Virus record (IMG/VR): IMGVR_UViG_3300037010_000866
Location: 1 to 40,517 of that record
DNA length: 40,517 nt
Reading direction: 5' to 3' (one strand)
Source: a virus
Positions 1 through 40,517 of this stretch are shown here, piece after piece (within the stretch, counting starts at the first letter, position 1; every line of letters begins with the position of its first letter). The position numbers and the translations under genes are program-made. Below the pieces are notes generated by a model. The model searched no databases, had not been told where the DNA came from, and worked only from the letters and a program-made list of their open reading frames with translations.

Positions 1-387
1 TTAAATGCTGTAACTCGTTTCGACATTTTCTGCAATCGACTTAGATAGATTGAAGTTAAAGTTTCTCCAGCAAAATTCATGCAGTGCCATCCGTTTGAGC
101 TTGTTGCTTAATTTTGGTTTGATGGTAACAGTCTTATCCGTAATCTTAAGGATGGTACCGTGATATGAAAGGTTGTATGAATCTTCTTCGCAAATGTCAC
201 CTACCATAAAAGTGCTGCCTTCCATCGGAGGATTTACTCCGTGGCGGTCATCGCGAAATATAGTGATGCTGTTGTATCCAGTTTTGGATACGCCAGTGCA
301 ACGAACTTGGTGTTCAGTTGCCTTTGCTGGATAATCGGCACCAAGGTGTTTATGTGCCTTAGTCATTACGCGGATTAAATTAGTCAT
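1..387 (-). CDS. Hypothetical protein, 128 aa
   Basis: No family recognised. The protein is basic at both ends, with a run of hydrophobic and lysine residues (KITDKTVTIKPK) that looks like a small beta-barrel segment. I place the start at 387 because AGGAG sits 6 nt upstream; a TTG two codons earlier overlaps that ribosome binding site. It is the only gene behind the promoter at 417-445, and its stop is at the window edge, so it is complete. Function unknown. Confidence 0.75.
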   Translation of the reverse strand: MTNLIRVMTKAHKHLGADYPAKATEHQVRCTGVSKTGYNSITIFRDDRHGVNPPMEGSTFMVGDICEEDSYNLSYHGTILKITDKTVTIKPKLSNKLKRMALHEFCWRNFNFNLSKSIAENVETSYSI

Positions 388-416
388 TTCCAACTCCTGT
401 TTGTTTGTGTGTAGTA

Positions 417-445
417 ATTATATGACAGATAGGATGTAGTGTCAA
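417..445 (-). promoter_or_regulatory. Sigma-70 promoter
   Basis: TTGACA, 17-bp spacer, TATAAT, reading toward the 1-387 gene. The -35 overlaps the stop codon of the upstream gene (442-852). Spacer and leader closely resemble the promoter at 21554-21582. Confidence 0.85.
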
Positions 446-852
446 GCAATTGTTTTGATAGAATGAAAAACTATGCAAGCTGGTAATAATAGAATAGCTC
501 TCGGGTTACCGAATGCAGCAAGTATGGCAAGCTCGCCCGGCTCCGACTCGAGCATGTAAACACAGTCGTCGCCCTTGATAAGCACTGCTAATGCCATCCA
601 CGACGACCACCGTGCATTAGTCATATCGTTCCAGTCTAGACCGAGGCCGGATAAGTAGTTTGAATTCGTGTCCCATACTGTCCGCCATTCTACATGTAAA
701 TTGATTTGATCCACCGCAGTGTAACAATAACTATCCACCATATTAAAATCGAGTTTCCGAACCATACTCCATGCCATAGGGTCTGCCCGTACCGATGCTA
801 ATACACGGTCGATGTGTATCGCATTCGGTAAGTGTGACCAAGCAGTTGTCAT
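442..852 (-). CDS. Paralogous family protein (copy 1 of 7), 136 aa
   Basis: First of seven related proteins in this window. The N-terminus MTTAWSHLPNAIHIDRVLA and the C-terminus (CVYMLESEPGELAILAAFG, then RAILLLPACIVFHSIK) are nearly fixed across the family; the roughly 60 residues between are different in each copy. No signal peptide or membrane segment. The start overlaps the stop of the gene at 849-1463 by ATGA, so translation is probably coupled. Family function unknown; a Trp-rich N-terminus and a conserved Cys near the C-terminal block are the visible constants. Confidence 0.8.
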   Translation of the reverse strand: MTTAWSHLPNAIHIDRVLASVRADPMAWSMVRKLDFNMVDSYCYTAVDQINLHVEWRTVWDTNSNYLSGLGLDWNDMTNARWSSWMALAVLIKGDDCVYMLESEPGELAILAAFGNPRAILLLPACIVFHSIKTIA

Positions 853-1463
853 AGTGTCGGAACTTCCATTTTAACAAGTTGCATGAAACATTCCCCACCT
901 TCAAATGTTACCGAATCGTATTCAATTTCGTAGTCAGTATATCGGTCTAAGTTTTCAGCATAAAACATATCGTCGCCACAAGAGCTAATTTTCAATTGCA
1001 AACCGTCAGCTGTTACGAAACAATGGGCTAGTTCGGCCATCTGTTTGATTTGTTTTACGGTTGGTTTGAGCATAGCCTTAGCAGTAACAGCAAGCATCTC
1101 GTTGATTGCAATTTGCACTGCTGATGGCGACTGGATGGCTTCTATAAGCAGCTTATCTTCATATATTCCTGTAAATCCTACATCATAAGCAGCAATTGCT
1201 CCAATCACACTCGATACAGCTCGACCATCGATGCCGCCAATGCTCCATGCTGTAGTGTCTTCGAGCGGATTATTGTCGCTCCAATCATAGATTGATGCAA
1301 GGATACCCATCTCGAATGTAAGGAACCATGCTGCCCGTACCTTACCAGATTCGTATGTGCAGCTCGGCTCGCCGAATATCTTAACAAGCTTGCTATAATC
1401 GATATGGACCGAACCTTGGCGACTGTATTCATTTACATGATGTTTGGTTTTGATAAAGCTCAT
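849..1463 (-). CDS. Hypothetical protein, 204 aa
   Basis: Unrecognised acidic soluble protein. I choose ATG 1463 (MSFIKTKHH) because AGAGAA lies just upstream and the TAG of the preceding gene is at 1472; a longer reading from a TTG at 1499 would overlap that gene by 28 nt. The middle carries a helical segment with AVSSVIGAIAAYDVGFTG. It ends in ATGA overlap with the paralog at 442-852. Confidence 0.75.
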   Translation of the reverse strand: MSFIKTKHHVNEYSRQGSVHIDYSKLVKIFGEPSCTYESGKVRAAWFLTFEMGILASIYDWSDNNPLEDTTAWSIGGIDGRAVSSVIGAIAAYDVGFTGIYEDKLLIEAIQSPSAVQIAINEMLAVTAKAMLKPTVKQIKQMAELAHCFVTADGLQLKISSCGDDMFYAENLDRYTDYEIEYDSVTFEGGECFMQLVKMEVPTL

Positions 1464-1471
1464 TTCATTCT

Positions 1472-1741
1472 CTAATATTGTTTTGTAACCTTCGGACAAA
1501 TTGTCTTAAGGAAGGAATAGATGTGTGTATCATTAGCATATGAATACACATTGTGGCACAACCAGGACGATAATCCTGTCCCATATAGTAAGTCAAAACA
1601 GAATCGCTTCTGTAAATCTTTCACCTTGTCAGCTTTATTAAACCGACCAGCCTCATATTCGGCAGCAATGCTTGGATATTTTGCAAGCACTTCGTCGATG
1701 TTGGACTTAATGTGAGTGCGATGTTCCGGAAGTAGTTTCAC
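1472..1741 (-). CDS. Hypothetical protein, 89 aa
   Basis: Starts at GTG 1741 with GAGGAA 7-8 nt upstream and overlaps the preceding stop by GTGA; there is no internal methionine alternative. It is mostly helical with charged residues in the first half (NIDEVLAKYPSIAAEYEAG), which resembles small phage proteins counting gene products of unknown role. No domain recognised. Confidence 0.7.
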   Translation of the reverse strand: MKLLPEHRTHIKSNIDEVLAKYPSIAAEYEAGRFNKADKVKDLQKRFCFDLLYGTGLSSWLCHNVYSYANDTHIYSFLKTICPKVTKQY

Positions 1742-1929
1742 GATTGTTCCTCGACAGGCGGATTATTGATTTCATTGATAATACGCAAGATGCAACGACC
1801 GACACCTTCATCTGTCTTTGAACCGCTTGTTGTATCAACACGATAGCTACCTTTGTTGCGTTTGACAGCGAGCAAATCAATAACTTGTTGCCCGAGCTTT
1901 GCAATCAATTCTGCGTCTTGGATAATCAT
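1738..1929 (-). CDS. Hypothetical protein, 63 aa
   Basis: Starts at ATG 1929 (MIIQDAELIAKLGQQ), directly downstream of a consensus promoter at 1960-1988; a longer GTG reading would run through that promoter. The first half is helical, the second half polar and acidic (PPVEEQS). First gene of the operon 1929 to 442. Function unknown. Confidence 0.75.
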   Translation of the reverse strand: MIIQDAELIAKLGQQVIDLLAVKRNKGSYRVDTTSGSKTDEGVGRCILRIINEINNPPVEEQS

Positions 1930-1959
1930 TTTGTTCCCCTGTTGTGTTTGTATGTAGTA

Positions 1960-1988
1960 ATTATACTGCAAGGTAGGAATCTTGTCAA
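1960..1988 (-). promoter_or_regulatory. Sigma-70 promoter
   Basis: Perfect TTGACA-17-TATAAT driving the 1929 to 442 operon. The -35 lies inside the end of the gene at 1985-2344. The spacer is almost identical to that at 2374-2402. Confidence 0.9.
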
Positions 1989-2344
1989 GCACTAAATTCT
2001 TTAATTAGTTCTTGTAGCCAACGATGTCGATAGTCTTGCATGAGTGCAGGTGTTTGGTCAGATACAGATACACCGTTACGATTAAGCCAAAATTCCAGTG
2101 TTGCGTGGCCTTGCAGTCGCTCACTTATGGTGCTAAGTAGTCGTTCACGCCCGTATGAAAGATTCATGCCGTGATATTTGGCAGCATACTCGATGGCATG
2201 GCAGATATATCGGTGTTTGGGGACGAAAGCGACAAGTAGCGTTTCTCTCGGAGTCAGTAAAAAGGCACCAGCTTTCACTAACAAAAAATGCATGTCAGCG
2301 CATATTTCTTTCGTTTGATATGCTTGCAATGTTTCCCAGCTCAT
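1985..2344 (-). CDS. Hypothetical protein, 119 aa
   Basis: Single-gene unit with its own promoter. Basic, mainly helical; contains HAIEYAAKYHGMNLSYGRER and a C-terminal ALMQDYRHRWLQELIKEF. ATG 2344 has GGAG nearby in the leader. No family recognised; a small regulatory or inhibitor protein is possible but nothing in the sequence decides this. Confidence 0.75.
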   Translation of the reverse strand: MSWETLQAYQTKEICADMHFLLVKAGAFLLTPRETLLVAFVPKHRYICHAIEYAAKYHGMNLSYGRERLLSTISERLQGHATLEFWLNRNGVSVSDQTPALMQDYRHRWLQELIKEFSA

Positions 2345-2373
2345 TTTGTGCTCCTGTGTGTTTGTATGTAGTA

Positions 2374-2402
2374 ATTATACTGTAAGGTAGGAATCTTGTC
2401 AA
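2374..2402 (-). promoter_or_regulatory. Sigma-70 promoter
   Basis: Perfect TTGACA-17-TATAAT for the 1985-2344 gene, with a leader almost identical to the one before the 1738-1929 gene. Confidence 0.9.
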
Positions 2403-2406
2403 CCTA

Positions 2407-2835
2407 TCAGGATTTTGCTGCCCGTATAATACGACCAACAGACTTAGTCGAAATAGTTGACCAATCGGTAGGAAATATAATTTGCTCCGGCATTTTATAT
2501 CCAGGTTCAAAGTTCCACTCATTCGTCAATGTGTCTTGGATGATATCCTGCATTTCGTTTAACACATTATATAAGGCGTCTTCAATGTAAGACTTTCCGT
2601 TCTTCCAGTTCCAGTATGAGTCGACTGAGCGGTAGTTGCAGTGCTCGGGCATTCTATCTAACGAGCGCGAAAGTTCACCATCACTGTTCCATGGGTGGTA
2701 GTTGTCAGTTACATCCATATCAAACTTGAGGTCACGCATCGCCTTATCATCCAATTTACCATTGTTGTAAATTTTAACATGCGACAACATGATTGTGCGA
2801 AACTCTTTAACTACTTTAGGCCAGTTCGTATTCAT
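2407..2835 (-). CDS. Hypothetical protein, 142 aa
   Basis: Unrecognised acidic protein rich in Asp, Trp and Tyr (NYHPWNSDGELS; SVDSYWNWKNGKSYI), followed by a helical acidic segment (DALYNVLNEMQDII). ATG 2835 has AGGAG 6 nt upstream. It has its own promoter at 2868-2896 and is not overlapped by neighbours. Confidence 0.75.
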   Translation of the reverse strand: MNTNWPKVVKEFRTIMLSHVKIYNNGKLDDKAMRDLKFDMDVTDNYHPWNSDGELSRSLDRMPEHCNYRSVDSYWNWKNGKSYIEDALYNVLNEMQDIIQDTLTNEWNFEPGYKMPEQIIFPTDWSTISTKSVGRIIRAAKS

Positions 2836-2867
2836 TTCCGACTCCTACATTTGTTTGCGATGTATGT

Positions 2868-2896
2868 ATTATGCAGCAATTACATCCTACTGTCAA
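2868..2896 (-). promoter_or_regulatory. Sigma-70 promoter
   Basis: TTGACA-17-CATAAT for the 2407-2835 gene. The same CATAATACATACAT core recurs at the very end of the window (40510). Confidence 0.8.
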
Positions 2897-2903
2897 GTAT
2901 TAT

Positions 2904-3218
2904 TTAATCCCCTGAGTCAATTGTATAGTTGTCGCCACATTGACTGCAAGTGTATTTTGTAAGGCAGTTGCCAACGGTTTGTGCTGTATATGTGTGGGTG
3001 CATCCGGTGCCATCGGCTTTAGCAGCTACATGGCCCTGTGCTCGGGAAAACATGCCGCCCGCTCCACAATTTCTACAGCCTACCGTATCGTCACTGAAAT
3101 CATATCCAGCGACAACACTTTTATATTTCTTTTGTTCTTCGGTAGCCAATTGTTTACCTGTGCCGTTGCATTTCGGACACTCGACTCGACCGATAGGAAG
3201 TGCTGTATAAATTTTCAT
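2904..3218 (-). CDS. Zinc-ribbon protein with DnaJ-like cysteine motifs, 104 aa
   Basis: Three paired-cysteine motifs are visible: CPKCNGTGK near residue 14, CRNCGAGG near residue 48, and CSQCGDNY near residue 91, with C73 between them. The CxxCxGxG pattern is that of the DnaJ central zinc domain, but there is no J domain and the length is a quarter of DnaJ. A zinc-binding nucleic-acid or protein-interaction role is an inference. It starts inside the stop of 3215-3418 (ATGA). Confidence 0.7.
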   Translation of the reverse strand: MKIYTALPIGRVECPKCNGTGKQLATEEQKKYKSVVAGYDFSDDTVGCRNCGAGGMFSRAQGHVAAKADGTGCTHTYTAQTVGNCLTKYTCSQCGDNYTIDSGD

Positions 3219-3418
3219 GATAAATTCATTTCAACTGTAATATCCATATCATACCCGTCGTGACCAACAAGTGCATCACGAACATATTGTGCATCCAACC
3301 CTGCATTAAACCATACAGTATCAATCACATTGTTGTGTCTATTTACAACATTCCACGCTTGTTGTTTCACTATGCTCTGTTGCGCAAAGATTTGGTGATG
3401 TTTTTGTTTGGTTGTCAT
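3215..3418 (-). CDS. Hypothetical protein, 67 aa
   Basis: Gln- and Asn-rich small protein (KHHQIFAQQSIVKQQAW) with an acidic C-terminus. ATG 3418 is preceded by AGGAG and by promoter 3448-3476. Co-transcribed and probably translationally coupled with the zinc-ribbon gene downstream. No family recognised. Confidence 0.7.
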   Translation of the reverse strand: MTTKQKHHQIFAQQSIVKQQAWNVVNRHNNVIDTVWFNAGLDAQYVRDALVGHDGYDMDITVEMNLS

Positions 3419-3447
3419 TTTGTGCTCCTGTTATTTAATATGTCATA

Positions 3448-3476
3448 ACTATAGCATGGCCTAGAACCCATGTCAA
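3448..3476 (-). promoter_or_regulatory. Sigma-70 promoter
   Basis: TTGACA-17-TATAGT, driving 3215-3418 and 2904-3218. Confidence 0.8.
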
Positions 3477-3578
3477 CATTTAATTACATTTATTTTTGCA
3501 CCTCGTGACGAGTGATCCGAGCAGCGAGCGGATCGCGAGATATTGCCCAACCGACCCAAATAAAATTTAGCCTAGCTT

Positions 3579-3639
3579 GGCGAAACTCTATGTTGAAAGC
3601 CTGTGTTGAAAGCCTATGGTGAAACTCTATGATGAAACG
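3579..3639. repeat. Four short iteron-like direct repeats
   Basis: On the minus strand four units of about 13-15 nt follow each other: ATAGAGTTTCACC, ATAGGCTTTCAACAC, AGGCTTTCAAC, ATAGAGTTTCGCC. The array starts within the end of the helicase fragment and lies in the 3477-3626 stretch, which holds no other gene that I can see. A protein-binding array or a by-product of the rearrangement are both possible. Confidence 0.5.
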
Positions 3640-3740
3640 ATGTCAATATAATCGATAATCGTTAGCATGGTTTTCGGTTGTCGAATGCCTCGACCGATAG
3701 ATTGGTAGAAATTAGTATCGCTACCATCGATCCACATCAT
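3627..3740 (-). pseudogene. C-terminal fragment of an SF2 helicase, 37 codons
   Basis: Read from ATG 3740, the frame contains FYQSIGRGIR followed by LTIIDYID. QSIGRGIR fits helicase superfamily 2 motif VI (QxxGRxxR), and the hydrophobic IIDYID is the strand that usually follows it in UvsW/DEAD-type helicases. The frame stays open upstream to about 3795 (with CGTSADDMM) inside the next gene, but no helicase core is present. I read it as a relic of a deleted helicase gene; a short expressed peptide cannot be excluded. Confidence 0.6.
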
Positions 3741-3741
3741 A

Positions 3742-3966
3742 TCATCTGCCGATGTTCCACACCTTGTCGGATACTTGTGCGAAGGTTACATTAAATTTTA
3801 ATCCAATAAGACATGCTTCTTCGGATGTGCAATCAACATCAATAAATCGAATAGGAAAATTATTTGCCCATCCTTGGCTAGCAATTGCATAATTCTGATC
3901 TATAATATATTTCCTTAAATTATAAAATAGATTGTTTGTTACACTTGCGATAATTCTATACTTCAT
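3742..3966 (-). CDS. Small hypothetical protein, 74 aa
   Basis: Ends with FIDVDCTSEEACLIGLKF, one of several small proteins here that finish with a beta strand, then S/T-E-x-A and a short Leu/Ile-Lys helix (compare 26980-27174 and 34350-34610). The last 50 bp overlap, in another frame, the open reading frame of the helicase fragment, so the gene may have been appended to or carved from that locus. Tail gene of the operon that starts at 6634. Confidence 0.65.
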   Translation of the reverse strand: MKYRIIASVTNNLFYNLRKYIIDQNYAIASQGWANNFPIRFIDVDCTSEEACLIGLKFNVTFAQVSDKVWNIGR

Positions 3967-3968
3967 TC

Positions 3969-4325
3969 TTACACCATCGCCCGTGTTAGTTTTAGTTCGC
4001 CCGTTATATTACTATACTCCGGGCAGTTCACTAATATTAATTTTATATTAGTTTTAAGTTTCATCAGTATTATTTCTTCAGCTGATAACACACAGAAAAT
4101 AATATCGTATTCGCCAAACGGTAGACGCAGCTGAACTTTGTCGACACCCGGGTTTACCGAATCAAGTGCTGCATAAAATTCTTCATGATGGCTCTCCCAT
4201 AGAAAAACTTTATAGACTTGATGATAGTCTTCTCGTTTTACGTGAGGGAAAGATTTGCCAATATAACCACATAAGAATTCGGCATTATCTGTATCATAAT
4301 CATTCGGTGATCGATAGTCTGCCAT
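3969..4325 (-). CDS. Hypothetical protein, 118 aa
   Basis: Acidic N-terminus (YRSPNDYDTDNAEFLCGYIGK) and a hydrophobic C-terminal half with VLSAEEIILMKLKTNIKL, again the strand plus S-A-E-E plus I-x-LK signature of the small-paralog group. Starts at ATG 4325, 2 nt gap to the next gene. Function unknown. Confidence 0.7.
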   Translation of the reverse strand: MADYRSPNDYDTDNAEFLCGYIGKSFPHVKREDYHQVYKVFLWESHHEEFYAALDSVNPGVDKVQLRLPFGEYDIIFCVLSAEEIILMKLKTNIKLILVNCPEYSNITGELKLTRAMV

Positions 4326-4355
4326 AGGATTCTTATCTAGAATTCTGAATCTGAT

Positions 4356-4541
4356 TTAAATATCTGAGTTCGATATTTGTGTTTGAACATTTGGTATCCG
4401 AATCGCATCGGGAAAATGTTCTGCCAATAATTCATCTGCTGATTTATCTTCAGGATACAATTCCCTTAGCCGAATACACTGTTTGCAATCTACGGGGTCG
4501 TCTGTCTGGGCCGAGTTGCACCATATGTGATGTGAGTTCAT
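4356..4541 (-). CDS. Small CxxC protein, 61 aa
   Basis: Start set at ATG 4541, which overlaps the previous stop by ATGA; an upstream extension is not supported. Cysteines at WCNSA and DCKQCIRLRELYP could bind zinc. The C-terminus is helical then polar. No family recognised. Confidence 0.65.
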   Translation of the reverse strand: MNSHHIWCNSAQTDDPVDCKQCIRLRELYPEDKSADELLAEHFPDAIRIPNVQTQISNSDI

Positions 4542-4780
4542 TCTTCTATTCCAAATTGTGTCAGGATAGTGGCAACAAAATTTTGTTCTGCATAATCCCA
4601 TTCATCTGCGCATAATTTGTCATTTTCTTCTATAATTCTAACACATTCCTTGACAACCAGCTTCGCAAATTGTTCCAGATGATGAGAATGAACTGCATCA
4701 GGATGTTCTCCCTCACTGTCCATATAAGGAATAAAGGATATACCCGCTTGTACTGCAAGCTCTTTAATTTTGTTATTCAC
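4538..4780 (-). CDS. Conserved phage-type hypothetical protein, 80 aa
   Basis: Carries IKELAVQAG at the start, then LEQFAKLVVKECVRII, and ends ILTQFGIEE. This arrangement is familiar from many phage operons (small proteins with ELA..AG and LE.FA.L.V.EC) whose function is unknown. GTG start, GTGA overlap with the upstream gene. Confidence 0.75.
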   Translation of the reverse strand: MNNKIKELAVQAGISFIPYMDSEGEHPDAVHSHHLEQFAKLVVKECVRIIEENDKLCADEWDYAEQNFVATILTQFGIEE

Positions 4781-4962
4781 TTAAATATCCTTTCGAATGT
4801 TATGCCGCATATTTTACTCCTGCGTTCTATTTCATATTGTGCAGTGCCCTTGCGATCCGTAAAGTGATGCACAATTATAATTTCGTCCGGTTCACGCTTT
4901 TCGATGTTATTGCTAATTACATTATGTAACCACGGCGAATAGATTTGCGAGCCCGTATTCAT
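4777..4962 (-). CDS. Hypothetical protein, 61 aa
   Basis: ATG 4962 overlaps the upstream stop by ATGA and is preferred to a TTG at 4980. Contains EIIIVHHFTDRKGTAQYEIER, a likely beta hairpin. No family recognised. Confidence 0.65.
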   Translation of the reverse strand: MNTGSQIYSPWLHNVISNNIEKREPDEIIIVHHFTDRKGTAQYEIERRSKICGITFERIFK

Positions 4963-5192
4963 TTTCGGTACCTTGTGCAAACGCCATCACCGATCTTCAG
5001 TGAGGCTTGGCTGACAACTAATGTTGTAGAATTATCTAACTCAATTACAGCATCTCGATATCGTAGTTCCGATATTTTTGTAACAGTATGATATTCTTCA
5101 CAAACACTACGGGATTGATGTTTACTCACAAATGCTATTGCTACAAAAAATATTAAAATATTAATGCCTAATGCCGCCAGTGCTCGTGACAT
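4959..5192 (-). CDS. Small single-pass membrane protein, 77 aa
   Basis: Start at ATG 5192 with GGAGAA upstream. Residues about 6-23 (ALGINILIFFVAIAFVS) form one membrane segment, followed by a hydrophilic region with a Cys near residue 32 and another in the terminal GVCTRYRK. Likely an inner-membrane protein with a 50-residue domain on one side. Function unknown. Confidence 0.7.
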   Translation of the reverse strand: MSRALAALGINILIFFVAIAFVSKHQSRSVCEEYHTVTKISELRYRDAVIELDNSTTLVVSQASLKIGDGVCTRYRK

Positions 5193-5193
5193 T

Positions 5194-5502
5194 TTATTCT
5201 CCGTTACTTTTGTTATCAATGATGGAATATGGAACCCCTCTTGTAGCACCAGCTCTATGCGCCTTGCTCCAAGTGTAGTCTTCACCGTTTGGTAATTTCT
5301 TGCCTTCTACCGCATCGCAGCCCATTTCGCCTACTTGGTCTATGTTTTCACAGCACATAGTTATAAATGAGATCGGCTGGCCATTGCGTTTGGCAGTTCT
5401 AAGATCTTCGCAAGCCTTTAACGCATCCGCCAATTCATCGCGATGAGCTGAACAGGTTACATCACCTGCCATCCAAAAAATCTTGTATGCTGTCTTATTC
5501 AT
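5194..5502 (-). CDS. Hypothetical protein, 102 aa
   Basis: Start at ATG 5502, inside the end of the 41-aa gene upstream. Contains YKIFWMAGDVTCSAHRDELADALKACEDLR: a strand, then a Cys-containing turn and an amphipathic helix, and later ITMCCENIDQVGEMGCDAV. Five Cys in 102 residues is unusual and may mean metal binding. Fold not recognised. Confidence 0.7.
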   Translation of the reverse strand: MNKTAYKIFWMAGDVTCSAHRDELADALKACEDLRTAKRNGQPISFITMCCENIDQVGEMGCDAVEGKKLPNGEDYTWSKAHRAGATRGVPYSIIDNKSNGE

Positions 5503-5620
5503 CTCGTCTTTTCTCCGTATCTTTTCGTTCGGCCTGTCGTTCTGTTTTCCAAAATACACGCTTCCAATCCCTGAGATGTCTCCACCACTGCGGTTTTGTT
5601 GTTAGTTTCTTGTTCGGCAT
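5495..5620 (-). CDS. Small basic protein, 41 aa
   Basis: Strongly basic and aromatic: TKPQWWRHLRDWKRVFWKTE then an Arg/Lys/Glu tail. ATG 5620 overlaps the TAA of the 28-aa gene (TAATG) and its own stop overlaps the next start, so it fits the coupled operon. Likely real despite its size; a nucleic-acid-binding role is only a guess from charge. Confidence 0.55.
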   Translation of the reverse strand: MPNKKLTTKPQWWRHLRDWKRVFWKTERQAERKDTEKRRDE

Positions 5621-5706
5621 TATTTCAGACCTAACGCTTCCTGTTCGGCTTGTGATAGTTTCGCCCTGGCACTTTTAATCAGTGCATCACACATTGGGCA
5701 GATCAT
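5620..5706 (-). CDS. Tiny CxxC protein, 28 aa
   Basis: MICPMCDALIKSARAKLSQA followed by EQEALGLK. Overlaps the end of 5687-6172 by 20 nt in another frame. The CxxC start and coupling to the 41-aa gene support it, but the size makes it uncertain. Confidence 0.45.
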   Translation of the reverse strand: MICPMCDALIKSARAKLSQAEQEALGLK

Positions 5707-6172
5707 TATCGCTACTCAATTTCATAACAACAAAGTCTTCGTCTTCGAGCTCGTAAAACTCTCCATCAACAATTTTCAGTTGGACAGTCTTACTGCCCAT
5801 ATTACATTTTACATAGTCGCGGCCACCATCAATCATTGTTGACCCGTCTGTTGACATGCGGTTATCATGTCTATAGCGCGAATAGATGATCTCTCCGTCG
5901 TCTGCAACAATACCGGTGATAACACCTTCCACAGCACTTGCGCCACTTGTAATGTATGCGCTACCTCCCTGGATAATCATTGCAAGATATTTCGAATACC
6001 CGTGTGGAGGATTCTCTTGATAATAGATATCGCCACAATCATCGCTGTGCCATCCACCACCACGCACTTTAAGGCATAGTTGCCCAACAAATTTTGCATT
6101 ATATTTGGCTTCGATCTTTGCTATGTCAAATTTAACATCATCGCGGCCGTTATTTACAATAACCTTTTTCAT
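5687..6172 (-). CDS. Hypothetical protein, 161 aa
   Basis: Gly-rich, beta-strand-rich soluble protein (LCLKVRGGGWHSDDCGDIYY; GGSAYITSGASAVEG; STMIDGGRDYVKCNMGS). Two Cys in the first half could form a metal or disulfide pair. ATG 6172 overlaps the upstream stop by ATGA. No domain recognised. Confidence 0.7.
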   Translation of the reverse strand: MKKVIVNNGRDDVKFDIAKIEAKYNAKFVGQLCLKVRGGGWHSDDCGDIYYQENPPHGYSKYLAMIIQGGSAYITSGASAVEGVITGIVADDGEIIYSRYRHDNRMSTDGSTMIDGGRDYVKCNMGSKTVQLKIVDGEFYELEDEDFVVMKLSSDNDLPNV

Positions 6173-6471
6173 TCTGATCCCTTTAACTTATCAAAGCAAT
6201 CAATTTCACTTGCAAGAGCAATTGCTTCCTGTACATTAGCAGAAGCCTGCTCCAACCGTTTAGCAATATCGGCAAGCGCCACAGTATTTAATTCTTTGAC
6301 ATATTTACTAATTCTCGAAAACTTTACTATGTCAATAGTCACACCAACTTTCATTGTTGACTTATCCCACCCCGCACTATACGAATTGTTGTAGCCATGT
6401 AATTGAGCAAGTTCGGTTTGTGAAACTTTTACCAATTTACAGTCTGAATTCATATCTGCAATAATTTCCAT
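6169..6471 (-). CDS. Hypothetical protein, 100 aa
   Basis: First 50 residues are mixed; the second half is one long helix (VALADIAKRLEQASANVQEA...) with coiled-coil character. ATGA overlap with the next gene. Function unknown. Confidence 0.7.
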   Translation of the reverse strand: MEIIADMNSDCKLVKVSQTELAQLHGYNNSYSAGWDKSTMKVGVTIDIVKFSRISKYVKELNTVALADIAKRLEQASANVQEAIALASEIDCFDKLKGSE

Positions 6472-6472
6472 C

Positions 6473-6634
6473 TTACAATCCGTTTAAGGTAAATTTGCTA
6501 AGTGCTTCACGCGCATCTGGGTAGTTATCTGACGCAACAGATCTTTCCAATACTTCGTAATTACTCGCCCACTCCGAATAAGGCTGTGACCACTTAATTG
6601 TATAAGTAGATGATTGTAATTTTTTAGGATCCAT
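6473..6634 (-). CDS. Small hypothetical protein, 53 aa
   Basis: MDPKKLQSSTYTIKWSQPYS, then EWASNYEVLERSVAS and a short helix. ATG 6634 has GGAG 8 nt upstream and the promoter 6664-6692 in front; a large frame in the same place on this strand runs through the promoter and is rejected. First gene of the operon that runs to 3742. Confidence 0.65.
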   Translation of the reverse strand: MDPKKLQSSTYTIKWSQPYSEWASNYEVLERSVASDNYPDAREALSKFTLNGL

Positions 6635-6663
6635 GTTCGACTCCAGTTATTTAATATATACAT

Positions 6664-6692
6664 ATTATATAAGGAAAATAAAAAGATGTCAA
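6664..6692 (-). promoter_or_regulatory. Sigma-70 promoter
   Basis: TTGACA-17-TATAAT. The whole promoter and 5' leader is nearly identical to that at 15303-15331. It heads the longest operon here (13 genes, 6634 to 3627). Confidence 0.9.
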
Positions 6693-6700
6693 CAGGATAA

Positions 6701-6708
6701 GATAAATA
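6701..6708 (+). promoter_or_regulatory. Late-type box GATAAATA
   Basis: GATAAATA 59 nt before the plus-strand GIY-YIG gene. Matches the T4 late promoter core TATAAATA except at the first base. Confidence 0.35.
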
Positions 6709-6767
6709 AGTGTAGTTCGCGAGATTGGCGTCTCCAACTACTCTATCATTTATAAGGAATGTCAGCA

Positions 6768-7430
6768 ATGTATTTATATTACGTCTATGCGTATCTACGC
6801 AAATCAGATAACACACCATATTATATCGGAAAAGGGAAGGACGATCGAATACATGGAAAACATTCTATTGCTATTCCTGCCGATCCGAATCGAATTGTTT
6901 TTCTCGAAACTAACCTGAGCGAACTCGGTGCTTTTGCTATCGAACGCAGGATGATTAAATGGTATGGAAGAAAAGATATTAAGACCGGAATTCTTCGAAA
7001 TAGAACAGACGGAGGCGAAGGTGCCGCCGGTGCAGTCTTTACACTTGAACACCGTGCAAAGATAGGAGAAAAAAGTAAGAATCGTTCCCCCGAAACTAAA
7101 CAAAAATTAAGTATAGCAAGATCTCGTCGTATCATCACGGACGAGACTAAACAGAAAATTTCTGATACACTAAAGGGTCGGCCACTCGGCGACGAAACTA
7201 AAGAAAAGATGCGTGTTGCCCGAACCGGTAAACAACATTCCGAAGAAACAAAAGATAAAATTGCAGCATCGTGGCCACGACCACCTGATTCCGCCGAAAC
7301 ACGTGAGAAAAAACGACTCGGAGCTTTACTACGCGGGCCTGTATCAGAAGAATCGAAAAATAAGATGCGCGCCAGTCGTCAAATTACAGAATTAGCAAAG
7401 AAGGCTGCCTTATTAGAGCAATCCCTTTAA
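6768..7430 (+). CDS. GIY-YIG homing endonuclease with NUMOD3 repeats, 220 aa
   Basis: N-terminal nuclease: YYVYAYLR then TPYYIGKGK with the GIY-YIG-type spacing, and a conserved basic helix [11 protein letters not shown]. After about residue 95 come tandem NUMOD3 DNA-binding repeats of the form (S/D)EETK.K...(S/A)R.G (four or more copies), ending in an Arg-rich tail. ATG 6768 with AAGGA upstream is preferred over the ATG three codons earlier. It stands alone on the plus strand between two minus operons, typical of a mobile free-standing nuclease. Its end overlaps the next gene by 18 bp. Confidence 0.85.
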
Positions 7431-7667
7431 AATAGCAAGAGATAATAGTTCCTTTGCTTCTTCTTTTGTTTTAAATTTCCATCGTCCACGACCGCCTAAT
7501 GTTCGACATTTTGTTGGATCGAAATGTTTATGTAATTTTGTAGCATCCGCTAACATCGGATGATAATCCGCCGGGATGCTTATAACATAGTGTCTTCTTC
7601 CAGTTTTTGGATTATCAACTTTTGTTAAGGAGTAAAGCTTGGTTTTAATTAAGTATTGGATGGACAT
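7413..7667 (-). CDS. Hypothetical protein, 84 aa
   Basis: Basic: [20 protein letters not shown], then a central region [20 protein letters not shown] that looks like a strand followed by a helix. Its C-terminal 18 bp overlap the end of the convergent nuclease, so its tail may have been altered by the insertion. Weak ribosome binding site; overlaps the previous gene by 19 bp. Confidence 0.6.
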
Positions 7668-7963
7668 ATAATTTCTATAATTTTCATTTTATTGGCTGTA
7701 AACCAAACACCGCCCTGACTGAGTGGGCGAACATGTGATACATAATCGAAGATCTTAACCTTACACCATACTCTACCTTTTTCTGATAAGTGTGGTGCTG
7801 ATTGCGAATGGCAGCAATGCCAACCGAGTCTTACTGTATAACCTTTGGTAGGATGAGATTCTGCATCGTAAACTTCACCGACATACAGCTTCTGTCTACA
7901 ATTGATAAACAGTGGGCCAAGCGATCCATCCTTCCTTAACCTAAATAGTTTATATGCTATCAT
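7649..7963 (-). CDS. Conserved phage hypothetical protein, 104 aa
   Basis: Carries MIAYKLFRLRKDGSLGPLFI, then HPTKGYTVRLGWHCCHSQSA and EKGRVWCKVKI, ending [13 protein letters not shown]. This order of motifs is familiar from a widespread phage protein family of unknown role, about 100 aa long. The conserved Cys and His are consistent with metal binding. ATG 7963 overlaps the upstream stop by ATGA. Confidence 0.75.
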   Translation of the reverse strand: MIAYKLFRLRKDGSLGPLFINCRQKLYVGEVYDAESHPTKGYTVRLGWHCCHSQSAPHLSEKGRVWCKVKIFDYVSHVRPLSQGGVWFTANKMKIIEIICPSNT

Positions 7964-8205
7964 ACAGTACCGATGCCCGGCGCAAAAATAACGCATTTAT
8001 TTAAGTATGCACAATACTCATGCGCTCGTTTCTCTTGTATTTGCTGATCGTGTCGCAGTGATATAGTGAACCTTGCAGCCTCCGGCCAATGTTGCGTGTC
8101 TTTATAATTTTCGCCGCGATCAGTTACAATATACGCTTCGAGCGTATTGTTCTTCCGTTGCTCGGAAGATGATACAGTCATAACTTTGAATTTTAACATA
8201 GCCAT
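7960..8205 (-). CDS. Hypothetical protein, 81 aa
   Basis: Begins MAMLKFKVMTVSSSEQRKNN and continues with a strand-rich YIVTDRGENYK and a basic helix. ATG 8205 with AGGA upstream. Operon with 8214-8723. Function unknown. Confidence 0.65.
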   Translation of the reverse strand: MAMLKFKVMTVSSSEQRKNNTLEAYIVTDRGENYKDTQHWPEAARFTISLRHDQQIQEKRAHEYCAYLNKCVIFAPGIGTV

Positions 8206-8213
8206 AAAATGTC

Positions 8214-8723
8214 CTATTGAACTACTATTAGTTTCTTATTTGATTGCCACGCGCACTTAGCATCAATCAACCCGCCCTTGAGGATAGTTGCATCGTTGAT
8301 AATTTGTTCCATACATGCAGTTGTAATCTCAAATTCTAACCCGCGTGGATCCATTATACGCCATACCTTATTGGATGTCGACCAACGAGTAACAGATCCC
8401 TGAACTTTAAAGCCGTCCATAGGTGTGTTATCCCATATTGCAGGCGGATCTTTGAGTAATGTGTGCGACGCCTTTTTAACATGCTGCCTACCGCCTGCGT
8501 CCCACTCCCACTCGAGTCCAACAAGATAAACATCACCGTTATTGTGTGTTTCCAGTTTAGGATCCAATAAGTTTTGGAAATATGCCCACGCTATTTGCGT
8601 GTCTTTTTTCTTTTCGAAAGCAGCTTTGCCTGGTTCATAAGCATTTAAAAAGCCTAGTTTTTGGTCAACCGTCACTTGCTTGGTTGTGATATATAACTGT
8701 GTTGGTATCTTTAACTTAGCCAT
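8214..8723 (-). CDS. Hypothetical protein, 169 aa
   Basis: Charged soluble protein with GFLNAYEPGKAAFEKKKDTQ and later VYLVGLEWEWDAGGRQHVKK and WSTSNKVWRIMDPRGLEFEI. Spaced Trp and Gly suggest a beta-rich fold. ATG 8723 sits behind a promoter whose 5' leader is copied at 9452. No domain recognised. Confidence 0.7.
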   Translation of the reverse strand: MAKLKIPTQLYITTKQVTVDQKLGFLNAYEPGKAAFEKKKDTQIAWAYFQNLLDPKLETHNNGDVYLVGLEWEWDAGGRQHVKKASHTLLKDPPAIWDNTPMDGFKVQGSVTRWSTSNKVWRIMDPRGLEFEITTACMEQIINDATILKGGLIDAKCAWQSNKKLIVVQ

Positions 8724-8742
8724 AAAAATCTCCTATGTGCTT

Positions 8743-8772
8743 ATTATAACAGTATAGGAGTCTGCGAGTCAA
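8743..8772 (-). promoter_or_regulatory. Sigma-70 promoter
   Basis: TTGACT-18-TATAAT for the 8214-8723 operon. The leader AATAAGCACATAGGAG is shared with the promoter at 9472-9500. Confidence 0.75.
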
Positions 8773-8987
8773 GTGAGTAAAGTTTTAAGCCTAGAGATCA
8801 AAATAGCTATGTTTCTGTCTCTATACATGCATAATGTAATTTGTAATCCATTAACTTCTAATTCTTTAAGAATTAATTCAACTTCATTAGAATCAATGTT
8901 TCTGCCTTGCAAGTATCTGATTTTATTTTTCAGATATCCCAACACATCTCCGCAGTCGCTGAGAATTACAATCTCATTTAAATTCAT
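8769..8987 (-). CDS. Hypothetical protein, 72 aa
   Basis: Mostly helical with Leu/Ile spacing (KELEVNGLQITLCMYRDRNI). ATGA overlap with the next gene. The start of the promoter for 8214-8723 lies within its end. Function unknown. Confidence 0.6.
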   Translation of the reverse strand: MNLNEIVILSDCGDVLGYLKNKIRYLQGRNIDSNEVELILKELEVNGLQITLCMYRDRNIAILISRLKTLLT

Positions 8988-9172
8988 TCGGGTGTCCTTT
9001 TAATGGCTTCCCTTAAATCACCACGCTGGATACCTTGACTGATTGATGCCTTTTCTGAATCAGTGATAGAGGCCAATACCTCGTTCCGTTCGTCATCCGA
9101 CATTTTTTCTGCAATTTCGGCAGCATCGAAGATATTCATATCTGCTAATTGTTTGAATGTATATTTTGCCAT
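8984..9172 (-). CDS. Hypothetical protein, 62 aa
   Basis: MAKYTFKQLADMNIFDAAEI, then an acidic helix with DDERNEVLASI. ATG 9172 with AGGAG is preferred over an upstream TTG/ATG extension. No family recognised. Confidence 0.7.
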   Translation of the reverse strand: MAKYTFKQLADMNIFDAAEIAEKMSDDERNEVLASITDSEKASISQGIQRGDLREAIKRTPE

Positions 9173-9182
9173 TACTATTCTC

Positions 9183-9452
9183 CTATAGGTAGAGTTTAGA
9201 CAGTTCTCTACCAGCATCGGTCATTGGTTTGAAAAAGTGCGGCTTAGTTAGTTTTGCAATTATTAATTCGTCATCGGCAAGATTGATTCGGAAGGTATTC
9301 GCAAAAGCTGTTTGACGCCATCCGTCGATTGTATGTGCCCGATTTTTACCAGTTCGAGGATTAAAAACTACGAATGAGTTCATTAAATCAATAAATTCAT
9401 CCTTTAATTCGTCTGAAACTGAGACACGGTATTTTTTCCTTAATGTTTTCAT
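9183..9452 (-). CDS. Hypothetical protein, 89 aa
   Basis: Basic N-terminus MKTLRKKYRVSVSDELKDEF, then FNPRTGKNRAHTIDGWRQ, a likely loop with a helix. Head of the operon behind 9472-9500. Function unknown. Confidence 0.7.
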   Translation of the reverse strand: MKTLRKKYRVSVSDELKDEFIDLMNSFVVFNPRTGKNRAHTIDGWRQTAFANTFRINLADDELIIAKLTKPHFFKPMTDAGRELSKLYL

Positions 9453-9471
9453 AAAAATCTCCTATGTGCTT

Positions 9472-9500
9472 ATTATAACAGCATAGGAGATTATGGTCAA
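9472..9500 (-). promoter_or_regulatory. Sigma-70 promoter
   Basis: TTGACC-17-TATAAT. Leader nearly identical to that of 8743-8772, so one of the two is probably a copied cassette. Confidence 0.85.
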
Positions 9501-9504
9501 TCGG

Positions 9505-10296
9505 TTATGATTTTAGATGAATTTTATTAATATGATCTTTTATACGGTTTATTCCAATCATCTTAAGACAATGCGGACATTCTTCTTTTCGATAAACTAT
9601 TTTTGTCTCATATGTTACACCTTTATTCCAGGGTGTAATTGCAATTTCGGCTTTCGACTGCCTCATCTTGTCTTTAATCTCTTTAGACATCTTTCCTTTT
9701 TTCTTCCTAATAACCTTTTTTCTTTTATTTGTTATATCTATAAAGAACCAGGTAGGATATAATTTCGAGTTGCACCGAGTGGTTACCCTATTATAATTAT
9801 CGAATCCGACAGCTTTTGCAGCGTCCTTTAGAGATTCATAAATTATGTTATCAATCGATACCCTTTTCTTTTTAAGTGCAGATTGTTTTGCACAAGTTTC
9901 GTCTGTTGAAGCTATACCTTTATTCCACGCCGGCATACTCCGTTTAGTGCCTTTTAATGGCGATGGAAGTGATGAACGCAAATCAGAATACCTTCTTCGC
10001 GCCCATCCGTATAATTTATTATTTCGATTTTTACCTTTTCCTGACAAATACATTATGGCACAAAATAACAATATATTTTTAGGATGAATTTTGCATAATA
10101 ACCCGTGTGCTAAATAATGTTCTTCAGGAGTAAGATACACAAGATTATCACTATCGTTAGTGCCACCTAACGTCCTCGGAATTATATGATGTTGCTCCAC
10201 ATAACCAATTTCGACAACTAAATCTTTTTTGAGTTTACCTTGTTGTCGTAGCTGACCACGTTCGATCAATTGATTATAAATGCGAGAATAGTCCAT
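9505..10296 (-). CDS. HNH homing endonuclease with C-terminal zinc finger, 263 aa
   Basis: The HNH core is EQHHIIPRTLGGTNDSDNLV with the typical PEEHYLAH helix after it (residues about 33-65). A DNA-binding NUMOD-type segment follows, and the end carries CPHCLKMIGINRIKDHINKIH, a C2H2-like zinc finger. Minus strand, but there is no shared operon; the small gap to the next gene suggests an inserted unit. Relatives: nuclease at 12947 and 33662. Confidence 0.85.
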   Translation of the reverse strand: MDYSRIYNQLIERGQLRQQGKLKKDLVVEIGYVEQHHIIPRTLGGTNDSDNLVYLTPEEHYLAHGLLCKIHPKNILLFCAIMYLSGKGKNRNNKLYGWARRRYSDLRSSLPSPLKGTKRSMPAWNKGIASTDETCAKQSALKKKRVSIDNIIYESLKDAAKAVGFDNYNRVTTRCNSKLYPTWFFIDITNKRKKVIRKKKGKMSKEIKDKMRQSKAEIAITPWNKGVTYETKIVYRKEECPHCLKMIGINRIKDHINKIHLKS

Positions 10297-10340
10297 ACAG
10301 TATTTACACCGTACGGACTATTAGTTGTAGTGATTCAGAT

Positions 10341-10763
10341 TTAAACAGCAGCAACGGCATCTGCGACAGGTTCTGCGACAGGTTCTGCGACAGTTACTTC
10401 TGCCTTAGCTTTGTTGGTGCTGCCAGCTGGACGACCACGCACGCCAGTGGATGGTGTTTTGGCTTTCTTTGGATCACGCCCGAGGGTGATAACTTTATCC
10501 TTCTCAATTTCGGATTTAAAGAAATTATACATTGTGGAAGCCGATGCGCGTGATACGCCAACGCCAGTTTCGATAGCAGCTAAAGTAGCAGCGCGGAAGT
10601 CTTTATTGGATGCATACAGGCCTTGTGTTTTTTCGACAATCTTTGCATCAAAAATTACTTGAGCAAGCGATTTCTTGGATGGTGCTTTCACGACGGCAGC
10701 GACGGTAACGATTGTTTCTGTTGATACATTTGTTGCAACGACTGCGGCATTTTTCTTAGACAT
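10341..10763 (-). CDS. AT-hook-like nucleoid protein, 140 aa
   Basis: Start at ATG 10763 (MSKKNAAVV). Body: Ala/Lys-rich, then IETGVGVSRASASTMYNFFK, a winged-helix or HTH-like segment, followed by VRGRPAGSTNKAKAE, an AT-hook-like GRP motif, and a short tandem 12-bp repeat (VAEP repeats) at the end. Likely binds DNA; the C-terminal RGRP recurs in the protein at 31774-32520. Own promoter at 10826-10854. Confidence 0.65.
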   Translation of the reverse strand: MSKKNAAVVATNVSTETIVTVAAVVKAPSKKSLAQVIFDAKIVEKTQGLYASNKDFRAATLAAIETGVGVSRASASTMYNFFKSEIEKDKVITLGRDPKKAKTPSTGVRGRPAGSTNKAKAEVTVAEPVAEPVADAVAAV

Positions 10764-10825
10764 AATAAACTCCAGTTTGTGTGTGTTGTGTTTAGGTAAC
10801 AAGCTTGTCCTGCTACCTTATTTAA

Positions 10826-10854
10826 AGTATATACTTGAGTCAGAAAGATGTCAA
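10826..10854 (-). promoter_or_regulatory. Sigma-70 promoter
   Basis: TTGACA-17-TATACT for the 10341-10763 gene, with a long leader of about 60 nt. Confidence 0.8.
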
Positions 10855-10862
10855 CCTACCGA

Positions 10863-11096
10863 TTATAATAAGATTATAAAATCTGCATCATCTGTTGCTT
10901 TAATCCAACGTGACGATTTATCATTTTGATCTTTACCAACAGGGCAAACAAACAACCAAGGGCCTTTCTTAGATGGCGAAAAAAGAACGACATCGGTTTC
11001 AGCCAATACAGTCCATTCGTGCCCTTGCTCGCGCACACGATTCTTGCCCTTTTGTGATACGCCTTTTAGCTGAATTGTTTTACCAAGGAATGTCAT
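10863..11096 (-). CDS. Conserved phage hypothetical protein, 77 aa
   Basis: MTFLGKTIQLKGVSQKGKNR, then EWTVLAETDVVLFSP and PWLFVCPVGKDQNDKSSRWI; a small beta-barrel-like protein of the kind found in many phages. ATG 11096. It overlaps the end of the paralog at 11080-11475 by 17 bp. Function unknown. Confidence 0.7.
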   Translation of the reverse strand: MTFLGKTIQLKGVSQKGKNRVREQGHEWTVLAETDVVLFSPSKKGPWLFVCPVGKDQNDKSSRWIKATDDADFIILL

Positions 11097-11475
11097 AGTG
11101 TAGTGTTCTCCGTTCGTTATCTAATATTTTACATGCTGGTAATAGTAACTTAGCCCGTTCATCGCCAAATGCAGCAAGTATTGCTAACTCACCTGGGTCC
11201 GACTCTAACATGTATGCACAGTCATCAAATAATAACAATGCTAATAATGCAAACCAGGCAGGCGACCAATGATTTCCTAAATTGAATTTTTCGAATGCTA
11301 AAGATTCCCATGAGCCGTTGCGTATGATATCACATCGAATTTTATCATGTAGATCAAACGCAAATATACGATCTCCCGGAAAATGCGCATCGGCCCAAGC
11401 CCCTCGGTTTTTAGCTAAGGCTAATATCCTATCAATATGTCTTGCATTTGGTAAATGTTCCCATGCAGTAGTCAC
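11080..11475 (-). CDS. Paralogous family protein (copy 2 of 7), 131 aa
   Basis: Same family as 442-852: fixed N-terminus MTTAWEHLPNARHIDRILAL and fixed C-terminus FDDCAYMLESDPGELAILAA followed by LLLPACKI. The middle is unrelated to the other copies (AWADAHFPGDRIFAFDL...). Starts at GTG 11475, overlapping the upstream stop by GTGA. Confidence 0.8.
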   Translation of the reverse strand: MTTAWEHLPNARHIDRILALAKNRGAWADAHFPGDRIFAFDLHDKIRCDIIRNGSWESLAFEKFNLGNHWSPAWFALLALLLFDDCAYMLESDPGELAILAAFGDERAKLLLPACKILDNERRTLHYDIPW

Positions 11476-11654
11476 GTTACTTCCTTAACTTCATTTGTCA
11501 ACAGTTCAATTGTCCAAGTGAGCCACATTGGTCGAACGGTTACATAAGCACCATCCACATGTGTTACAATACCGTTTCGATTCGGTCTATGTCGTAAGTG
11601 AAAGATATCCTGACGTAGGATCTTTACTTTACTTCCAACTTTAATTTTGCACAT
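11472..11654 (-). CDS. Small KOW/SH3-like protein, 60 aa
   Basis: MCKIKVGSKVKILRQDIF, then NGIVTHVDGAYVTVRPMW: spacing typical of a KOW or SH3-like barrel, with GIVTHVDG as the turn. Such domains bind RNA or proteins, but the fit is by pattern only. ATG 11654 with AAGGA upstream. Its start overlaps the end of 11624-12037 by 31 bp. Confidence 0.55.
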   Translation of the reverse strand: MCKIKVGSKVKILRQDIFHLRHRPNRNGIVTHVDGAYVTVRPMWLTWTIELLTNEVKEVT

Positions 11655-12037
11655 TCTAATTCCTTAATTTTGTGAAAGGCAATACATGCTGGCAATAACA
11701 TTATTGCTCTAGGATCGCCGAATGCAGCAAGTATCTTTAATTCGCCGACTTCCGAATCCATCATATATGCACACTCGTCATATGCAATCAAACATGTTAC
11801 TACATCTATTCCTGCATCATAACCCATTGACCATGCTGTTTCACGTGCAACTGATGCGATTACTCGCCGTTCGAGTGGTACAAGAACTCGCCGTGTGATA
11901 GCTCTTGCTACTTTTCGTTTATTTTGTTCTTCACGTGTTCGTGACTTTTGTTTCCATTGATGCCGATACTTTCGCAACGACTCTAACACACGCTCGATAT
12001 GTATTGCGTTCGGTAAGTCATCCCACGGCGTGCTCAT
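11624..12037 (-). CDS. Paralogous family protein (copy 3 of 7), 137 aa
   Basis: Fixed ends MSTPWDDLPNAIHIERVLESL and YDECAYMMDSEVGELKILAA with RAIMLLPACIAFHKIK. The middle is unusually Arg/Lys-rich (SRTREEQNKRKVARAITRR), with WSMGYDAG. ATGA overlap with 12034-12423. Confidence 0.8.
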   Translation of the reverse strand: MSTPWDDLPNAIHIERVLESLRKYRHQWKQKSRTREEQNKRKVARAITRRVLVPLERRVIASVARETAWSMGYDAGIDVVTCLIAYDECAYMMDSEVGELKILAAFGDPRAIMLLPACIAFHKIKELECAKLKLEVK

Positions 12038-12423
12038 TTGTGTGGATCTTCGTTGTTTATGATACGCTCGATTGCCTTTGGTAAAAAAGTAATCAATTCG
12101 GATTCTAGTAAATAATTTTTGCCATCGGTTCCGCTGCTATTCGTATATGCTTGGCTACGAATCCATTTTTTAAGATTATGAATTTGTTCGTTAGTAAGCT
12201 TTATCTTTGGTTCTACCACTTCAACAAGTTCACGGTCGGCACTGAAGTATAAATCGCGATAACCTTGTGTGCGTGGTTGCCAAACACATGTTTCAATTTT
12301 TGCGGAATCATGATGATCGCTGGCGAAACTTATTGCAGCATGGAGGTCATCACTTTCGAATAATACTTCGCCCATATGTTCCCGAACATATCTAGGATCG
12401 AGTTGGAAGACTTGATATTCCAT
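12034..12423 (-). CDS. Hypothetical protein, 129 aa
   Basis: MEYQVFQLDPRYVREHMGEV, then HHDSAKIETCVWQPRTQGYR and a C-terminal helix-rich segment ELITFLPKAIERIIN. ATG 12423 with AAGGA upstream. Function unknown. Confidence 0.7.
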   Translation of the reverse strand: MEYQVFQLDPRYVREHMGEVLFESDDLHAAISFASDHHDSAKIETCVWQPRTQGYRDLYFSADRELVEVVEPKIKLTNEQIHNLKKWIRSQAYTNSSGTDGKNYLLESELITFLPKAIERIINNEDPHK

Positions 12424-12427
12424 TATG

Positions 12428-12575
12428 CTATTCCTTGTTAAACTTATTCGTTAAATCCGCACCACATCGAGCACAATAATCAGCCTTATGTATGACATAG
12501 TTATATTCATTGGCTGCATATTCCCTCCATGTAAAATTTATGTCCGAACAGCCAGCATATGAATTTAGGTATCAT
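12428..12575 (-). pseudogene. Frameshifted small zinc-ribbon gene
   Basis: From ATG 12575 the frame reads MIPKFICWLFGHKF. The +1 frame then continues TWREYAANEYNYVIHKADYC-ARCGADLTNKFNKE and a stop at 12428. Joined, this is the layout of a small phage zinc ribbon: CWLFGHK plus a C-terminal CxRCG. The change of frame lies in AAATTTTAC, so one T too many is the simplest explanation. It is either a sequencing error, a real mutation or a programmed shift. Both frames stop early if read alone (22 codons). Confidence 0.55.
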
Positions 12576-12576
12576 A

Positions 12577-12807
12577 TTAGCTTTCTTCGTCATCTTCCAG
12601 GCCATCGGTTAGCGCATCAACTGCCGCTGTATCCAACTTAATTTTACGGTTGGCATTGATCATTGCAACTGACACTGGACGGTACGGCCAGAGTGGACAG
12701 GATTTTTCACTTGAACAATTTTGAATTTGCTCCCTATATGTTCCTGCGACTAAAGGGTCATAAATACACATTTTGCAGTAATCATTGATTGCTTTAGTTC
12801 TGCTCAT
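12577..12807 (-). CDS. Small Cys-rich phage protein with CPLWPYR, 76 aa
   Basis: IND-YCKMCIYDP near the start, then NCSSEKSCPLWPYRPV; the paired Cys and CPLWPYR order are known from a widely occurring phage protein of unknown function, probably zinc-binding. The C-terminus is acidic (LTDGLEDDEES). ATG 12807 with GGGAG upstream, own promoter 12837-12865. Confidence 0.75.
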   Translation of the reverse strand: MSRTKAINDYCKMCIYDPLVAGTYREQIQNCSSEKSCPLWPYRPVSVAMINANRKIKLDTAAVDALTDGLEDDEES

Positions 12808-12836
12808 ATCGTACTCCCGTTATTTGGTATATAGTA

Positions 12837-12865
12837 ATTATAACAGTGCTAAAAAGTTGCGTCAA
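12837..12865 (-). promoter_or_regulatory. Sigma-70 promoter
   Basis: TTGACG-17-TATAAT driving 12577-12807 and the operon that runs to 10863. Confidence 0.85.
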
Positions 12866-12878
12866 CAGGTATATTATA

Positions 12879-12886
12879 GATAAATA
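12879..12886 (+). promoter_or_regulatory. Late-type box GATAAATA
   Basis: GATAAATA 60 nt before the plus-strand HNH gene, the same spacing as at 6701-6708. Confidence 0.35.
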
Positions 12887-12946
12887 ATAGTATCCGTCAC
12901 GACACGCCAATGTCTACGGACTCTAACACTAAGAGGAGTGTCAGCA

Positions 12947-13636
12947 ATGTATTTAGTCAATAAATATACCACGTGGTATAATAACATAATATCAAATGCC
13001 AGTAACAGGATAATAACTGGATATACTGAGACACATCACATTATTCCAAAATGTTTCGGTGGTACTAACGATACTATAAATTTAGTAATACTAACAGCAA
13101 AAGAACACTTTATATGTCACTTACTATTGACTAAAATGGTAACTGGTCGACAGAAATATCAAATGGTACATGCTGCTAGATTCCTATGCAAACATCCTGC
13201 CCACACCGAATATAAGATTAGTAGTCGATCATACGAATACTTAAGAAAAGAATCTGCAATAGCTCAACAGAATAAGATTATAACAGACGAATTTCGACAG
13301 AAAATGTCGAATATACGAATAGGAAAACCCTTATCGGACGAACATAGGAAAAAGATTGGGGACATACATCGTGGCAAGGTAGATTCGGATGACACTCGTA
13401 AGAAGAAATCTAGGTCGGCCACGGGGCGAAGACATACAGAAGAATCTAAATTAAAGATGTCTATAATTCAGTCAACTATTCCACATCCGAAATGGTCCGA
13501 AGAAACACGCGCTAAGATGAAGGATCGACCATCACAAGTCGGATGGGTGTGGTGGTGTAACGGAGTTGATCAAAAACGACAAAAAGATTGTCCCGGCGAT
13601 GATTGGTATAGACAAAGTCACAAAAAGAAACTATAA
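12947..13636 (+). CDS. HNH homing endonuclease, 229 aa
   Basis: N-terminus MYLVNKYTTWYNNIIS, then ETHHIIPKCFGGTNDTINLV with AKEHFICHLLL: a standard phage HNH homing endonuclease core. NUMOD3-type repeats follow (EFRQKMSNIRIGKPLSDEHR, with further copies), and a short basic, Trp-rich tail. ATG 12947 with AGGAG 8 nt upstream. Same N-terminus as 33662 (MYLCNKYTTWYNNII). Lone plus-strand gene. Confidence 0.85.
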   Translation: MYLVNKYTTWYNNIISNASNRIITGYTETHHIIPKCFGGTNDTINLVILTAKEHFICHLLLTKMVTGRQKYQMVHAARFLCKHPAHTEYKISSRSYEYLRKESAIAQQNKIITDEFRQKMSNIRIGKPLSDEHRKKIGDIHRGKVDSDDTRKKKSRSATGRRHTEESKLKMSIIQSTIPHPKWSEETRAKMKDRPSQVGWVWWCNGVDQKRQKDCPGDDWYRQSHKKKL

Positions 13637-13684
13637 CAAACACTCAACCATCGGCTGTATATCGATGATTACAGAATCTACCAT

Positions 13685-13840
13685 TCATGCATCGGCACAT
13701 GCCCATTTACCGCTCTTCCATGTTTTAACATGGTTCTCGTGCAACGGTGTCGGCTTAGTTACGCTATCGTATCCAACGAAGTAGTGATTATATATCCACT
13801 CCTTCTTTTCATTCTGCTTATACCATAGCGTAATGTTCAC
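13685..13840 (-). CDS. Small hypothetical protein, 51 aa
   Basis: GTG 13840 overlaps the stop of 13837-14202 (GTGA) with GGAG 7 nt upstream. Sequence: MNITLWYKQNEKKEWIYNHY, then FVGYDSVTKPTPLHENHVKT and WKSGKWACADA. Trp and Tyr-rich, likely a small beta protein. Just downstream of the convergent HNH gene. Confidence 0.6.
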   Translation of the reverse strand: MNITLWYKQNEKKEWIYNHYFVGYDSVTKPTPLHENHVKTWKSGKWACADA

Positions 13841-14202
13841 GGATATCTCCGTAGCTTTTCAGCCAACACTAATTGTAAAATTTCGTTAGCCAATTCATCC
13901 TCACCTTGTAACAATGCTTGTGAACCAAGCTCACGAAGCTCTTGTAAGATTTGATAAACCGAATTCTGCACTTGAACACCATTCGAAACAAGGATACGAA
14001 TGAATCCTTCGATTTCAAATTGATAATCTGGGCCATCCATGTATGTTGTGCGAACTTCCCATGTCTGTGGGCCCTGATATTCGGAAGCATCTTTTGCTTC
14101 TTTTAATCCAGTTCCTGTTAGTGATCGGATTGCTTTAATAACAGCAATCTTATTCACTAACGCTGGTGGCATCGAGAATGTGATAGCTTGGATCGATGCC
14201 AT
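13837..14202 (-). CDS. Ribosomal L7/L12 C-terminal-like protein, 121 aa
   Basis: Residues about 18-41 read KIAVIKAIRSLTGTGLKEAK, which matches the conserved KI.VIK.IR..TGLGLKEAKD element of the L7/L12 C-terminal domain, the part that binds translation factors. The rest (FEIEGFIRILVSNG) is not L7/L12-like, and the dimerisation domain is absent. TAATG overlap with the lipoprotein gene. A translation-related function is an inference. Confidence 0.6.
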   Translation of the reverse strand: MASIQAITFSMPPALVNKIAVIKAIRSLTGTGLKEAKDASEYQGPQTWEVRTTYMDGPDYQFEIEGFIRILVSNGVQVQNSVYQILQELRELGSQALLQGEDELANEILQLVLAEKLRRYP

Positions 14203-14465
14203 TACTTGCTCACGACTTTAGCTTTGACTGGTTGGTACAAATCCCATCCAATAATGTAAACAGGCACAACGATTGTTTCGCATAAGATGATTGCCCAAAT
14301 TACTGAACTGGCACTCAGCTCATATTGGATATTTGGATCGCGATGTGTTTCTTCGTTCGCAACACCAAATGTTTCGTAGTGCTTACCATCAATCACTTTA
14401 TCGTTATCGCAACCAGCCAATAACATTGATGCAGCAACGATAAATGCAAGTAGTTTAGTTTTCAT
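14202..14465 (-). CDS. Membrane lipoprotein, 87 aa
   Basis: Signal peptide with lipobox: LLAFIVAASMLLAGCDND, acylated Cys at 19. A second hydrophobic segment at about 53-72 (SSVIWAIILCETIVVPVYII) makes it anchored at both ends. ATG 14465 with AAGGA upstream. Lipoproteins near lysis genes can be spanins, but no spanin partner is seen here. Confidence 0.7.
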   Translation of the reverse strand: MKTKLLAFIVAASMLLAGCDNDKVIDGKHYETFGVANEETHRDPNIQYELSASSVIWAIILCETIVVPVYIIGWDLYQPVKAKVVSK

Positions 14466-14474
14466 TTTGATTCC

Positions 14475-14666
14475 TTAATCTAATATACCACTGTTAAATA
14501 AACCATTTTTTACCGCAAGTTCTTGCATATATTCGCGACACTCGTCTTCATCATCGAATTGCCGTTTTGATGCAAGGTCCCAATCTGACATTTCATAGCT
14601 GCGGACTTGAGCCACAATAAGTCTTTGCCTATCACCTCGAGGATATACAACCATATAATATAACAT
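14475..14666 (-). CDS. Hypothetical protein, 63 aa
   Basis: LYYMVVYPRGDRQRLIVAQVR followed by acidic FDDEDECREYMQELAVK. ATG 14666. Small strand-plus-helix protein, function unknown. Confidence 0.6.
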   Translation of the reverse strand: MLYYMVVYPRGDRQRLIVAQVRSYEMSDWDLASKRQFDDEDECREYMQELAVKNGLFNSGILD

Positions 14667-14674
14667 GCTAAACC

Positions 14675-14884
14675 TTAGTAAATTATTTTGTCACTATTTA
14701 ACAAATCACGCAATTCTTGTGCCCTGATCCGTTGTTCGTGTTCTTCGTGGACCACCCCAAAAGGAAACTCAGCAACGATACCACGGTGTGACCCTTCGCT
14801 CATCTCTTTCTCTGTCGCATCAGTGACGATAACCGAGATATTCTTATCTGACTGAATCCTAGTTAAAACTTCGAAAGTTCTCAT
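14675..14884 (-). CDS. Hypothetical protein, 69 aa
   Basis: Starts in an ATGA overlap with the upstream gene. FEVLTRIQSDKNISVIVTD then a charged helix EEHEQRIRAQELRDLLN. No family recognised. Confidence 0.65.
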   Translation of the reverse strand: MRTFEVLTRIQSDKNISVIVTDATEKEMSEGSHRGIVAEFPFGVVHEEHEQRIRAQELRDLLNSDKIIY

Positions 14885-15273
14885 TTTGATTCCTTAGTTT
14901 TGTTTAACCGTTTCCATGATGCCCAAAATGCTGGCCCAATATCCATAGAAACATAATCGTCTCCTTGAAGACCTTGTTCAGAATAATGCACATTTTGGAC
15001 AGCTTTTATGCTGAAACCAAATTCACGTAAAGACTTTTTTAATTCCTTTAACCATAGTTTGTCAGTATAGATTAAACCGTAGCCCGGAACATTCCAAGAG
15101 TTCGGAGTAAAACCGTGGGAAATAAAATGGGCCCTCAATTCGCCATTGAACGGATCCTCTGGATAATATGTTTTACTTGTGTAACCAATAGAAAGTTTAA
15201 CAATTTCGATTGATCGAGCTTCTTCGGACCACAGTCCTTTTCCGTTAGTGTGCGTAAGAAATGAGACATCCAT
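14881..15273 (-). CDS. Hypothetical protein, 130 aa
   Basis: Mixed protein with IVKLSIGYTSKTYYPEDPFN and AFWASWKRLNKTKESK at the end. ATG 15273 follows a promoter-leader cassette (15303-15331) almost identical to that before 6473-6634. First gene of the operon that runs to 13685. Function unknown. Confidence 0.65.
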   Translation of the reverse strand: MDVSFLTHTNGKGLWSEEARSIEIVKLSIGYTSKTYYPEDPFNGELRAHFISHGFTPNSWNVPGYGLIYTDKLWLKELKKSLREFGFSIKAVQNVHYSEQGLQGDDYVSMDIGPAFWASWKRLNKTKESK

Positions 15274-15302
15274 GTTCGACTCCAGTTATTTAATATACAC
15301 AT

Positions 15303-15331
15303 ATTATATAAGGAAAATAAAAAGATGTCAA
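15303..15331 (-). promoter_or_regulatory. Sigma-70 promoter
   Basis: TTGACA-17-TATAAT. Copy of the cassette at 6664-6692, including the leader up to the ATG. Confidence 0.9.
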
Positions 15332-15337
15332 CAGGAA

Positions 15338-15370
15338 ACAAAAAAGCCCACATAATTTATATGTAGGCTT
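15338..15370 (-). terminator. Intrinsic terminator of the long RNA
   Basis: An 11-bp stem (AAGCCTACATA with TATGTGGGCTT, one G-U) followed on the minus strand by TTTTTTGTTT. It closes the long RNA unit that starts near 16118. Confidence 0.8.
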
Positions 15371-16118
15371 CCTTGCACTGCTTTACTATTCTCTAATATT
15401 ATATCATCTATATTACATTTCGGATATTTTAGTATCTGAAAGTGGTACGGGCATATATCGCCCTATTGGGGTGGGCTAGGTACCTTTGAATAAAATCTCC
15501 ATGGCAAGTAAAGTCGCTCAAGTTTATGTTATCAAGACCTTACATCTTTACATGTAAGACCATAAAAGTATACCATGTTGGTTTGGCGATGTCATAACCG
15601 ATCATCTCCCAACAGTGGGTTGTGTTCTATACACAATACTAACACGGCGAGAATCTCCCTGTTTCCAGTGGATCCCGAACGATTCTACAAACCGTGCAGT
15701 TTCGAGACTTTCATTCCTGAAGAAATCGGGGTCTCTCATCAGTTGTGACCATTATTCTATTAAGTGTTTATCGACGCTCCCGTCTATTCGGACCTTAACC
15801 GACCAAAGAACGCGATGATCATTCCAATCACATGCCCGCATATATTACACCGTGCTTCTTGGGTGGGACACGGTCATATCCTTCTCCGGATAGTCGTTTA
15901 ATTTCTAAGGGGAATTGAAACCCCGAACTAGCAAATATAAGATTTCTAGCGCCACACCTTTATAATATATGGATACTTCAATAGTAGAGCCACATATTAT
16001 GACAGAAATTAAAGGAAGATGCATTGCACAGGGTGGGATCATTGGCGCAGCATCCTATTCCTATGCTTCCGTGCGTCAAATTATCTACAATGCACCTACC
16101 TTTAATCACTGTCTAACT
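15338..16118 (-). ncRNA. Long structured non-coding RNA, about 780 nt
   Basis: No plausible gene, yet the unit has a consensus promoter (16125-16153) and an intrinsic terminator (15338-15370). At least nine perfect or near-perfect stems can be read: 11 bp at 15962-15972/15990-16000 with an inner stem; 6 bp at 15849-15854/15869-15874; GGAGAA-looped stem at 15877-15892; 4-bp GACG/CGTC at 15773-15784; GGGG/CCCC at 15909-15924 with a T-loop-like TTTCAATT; TTGTGT/ACACAA at 15620-15636; CCCA/TGGG at 15608-15619; 7 bp at 15539-15558; GGGC/GCCC at 15449-15463. Size and ornate folding resemble GOLLD or ROOL-type phage RNAs; membership is not shown. Confidence 0.65.
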
Positions 16119-16124
16119 GTATTT

Positions 16125-16153
16125 ATTATACAACTCTACTGCTATTGTGTCAA
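16125..16153 (-). promoter_or_regulatory. Sigma-70 promoter of the long RNA
   Basis: TTGACA-17-TATAAT. Lies just after the ligase stop (16158). Transcription is expected to begin near 16118. Confidence 0.85.
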
Positions 16154-16157
16154 AAGG

Positions 16158-17516
16158 TTAAACAATAGCAGCAGCAAATTGAGCTTCGATCTCTGCAAAT
16201 GTATCTGCAACAGTCTTATCTTCACGCTCCTCAATTAAGCGTGGTAAGAACAGCGAGTGTTGTTTGCCAGCTTTAGTCGAATACATGATACCATTCGAAC
16301 GGATAGTAACAATCTTACCCAACCATTCTTCTCTATGATTACTGATATAGATACGCAGCTCATCACTTATGCCTGATGCACCACATTCAAGTAAAGCATC
16401 TGCACTCTGACAAGTAAGTGATCCAAATAGATCCTTATTCTTATTCTTACCGGGTGCAAAACCCACAACAACAAGTTCGATGTCCATAACTTCTTTCTGC
16501 TTGACCAAATCCTTCGATGTACCGTCTTTCCATATTGCATGGCGACTCTTACATACAGTACCTTCTAATTTACGCTTGCGCATTTCACGATAGTGTGCTA
16601 ACGCTTCATCGGGACTATAGACAATCTTTGTTTCAATCAATTTAATTTGATCAGAATTGCTTGCATCCAGTTGCCACTCCAGCGATGTGTATCGTTCGTG
16701 ATAAGAAAGATCGTATTTGCCTTTTGGAACAAAGGATGACAGCGGGATCTGATCCCAACAATCATACACAACAACTTCGCCAGCACCTAGTTCGCCACCT
16801 TTAGAAAGAGAATTCAAAATTCCATTACCAATCTGTCGTTCTAGCATTACACCGTTGCGATATACAGTAAGCTCACCGTGTGTGCTTGTTCCGTGTGTAA
16901 AGGTGTCTTTAGCTGCCTGTTCGATACCCAACGCACCGGATGGCATTAGTGTGCCTCCACGCGAAGTAACCCAGACAAAGCCATCCTGACGCACATTCAC
17001 ATACGCAAACATTCCATCTGCTTTGATCTGTGAATATACGCCCTCGGCCCAATCCCATTCTTCCATATTTGATTTCTCTGGAAGAGAGCATCGCATGTAA
17101 GGTGTGACAGGAATCTCGTATGCTTCATTAATTCCTTTTACAGATTTATTCACCGTGGATTCGCTAAAGCCTGAACCCAAGTCTTTTATTAAAATCTTTC
17201 GATACCAGCCGTTCCATTCTTCGTTGGTAGCCATATCCATGTATTGTCTGATCAATGTAGCAGCATGATGGCCGGTGGCTTGACGTTTTATAAGTGCATT
17301 TGCTAACACTGTAAAAGCATTAAAGCTGAGACCGGCACCGTCGTCACCGAAGCGCTCTGGCACCTGTTTAACACCGAATGTATCAATGTTATCCAATGCA
17401 TAACGCAAACCAGCAAAGAAATCGTTGTTGCTTAATTTAGCTTCACGATTGATAACAGCTTCTTTGAACAATTTGCTATTGTCGGATGCAATTTCTGCGA
17501 TTAGTTTATGTGTCAT
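16158..17516 (-). CDS. ATP-dependent DNA ligase, 452 aa
   Basis: Nucleotidyltransferase motifs in order: motif I IKADGMF with catalytic K165 (KADG); HGELTV at 213-218; motif IV EGTVCKS at 318-324; motif V DLVKQKE at 336-342. Seals nicks in the phage genome through ligase-AMP. The length and the roughly 150-residue helical N-terminal domain suit T4 gp30-type ligases rather than the short T7 form. ATG 17516 overlaps the upstream stop (ATGA). The first gene of a unit whose promoter lies at 17942-17970. Confidence 0.9.
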   Translation of the reverse strand: MTHKLIAEIASDNSKLFKEAVINREAKLSNNDFFAGLRYALDNIDTFGVKQVPERFGDDGAGLSFNAFTVLANALIKRQATGHHAATLIRQYMDMATNEEWNGWYRKILIKDLGSGFSESTVNKSVKGINEAYEIPVTPYMRCSLPEKSNMEEWDWAEGVYSQIKADGMFAYVNVRQDGFVWVTSRGGTLMPSGALGIEQAAKDTFTHGTSTHGELTVYRNGVMLERQIGNGILNSLSKGGELGAGEVVVYDCWDQIPLSSFVPKGKYDLSYHERYTSLEWQLDASNSDQIKLIETKIVYSPDEALAHYREMRKRKLEGTVCKSRHAIWKDGTSKDLVKQKEVMDIELVVVGFAPGKNKNKDLFGSLTCQSADALLECGASGISDELRIYISNHREEWLGKIVTIRSNGIMYSTKAGKQHSLFLPRLIEEREDKTVADTFAEIEAQFAAAIV

Positions 17517-17935
17517 AATAACCAAATATTCTCTTTAAGAGCGAGTTTTTCATCCACGCTTAGTTTAGAAATAACACCACGCGCAACAATAGTTCTTGCC
17601 GCCGCAGCATCCTGTTTTTCCTTCAAATTATTTATTGAATCCTGCACATAATTGACTTTCCATTCTTCGGAAGTATATGTCAGTGTTTCGTTTATACCGC
17701 CAGTTCGTGTTTCATAATGAAACTGCACACTCGGTCCAGTTGATGTAAGTGTTACATCCACTGAGATACCAACCGAAATTGCCAATGCCTGCATATCCAT
17801 CAGCCGCTTCGGCAATGATGCAAGATATGCAGCTTTCTCGATAGCTTCCTGACGTTTAGATTCTTCATTAGCCAATCGTTTAGCTTCGGCTGCTTCTATC
17901 CGTTTTATAGCGTTTTGTGCTTGTTTAGTGTCCAT
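17513..17935 (-). CDS. Hypothetical protein with coiled coil, 140 aa
   Basis: MDTKQAQNAIKRIEAAEAKR at the start continues as a charged coiled coil to about residue 40, followed by a beta-rich segment. ATG 17935 lies 6 bp after the -10 box of promoter 17942-17970, so the mRNA is probably leaderless. It ends in ATGA overlap with the ligase. Function unknown. Confidence 0.65.
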   Translation of the reverse strand: MDTKQAQNAIKRIEAAEAKRLANEESKRQEAIEKAAYLASLPKRLMDMQALAISVGISVDVTLTSTGPSVQFHYETRTGGINETLTYTSEEWKVNYVQDSINNLKEKQDAAAARTIVARGVISKLSVDEKLALKENIWLL

Positions 17936-17941
17936 GTGTAT

Positions 17942-17970
17942 ATTATATGCGGTTAGATGGTAGTTGTCAA
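17942..17970 (-). promoter_or_regulatory. Sigma-70 promoter, leaderless transcript
   Basis: TTGACA-17-TATAAT; the ATG of the 17513-17935 gene begins 6 bp downstream of TATAAT. Drives that gene and DNA ligase. Confidence 0.85.
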
Positions 17971-18362
17971 GCAACTTCTTTAATTGAATGAAGGGCAATA
18001 CAAGCTGGTAACAACAAGACAGCCTTTTCATCACCAAAAGCAGCAATTATTTTCAGTTCGCCGATTTCTGATTCGATCATGTATGCGCAATCATCATATG
18101 CAATTAGACACAAGATCGCATCCCTTGCCGCACTCCTTGCCGCACTCCATGCCGCACTCCATGCCGCATCCCTTGCCGCACTCCATTCCGTATCCCGTGT
18201 CGCATCCCTTGCCGTATCCCTTGCCGCATCCCAAGCCGCACCCCTTGCTGCATTCCATGTCGCACTCCATTCCGCACTCCATTGCTCTGGATGTGTTTTT
18301 AGCGATGCCAATATTCGGTCGATGTGTATTGCATTTGGTAAGTGAGACCATTCGGTTGTCAT
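17967..18362 (-). CDS. Paralogous family protein with Ala/Trp/Arg repeat (copy 4 of 7), 131 aa
   Basis: Fixed ends MTTEWSHLPNAIHIDRILAS and DDCAYMIESEIGELKIIAAF with LLLPACIALHSIKEV. The middle (about residues 30-85) is a tandem repeat of four-residue units such as AWSA, ARDA, ARDT. The repeat array occupies 18119-18291. Repeat expansion seems to have replaced the variable middle found in the other copies. ATGA overlap with 18359-18565. Confidence 0.8.
   Translation of the reverse strand: MTTEWSHLPNAIHIDRILASLKTHPEQWSAEWSATWNAARGAAWDAARDTARDATRDTEWSAARDAAWSAAWSAARSAARDAILCLIAYDDCAYMIESEIGELKIIAAFGDEKAVLLLPACIALHSIKEVA
18119..18291. repeat. 12-bp tandem repeat array
   Basis: About 14 copies of GCCGCAYTCCWT and variants on the plus strand, coding four residues per unit (AWSA/ARDA) on the minus strand. 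All three antisense frames are open through it, so long frames on the other strand here are artefacts. Confidence 0.85.
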
Positions 18363-18565
18363 TTCTTCTTCCGTTCTTTAGGGAAATATCCGTCGGCTTG
18401 CTCGTCCGTAATATTACCCATAAAGTTTTCCATTACAGTCTTATCGCGTCCACTTGCAAGTCGAAATTCTCTAACAACATTATCCAACTGTCGAGTTACA
18501 GTGATGTGACAACCATCGGTTTTTTCTTCCACGGCATAGGAATACTTAGTCATCAATTTTGACAT
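18359..18565 (-). CDS. Hypothetical protein, 68 aa
   Basis: MSKLMTKYSYAVEEKTDGCH then a basic helix and a terminal ERKKK. GAGGAA 8-9 nt before ATG 18565. It overlaps the HNH gene upstream by about 20 bp. Function unknown. Confidence 0.6.
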   Translation of the reverse strand: MSKLMTKYSYAVEEKTDGCHITVTRQLDNVVREFRLASGRDKTVMENFMGNITDEQADGYFPKERKKK

Positions 18566-19004
18566 TACTTAATTCCTCTGCAAGTTTCTTACGACGATTA
18601 AATTCTTTAGTTTCTCCGACGCTTTTCTTATTATTACACGGCGCACACATCACTTGTGTATTGGATAGGTTATCGGCACCGCCCAATCCACGGGCTAAGA
18701 TATGATCGTGTGTAAATAATACTTCAGCATCACCTTTCATACCATATAGATTTACATGTGCCGATGATGTACCTGGTGAGGATTCTACAGCAAAATGTGT
18801 TGCTACTATACCACATCCAACACAAACAATGCCACCCGGCTTCTTCGATGCTCGGTAAAATGTGCGTAGCCGAAGTGATGTGCATCCAACCCACTTACCG
18901 CTCGGCCGTTGAACCTTTTCTTTCTTATCGTTGCAATGTGTTTTTATATCAATTAAAAACTCTGCTAAAGTAAGAACTTCGTACCTGAAATATTTTTGTG
19001 CCAT
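18546..19004 (-). CDS. HNH endonuclease, 152 aa
   Basis: Zinc-coordinating Cys pair around VCVGCGIVAT, then HDHILARGLGGADNLSNTQV and MCAPCNNKK: the DH..N..H/N pattern with a CxxC after it. Compact HNH fold without a recognisable DNA-binding extension. ATG 19004 with GAGAA upstream. Cannot say from sequence whether it is a homing enzyme or a defence/packaging-type HNH. Confidence 0.75.
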   Translation of the reverse strand: MAQKYFRYEVLTLAEFLIDIKTHCNDKKEKVQRPSGKWVGCTSLRLRTFYRASKKPGGIVCVGCGIVATHFAVESSPGTSSAHVNLYGMKGDAEVLFTHDHILARGLGGADNLSNTQVMCAPCNNKKSVGETKEFNRRKKLAEELSNVKIDD

Positions 19005-19015
19005 GGTATTCTCGA

Positions 19016-19219
19016 TTAAACAGTTGGATAACCAGCTGCACTTCTTTCTCTTAAAAAGTCGGACCAGCGCCACCCATAATATTTCATAAAACCTATATTT
19101 TTAAGAGTGTTGAATGTTCCCATAGCTTGTTCACTTTTCTTCCACGCAGCATACATCCTAGCCATCTCATGTATATTTGGTCGAGCTAAAACTCTGAATG
19201 TGTCGTCTTCTGTGTGCAT
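19016..19219 (-). CDS. Hypothetical protein, 67 aa
   Basis: MHTEDDTFRVLARPNIHEMA then a Trp/Lys helix (YAAWKKSEQAMGTFNTL) and a Trp-rich tail. The -10 box is 5 bp from the ATG, so leaderless. Own promoter at 19225. Function unknown. Confidence 0.6.
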   Translation of the reverse strand: MHTEDDTFRVLARPNIHEMARMYAAWKKSEQAMGTFNTLKNIGFMKYYGWRWSDFLRERSAAGYPTV

Positions 19220-19224
19220 AATGT

Positions 19225-19230
19225 ATTATA
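19225..19230 (-). promoter_or_regulatory. Extended -10 promoter
   Basis: TGTTATAAT (TGn plus TATAAT) with a weak -35; 5 bp from the ATG of 19016-19219. Confidence 0.55.
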
Positions 19231-19265
19231 ACACTATATGGGAATAAAATAAAGAGGTAGTTTAA

Positions 19266-19273
19266 GATAAATA
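19266..19273 (+). promoter_or_regulatory. Late-type box GATAAATA
   Basis: GATAAATA 24 nt before the plus-strand gene at 19298. Confidence 0.35.
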
Positions 19274-19297
19274 TTGTATAATAAATAGGAACTTCGT

Positions 19298-19636
19298 ATG
19301 TCATTCAAATCTAAAGTCTCAAAATTTAATAATCGACTTGCTGTATTATTGACTAATGTTGTTAGCACAATGTGGTGCTCATACGCTTTTGGAATTTTAG
19401 CATTAGTTAGTTTACCAACCGCCCTTACATTAGGTACCGGGGCTATCGTATCATGGATAGCCCAGACATTCTTACAGCTTGTATTACTATCTGTTATTAT
19501 GGTTGGTCAGGAAGTACAGAATAAGAAATCTGAAAGACGAGCAATTCAGGACCATGCAATGCTTATCGCTCAGCTTGCCGAAATTAAAGAGATGAATGAA
19601 TCCTTGCGGTTACTACTCGACCATCACGATATTTGA
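19298..19636 (+). CDS. Small membrane protein, 112 aa
   Basis: Two membrane segments about residues 27-48 and 54-72 (CSYAFGILALVSLPTALTLG; IVSWIAQTFLQLVLLSVIM), then a charged 40-residue tail with KSERRAIQDHAMLIAQLAEI and a coiled-coil look. No signal peptide. Lone plus-strand gene behind a late-type box. The topology is compatible with a holin or another membrane-acting protein, but nothing proves this. Confidence 0.6.
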   Translation: MSFKSKVSKFNNRLAVLLTNVVSTMWCSYAFGILALVSLPTALTLGTGAIVSWIAQTFLQLVLLSVIMVGQEVQNKKSERRAIQDHAMLIAQLAEIKEMNESLRLLLDHHDI

Positions 19637-19882
19637 TTATCTGAGTAGTGTGATATTACAACCAGGAAACATAATTCCAAATGCAGTAGCATCAACCTTA
19701 TCGATACCTGCTACCTTATAAATAGAACTTCGCGTAGATCTACCTAGTACATCGTGACCATAACTTAGTTCATACCTAGCATTAAGTCCGTAATTCATGA
19801 GCCATACATACATTTTATCATTGATAAAATACTCACCCGACCCGTATATGGATTGTGGGACATCTAATTGCATTGAGCTCAT
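19637..19882 (-). CDS. Hypothetical protein, 81 aa
   Basis: MSSMQLDVPQSIYGSGEYFI, then RYELSYGHDVLGRSTRSSIY: beta-rich, no family recognised. It begins about 20 nt after the CCA end of the tRNA-like element 19906-19989 and may be transcribed through the RNA cluster. Confidence 0.6.
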   Translation of the reverse strand: MSSMQLDVPQSIYGSGEYFINDKMYVWLMNYGLNARYELSYGHDVLGRSTRSSIYKVAGIDKVDATAFGIMFPGCNITLLR

Positions 19883-19905
19883 ATTATGCTTTCTACATTA
19901 AATAA

Positions 19906-19989
19906 TGGTGGATCATTGCGGGTTCGAACCGCTCATTGTAGGGAGTCTCATAAGAGGTGCTTTGCAATGAATGCCGATCTACATGACCC
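19906..19989 (-). tRNA. tRNA-like element ending in CCA, degenerate
   Basis: A perfect 7-bp acceptor stem (GGGTCAT with ATGATCC, containing a G3-U70 pair) and a T-arm (GCGGTTCGAACCCGC) with a discriminator A and encoded CCA. The D-arm and anticodon arm cannot be paired in a standard way; a 4-bp GTAG/CTAC and a CTCTTATGAG hairpin lie where they should be. It may be a decayed or non-decoding tRNA. G3-U70 would make it an alanine-type acceptor. Confidence 0.5.
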
Positions 19990-20000
19990 GAAAATTGTTA

Positions 20001-20190
20001 TACAGGGTAAGGCTGGATTCGAACCAACATAATCTGGGTTATTAGCCCATCGCTCTAGTATGTTTGCTATTTCATAATAAGTTGTTGGCGCGCTTTCCAA
20101 TTTCCTATTATTTCCTGACAAACAACCACAAGATAGTTCACGATGATCAATCGCTATTTTTCTCATTCCAGTTGAGCTACTACCCCTGTA
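20001..20190 (-). tRNA. tRNA-Ile-like (AAU) with about 110-nt D-loop insertion
   Basis: Ends: a 7-bp TACAGGG/CCCTGTA outer stem. 5' part: TAGCTCAACTGG as in a normal D-arm. 3' part: TAGAGCGATGGGCTAATAAC, with a GGG-CTAATAA-CCC anticodon arm, then GTTGGTTCGAATCCAGC, a perfect T-arm. Between the GG of the D-loop and TAGAGC stand about 110 extra nt that fold in part (GTTGTT with AACAAC). T33-AAT-A gives an AAU anticodon, which is rare. The acceptor is displaced by about 4 nt from the T-stem, so whether it functions is uncertain. Confidence 0.5.
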
Positions 20191-20211
20191 TAACAACTAT
20201 TTTATTATGAT

Positions 20212-20328
20212 GAATGTATGAAGGAGTCCCGATTCTCCACCTTCTCTTAGTAAGCCCTTACGGGAATCATTTCTGATTAGCACTTACCATGTGCATTTTA
20301 TTGATCGTTCTTCTACACTAATACATTC
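20212..20328 (-). ncRNA. Folded RNA of about 117 nt within the tRNA cluster
   Basis: A three-way junction on the minus strand: outer 8-bp stem GAATGTAT/ATACATTC; a stem GAAGG..CTCCTTC; and a 5-bp GTAAG/CTTAC enclosing AATCA-GAAA-TGATT (GNRA loop) and CCC-GTAA-GGG (GNRA loop). It is not a tRNA. It sits between tRNA-Leu and the inserted tRNA, as the T4 species 1 and 2 RNAs do in T4. Function unknown. Confidence 0.5.
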
Positions 20329-20334
20329 AAACTT

Positions 20335-20419
20335 TGGTGCGGGTAGATGGGTTCGAACCTCCATGGATTTCTCCGGCAAATTTTAAGTTTGCTGCCTATA
20401 CCTATTCGGCTATACCCGC
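20335..20419 (-). tRNA. tRNA-Leu(UAA), 85 nt with encoded CCA
   Basis: Class II tRNA. Acceptor GCGGGTA/TACCCGC, discriminator A, encoded CCA. Anticodon arm GCAAA-CTTAAAA-TTTGC with TAA anticodon, decoding UUA/UUG. Variable arm of about 13 nt. The T-stem has one mismatch, otherwise it is standard. UUA is common in this AT-rich genome, so a supplementary tRNA is sensible. Confidence 0.85.
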
Positions 20420-20425
20420 ATAATC

Positions 20426-21139
20426 TTATTTCTTCAATGCTTTAACGGCATTATAGTATCTTCCACTCATTGCTGCAAGTGATAAAGATAAAATATTTGC
20501 AGCATTTTTCATTCCGTTATCTTTTACTAATTTAACAATTTCGTTATAATCTGTTTTCCGTGGCCGCCCTGTTTGTCCACACCCTGCACCTAATTGTTTC
20601 TTATCCTCATACATTTTTGTTATGCTTGCTGATAAGTTATCCTTATGTTTTTGTGTCTTCTCTTTACCTTTATTTCCGCTACCGTTTTTATTACGAATCA
20701 TTTTATCAGCATTCATTGCACATGCCGTTTCTCGTCCGTATAACAATACTACTCGTTCCCATGGATTCTTATGTGTTCCATTCTTCTTTTGAGTAGACAT
20801 CATTTTATCGATAATTTCTTGATGTTTCATCGGGTTATCATCGACTGTATATCCTGATGAATTTCTTACCTGATTATAATATTTTCGATTCGTACCGTAA
20901 TATAATTCATCATCGGTAACAGAATTTAAATACTCTTCTTCTTTTTGTATAATTTCGGTAGAAGTCGTATTACTACTTTCCCATAAAATTTTACGAACAA
21001 ATAACTCAGGATGCTTATTATATGAATTCTTAAAAACTGTCCCGCTTCCGACATACCCGTCATCGGGTGTCCCTTGATGGCGTCCTATGTATTTTAGTCC
21101 ATTAGATGTATTAGTCCATTCGTATATAAATCCGTGCAT
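20426..21139 (-). CDS. GIY-YIG homing endonuclease with C-terminal HTH, 237 aa
   Basis: HGFIYEWTNTSNGLKYIGRH gives GIY and YIG spaced as in Seg-type nucleases, then KYYNQVRNSSGYTVDD. The middle (DKMMSTQKKNGTHKNPWERV...) resembles NUMOD-type DNA contact. The last 35 residues (EIVKLVKDNGMKNAANILSL) look like a resolvase-type helix-turn-helix. It ends just before the tRNA cluster and may have entered next to it. Confidence 0.8.
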   Translation of the reverse strand: MHGFIYEWTNTSNGLKYIGRHQGTPDDGYVGSGTVFKNSYNKHPELFVRKILWESSNTTSTEIIQKEEEYLNSVTDDELYYGTNRKYYNQVRNSSGYTVDDNPMKHQEIIDKMMSTQKKNGTHKNPWERVVLLYGRETACAMNADKMIRNKNGSGNKGKEKTQKHKDNLSASITKMYEDKKQLGAGCGQTGRPRKTDYNEIVKLVKDNGMKNAANILSLSLAAMSGRYYNAVKALKK

Positions 21140-21190
21140 AACACATATTTATATACGAATCTCCTAAATATCGAGGATTAGTGGGCCGCC

Positions 21191-21505
21191 TTAAACCAAT
21201 CCTTGTTGTACCATATCTTGTTCCAATGCAGCAGCAACACGATTTTTCATCTCACTCATATCGTCAACTTCGACTTCGACGATATACTTAGAAACAGCAT
21301 CACGCCCCTTCTTGAATGCTTCCAAACGACCAGCAGCAATGGTACGGCCCATTTTCTTACTAAAGATATCGTTTGGTCCACATAACGCAATGGACACGAG
21401 AACAGTCTTAGCATCCTTAGGTGTAATTGCTAAGGTAGCGCCACGACTTTGGCCGATTGAGAAAGAAGTCAGTGTAGAACGATAGTGCATATATTCGGTT
21501 GTCAT
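21191..21505 (-). CDS. Hypothetical protein, 104 aa
   Basis: MTTEYMHYRSTLTSFSIGQS, then GRLEAFKKGRDAVSKYIVEV;  a strand-rich first half and a helical second half. AAAGGA before ATG 21505. Possibly a nucleic-acid-binding protein (basic SKYIV region), not decided. Own promoter at 21554-21582. Confidence 0.65.
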   Translation of the reverse strand: MTTEYMHYRSTLTSFSIGQSRGATLAITPKDAKTVLVSIALCGPNDIFSKKMGRTIAAGRLEAFKKGRDAVSKYIVEVEVDDMSEMKNRVAAALEQDMVQQGLV

Positions 21506-21553
21506 ATCAATCCTTTGTGTGTTTATTAAAATGTCTTACTGTGTTTAAGTAGT

Positions 21554-21582
21554 TATTATATGACATCTATGCTGTAGTGTCA
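21554..21582 (-). promoter_or_regulatory. Sigma-70 promoter
   Basis: TTGACA-17-TATAAT for the 21191-21505 gene. Closely related to the promoter at 417-445. It overlaps the end of the paralog 21567-21947. Confidence 0.9.
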
Positions 21583-21947
21583 ACGGTTGTTTTAATTAAA
21601 TCAAATGTAATACAGCCAGGCAACAATAGCGATGCTCTATCATCGCCGAGTGCCGAAAGTATCCTTAATTCACTGACATCTGAATTCAACATATATGCAC
21701 AATCGTCATATGCAATAAGAGCTAGAATTGTTCTATATGCAGCCATCGGAGTAGACATGAATACTTCATAACTTAACCCATTTAACAATTGACAGGCATT
21801 TCTTGCTGCCAACCTACCTCGTAGTTGTTCCTGTACAGTCATCGGTAAGTTGTATGAAAACCTCCAATGCTCCGGGTGTGCTCTAACAGAAGCCAACACC
21901 CGATCAATATGTGCTGCATTTGCTGAATGATCATATTTTAGTTTCAT
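21567..21947 (-). CDS. Paralogous family protein (copy 5 of 7), 126 aa
   Basis: More divergent at the N-terminus (MKLKYDHSANAAHIDRVLAS) but with the family C-terminus YDDCAYMLNSDVSELRILSA and RASLLLPGCITFDLIK. Middle unrelated (VQEQLRGRLAARNACQLLNG). ATGA overlap with the SleB gene upstream. Confidence 0.8.
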   Translation of the reverse strand: MKLKYDHSANAAHIDRVLASVRAHPEHWRFSYNLPMTVQEQLRGRLAARNACQLLNGLSYEVFMSTPMAAYRTILALIAYDDCAYMLNSDVSELRILSALGDDRASLLLPGCITFDLIKTTVDTTA

Positions 21948-22480
21948 ATCTTCGCCTCTTTATAGAACTTGTGCTTCTCGATTATGGCCTTCAGTATATA
22001 TACTTTCGACCACGTTGGATATGTATAACCTTTTTGTGCCATAACAGTTGGTGACAAATAATGTGTCGCACCCATTGTGGGATCTTCTATTTGTTTTCTG
22101 ATAACAACAGCAGCAACATCTTTTGCCAACTGCCAACCCTTTTCATCTATCACATTCTTTTGCATCGGTTCCAAGTGTGCGCTCATTGCAGCAGCTTTGA
22201 GTGACGGATTATTGTTAAAGATGCTAAACTGTTTTGGCGCCAATACAACATCGCACACGGGCTTTTTAACGGCTCGATTCATAATAACATATGCAACAGC
22301 TACCTGACCCATGTCCGACTCGCCGCGGCTTTCACCGTAAATTGCTGTCGCCAAACATTTCTCTTGCTTAGGGTCTATTTTGATTATGTGTTGCACTACA
22401 CTTGGATAACATGCCATAGGTTCATAATCTACTTGGAGTAGTGTAGGAATAAAAGCAAATGACAATAGTAAAGTTCTCAT
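21944..22480 (-). CDS. Secreted cell-wall hydrolase, SleB/Hydrolase_2 family, 178 aa
   Basis: Catalytic region with CLATAIYGESRGESDMGQVA, in which the Glu of YGE is the expected catalytic acid, then AYVIMNRA, APKQFSIFN and GATHYLSP. This is the SleB/CwlJ (Hydrolase_2) motif order, a lytic transglycosylase. Residues 1-18 (MRTLLLSFAFIPTLLQ) look like a signal peptide. ATG 22480 lies 6 bp after TATAAT of the promoter at 22487-22516. A candidate endolysin. Confidence 0.85.
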   Translation of the reverse strand: MRTLLLSFAFIPTLLQVDYEPMACYPSVVQHIIKIDPKQEKCLATAIYGESRGESDMGQVAVAYVIMNRAVKKPVCDVVLAPKQFSIFNNNPSLKAAAMSAHLEPMQKNVIDEKGWQLAKDVAAVVIRKQIEDPTMGATHYLSPTVMAQKGYTYPTWSKVYILKAIIEKHKFYKEAKI

Positions 22481-22486
22481 GTCATA

Positions 22487-22516
22487 ATTATATGACAAAA
22501 GGATATATTGTGTCAA
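22487..22516 (-). promoter_or_regulatory. Sigma-70 promoter, leaderless transcript
   Basis: TTGACA-18-TATAAT; ATG of the SleB gene begins 6 bp after the -10 box. Confidence 0.85.
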
Positions 22517-22560
22517 TAGGAATTAGTGATGGTCACGAGACATAGTGCCGACGTCCGTTG

Positions 22561-22649
22561 TAGCGCGTTATCGGATATACTCTACCATCTGTCCACTGCG
22601 ATGGACCCTTACTACAGCAGTCACGAAAGCAGTGCAGAGCCGATCGCTA
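22561..22649. other. Inverted-repeat-rich element
   Basis: Outer stem TAGCG + ATCGG with CCGAT + CGCTA (10 bp with a 4-nt bulge), inner CTCT/AGAG, then two hairpins GTCCA/TGGAC and CAC/GTG. The 280-nt gap 22517-22795 is also richer in GC than its neighbours. No gene is evident, so a structured RNA is possible. Strand not clear. Confidence 0.4.
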
Positions 22650-22760
22650 TTGCCGGATCCTGATGATTTCTACTGTCTGTTCGCGCCACTGAACCAAATC
22701 AACCAACATATCTATTGTCTGCCGCTTACCAACAGTATATAAACTTATTGATACTGTCAT
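22647..22760 (-). CDS. Possible small protein, 37 aa
   Basis: MTVSISLYTVGKRQTIDMLV, then DLVQWREQTVEIIRIRQ. A well-composed small reading frame with weak ribosome binding, lying partly over the inverted-repeat element. It may be chance. Confidence 0.3.
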   Translation of the reverse strand: MTVSISLYTVGKRQTIDMLVDLVQWREQTVEIIRIRQ

Positions 22761-22795
22761 GGAATAGGTTATAAGGCGCGGCCCTTGGTTGATAC

Positions 22796-23011
22796 TTACA
22801 CCTTATACGGTGTCTCGGCTACCATATACCAGTCTGGTACAGGTCCGCCTAGATTTGGATTGTGTTTAGTGTTATAGTTGGTTACATACGATACAGCTTC
22901 AGCTTCTGTAGCAAACTCGATAATCTCATCGACTTTAGAACCCCATCCGCGTTCAGACTCGATAATGCTAACACGCCACGGCCCGTTGCTTATTACTATT
23001 TTATCAGTCAT
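22796..23011 (-). CDS. Conserved phage hypothetical protein, 71 aa
   Basis: MTDKIVISNGPWRVSIIESE, then AEAVSYVTNYNTKHN and GGPVPDWYMVAETPYKV. The PVPDWYMVA ending is familiar from phage operons. Start 20 nt after tRNA-Met. Function unknown. Confidence 0.65.
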   Translation of the reverse strand: MTDKIVISNGPWRVSIIESERGWGSKVDEIIEFATEAEAVSYVTNYNTKHNPNLGGPVPDWYMVAETPYKV

Positions 23012-23031
23012 ACTAACTTTCTTAAAAATAA

Positions 23032-23105
23032 TGCGCCCTGATGGTTTCGAACCATCGACCTACCGGTTATGAGCCGGTTGCTACTAACCCCTGAGCTAAG
23101 GGCGC
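23032..23105 (-). tRNA. tRNA-Met(CAU), 74 nt
   Basis: Acceptor GCGCCCT/AGGGCGC, discriminator A, no encoded CCA. Anticodon arm ACCGG-CTCATAA-CCGGT, CAT anticodon. T-arm GATGG-TTCGAAA-CCATC. Elongator Met or a lysidine-modified Ile2 tRNA cannot be distinguished here. Confidence 0.85.
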
Positions 23106-23116
23106 CTTGAACTTTC

Positions 23117-23365
23117 TTATCCGAATTTAGTTTTCGGAACTACTGCAACATCAACTACCTTACGCTTTGGCTTATCTTCTTGTGCCATAAACCAATTTAA
23201 CAATTTGACTTGCACTTGCTCTACAACACTGCCGTATGCCGGATCATGTGTAAAACGAATGTGGGAATCTCCCCAAGCCCGACGAACCATAAATGCACGA
23301 ACAGCAGCACGATGGGCTTTGTTAGCAGGATCAAATTTAACAGTATTCGGTTTTTGCAATAACAT
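23117..23365 (-). CDS. Hypothetical protein, 82 aa
   Basis: MLLQKPNTVKFDPANKAHRA, then RAWGDSHIRFTHDPAYG and VEQVQVKLLNWFMAQE. A basic helical phage protein type seen in other phage operons. Start at 23365, 6 nt after AAAGA; ATG 23371 is an alternative. Confidence 0.65.
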   Translation of the reverse strand: MLLQKPNTVKFDPANKAHRAAVRAFMVRRAWGDSHIRFTHDPAYGSVVEQVQVKLLNWFMAQEDKPKRKVVDVAVVPKTKFG

Positions 23366-23380
23366 GATCATTCTTTCAAT

Positions 23381-23494
23381 TTAATTAAAAAATCCGATTA
23401 TGACAGGAACATAAGTATAACACCAGTTCGGCGCATCGTAAATATATATTGTGTTTATCAACATATAATCTACTGCGTTTTTAATCGTTTCCAT
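23381..23494 (-). CDS. Small membrane-type protein, 37 aa
   Basis: METIKNAVDYMLINTIYIYD, then APNWCYTYVPVIIGFFN. Hydrophobic in the second half, so possibly membrane-associated. AAGGAG 7 nt before ATG 23494 and a consensus promoter (23518-23546) support it. Confidence 0.6.
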   Translation of the reverse strand: METIKNAVDYMLINTIYIYDAPNWCYTYVPVIIGFFN

Positions 23495-23517
23495 ATCATA
23501 ACTCCTTTATGTGTCTT

Positions 23518-23546
23518 ATTATAGCAAGATGTATTACACCTGTCAA
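23518..23546 (-). promoter_or_regulatory. Sigma-70 promoter
   Basis: TTGACA-17-TATAAT for the 23381-23494 gene and probably 23117-23365 and downstream. Confidence 0.9.
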
Positions 23547-23563
23547 CTATTCCTATCTTATAT

Positions 23564-23836
23564 TTATATAAGTTCTAGTTGTGTCCAGATTGGATATACA
23601 TCGTCGGTTGGTGTCAGGCTGTTAAGGTAGTCAAGTCCCATAAACCGTTTTCGACCTTCCACAGATATGTTATATCCTTTGAGATTACCGCATGGGCCAT
23701 ACTGATTCCACATCACTGTAAGTTTAAGAGGCTTCAGCATACCAGATACCTTAACTGAATATAATTTCTTATCTGCTATATTCCAAAAATATCCCGGATG
23801 CTTAGTAGTGACGAATTCTTTCGGCAGTGTGATCAT
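23564..23836 (-). CDS. Conserved phage hypothetical protein, 90 aa
   Basis: MITLPKEFVTTKHPGYFWNI, then KLYSVKVSGMLKPLK and NISVEGRKRFMGLDYLN. This spacing (HPGYFW.N..KLYS) is that of a phage protein seen beside nucleases. ATG 23836 is set by ATGA-like spacing with the upstream stop. Function unknown. Confidence 0.65.
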   Translation of the reverse strand: MITLPKEFVTTKHPGYFWNIADKKLYSVKVSGMLKPLKLTVMWNQYGPCGNLKGYNISVEGRKRFMGLDYLNSLTPTDDVYPIWTQLELI

Positions 23837-23837
23837 G

Positions 23838-24236
23838 TCAGTGTAATGTGCGCGGCAGTGGTGTAATTGTAAATGGCAAATCATCCACGCCATCCACGCC
23901 CTGAAGTGCATCCTTAAGTATCGACAAATGTTCAGATATGTCACTCATTTCAGAAGTCAAACTTTCGCGATCATGCCGAAGTATCATACGCAGAATATTT
24001 CGACAGTGGGCCGGATCAATATCCTGAACTAGCAACAGGCGATTATCTTCAGTTAGCCAGACTTCGTCGGGATAAGTTTCGCCATCATATGCAACATAGG
24101 TTTTATGTTCCAACCACTGAATAGTATAGCCGGCGTTGTCTTCTAACTCTTGCACGTCGATTACATACAACTTGGAGTCGACTAGTGGCTCTACGACTGC
24201 CTGCATTTCTTCATATGTTAATACAGTTTTTTTCAT
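23838..24236 (-). CDS. Conserved phage hypothetical protein, 132 aa
   Basis: TVLTYEEMQAVVEPLVDSKL, then WLEHKTYVAYDGETYPDEVW and a C-terminal helical acidic segment. Aromatic and acidic in the first half. ATGA overlap with 24233-24433. Function unknown. Confidence 0.7.
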   Translation of the reverse strand: MKKTVLTYEEMQAVVEPLVDSKLYVIDVQELEDNAGYTIQWLEHKTYVAYDGETYPDEVWLTEDNRLLLVQDIDPAHCRNILRMILRHDRESLTSEMSDISEHLSILKDALQGVDGVDDLPFTITPLPRTLH

Positions 24237-24433
24237 TTTGATTCCAATTTATAAGCGATTTTCATAGAAACAATTGCCCTAGTCCCGACACCTTGCATCA
24301 TTCTATACTGGATATGATAATCTGTATTAGGATACTTCTCCATCACCCATTGCATAGCTGCATTAAGTGTCGGGAATACTTCTGAACGGTCGAGTTCGAC
24401 AAGTTCATCTGTAATTGATTTAACGAGTTCCAT
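24233..24433 (-). CDS. Hypothetical protein, 66 aa
   Basis: MELVKSITDELVELDRSEVF, then AAMQWVMEKYPNTDYHIQYR. ATG 24433 is chosen over ATG 24466 because it lies close to a GAG and has only a small overlap with the gene upstream. Small alpha/beta protein, function unknown. Confidence 0.6.
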   Translation of the reverse strand: MELVKSITDELVELDRSEVFPTLNAAMQWVMEKYPNTDYHIQYRMMQGVGTRAIVSMKIAYKLESK

Positions 24434-24560
24434 AACAGTCTCGTTGATACTCCATATACTCGGCATATCGTTCCGGAATTATGTTACCGCCGATATCATA
24501 CAAACCAGTTTCACTTAACTTTCCCTGCGCATCATATGTTTCGATTTTAGATTTTGGCAT
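24420..24560 (-). CDS. Small hypothetical protein, 46 aa
   Basis: MPKSKIETYDAQGKLSETGL, then YDIGGNIIPERYAEYMEYQ. AAAGGA 7 nt before ATG 24560 and a promoter behind it. A frame missed by length cutoffs. Confidence 0.65.
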   Translation of the reverse strand: MPKSKIETYDAQGKLSETGLYDIGGNIIPERYAEYMEYQRDCYGTR

Positions 24561-24580
24561 GATAGTTCCTTTATGTGTAA

Positions 24581-24609
24581 ATTATAGCTGGTGTATAAAT
24601 GTATGTCAA
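24581..24609 (-). promoter_or_regulatory. Sigma-70 promoter
   Basis: TTGACA-17-TATAAT for the operon 24560 to 23564. Confidence 0.85.
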
Positions 24610-24774
24610 TCGGTATACGAAAGTCGGAATAAGAAAGCCAATATACGAAAACCGAGTATCATCAAACTCATTCGTTGTTCATTTACAACACGGTGACTCG
24701 ACTTTCGATCTAGATTAAATTTTGAGATTTAACAATTGAATGAATGACATGGAGTATTGAACAGCTATTGTAAA

Positions 24775-25272
24775 TTATTCGTCGTCGTCCGTTGTAAGGG
24801 AAAATACGATATTTGGATTTTCACGTTCTTTATGATGTTTTTCACAGAGCACTTTAGTCCATCCGTCACTCCGTGCCTCGCCGGGCGCTCCGCACCATTC
24901 ACATGTTCGCATAGATAGCGTTTCGGCAAAATTGATGTAACTACGATTTACTCCTTCGGCATGGAATGCATAAAATCTTAATCCACCGAACTTTTCTTTT
25001 ACCTGCATTATTTGGGGGAGTTCTTCGATAGCCTCTGCTAATTCCTCTTCGTATACACGAATTCTTTCCAAGTTTCCAGGCGAAAGGTCTATTGATAGAT
25101 AACTAATTTTATCTCGAATTCGTGTTACATTTCTTGATAGCATTTCACATAATGTTTCTATTATTGCATACCATCCATACCCTACTTCAAAATAGTCTAT
25201 CTGGGATTTTTGGAAAAGATCGGGCCATCGTTTAGCCATATCTTCGAGTTGTTTATCGGTTATTGAGATCAT
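24775..25272 (-). CDS. Conserved phage protein with zinc finger, 165 aa
   Basis: RWPDLFQKSQIDYFEVGYGW near the start, then VKEKFGGLRFYAF and RTCEWCGAPGEARSDGWTKV plus LCEKHHKE. This motif order belongs to a widespread phage family with a CxxC...CxxH zinc finger and unknown function. ATG 25272 lies 5 bp after TATACT, so the mRNA is probably leaderless. Confidence 0.8.
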   Translation of the reverse strand: MISITDKQLEDMAKRWPDLFQKSQIDYFEVGYGWYAIIETLCEMLSRNVTRIRDKISYLSIDLSPGNLERIRVYEEELAEAIEELPQIMQVKEKFGGLRFYAFHAEGVNRSYINFAETLSMRTCEWCGAPGEARSDGWTKVLCEKHHKERENPNIVFSLTTDDDE

Positions 25273-25277
25273 GTCTT

Positions 25278-25305
25278 AGTATAGCATAAATTAGATAGAT
25301 GTCAA
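25278..25305 (-). promoter_or_regulatory. Sigma-70 promoter, leaderless transcript
   Basis: TTGACA-16-TATACT with the ATG of 24775-25272 5 bp downstream. Confidence 0.8.
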
Positions 25306-25419
25306 TGATTTTCTATGTATGTGCATGTATAGGCGTATGTGTGCGGAAATGACGTAGGATTACTGTGCAAGAATGTAAATCTGATTTGGAAATCTGAGAA
25401 TGAAAATCCTGTAGAATTT

Positions 25420-25905
25420 TCAGATATAATTAGGGCAGAAGGATTCGTAGATGAGTGAATTCTTTTGCAACGGTATGATTATTTTAGCATCCTGAACATA
25501 TTCGAATGCTGCAACAGGCTTATCTTCTCTTGTAGGCTTATCTACAGCAAAGTAATAATTTATGAGAGGTAGCACATTTCCCTTAGAACAATCTACTACC
25601 ATATGTCTTACTATACTTTTAAATTCGACAGTCTTCTCTTCGATAACAATTGTTCTAGATTTATCATCGGCAACAATCAATATTGAGCCACTCGTGAATG
25701 TGTAACCATTTTGTGTAATTTTTTCTATGCTATTATCGTCTAGATACATTTTCGAAGGTCCGGTTTTATGACCTTCGATTAAATGCCATTTTGGTTGAGA
25801 TTGTTTTTCAGGTACCTTATCAGCAATTAGTGTAGTAGCACTTAATACTAATGTAACAAGAAGAAATTGTAATCCCATAATGTTATTTACCTGATTAGTC
25901 TTCAT
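25420..25905 (-). CDS. Secreted hypothetical protein, 161 aa
   Basis: N-terminal signal-like segment IMGLQFLLVTLVLSATTLIA. The mature part is beta-rich with WHLIEGHKTGPSKMYLDDNS, and two Cys (VVDCSKG, SFCPNYI) that could pair. Resembles 29690-30202 in layout: signal peptide, then an SxIxxIT-like domain. Periplasmic. Function unknown. ATG 25905 or the Met at residue 10 are both possible. Confidence 0.6.
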   Translation of the reverse strand: MKTNQVNNIMGLQFLLVTLVLSATTLIADKVPEKQSQPKWHLIEGHKTGPSKMYLDDNSIEKITQNGYTFTSGSILIVADDKSRTIVIEEKTVEFKSIVRHMVVDCSKGNVLPLINYYFAVDKPTREDKPVAAFEYVQDAKIIIPLQKNSLIYESFCPNYI

Positions 25906-25936
25906 AATGTCTATTCCCGATCATCTTCCAGTCAGG

Positions 25937-26137
25937 TCATGTTACTTCAGAGATAGATATATTATCGAGTGTCAGCTTAATTATAACAGCATCTTCTTCC
26001 GACAATTCTATAACAAATTTTCTATGCCAGCAATCACCTATAAGAGTTGTGTTAATATGCGTTCCGCCATGATCAAGCAAATATCGTATATTATTTCGAT
26101 TGCTAGGCGAACAATCGAGTATAGTGTAAATCGGCAT
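25937..26137 (-). CDS. Small hypothetical protein, 66 aa
   Basis: MPIYTILDCSPSNRNNIRYL, ending RKFVIELSEEDAVIIKLTLD, with the S-E-E-D-A...IKL ending shared by several small proteins of this window. Function unknown. Confidence 0.6.
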   Translation of the reverse strand: MPIYTILDCSPSNRNNIRYLLDHGGTHINTTLIGDCWHRKFVIELSEEDAVIIKLTLDNISISEVT

Positions 26138-26152
26138 ACTTACGCCAAAATA

Positions 26153-26473
26153 TTATGGTGTGCTACTATCTGGTAAGCCCGGCACCTTAACTGTAATTTT
26201 GATAGTATGTTGGTCGTTGATACGCTGTTCTTCGGCTAATTCCTCTTCGGAACGCTCGCGGCGAATCTTTACAAACTTCATGCCTAGGCGGAAAGTCAGA
26301 GCTGCTTCTGGATCCATTTCCATGATAGTTTCCCTATCACAGTTGCGTGTATCTTGCAGATCGACTGGATGTAATTCTTTGATCACTGTATATTCGCTCG
26401 GCTCCAATCGTTCGACAATACGCTTAAATTTTGCTTCTTCGTCTGCTGGAATAGTTATAGTAAATTTTGTCAT
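26153..26473 (-). CDS. Hypothetical protein, 106 aa
   Basis: MTKFTITIPADEEAKFKRIV, then RETIMEMDPEAALTFRLG and acidic RERSEEELAEEQRI. AAAGGA 6 nt before the start. Charged soluble protein, function unknown. Confidence 0.65.
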   Translation of the reverse strand: MTKFTITIPADEEAKFKRIVERLEPSEYTVIKELHPVDLQDTRNCDRETIMEMDPEAALTFRLGMKFVKIRRERSEEELAEEQRINDQHTIKITVKVPGLPDSSTP

Positions 26474-26495
26474 GATATTTTCCTTTTGTGTTGTG

Positions 26496-26723
26496 TTACT
26501 GTGTTTTATGTAACGGTCGTCGAGTAATGCCCACCAACTTACAAGCCAATTTTAGTGCAGTTACGGCACATATATCTGTCTTAACTATGTATAAAAATGT
26601 ATTAATTCCATTTGCACGATCAATCGAATAACGAGCTACATTGATACTATTTATTTTACAATATGTCAATAATTTGACCGAATCTTCTTCTAATACCCTA
26701 ACAAAATGCGTCGATATACTCAT
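26496..26723 (-). CDS. Small hypothetical protein, 75 aa
   Basis: Ends YIVKTDICAVTALKLACKLV, part of the small-paralog group. ATGA overlap with 26720-26935. Function unknown. Confidence 0.6.
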   Translation of the reverse strand: MSISTHFVRVLEEDSVKLLTYCKINSINVARYSIDRANGINTFLYIVKTDICAVTALKLACKLVGITRRPLHKTQ

Positions 26724-26935
26724 CTTTGTTTATACTCTGTCTGTAATTCAAGTTTGTGTCGAAGTTTTATTGCTAACGCTGACTCGGTATTTACGATTAC
26801 ACCGATCTTATATATTAGTGCGCCCGTCTTATTACTAAATGCAGCCACACACGAAGGATAAACCTTCTGTTCACGGAGCCATGCTATTTCCGCTTCCTTC
26901 TCGTTAATCTCTATATCGTATATAATCTTAATCAT
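26720..26935 (-). CDS. Small hypothetical protein, 71 aa
   Basis: MIKIIYDIEINEKEAEIAWL, then VNTESALAIKLRHKLELQ. Strand plus S/T-E-x-A and a Leu-Lys helix as in the small-paralog group. Leaderless: ATG 5 bp after TATAAT. Confidence 0.65.
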   Translation of the reverse strand: MIKIIYDIEINEKEAEIAWLREQKVYPSCVAAFSNKTGALIYKIGVIVNTESALAIKLRHKLELQTEYKQR

Positions 26936-26940
26936 AATGT

Positions 26941-26969
26941 ATTATACTACATTCTTTAATCGTTGCCAA
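26941..26969 (-). promoter_or_regulatory. Sigma-70 promoter, leaderless transcript
   Basis: TTGGCA-17-TATAAT with the ATG of 26720-26935 5 bp downstream. Confidence 0.8.
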
Positions 26970-26979
26970 TCGGTAAGTC

Positions 26980-27174
26980 TTATACTTTTTCCCATACATT
27001 ATCGCTGCCATATTTAAGCACAAGGCTTAATAATTCTGCTTCTGTTGATACTATGTCAAAGTAATATTCATGTAAAAAAACACCCTGGTTACTAATTCGG
27101 AAGTCAGCATTCTTCTCTTTATCCCGGATTATCTGGATATCGGATCTAGGAACATATAAAGAGATCTTTATCAT
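26980..27174 (-). CDS. Small hypothetical protein, 64 aa
   Basis: MIKISLYVPRSDIQIIRDKE, then YFDIVSTEAELLSLVLKYG; last member of the small-paralog group in this operon. Overlaps the DD-peptidase stop by ATGA. Confidence 0.65.
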   Translation of the reverse strand: MIKISLYVPRSDIQIIRDKEKNADFRISNQGVFLHEYYFDIVSTEAELLSLVLKYGSDNVWEKV

Positions 27175-27932
27175 TTAGTCTTAACTAATGTCAACATGTC
27201 GGGTATTCTGGTATGTGCATTCCTACTACCGAGTAATATGAATATGCGTTGCCCTAGTGACGAGTTTATGATCATTACTAGGCACCCACCGGCCGGGACA
27301 GTAAATCCTGTTTTAGATAACACTATACTGAGTGTAGATGTGAGTGGGTTCGTATTACGAATTTTAACTGGTTTTCTACCAAGAATAATTTCTGCGTCAG
27401 ATCTACTAGATATATCTGTTATAACGGGGTTGAGTGATGCAACCATAAGTAATTTTAATAAGTCACGTGCAGTGCTGACATTACCGATATCTAATCCAGT
27501 CGGTTCTTTATATTGCGTATTAGTCATACCCAATTCTGTAGCTTTATTATTCATACTCTCAACACAATTCGGCAAATTGATACATAATATCTGTGCCGCA
27601 AAATTATCCGATCTGATAAGAGCAAGCGTTAATAATTCTCGTCTTGTCAATGTTTTCGTTGATCTAGGAATTGCACTCTGAACTTGCCTAATGACCGGGA
27701 TTGGTAATGATTCGGTAAGGTCCTGGTCTGCTGCAAGCAACGCTACGAGAAGTTTTGAAATCGATGCGATTGGTCGCACAATATCGCTATTTTGTTCCTT
27801 TAATATTGTACCGTCCTCACTTGCTACTAAGTAGCTCATTGTTATAGGTGGTCGAGATATATTACGATGCGGTTTGCTGTAACAATTAGTTGTTAGCGTA
27901 ATAGAAATTAATAATAATAAAAATTTATTCAT
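27171..27932 (-). CDS. Serine-type DD-peptidase, PBP7-like, 253 aa
   Basis: Penicillin-binding peptidase motifs in order: SISK (S57-K60), SDN (S108-N110), KTG (K207-G209). Length and motif spacing match S11-type endopeptidases such as PbpG (PBP7). The N-terminus MNKFLLLLISITLTTNCYSK is a signal peptide or a possible lipobox ending in Cys17. Would cut peptide cross-links in peptidoglycan in the periplasm. Very uncommon in phages, so it may help entry, lysis, or lateral transfer of a host gene. Same operon as the GIY-YIG gene. Confidence 0.85.
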   Translation of the reverse strand: MNKFLLLLISITLTTNCYSKPHRNISRPPITMSYLVASEDGTILKEQNSDIVRPIASISKLLVALLAADQDLTESLPIPVIRQVQSAIPRSTKTLTRRELLTLALIRSDNFAAQILCINLPNCVESMNNKATELGMTNTQYKEPTGLDIGNVSTARDLLKLLMVASLNPVITDISSRSDAEIILGRKPVKIRNTNPLTSTLSIVLSKTGFTVPAGGCLVMIINSSLGQRIFILLGSRNAHTRIPDMLTLVKTK

Positions 27933-28615
27933 AAAAATTCCCAGCCAATATACAAATCAGATTTGCATCTAAGTCTTACTGTATCTTTTTTCAAATTATG
28001 AGATCTCCCTGCTTCTGCACAAGAAATAAATTCGCCATTAGGTGTTTTAACTGGCCGCATTGCTGCTAAGGGCTTAGTCGGAATTCCTCTAGTTTTATGA
28101 GTCCGAGGAATACCTTTCTGTGACAACGACATTTTCTGCTTTGATTCATCCGAATGTCGATAAGGGCTTGCTTCTTTCGTTTTTCTTATCTTCTCTTTAA
28201 CTTCTATTGTAGATTTCTTTCCTTTTCGAGCCACAGCACTCTTTTTCCTGTGTTCTTCGGATTTTGGTTTACCTTTGGAAGCTATCGACATTTTCTTTTT
28301 TGATTCTTCTGACAAAATCCTGCCGCTACACCCTTCTCCACCGTCTGTTCTGTTATTTAATATACCTGTACCTAAATCCTTGCGGCCATACCACTCAATC
28401 ATCCGACGCTCTATAGCAAATGCACCAATTTCAGTAAGGTTAGCTTCAAGTATAATTATATATCTACGATCTTTAGGCTGTGTAAAATGTTTATTAAACA
28501 TTCTCTTCTTCGTGCCTTTACCTATATAGTACGGTGTGCCAGCTTTTGCAGTGATAGAATCTGTATCACGCATATACGCATAGACATAAAATTCTAATGT
28601 AGGTAGTGTCTTCAT
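27929..28615 (-). CDS. GIY-YIG homing endonuclease with NUMOD3, 228 aa
   Basis: EFYVYAYMRDTDSITA then [15 protein letters not shown] and AIERRMIEWYG; almost the same core as 6768-7430, so both likely descend from one mobile gene. NUMOD3 repeats (SEESKKKMSIASKGKPKSEE and copies), then a C-terminal NUMOD1-like PNGEFISCAEAGRSHN. ATG 28615 6 bp after TATAAT: leaderless. Confidence 0.85.
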   Translation of the reverse strand: MKTLPTLEFYVYAYMRDTDSITAKAGTPYYIGKGTKKRMFNKHFTQPKDRRYIIILEANLTEIGAFAIERRMIEWYGRKDLGTGILNNRTDGGEGCSGRILSEESKKKMSIASKGKPKSEEHRKKSAVARKGKKSTIEVKEKIRKTKEASPYRHSDESKQKMSLSQKGIPRTHKTRGIPTKPLAAMRPVKTPNGEFISCAEAGRSHNLKKDTVRLRCKSDLYIGWEFL

Positions 28616-28621
28616 ATTAGT

Positions 28622-28650
28622 ATTATACTGTAAGTATAATAGTGGGTCAA
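28622..28650 (-). promoter_or_regulatory. Sigma-70 promoter, leaderless transcript
   Basis: TTGACC-17-TATAAT; ATG of 27929-28615 6 bp downstream. Drives the nuclease, DD-peptidase and small genes. Confidence 0.8.
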
Positions 28651-28657
28651 CAGGTAA

Positions 28658-29041
28658 TTAACCTGTGTTTAATCCTTGCGCCGGTGCTTGCCATAATGGG
28701 CCTACACTAACAGGACCATATGTAGAAACTGGTGCAGTAAGTGTTGTGCCGTCATCTAACTGAAAACTAAGGTGACCTCCACGATCCCGTGTATCCAGCA
28801 TGTTGTCAAGCACTTTTACCATAAAGGTGCCATATGTATTATCGACTAAGATAACTTTTCTTACTTCGAATATAACACTAGCAGGATTCTTTGGATACCA
28901 GTTGAATGATACAATCCTGTCTAAGTTGGAACCGGTTAGTTTAAAATAACTAGGAATTCCGGATGTTATTACGATACCTACTATTCCCGAACCTTCGAAT
29001 GGACTTGTTGGCAATGCTTGTATTTGGGCGATTGTTGTCAT
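28658..29041 (-). CDS. Possible virion or IPT/TIG-like protein, 127 aa
   Basis: MTTIAQIQALPTSPFEGSGI, then SGIPSYFKLTGSNLDRIVSF and WYPKNPASVIFEVRKVI. The FKLTGSNLDRIVS pattern is like an IPT/TIG Ig-fold, and the C-terminus is Gly/Pro-rich. It may be a virion decoration or structural protein. ATG 29041 rather than a TTG at 29047. GATAAATA is 7 nt upstream, too near to serve as a usual promoter. Confidence 0.5.
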   Translation of the reverse strand: MTTIAQIQALPTSPFEGSGIVGIVITSGIPSYFKLTGSNLDRIVSFNWYPKNPASVIFEVRKVILVDNTYGTFMVKVLDNMLDTRDRGGHLSFQLDDGTTLTAPVSTYGPVSVGPLWQAPAQGLNTG

Positions 29042-29051
29042 AGACAACTAT

Positions 29052-29324
29052 TTATCTACTTCTGTATTTGTCCTTAAGCTCATCGGAGATATACGATATA
29101 CGCATATGGTCTGATAGAAAGGGATCACGAAGCTTGATCATTGATGCACACTCTGCATTTATTTTACCCGATGTTATGTAGCATCGTTTGGCTTCGAGCA
29201 AGTTGGTAAAACCCACTGGATAACTGGCTACTATAAAATCATTACCTAGGTCACAGAGTTTTTCTATTAATTTTGCTGCATCGATAGCATCTACAATAAA
29301 TTCTACATATACAAAATCATTCAT
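29052..29324 (-). CDS. Hypothetical protein, 90 aa
   Basis: FVYVEFIVDAIDAAKLIEKL, then CYITSGKINAECASMIKLRD. Resembles the small-paralog group at the C-terminus. ATGA overlap with the next gene. Function unknown. Confidence 0.6.
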   Translation of the reverse strand: MNDFVYVEFIVDAIDAAKLIEKLCDLGNDFIVASYPVGFTNLLEAKRCYITSGKINAECASMIKLRDPFLSDHMRISYISDELKDKYRSR

Positions 29325-29662
29325 ATATGAACTACTTCACTATATGTAATTCGTATTAATGAATTGCTAATGTGCGAACATATCGGTTCGTATTCTTTTG
29401 TCTTTATAGCAAAATGGTTTATACCTAATAGATTAATTGTATCTTCGCAACTTGACGGTTGGATAAGATGAACATTAAGGTGTATTTTCTGTTCGTCGAA
29501 TTCTACGTCTATACTGGATATAACCTCACTATCAATCTTCATCACAATAGGGGTTCGGCGATATTCGAACGACTCATCGGTTACAAGCCATACAACAGTT
29601 GCAACCGTTAATACTAAAGACATGGTAATAGTGATAAGTCTATTACCGGTAACATGTTTCAT
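29321..29662 (-). CDS. Membrane-anchored hypothetical protein, 113 aa
   Basis: Residues about 8-26 (RLITITMSLVLTVATVVWLV) form one membrane segment; the rest, about 85 residues with two Cys, lies on the other side. Preceded by TATAAATA (29687) 24 nt upstream and GGAG. Function unknown. Confidence 0.65.
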   Translation of the reverse strand: MKHVTGNRLITITMSLVLTVATVVWLVTDESFEYRRTPIVMKIDSEVISSIDVEFDEQKIHLNVHLIQPSSCEDTINLLGINHFAIKTKEYEPICSHISNSLIRITYSEVVHI

Positions 29663-29686
29663 TTGACTACTCCATTGGGTTATGTC

Positions 29687-29694
29687 TATTTATA
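29687..29694 (-). promoter_or_regulatory. Late-type box TATAAATA
   Basis: Exact T4 late core, 24 nt before ATG 29662. It lies at the end of the 29690-30202 coding region. Confidence 0.4.
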
Positions 29695-30202
29695 TATCTG
29701 TTTTGCAAAGTGCGTTAAATTCAGTTAGATGAGCATTAAACCCTTTAAGATCGAACATCGTTGTGCGTCGAATAGAATTTGTATCCAACCATGTAAACCC
29801 TATAAGCTTATTCGTTTTTAACATCTGCACTAACATTTTTGATTCGGGTGCCGACCTTATCAGTAGTGGCCCATCCTGTTCCCATTGTATGAATTGTTTT
29901 GCAGTGAACTCTGTCTTTTCGGTCCGCATTTCTAAATACTGTGGCGAATTACCTTTCATCGTATCCCAAAATATAGCTACACTGGCGGGAGAAGATGATT
30001 TTGCAGTGCAAACTAGACGCAGGCTAGTAATCATCCTCTCTGCTTTAACACCTATCTGTGTGCCTACTGCACCTGTATGATAAATGTAACCCGAAACAGT
30101 CTTGTCTTTAGCAAGAACTTCGGTAATATTCCAATCTGCATTTTCAGCAAGAGCAGGTAACCCGATACACATAATAGCAAGGCCGAGAAATATATTTTTC
30201 AT
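29690..30202 (-). CDS. Secreted hypothetical protein, 170 aa
   Basis: Signal peptide MKNIFLGLAIMCIGLPALA cut before ENAD. The mature part is beta-rich: SGYIYHTGAVGTQIGVKAER and SLRLVCTAKSSSPASVAIFW. Layout like 25420-25905. Probably periplasmic; function unknown. AAAGGA before ATG 30202; promoter 30229-30257. Confidence 0.65.
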   Translation of the reverse strand: MKNIFLGLAIMCIGLPALAENADWNITEVLAKDKTVSGYIYHTGAVGTQIGVKAERMITSLRLVCTAKSSSPASVAIFWDTMKGNSPQYLEMRTEKTEFTAKQFIQWEQDGPLLIRSAPESKMLVQMLKTNKLIGFTWLDTNSIRRTTMFDLKGFNAHLTEFNALCKTDI

Positions 30203-30228
30203 TACAATATCCTTTGATGTTATGTCTA

Positions 30229-30257
30229 GTATAAGCTATAATTATAATAGTAGTCAA
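30229..30257 (-). promoter_or_regulatory. Sigma-70 promoter
   Basis: TTGACT-17-TATACT for 29690-30202. Divergent from the plus-strand gene at 30297. Confidence 0.75.
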
Positions 30258-30265
30258 CAGAAGTG

Positions 30266-30273
30266 ACTAAATA
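30266..30273 (+). promoter_or_regulatory. Late-type box, CTAAATA
   Basis: ACTAAATA, a partial late core, 23 nt before the plus-strand gene at 30297. Confidence 0.3.
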
Positions 30274-30296
30274 ACAGTATATTTAATAGGTATTGA

Positions 30297-31367
30297 ATGA
30301 GACAAAGCACATACGTACTATATGATAAACAGAACGAAGTCGTTTCTGATCATCTATGTAATCAGATATTGATTGAAAAAAAGATATATTCGGAAAATTC
30401 CGAACTTACTGTAGATATATTAAAACAGATTACGGATGATTGCACATCGGAATATTTCTACGTTATTAAAACTGATGTAGACATAATTTTTAATACATTC
30501 GACTTTACATATACTCCAGCAGTATGGGACAAGGATTATGTCCATATATGGAATAACGATAGTACCGTTCGATTATATAATACACAGAATATAAGAGATA
30601 ATTTAACAGCTTATACTGATGTAGAATTTTTAAATGGTAAAGTTAGTCTAAAACAATACACTGACAGACTTTATTCATACCCAATGTTTGCTGTGGTATT
30701 TTTAAGTTATGACGAAGAAGGTGCTGATGCCAATTATGAAAAACTAAGGGCAAAGATTCCTAGGATACAACGTGTGCATAATGTGAAAGGTATATTTGAA
30801 GCTCATATGGCTGCTGCACAGTATGCCAAACAAAGTAACTCATCGATGTTTTATGTTGTCGACGCAGATGCAGATATATTACCGACATTCGATTTTAATT
30901 ATAGACCACATTCTTTAGACCTACAATCTGTTATTGTATGGCATTCACGTAATCCTGTGAACGGATTAGAATATGGATATGGTGGTGTAAAGTTATTTCC
31001 TACTGATCTATTACTGAACTACAAAGGTTCGCCGATAGACTTCACAACATCAGTATCTAACAGTTTTAAAGTAATAAATGAAGTTAGCAATATTACACGA
31101 TTTAATACCGATCCATATTCCGCTTGGCGCAGTGGGTTCAGGGAATGTGTTAAACTTGCTTCTAAACTGATTCCAAATCAAGATAATACTGAAACCGAAC
31201 ATAGGTTAAATGCTTGGTGTACCTTAGGTGCTGAAACTTTATTTGGTGATTTTGCAGTGATGGGCGCAATTGAAGGCGCAGAATTTGGTAAGCTATACAT
31301 TAATCAATCCGAAATGCTCGGATTGATTAATGACTTCGATTGGTTAGAACAACGGTTTAGTTCTTAA
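30297..31367 (+). CDS. Glycosyltransferase-like protein with internal duplication, 356 aa
   Basis: Two similar halves. The second holds MFYVVDADADILPTFDFNY with a DxD (DADAD) typical of GT-A glycosyltransferases, then a conserved WHSRNPVNGLEYGYGGVKLF. The first holds FYVIKTDVDIIFNTFDFTY, the matching segment with its first DxD residue replaced by Lys-Thr-Asp. So one half is probably catalytic, the other a degenerate copy. Related to large phage glycosyltransferase-like proteins; the target (DNA, virion or host glycan) is unknown. Only clearly long plus-strand gene in the window. Confidence 0.5.
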   Translation: MRQSTYVLYDKQNEVVSDHLCNQILIEKKIYSENSELTVDILKQITDDCTSEYFYVIKTDVDIIFNTFDFTYTPAVWDKDYVHIWNNDSTVRLYNTQNIRDNLTAYTDVEFLNGKVSLKQYTDRLYSYPMFAVVFLSYDEEGADANYEKLRAKIPRIQRVHNVKGIFEAHMAAAQYAKQSNSSMFYVVDADADILPTFDFNYRPHSLDLQSVIVWHSRNPVNGLEYGYGGVKLFPTDLLLNYKGSPIDFTTSVSNSFKVINEVSNITRFNTDPYSAWRSGFRECVKLASKLIPNQDNTETEHRLNAWCTLGAETLFGDFAVMGAIEGAEFGKLYINQSEMLGLINDFDWLEQRFSS

Positions 31368-31699
31368 CAGTGTTTGCCGAGATATTTCTCAACTAAACTA
31401 TTAATATCCTTTTCCAATTTATCCGTATTTATAAATATGCGAACATCTCGCATTTTTTTAAATGAATCTTCCATAGTTTCCCATGTAGCATTCTTATTTA
31501 CTGGAATAGGATGCGTTAACTCGTTCCCCTTTAGTTCGACAACATTGCCATCATAATATTGAACAAGTATCTGCTCTACATACTTTGAAGGAATCTCTTT
31601 AGCATCAATTTCTTTAACTATGCGATCAAATACAGACGGTTTGCTGATACGAGAAATGGCGTTATCTATATTGAAACTTGTTGTGGCTTTCTTTGACAT
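31364..31699 (-). CDS. Conserved T4-type phage protein, 111 aa
   Basis: FNIDNAISRISKPSVFDRIV, then EIPSKYVEQILVQYYDGNVV and HPIPVNKNATWETMEDSFKK. Resembles a protein kept among T4-like phages of aquatic bacteria, of unknown role. ATG 31699 with AGGAG 9 nt upstream, behind TATAAATA (31726). It overlaps the end of the plus-strand gene by 4 bp. Confidence 0.65.
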   Translation of the reverse strand: MSKKATTSFNIDNAISRISKPSVFDRIVKEIDAKEIPSKYVEQILVQYYDGNVVELKGNELTHPIPVNKNATWETMEDSFKKMRDVRIFINTDKLEKDINSLVEKYLGKHC

Positions 31700-31725
31700 G
31701 TTACTCATCTCCTAGTCCTCTTATA

Positions 31726-31733
31726 TATTTATA
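31726..31733 (-). promoter_or_regulatory. Late-type box TATAAATA
   Basis: Exact late core 26 nt before the 31364-31699 gene. Confidence 0.4.
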
Positions 31734-31773
31734 CGAAAGAAGGCAGTTAAAAACCGCCCGCTTTATGAGTGAG

Positions 31774-32520
31774 TTACTTAGGAACTGCTCTTACTGCATC
31801 ACGTTTAAGCTTGGCTGCAACTTTATTATCTAGCAGAGTTTCTTTCTTCTCTACTCTTACTTCGGCTGCTTTTGCCCGATCTCTTTCTCTACGTTTAATC
31901 TTACGATCTTCGAGCGCGAGTGCTTTTGCATCTTCTTGCAATGCTGGGCGACCACGACCTGGTCGGGATTCTGGATACAATGCATATGCTTCTTCGCGTT
32001 TTGCTGCTGCATCTTTTTCCAATAGCTCTGCTTGTAGGATAAGTCCTTTAGCAGTAGCAGACGGGTCTGGCATAATTGATGAAAGTGCATTAGCAATTGC
32101 ATCAGTAGTAGCTACCGGTTGAACAACTGCTTCCTGTTGTTTCTTCATATACTCGTCTACCTTCTTATCAATTGTAGCATTGATAAGAGCTAAAGGAACT
32201 ACATGACCCGGAAGCGGAAGCATAGAGATGTTAGTTACAAGTTCTTTTCGAAGATATCCACGCTGATGAAGTGCTGTAAGGCAATTCTGTCCGTCAGGGA
32301 AAGTCCTGCGATTTAATACTTCGAAGAAATCATTAGTTTCCTTTGCTTCTTTGGAATTTAATGTTTGCTGAAGATAATCGTGATAGCTATCCGGTAATCT
32401 TTCTGTTTCGACGATTAAGCAATTAGCTTCATCGTTTGGTAATTTTCTAAATACAACTGCAACACGAACTCCTGTGTTTATAAGTTGTCCAACATGTTTT
32501 CGAAGGTTTTCGACTGACAT
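31774..32520 (-). CDS. Conserved phage DNA-binding-type protein, 248 aa
   Basis: N-terminus MSVENLRKHVGQLINTGVRV then AVVFRKLPNDEANCLIVETE, FEVLNRRTFPDGQNCLTALH and PLPGHVVPLALINATIDKKV. This layout resembles a conserved protein of T4-like aquatic phages, of unknown role. The C-terminal third is very basic with PGRGRPALQED, an AT-hook-like motif (as in 10341-10763), and a charged helix. A hairpin covers the region before its ribosome binding site. Confidence 0.65.
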   Translation of the reverse strand: MSVENLRKHVGQLINTGVRVAVVFRKLPNDEANCLIVETERLPDSYHDYLQQTLNSKEAKETNDFFEVLNRRTFPDGQNCLTALHQRGYLRKELVTNISMLPLPGHVVPLALINATIDKKVDEYMKKQQEAVVQPVATTDAIANALSSIMPDPSATAKGLILQAELLEKDAAAKREEAYALYPESRPGRGRPALQEDAKALALEDRKIKRRERDRAKAAEVRVEKKETLLDNKVAAKLKRDAVRAVPK

Positions 32521-32534
32521 ATTATTTCTCCTTT

Positions 32535-32552
32535 AAAGGGGTTTCCCCCTTT
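32535..32552 (-). other. Hairpin just before a ribosome binding site
   Basis: AAAGGGG-GAAA-CCCCTTT stem with GNRA-like loop, directly followed by AAAGGAG of the 31774-32520 gene. It may hold the ribosome binding site or be an RNA-processing site; no T-tract follows. Confidence 0.5.
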
Positions 32553-32554
32553 GA

Positions 32555-32854
32555 TTATACTGTTGTTGTTTCTGCGGCCGCTTCTGTTGCTGTTTCATCT
32601 TTCTTTTGAGTCGATTCAACGTAAGCCAAGAAGCCTGATAACTTATTGAATACATCACCGACTTGTGATAACTCGCCTGCCTGGAATGCGCCACGACGTG
32701 ATGCCAAATCGACTACACGAGCCAATAACTGTAGGTCAGCAATAGTAAGCTGAACTGGTTCGATTGATGTAGTAGGAGCCGCTGCTTCAGTGACTGGAAC
32801 TTCTACCACTTCGGGTGTTGCTGCTGCTACTGCTTTCTTTTGTGCTTTTGCCAT
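32555..32854 (-). CDS. Conserved phage protein, 99 aa
   Basis: Start at ATG 32854 (MAKAQKKAVAA), Ala-rich N-terminus, then VQLTIADLQLLARVVDLASR and VGDVFNKLSGFLAYV, a helical region shared with T4-like aquatic phage proteins. Transcribed with 31774-32520. Function unknown. Confidence 0.65.
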   Translation of the reverse strand: MAKAQKKAVAAATPEVVEVPVTEAAAPTTSIEPVQLTIADLQLLARVVDLASRRGAFQAGELSQVGDVFNKLSGFLAYVESTQKKDETATEAAAETTTV

Positions 32855-32983
32855 TGTAATTCTCCGGTAATTAAATTGTGTGAACAGTGATTCTGTACGC
32901 ATATATTTACCGATGACGATTAGGATCAGCCCATCTTCGTGGTAGAAATTGGGTATTTTTTAAACGGAATATGAAGAAATCAA

Positions 32984-33014
32984 CAAAAAAGACATCTTTT
33001 GGATGTCTTTTTGT
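32984..33014. terminator. Terminator, usable on both strands
   Basis: Stem GACATC/GATGTC extended by A and T runs, with TTTTTTGTT on the minus strand after the HNH gene (33024-33611) and TTTTTGTT on the plus side. Confidence 0.75.
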
Positions 33015-33023
33015 TGTTACTGC

Positions 33024-33611
33024 TTAAGAAGCATAGCCTTTGGGTTGTGGTATGACCTTTACCAATTCATCCGGCCATCCGATATAATCCTTCCAAGCTT
33101 CGTCACGGATATGTATCGGCAACGTCTTTCTCTTAGCTAAAATTTCATAGTAAGATGGCTTGTGTGGTTTCTTCTTAGGCACAATAGACTTGTCAGCACC
33201 TTTCTCACTATTACAATCCTGACAAGAGGTACATACATTCAGCCAATTAGTTTTACCACCGTGGGACCGGGGAATTACATGGTCAAGAGTTAAAGCAGCA
33301 AGTTTTACCTTACCATTCAATTCCTTACATTTCCAAGTTGACTGGAGTTGACAAGTAAAATCGTCACGAAGGTAAACATTATTGCGACTGTATTTTAATG
33401 TCTTGTTCCACTTAGCTTGTTTAGCCATGATAATTATTGACGGTACCTTAATTTCTAGATACTGCGATCTAATCGACCAGTCGTCATAATCTTTAAGGAC
33501 AATTGCTTTACTTAGAAAGACTAGACGCATTGCCACTTGCCAAGAAACTATTGACAATGGGATATGCGAAAGTGGTTGGCCATCTGCATTTAATAATAAA
33601 ACGTCGGACAT
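33024..33611 (-). CDS. HNH endonuclease, 195 aa
   Basis: N-terminus MSDVLLLNADGQPLSHIPLS and WQVAMRLVFLSKAIV, then a zinc-bound HNH core: LTLDHVIPRSHGGKTNWLNV with CTSCQDCNSEKGA. The layout matches a common cyanobacterial/phage HNH family. DH, N and the CxxC plus C of the zinc site are visible. ATG 33611, terminator 32984-33014 after the gene. Confidence 0.8.
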   Translation of the reverse strand: MSDVLLLNADGQPLSHIPLSIVSWQVAMRLVFLSKAIVLKDYDDWSIRSQYLEIKVPSIIIMAKQAKWNKTLKYSRNNVYLRDDFTCQLQSTWKCKELNGKVKLAALTLDHVIPRSHGGKTNWLNVCTSCQDCNSEKGADKSIVPKKKPHKPSYYEILAKRKTLPIHIRDEAWKDYIGWPDELVKVIPQPKGYAS

Positions 33612-33625
33612 TTTGTAGTACCTTA

Positions 33626-33633
33626 GATAAATA
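33626..33633 (+). promoter_or_regulatory. Late-type box GATAAATA
   Basis: GATAAATA 28 nt before the plus-strand HNH gene at 33662. Confidence 0.35.
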
Positions 33634-33661
33634 ACTATTACATATAGTTAGGGAATTTATT

Positions 33662-34357
33662 ATGTATTTATGCAACAAATATACTACTTGGTATAACAAC
33701 ATTATAGCAACCGCAATTGCAAGAGTCAACCACATCGGGTATTTTGAAAAACATCACATTATACCGAAGTCATTAGGTGGCACAAATGACCCGATTAATA
33801 TAGTTAAACTAACTGCCAAAGAGCACTTCGTTTGTCACATGCTTCTTCCACGAATGACTATAGGAGACCATAGGTCTAAAATGATCAAAGCGGCTTGGAT
33901 GATTGCAACTATGGGTAATAAAAATCAGAAAAGAGTTAAGGTAAAATCACGTGCATATTGCGCACTTAAAAGGCAATGGATTGAACACGGAAACTTAAAT
34001 AAGCCTAAATCCGAAGAACATAAAAATAATATGCGAAAACCTAAATCTGAAGAACATAAACAAAAGATTTCTATAGCGCGGACCGGGGTATCTACGGGTC
34101 CGCGCTCAGATTATCAGAAACAGATTGTTGGTGCAATTTGGAAAGGTAAGACCATGGCTAAAGCAGGCTGTATATATTGTAAAAATGAAACTTCTTTGAT
34201 GAATTTAACAAAGTGGCACGGAGTAAAATGTAAATCACATCCAGATTTTGTAGATAGAATTACCACTAAACAAGAATGTATTTATTGTAAGAAACTTGTA
34301 GACATTGCTAATCATACGCAGTGGCATGGCGATAAATGTAAACTAAAGTCTACCTGA
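33662..34357 (+). CDS. HNH homing endonuclease with two zinc fingers, 231 aa
   Basis: MYLCNKYTTWYNNII then EKHHIIPKSLGGTNDPINIV, the same HNH core as 12947. NUMOD3-like KPKSEEHK repeats follow. The C-terminal half carries two CxxC...H...C fingers: CIYCKNETSLMNLTKWHG and CIYCKKLVDIANHTQWHG. The related nuclease at 12947 lacks the fingers, so they were gained or lost. The last 8 bp overlap the next gene. Confidence 0.85.
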   Translation: MYLCNKYTTWYNNIIATAIARVNHIGYFEKHHIIPKSLGGTNDPINIVKLTAKEHFVCHMLLPRMTIGDHRSKMIKAAWMIATMGNKNQKRVKVKSRAYCALKRQWIEHGNLNKPKSEEHKNNMRKPKSEEHKQKISIARTGVSTGPRSDYQKQIVGAIWKGKTMAKAGCIYCKNETSLMNLTKWHGVKCKSHPDFVDRITTKQECIYCKKLVDIANHTQWHGDKCKLKST

Positions 34358-34610
34358 CTATTTCTAGATATGATTGAAATTCTTGCGGGACGCCTTTGAG
34401 GCAAATTGCTAAAGCATCCTCGCGATGATCGAAATCTACTCGAAATGTTTCATGCATTGGCACAATACCCGATTGTTCATCTCGCTCGACTTTGTATTTA
34501 ACTTCATTATTACACGACTCGTCTACCCAGTCTTTAAAAAAGATTTCTAGTAGTAATCGCTTATCTGTTGTAACACTGTTTTTGATTTTAAAAAATAAAG
34601 AGTTTGACAT
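34350..34610 (-). CDS. Small hypothetical protein, 86 aa
   Basis: MSNSLFFKIKNSVTTDKRLL and FRVDFDHREDALAICLKGVP, the latter like the small-paralog group. ATG 34610, 21 nt after GATAAATA (34632). Overlaps the HNH gene end by 8 bp. Confidence 0.6.
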   Translation of the reverse strand: MSNSLFFKIKNSVTTDKRLLLEIFFKDWVDESCNNEVKYKVERDEQSGIVPMHETFRVDFDHREDALAICLKGVPQEFQSYLEIVR

Positions 34611-34631
34611 CAATATACCTTATATTGATGT

Positions 34632-34639
34632 TATTTATC
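34632..34639 (-). promoter_or_regulatory. Late-type box GATAAATA
   Basis: GATAAATA 22 nt before ATG 34610. Confidence 0.35.
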
Positions 34640-34645
34640 CTTTAT

Positions 34646-34924
34646 TTAATCAAGAAACATCAACTTTAGGTTTATTGCTGAAACAGCCGCTCTAGCATCT
34701 GCTATATACAAATCGCGCTGTCGTTTATCCTGCGCTGTAATACCCGCCCAGATAGTTTCGAAAACTTCGATAAATGTATTTTCTAACGTTGACTTTGCTT
34801 CGGCACTTATTCCGGGTGATGCCCCCATTGTTTCTCGTAAATCACTGAGTATTCGTTCCTTGGCGACAGATTTGGCGATTTCTTCTATAAAATCATCATT
34901 AGTCGGCAACATGTAAGTGTTCAT
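34646..34924 (-). CDS. Hypothetical protein, 92 aa
   Basis: Helical: PTNDDFIEEIAKSVAKERI, then GISAEAKSTLENTFIEVFET and KRQRDLYIADARAAVSAI. ATG 34924 with AAGGA upstream. Downstream of the inverted repeat at 34964-34998. No family recognised. Confidence 0.65.
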   Translation of the reverse strand: MNTYMLPTNDDFIEEIAKSVAKERILSDLRETMGASPGISAEAKSTLENTFIEVFETIWAGITAQDKRQRDLYIADARAAVSAINLKLMFLD

Positions 34925-34963
34925 TAAAGTCCTTGTTATGTGTTGTTAAGATTCGTTACTAAC

Positions 34964-34998
34964 CTTGTAGATTCGCAGGAAATAGACGAATCTACAAG
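34964..34998. repeat. Perfect 12-bp inverted repeat
   Basis: CTTGTAGATTCG / CGAATCTACAAG with an 11-nt loop. It lies between the VWA operon and 34646-34924. No T-tract, so it is not a usual terminator; a protein-binding or RNA-processing site are options. Confidence 0.65.
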
Positions 34999-35000
34999 TG

Positions 35001-35090
35001 TTATCTAGTTTGTTGTTTGCAAGGTAAGCCTGACACATCGGGCAACCCAAATACAGCTACAATCATTGTTGCAAGTAGTATATGTTTTAT
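35001..35090 (-). CDS. Possible signal-peptide-like peptide with ATA start
   Basis: A frame from ATA 35090 (or ATG 35066) reads xKHILLATMIVAVFGLPD then SGLPCKQQTR. It has the shape of a secreted or lipoprotein precursor. ATA is not a normal start codon, so it may be a broken gene (ATG to ATA). Confidence 0.25.
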   Translation of the reverse strand: MKHILLATMIVAVFGLPDVSGLPCKQQTR

Positions 35091-35091
35091 A

Positions 35092-36279
35092 TTATCTCTT
35101 ACTAGGCGCTTCGTACCATGCTGTCATACCAAACGGTGCAACCAATCGATGACTTGGGTCGCCGTGGATAAGGAACAGTGTGTCTACCCAATTTTCATCA
35201 CCCCAGCTACCGCATGGATAACCATCTGTCATCATGATAAAACGTTCTGGTTGGATATCGTTTTCCTTCATGTAAGTCCAATTACACATGAAATCAGTAC
35301 CGCCACCGCCCTTGATATCGTATGTATCGATTTCGTCAATGTTATCTGGCGTGAACATTACTTCGTTATACACGCGGGTGTCAAAGCACCAAACACGCAG
35401 TTTGAAATCTTGGAATTGTTCCATGATGCCTTTAACTTCACTAAGCAAGTCGCGCAACATCTCTTCGCCCATAGAACCGGAACAGTCGATTGATACAGCA
35501 GCTTCAACACGAACATCTTCTTTCATACCTGGCAAATAAATTCCGCTAGCCTGACTCTTACGTGAACAACGGCTCCATGTAAAGTCATTCTTAATCATTG
35601 ACTGGATTTTCATATTAAGAATTTCGCGCCAATCCATCTGTGGCTCAACCAAATCCTTTAACATGCGTTTGACACCACCCGGTGTATTTCCTGCGCCAGC
35701 GGCCTTTGCAGCTTGCATTACTGCTGAACGAATTTCATCGCCCAAAACTCTGCGCTGCTCTTCTGTCATCGGCTCACCCTTGCCATCGCCTGGTTCCAAA
35801 TGCACATCGAACTCCGGCCAATTGCTGTTTGGATCTTTTAATAACAACTCGTAAACTTCTTCAGCAAACATGCCTTTATATTTGTCATCAAAGCATGCCT
35901 GTACACCAGAAGTCTTTGGATCTGGAAGCTTGCCGATGTTGTGTTCGTGTAATTCGTAATTGATAACATAGTCTGCCGCAGCATTCCACATTTTAGGTTT
36001 GCGACTTCCGCGACGACTCATGTGGTCATATACGCAGTGTTCAACTTCGTGTGCAACTAAGAAGATACATTCAGCTTTACTAAGCTTACTAATAAAATTC
36101 CTGTTGTAATAGAAATAGCGACCGTCTGTTGCAGCGGTTGGGCACCAGTCATCGTCTGTTGCATCTTTAAGAATCAAACGAGTTGCTAATGTTCCCCAAA
36201 ACGGTTGTTGCAAGAGCAAAGAGATCCGTGCCCGTGTAAGTTGTTCTAAGACTGCTTCTTTACTGTTATCAATTGCCAT
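35092..36279 (-). CDS. Metallopeptidase-like plus VWA domain protein (DUF2201 type), 395 aa
   Basis: N-terminal zinc-peptidase-like signature HEVEH (H77ExxH81), followed by NAAADYVINYEL as expected in this family. C-terminal VWA domain with a MIDAS motif D265-C-S-G-S269 and a later TDG (MMTDGYP). This is the partner type that co-occurs with MoxR AAA+ ATPases; the ATPase at 39349 is 3 kb upstream on the same strand. The two would act as a chaperone or protein-remodelling pair. Starts at ATG 36279, own promoter. Confidence 0.8.
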   Translation of the reverse strand: MAIDNSKEAVLEQLTRARISLLLQQPFWGTLATRLILKDATDDDWCPTAATDGRYFYYNRNFISKLSKAECIFLVAHEVEHCVYDHMSRRGSRKPKMWNAAADYVINYELHEHNIGKLPDPKTSGVQACFDDKYKGMFAEEVYELLLKDPNSNWPEFDVHLEPGDGKGEPMTEEQRRVLGDEIRSAVMQAAKAAGAGNTPGGVKRMLKDLVEPQMDWREILNMKIQSMIKNDFTWSRCSRKSQASGIYLPGMKEDVRVEAAVSIDCSGSMGEEMLRDLLSEVKGIMEQFQDFKLRVWCFDTRVYNEVMFTPDNIDEIDTYDIKGGGGTDFMCNWTYMKENDIQPERFIMMTDGYPCGSWGDENWVDTLFLIHGDPSHRLVAPFGMTAWYEAPSKR

Positions 36280-36304
36280 GTCAAGCTCCTTGTGTGTTGT
36301 CTGT

Positions 36305-36333
36305 ATTATATAACGTCACTGCTATTTTGTCTA
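36305..36333 (-). promoter_or_regulatory. Sigma-70 promoter
   Basis: TAGACA-17-TATAAT for the VWA gene. Confidence 0.7.
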
Positions 36334-36341
36334 TAGGAAAA

Positions 36342-36539
36342 CTATCCCCATGCACCTGGAACATCAACATTCCTGAATAATGCCTGTACATAACGAACTA
36401 TAATCGAATTACCTACTAATACACTTGTGACTACTAAGTCGCCATGTAATGTCCATCCTTGTTGCAAATGTGCTGTCACATCATCGATTACAGTTTTTTT
36501 GGTGTGCCCATCTATAATGTAATATTCTGGTACTATCAT
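36342..36539 (-). CDS. Small DUF1737-like protein, 65 aa
   Basis: EYYIIDGHTKKTVIDDVTAH then LQQGWTLHGDL and a strand ending in YVQALFRN. LQQGWxLxG and the -QAL end are typical of DUF1737-type proteins, often found in phages. Downstream of SmpB with an 10-nt gap. Function unknown. Confidence 0.55.
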   Translation of the reverse strand: MIVPEYYIIDGHTKKTVIDDVTAHLQQGWTLHGDLVVTSVLVGNSIIVRYVQALFRNVDVPGAWG

Positions 36540-36549
36540 TTTATTACCC

Positions 36550-36993
36550 CTATCGTTGTTTCATTATTTTTTGTTGCTCACGCTGCCAATCCCGATCCTT
36601 CTCAGACTCACGCTTGTCATGCTGTTTTTTGCCTTTTGCGAGCCCTATTTGACACTTTATACGACCATTTACATAGTGTAAGTTAAGCGGCACTAAGGCA
36701 TAGCCTGCTCTTTCGACCTTGCCAATCAACTTTTTAATCTCAGCAGCATGTAGCAATAATTTACGTGTGCGTGTCGGAGTTGTCGTAACATGAGTGGAGG
36801 TAGTTGATAGAGCGGTAATATGTGCGCCAAATAGAAAGATTTCGCCACCCTTGATAATTACATAGGCTTCCTTGATCTGTGCATTACCCGCACGGATCGC
36901 CTTCACTTCCCACCCCTCTAACATCACCCCAGCTTCATACTGCTCTTCTATGAAGTAGTCGTGGAAGGCTTTTCTGTTATCTGTAATACTCAT
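36550..36993 (-). CDS. smpB: SmpB, SsrA-binding protein, 147 aa
   Basis: N-terminal [20 protein letters not shown] and [19 protein letters not shown], then [56 protein letters not shown] and the tail [13 protein letters not shown] plus a charged C-terminal helix. Each block matches bacterial SmpB, which carries tmRNA onto stalled ribosomes, with the length a little short of the usual 155-160. All functional blocks are present, so it may be active. No tmRNA was seen in this window, so it may use the host's or one elsewhere. Confidence 0.9.
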
Positions 36994-37169
36994 TTTATTA
37001 CCTTAAAATTTTCCATTATAAATTCTTCACTTACTAATTTTCCCACTTTCATATCTTCTGTATTATTTATGAAGTAGTACTGGATTTCGTGTTGTATGTA
37101 ACCTTGTCCGACCTTAACTATAACCGACGGGTGTTTAATCGATGTTAGCAGCGTATTGTATTTCAGCAC
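36990..37169 (-). CDS. Small hypothetical protein, 59 aa
   Basis: GTG 37169 inside the end of 37135-37551, ATGA overlap with SmpB at the end. [20 protein letters not shown], then [20 protein letters not shown] and [19 protein letters not shown]: a beta-rich start and a helical end. Just below common length cutoffs. Coupling to SmpB suggests co-expression. Confidence 0.55.
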
Positions 37170-37551
37170 GATTATACCATCCCTTTCCTTTAATTGATTC
37201 GAACGCGATTACAGCTGGCAATAATAGTATCGCCCTACCGTTACCAAATGCAGCAAGTATCTTTAATTCACCTACCTCTGATCCCATCATATATCCGCAA
37301 TCATCATACGCACACAGGCATGTTAATGCATCACTGGACCAATAGTTCATTTTAAGTAAATACCGTGCTGTCGAGCATATTTCGAACCTACCACTGTTCA
37401 TTGTCGATTCATATGCTTCTCGCCATGTTATTATAAATGCTGCATCATATCGATCAGGTTGCTCAAAATCAACATCTGGATATGCTTTTGCCAGAGCAAC
37501 TACCCGATCAATATGTATTGCATTTGGTAAGTGAGCCCATGCGGTTGTCAT
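37135..37551 (-). CDS. Paralogous family protein (copy 6 of 7), 138 aa
   Basis: Fixed ends MTTAWAHLPNAIHIDRVVAL and YDDCGYMMGSEVGELKILAA with RAILLLPAVIAFESIK; the usual Cys of the terminal PACI is Val here. Middle unrelated (FEQPDRYDAAFIITWREAYE). Tandem with copy 7: the DNA of the first 50 bp is nearly identical in both. Confidence 0.8.
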   Translation of the reverse strand: MTTAWAHLPNAIHIDRVVALAKAYPDVDFEQPDRYDAAFIITWREAYESTMNSGRFEICSTARYLLKMNYWSSDALTCLCAYDDCGYMMGSEVGELKILAAFGNGRAILLLPAVIAFESIKGKGWYNRAEIQYAANID

Positions 37552-37552
37552 G

Positions 37553-37957
37553 CTAACTCATTTCTTCGCTAAAAACAATACATGCTTGTAACAGACACAT
37601 AGCTTTCGTATCACCTAGTATAGCAAGTAATTTAATCTCATCAATTGCTGAATCTAATATATATGCACAATCGTCGTATGCGATAAAACATGAAATTGCA
37701 TCCCACGCACTATACCACGATATGCTATTCCCGCGTGTTTGTTGTATCGACGCTAATGCTGCATTCCACGCCATAGATTGTATCAACTCACGCGACATAA
37801 TTTGTATCTCAGCTTTCATGATTTGCCATGCTGCAAATACTGCCTTTTCATCTGCCGTAAATACTGATTTTGACCATATCATCGGATTTGACACTAGTGA
37901 TGCTAACACCCGATCAATATGTATTGCATTTGGTAAGTGAGCCCACGCGGTTGTCAT
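37553..37957 (-). CDS. Paralogous family protein (copy 7 of 7), 134 aa
   Basis: Fixed ends MTTAWAHLPNAIHIDRVLAS and YDDCAYILDSAIDEIKLLAI with KAMCLLQACIVF. Middle unrelated to copy 6 but also rich in Trp, Ala and Gln. Both ends of the coding DNA are almost the same as in copy 6, which suggests duplication followed by replacement of the middle. Confidence 0.8.
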   Translation of the reverse strand: MTTAWAHLPNAIHIDRVLASLVSNPMIWSKSVFTADEKAVFAAWQIMKAEIQIMSRELIQSMAWNAALASIQQTRGNSISWYSAWDAISCFIAYDDCAYILDSAIDEIKLLAILGDTKAMCLLQACIVFSEEMS

Positions 37958-38196
37958 TTTAGTGTCTTAACGAATGCAACCGTTTCTTTAATATTTCCAC
38001 GATGTATCTTTTCCATAAGAGGATTAAACAGTTCAAAAGTGTCCGGATGTTTCACTAGTGTACCAAAAGGGCCATCTTGCCCGGCACAGTAGTAACTCGG
38101 TCGAGTAAGAATGCTTTGTAATTTAGCAGGGCTTCTGTGATCGAACCGTTCTATCTGTTCTGATCCATAGCATACTTTAAGAGTGTATCGTGTCAT
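37954..38196 (-). CDS. Hypothetical protein, 80 aa
   Basis: MTRYTLKVCYGSEQIERFDH, then AKLQSILTRPSYYCAGQDGP. ATG 38196 is 6 bp after TATACT: leaderless. ATGA overlap at its end with the paralog. Function unknown. Confidence 0.65.
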   Translation of the reverse strand: MTRYTLKVCYGSEQIERFDHRSPAKLQSILTRPSYYCAGQDGPFGTLVKHPDTFELFNPLMEKIHRGNIKETVAFVKTLK

Positions 38197-38202
38197 ACAT
38201 GT

Positions 38203-38230
38203 AGTATAGCACAATTATATAAAAAGTCAA
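38203..38230 (-). promoter_or_regulatory. Sigma-70 promoter, leaderless transcript
   Basis: TTGACT-16-TATACT; ATG of 37954-38196 6 bp downstream. Drives the two paralogs, the 59-aa gene, SmpB and probably 36342-36539. Confidence 0.8.
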
Positions 38231-39207
38231 TGCGATAATAATTCTGTGTATTCATTGGTCTTTTTGTAAATCATAAATTTGAATTTATAGCCCTGTGCAA
38301 GGCATGCATCGCGTTTCATATTATGCCTTGGTACATTTTTATTATATGTCCACTCGGATTTTACTTCTATAATCAAATTATCCTTTGCAATATAAAAATC
38401 CGGAAAATAATAATGTTTCTTTCCATTATCGTCATAATAAGTGATTCTGGGTATTTCTGCAGTTTTTGTGCTAATTTCTTTTTCCGTATATTCTTTCAAC
38501 ATATCATCTAATGCTTTATTTTCCCACCCCTGTAAAAATATGATCGCTCCGGATGGCATAATATACTGCTTAGATTTATATCCATTCTTAACTTTTTTGG
38601 CATGTATTTCGGGATTCTGTGATGCATTCTCTACGCCGAATCGTTCGATCATAGTGTCTGTTCTTTTATTTTGCACATCCTTATTTGATAATGGATTTTC
38701 GGTACCATACCTGTCAATATTTGTGATAGTTGCCTTTGCTAATCTGTCAACTGCATTGTCTGTATTTTTCTTAGAAACAGATGCAGCAATTTCCGGAATT
38801 TTTAATTGATGATCTACTCCATATTTTTCCAAAAAGGATTCTTTCTTTTTATCCTTTACTGATTGTAATGAATTTGTAGATTCGACACCGTGATTTAATA
38901 AATTAGTTACTTTGGTTTTAGCAGTTCGTATCGTTGCTGTCAGCGTTGTAGTCTTTTTTAATTGTGCTCTTACTGTAGTAGTCTTAGACACATTGTCGAC
39001 ACCATACTTTTCTATGTTAGTTGCTTGGCGTTTTTCTAAAATTGTATTCATATCCTTATTAGCATAAGTGATTGCAAATTTAGCTTTGGTCGAAATTGAT
39101 TTACAGTCTTTACAGCAATATAACATATAATTACCATATTTATTTTTCGATGTAATATTGTTGCATATTGTGTTTTCACATTTGTGTGATTTAATTAATC
39201 TTGGCAT
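38227..39207 (-). CDS. PD-(D/E)XK endonuclease with C4 zinc finger and repeats, 326 aa
   Basis: N-terminal zinc finger with CENTIC and YCCKDCKS. The middle carries several repeats of the form (K/R)YGV(D/E)N(V/A)S..., probably DNA-contacting. The C-terminal nuclease has FPDFYIAKDNLIIEVKSEW, with PD...ExK as in PD-(D/E)XK nucleases. This composition fits a free-standing homing endonuclease of the Vsr-like or PD-(D/E)XK kind. ATG 39207 with GGAGAG upstream. Confidence 0.75.
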   Translation of the reverse strand: MPRLIKSHKCENTICNNITSKNKYGNYMLYCCKDCKSISTKAKFAITYANKDMNTILEKRQATNIEKYGVDNVSKTTTVRAQLKKTTTLTATIRTAKTKVTNLLNHGVESTNSLQSVKDKKKESFLEKYGVDHQLKIPEIAASVSKKNTDNAVDRLAKATITNIDRYGTENPLSNKDVQNKRTDTMIERFGVENASQNPEIHAKKVKNGYKSKQYIMPSGAIIFLQGWENKALDDMLKEYTEKEISTKTAEIPRITYYDDNGKKHYYFPDFYIAKDNLIIEVKSEWTYNKNVPRHNMKRDACLAQGYKFKFMIYKKTNEYTELLSH

Positions 39208-39231
39208 AATTTGCGCTCTCCATGTAATATA

Positions 39232-39260
39232 CATATAGCATGTTTATCGTGTAAAGTCAA
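39232..39260 (-). promoter_or_regulatory. Sigma-70 promoter
   Basis: TTGACT-17-TATATG for the 38227-39207 gene. Confidence 0.7.
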
Positions 39261-39280
39261 TATTCTGCCAAAATTTCGAT

Positions 39281-39311
39281 AAAAATAAAGCCCTGTAACT
39301 TACAGGGCTTT
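39281..39311 (-). terminator. Intrinsic terminator after the MoxR gene
   Basis: Stem AAAGCCCTGT/ACAGGGCTTT with AACTT loop and a T-tract on the minus strand. Confidence 0.8.
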
Positions 39312-39348
39312 ATAGGATTTAACTATTAAAATTTAATTCTTAATAGCG

Positions 39349-40449
39349 TCAGTCTTCCAAGATGTATTTGCCGAACTTCTGATGGAAGTCCTTAAATGTC
39401 TTAAGTTGACGATGGTTGATCGGCAATGCATAATCACGCAATGCAGTTTTCGCACCAAGCACTGTCATTTCAGTCTGGAAGTTTTCCATCATGAATGAAA
39501 AGAAGTTATCAACGCATTCGTGCCACAAGTCAACAGTCATGCCGTCTTCTTTCGTCTTTGTCTTTGTTTCCCATTCTTTCAATGTGTAGCACATTGATAC
39601 AGTCAGAGAATACATTGCACTCAAATCATTGACGGTCAATTTCTTCTCTTTACCCAACAATACATCTTCCGACTTAGGCATACGAGCAGCCACTTTGCGA
39701 TGTGAAGCAAATTCTGTCGCCAAACCGTCGCCAACAGTGCCAGCGACTAACGCTGTATTCATTGACTCAGGCAATTCGTCTGTAATCAATTGTGACACAA
39801 ACACCCATGAACGCGGAGTTGCAAATGCTTTGTCTGGACTCTTGGAATCAAAGTTAAACAATTTTTGCTTGTGGTGTGACAAGAATCCAACCACGTCAGC
39901 GTGAATGCGCTCGCCGATTGCCCATTTTTGCCAATCTTCAAAGTTCGCAGTCATTTCAACGTGAACCAACCGATTTGCAAGCGGACTTGGCATACGATAT
40001 GTAACACCTTTATCGCTATCGCGATTACCTGCGCAAACCATTGACACACCTTTTGGCAAGTGATATTCGCCAACGCGACGATTCAAAATCAATTGGTACG
40101 CAGCAGCCTGGACGCTTGGCGGAGCAGCATTAATTTCGTCCAAGAACAAGATTGCATTTGCAAACAATCCGCCTTCGGTTGGCAAATCTGCAGGCTGTGC
40201 CCACTTCATTGTCTTTGTGTCTGGGTCGAAATATGGAATACCTTTGATGTCTGTTGGCTCCAGCAGTAACAAACGCATGTCGATAACTGGACGACCTGTT
40301 TCTAAGCCAATTTCTGCAATCAGTTCGGACTTGCCGATACCTGGAGGACCCCAGATCATTACAGGACGTCCAACCTTCATGCAACGTGTGATTAAAGTCC
40401 GTACGTCACGTGGGCGTTCGGTGCGATGTGTGTCTAATGCATTTGCCAT
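39349..40449 (-). CDS. MoxR-family AAA+ ATPase, 366 aa
   Basis: Walker A GPPGIGKS (34-41), Walker B LFLDEIN (101-107), then GNRDSDKGVTYRMPSPLANR, a MoxR sensor 1 and Arg-finger region. MoxR ATPases act with a VWA partner as protein-remodelling chaperones; the metallopeptidase/VWA protein at 35092 is the obvious partner. ATG 40449 with GGAG upstream; terminator after the gene at 39281-39311. Complete. Confidence 0.9.
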   Translation of the reverse strand: MANALDTHRTERPRDVRTLITRCMKVGRPVMIWGPPGIGKSELIAEIGLETGRPVIDMRLLLLEPTDIKGIPYFDPDTKTMKWAQPADLPTEGGLFANAILFLDEINAAPPSVQAAAYQLILNRRVGEYHLPKGVSMVCAGNRDSDKGVTYRMPSPLANRLVHVEMTANFEDWQKWAIGERIHADVVGFLSHHKQKLFNFDSKSPDKAFATPRSWVFVSQLITDELPESMNTALVAGTVGDGLATEFASHRKVAARMPKSEDVLLGKEKKLTVNDLSAMYSLTVSMCYTLKEWETKTKTKEDGMTVDLWHECVDNFFSFMMENFQTEMTVLGAKTALRDYALPINHRQLKTFKDFHQKFGKYILED

Positions 40450-40509
40450 TTTTACTTCTCCAGTGGTTAAAATTAAAAACTTCTTTGTGTTACTGCTCTG
40501 TATGTATGT

Positions 40510-40515
40510 ATTATG
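40510..40515 (-). promoter_or_regulatory. Promoter -10 element, cut by the window edge
   Basis: CATAAT followed by ACATACATAC, the same core as the promoter at 2868. The -35 lies outside the window. Expected to drive the MoxR gene. Confidence 0.6.
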
Positions 40516-40517
40516 CC

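Follow-up and report, generated by a model that had tools for sequence, protein, structure and literature searches.

Does a 37-codon frame that carries a helicase-like motif in a phage contig descend from a helicase gene, or is the likeness fortuitous? The frame occupies positions 3740 to 3627 on the minus strand of a 40,517-base virus fragment, the whole of which was analysed and is called the window here. Its translation is MMWIDGSDTNFYQSIGRGIRQPKTMLTIIDYIDIVSS, in which QSIGRGIR (3681–3704, minus strand) resembles motif VI, the arginine-finger motif, of SF2 helicases, as judged by alignments and by a broad SF2 profile (E 0.0054). The motif is followed by IIDYID (3642–3659, minus strand), which aligns, two residues early, with the D-I-x-D strand that UvsW-type helicases have after motif VI. 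An earlier note had taken the pair as the trace of a lost or moved helicase gene at the end of an operon.

The frame and its surroundings

The window is part of the genome of a jumbo phage, a relative of Pseudomonas phage PA5oct; the MoxR-like ATPase encoded in it shares 55% identity with the PA5oct protein and up to 90% with those of environmental jumbo phages, the longest of which spans 385 kb. A second contig of the same phage (G001, 32.8 kb) has 23 differences from the window in 32.8 kb, none of them between 3627 and 3785, and a third (G002) overlaps the window and extends about 6.5 kb beyond its end. IMG samples 3300035661 and 3300036715 are the sources of contigs of this phage. The closest relative is G003 (210 kb, incomplete), in which much of the gene content is retained.

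The frame is open back to 3785, where it begins after a TAA, giving 52 codons; it encodes ...YQSIGRGIRQPKTMLTIIDYIDIVSS. Stops are present on the plus strand at 3627–3740. Immediately downstream lies a 13-bp tandem array of 4.4 copies (3582–3638), the final unit of which contains the last codons and the stop of the frame; a search for TGAAA at 13-bp spacing found no counterpart of the array in five large relatives. Beyond it, a promoter-like TTGACA-17-TATAGT (3448–3476, minus strand; 11 of 12 consensus matches) serves the next gene (67 codons, 3215–3418). Since a strong promoter for the next gene follows the array, placing the fragment at the end of an operon beside a repeat array is a reasonable description. 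Upstream is a 74-codon ORF of unknown family by family searches (3742–3966, minus strand), whose TGA falls one base ahead of an ATG in the fragment frame (TGA-T-ATG). At a threshold of 1e-5 none of the five large relatives matched the ORFs at 3742–4355, and more conserved genes stand on the flanks, so the fragment appears to sit in a variable stretch of small genes that fits a region of gene turnover.

The coding signal of the frame is closer to that of the window's genes than to that of off-frame stretches. Its codon score is 0.193 per codon; gene windows (27 genes) give 0.246 ± 0.129 and open off-frame windows −0.016 ± 0.117. The fragment outscores 32% of the gene windows, and 2.1% of the open off-frame windows reach its score, which by simple arithmetic favours coding about fourfold. 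At the three codon positions the GC content is 0.38, 0.38 and 0.43, unlike the 0.50, 0.38 and 0.36 of the genes. No Shine–Dalgarno sequence precedes the fragment at the usual distance, unlike the 67-, 142- and 119-codon genes.

Elsewhere in the window, an SmpB gene (36550–36993, minus strand; Pfam PF01668, E 1.9e-57) has similar genes in G007 and G020, and ARAGORN found no tmRNA in the window. Seven minus-strand paralogues (442–852, 11080–11475, 11624–12037, 17967–18362, 21567–21947, 37135–37551 and 37553–37957) share a C-terminal block around AYDDCAYM..SE..ELKILAAFGD, and most begin M(T/S)TxW..LPNAxHIxR; two of the seven were searched against Pfam, with no match, and one overlaps a 12/24-bp tandem repeat (18117–18285). 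Sixteen of the 23 differences from G001 fall at 11756–12008, within the paralogue at 11624–12037, and most of the sixteen are synonymous; the G002 protein agrees with that of the window. The cluster suggests that a related phage exchanged sequence with this one. Two copies of a 69-bp sequence that differ at one position lie at 6629–6697 and 15268–15336, and copies of up to 63 bp, 86–94% identical, lie upstream of small genes at 394–434, 1926–1988 and 2341–2402, where they look like a cassette of promoter and ribosome-binding site.

Resemblance to helicase motif VI

A strict regular expression for motif VI matched only true helicases and the fragment frame in 1.64 Mb, and nothing in reversed sequence. 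We searched 31,301 reading frames in 1.92 Mb of the phage's relatives with a profile of the motif VI region from a broad set of SF2 (UvsW-type) helicases. The fragment was the top non-helicase, with 17.3 bits (E 0.0054), and the next non-helicase reached 10.0 bits (E 1.0). A diverse-only SF2 profile that excluded jumbo-phage helicases gave 16.3 bits (E 0.010; next non-helicase E 0.71) in the same frames. None of 20,000 shuffles of the fragment frame reached its score with any of four profiles. By arithmetic from the broad-profile and shuffle results, about 1e-4 such matches would be expected among the window's 706 frames of at least 30 codons. The broad profile was assembled after the fragment had been seen; E. 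coli K-12 HsdR was intended for it and dropped out, having no motif of the form used.

Narrower profiles were less favourable. One profile, built from 96 jumbo-phage helicase ends, scored the fragment at 10.7 bits, with E 0.44 in a set of 24,276 frames and E 0.57 in the 31,301 frames; it was the top non-helicase in both sets, with runners-up at 10.6 and 10.0 bits in the smaller set and 7.5 bits in the larger. Scores were 12.5 bits (E 0.21) for a jumbo region profile, 11.4 bits (E 0.41, with three unrelated frames scoring higher) for a T4-like-only profile, 8.2 bits (E 4.0) for a RadD-like profile and 5.4 bits (E 27) for a Herelleviridae profile. Among curated libraries, the sole PHROGs match was phrog_16, DNA helicase (E 0.059), and the sole NCBIfam match was EcoAI HsdR (E 0.082, with the 37-residue form only), both presumably at the motif VI region of those models. 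Pfam, PADLOC and PDB returned nothing at E ≤ 10 for the fragment peptide. As a control, 80 other window frames of similar length were sampled from 256 and searched against PHROGs; one matched anything at E ≤ 0.06, a family with no listed function, and none matched a helicase. At this rate about nine of the 706 window frames would match something, so a library match alone is not telling.

The closest likeness is to the UvsW-type SF2 helicases of T4-like and PA5oct-like phages (PHROG 16; EST35_0215 in PA5oct), in which a D-x-x-D strand comes after a motif VI of the form QSIGRxxR. In the fragment, motif VI (QxxGRxxR) is present as QSIGRGIR, and IIDYID aligns with the strand only with a two-residue gap, the loop after motif VI being that much shorter. 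The alignment covers only about 27 residues, includes none of motifs I, II and V, and shows no basic tail following the motif; immediately before motif VI, where motif V would stand, the residues PSHKYPTRCGTSADDMMWIDGSD cannot be aligned with STGI.I. E. coli RadD similarly has GRG-x-R and then a hydrophobic strand ending D-Y (GRGLRLAPGKTDCLILDY), but the RadD-like profile scores just 8.2 bits, and the likeness to HsdR-type motors consists in the NCBIfam match. The motif VI region of the phage T5 helicase D10, EQLAGRVQR, is unlike that of the fragment. D10 is described as an SF2, UvsW-related branch-migration helicase with an arginine-finger motif VI, and replacement of the motif VI arginine is reported to have nearly abolished its ATPase activity (PMC5180179). 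We conclude that the resemblance to motif VI probably exceeds chance, though it rests on only about 27 residues, and that the broad-profile result is its main support.

Search for a helicase core and a parent gene

No helicase core accompanies the fragment. In 2,221 frames from the window and G002, a full-length SF2 profile gave the fragment 12.1 bits and everything else at most 2.3 bits; neither motif I (Walker A, GxGKT) nor motif II (DExH) was found in these frames, and no frameshifted core was detected. The observation of QSIGRGIR and IIDYID in a minus-strand frame without a core is thus borne out.

A parent gene was sought among the relatives. A PF00271 match was present in 6 of 12 large records. 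PA5oct, G007, G014, G016 and G020 carry a single UvsW-type helicase apiece, about 490 residues long, with ends of the form ...VIQSIGRGxRxAPxKDxVxVxD...; the helicase of G033 is divergent. Among the five large relatives, four have one such helicase, and none was found in the 210 kb of G003. The relatives' helicase end (...FVRVIQSIGRGIRVAPDKDFVNVYDVCSNCKFSKRH...) has only QSIGRGIR in common with the fragment, which extends less far both before and after the motif; comparison of the fragment with the resident helicases at the DNA level showed no similarity. On account of the differing flanks of QSIGRGIR and the lack of DNA similarity, we rejected descent from the resident helicase of the lineage.

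Wider searches returned no parent either. A direct search for the frame found G001 alone among 35 records, identical at the frame. DNA-pattern scans of IMG/VR recovered this twin contig each time and no homologue; one pattern match (L114) has no ORF of at least 60 codons bearing the peptide, an extended-motif match (L195) is a Mor-like regulator and evidently a look-alike, and two further pattern scans gave the twin only. Across 84,980 prokaryote genomes in GTDB, the DNA pattern had no matches and no homologue was found; a peptide search gave 41 stretches, of which the one that passed tblastn is a 36-codon Flavobacterium frame and not a helicase. tblastn gave four matches in phages at E 5–10, of which the one examined is a Pelagibacter phage hypothetical protein beside tail-tube genes, and one match in plasmids at E 9; blastn of 3480–3760 in phages gave none. 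Among the titles listed for papers on UvsW motif VI, on a PA5oct helicase and on phage gene remnants, none deals with the fragment. A full helicase with a matching end was thus absent from the relatives, IMG/VR, GTDB, the window and G002. Loss or relocation of a helicase gene is the foremost candidate explanation, but a parent did not appear in the relatives, IMG/VR or GTDB; one could lie in the remainder of the phage's own genome, beyond the window, G001 and G002.

Origin of the fragment

Several other origins have to be weighed. ARAGORN calls a tRNA-Gly (anticodon ACC) at 3691–3774 on the plus strand, of which the fragment would be the antisense, and it makes no calls in 1.93 Mb of reversed sequence; the Rfam tRNA model, however, is silent in 3400–4100 even at E ≤ 10, the acceptor stem contains mismatches and bacteria are not known to use an ACC anticodon for glycine. 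We rejected the tRNA on these grounds and give it practically no chance. It is very unlikely that the fragment is the terminal part of a helicase gene that was split, with the core located at another place in the phage and the parts either joined in trans or kept apart by an inserted intron, intein or homing nuclease. The phage does carry several NUMOD3-type proteins, and its genome is known here only from the window and the overlapping and twin contigs. Against this, Rfam found no group I intron in the window, no other helicase motif occurs in the window or G002, and no homing-nuclease gene adjoins the fragment, on which grounds a split by intron or nuclease was rejected. The earlier suggestion of a split by a homing nuclease thus finds no support: the nearest candidate (6759–7430) is about 3 kb away on the plus strand, past several other ORFs. 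Moreover, the C-terminal part is an uninterrupted frame in every relative in which a helicase was found, and the fragment is without the stretch of roughly 35 residues present after the motif in those helicases. The window's mobile-nuclease-like genes (NUMOD3, HNH, DUF7487/TnsA-like) lie at 6759–7430, 12938–13636, 27929–28615, 33024–33611 and 38227–39234.

We consider it improbable that the frame is a working micro-gene whose 37-residue product has its own role and depends for its translation on coupling with the 74-codon gene. The coupled stop and start, the gene-like codon score and the identity of the frame in the second contig would fit such a gene, but no relative or collection searched has a homologue, two near-identical contigs of one phage are uninformative on selection, and a Shine–Dalgarno sequence at the usual distance is missing. 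It is very doubtful that this protein acts on a phage or host helicase as a regulator or separate subunit with a stand-alone arginine-finger motif. A substantial possibility, short of even, is that chance produced the likeness to motif VI in a small frame at the operon's end that has no function or is an orphan. With many motifs open to notice, some string of this kind would be met by chance. Which profile is used decides how good the match looks, curated libraries give E 0.059–0.082 or nothing, a pattern of the same length met the unrelated Mor-like regulator and a shorter one the stretch in L114, no search gave a homologue, and a ribosome-binding site like that of some neighbouring genes is lacking. 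Chance accounts less well for the fragment's place at the top of the non-helicases among 31,301 frames with the broad profile, for the failure of all 20,000 shuffles to score as well, for the lack of helicase matches among the 80 control frames and for the gene-like codon score.

The most economical account, and the most likely one although chance is nearly as likely, is that the fragment is what is left of an SF2 helicase gene in a stretch undergoing gene turnover; we give it about an even chance. For it speak the broad-profile and shuffle results, the gene-like codon score, the setting in a stretch that fits gene turnover, and the contrast between the control frames, none of which matched a PHROGs helicase, and the fragment, whose PHROGs and NCBIfam matches are a helicase and an HsdR motor; against it stand the failure to find a parent in the relatives, IMG/VR and GTDB, the short alignment with its shortened loop and no motif V, the GC values by codon position, the look-alike Mor-like regulator, and the shift of significance with the profile (E 0.0054 for the broad one, 0.21–27 for narrow ones). 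The scrap would comprise about 27–40 codons from the second RecA-like domain of a broadly UvsW-type gene and would include motif VI together with the following strand. It would have stayed behind at the operon's 3′ end, in a place where small genes are gained and lost, and recombination would have brought the end of the 74-codon gene directly upstream, with the 13-bp array bounding the scrap downstream. The idea that the helicase was replaced by small genes fits this anatomy, although we infer the replacement itself. Translation, if any, would proceed by re-initiation after the upstream TGA and yield a short by-product; alone, without motifs I, II and V, the fragment would be unable to bind or hydrolyse ATP as a helicase. 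Ordinary gene remnants occur in large phage genomes as short pieces of genes at operon ends in variable regions; they differ from the present case in that no parent sequence has been identified for the fragment.

That the same 27-residue string is significant or not according to the profile used shows how far such a motif can be trusted. If the fragment is a helicase scrap, it would tell little about helicases, and it would be a further instance of the turnover that small-gene regions undergo in PA5oct-like jumbo phages.
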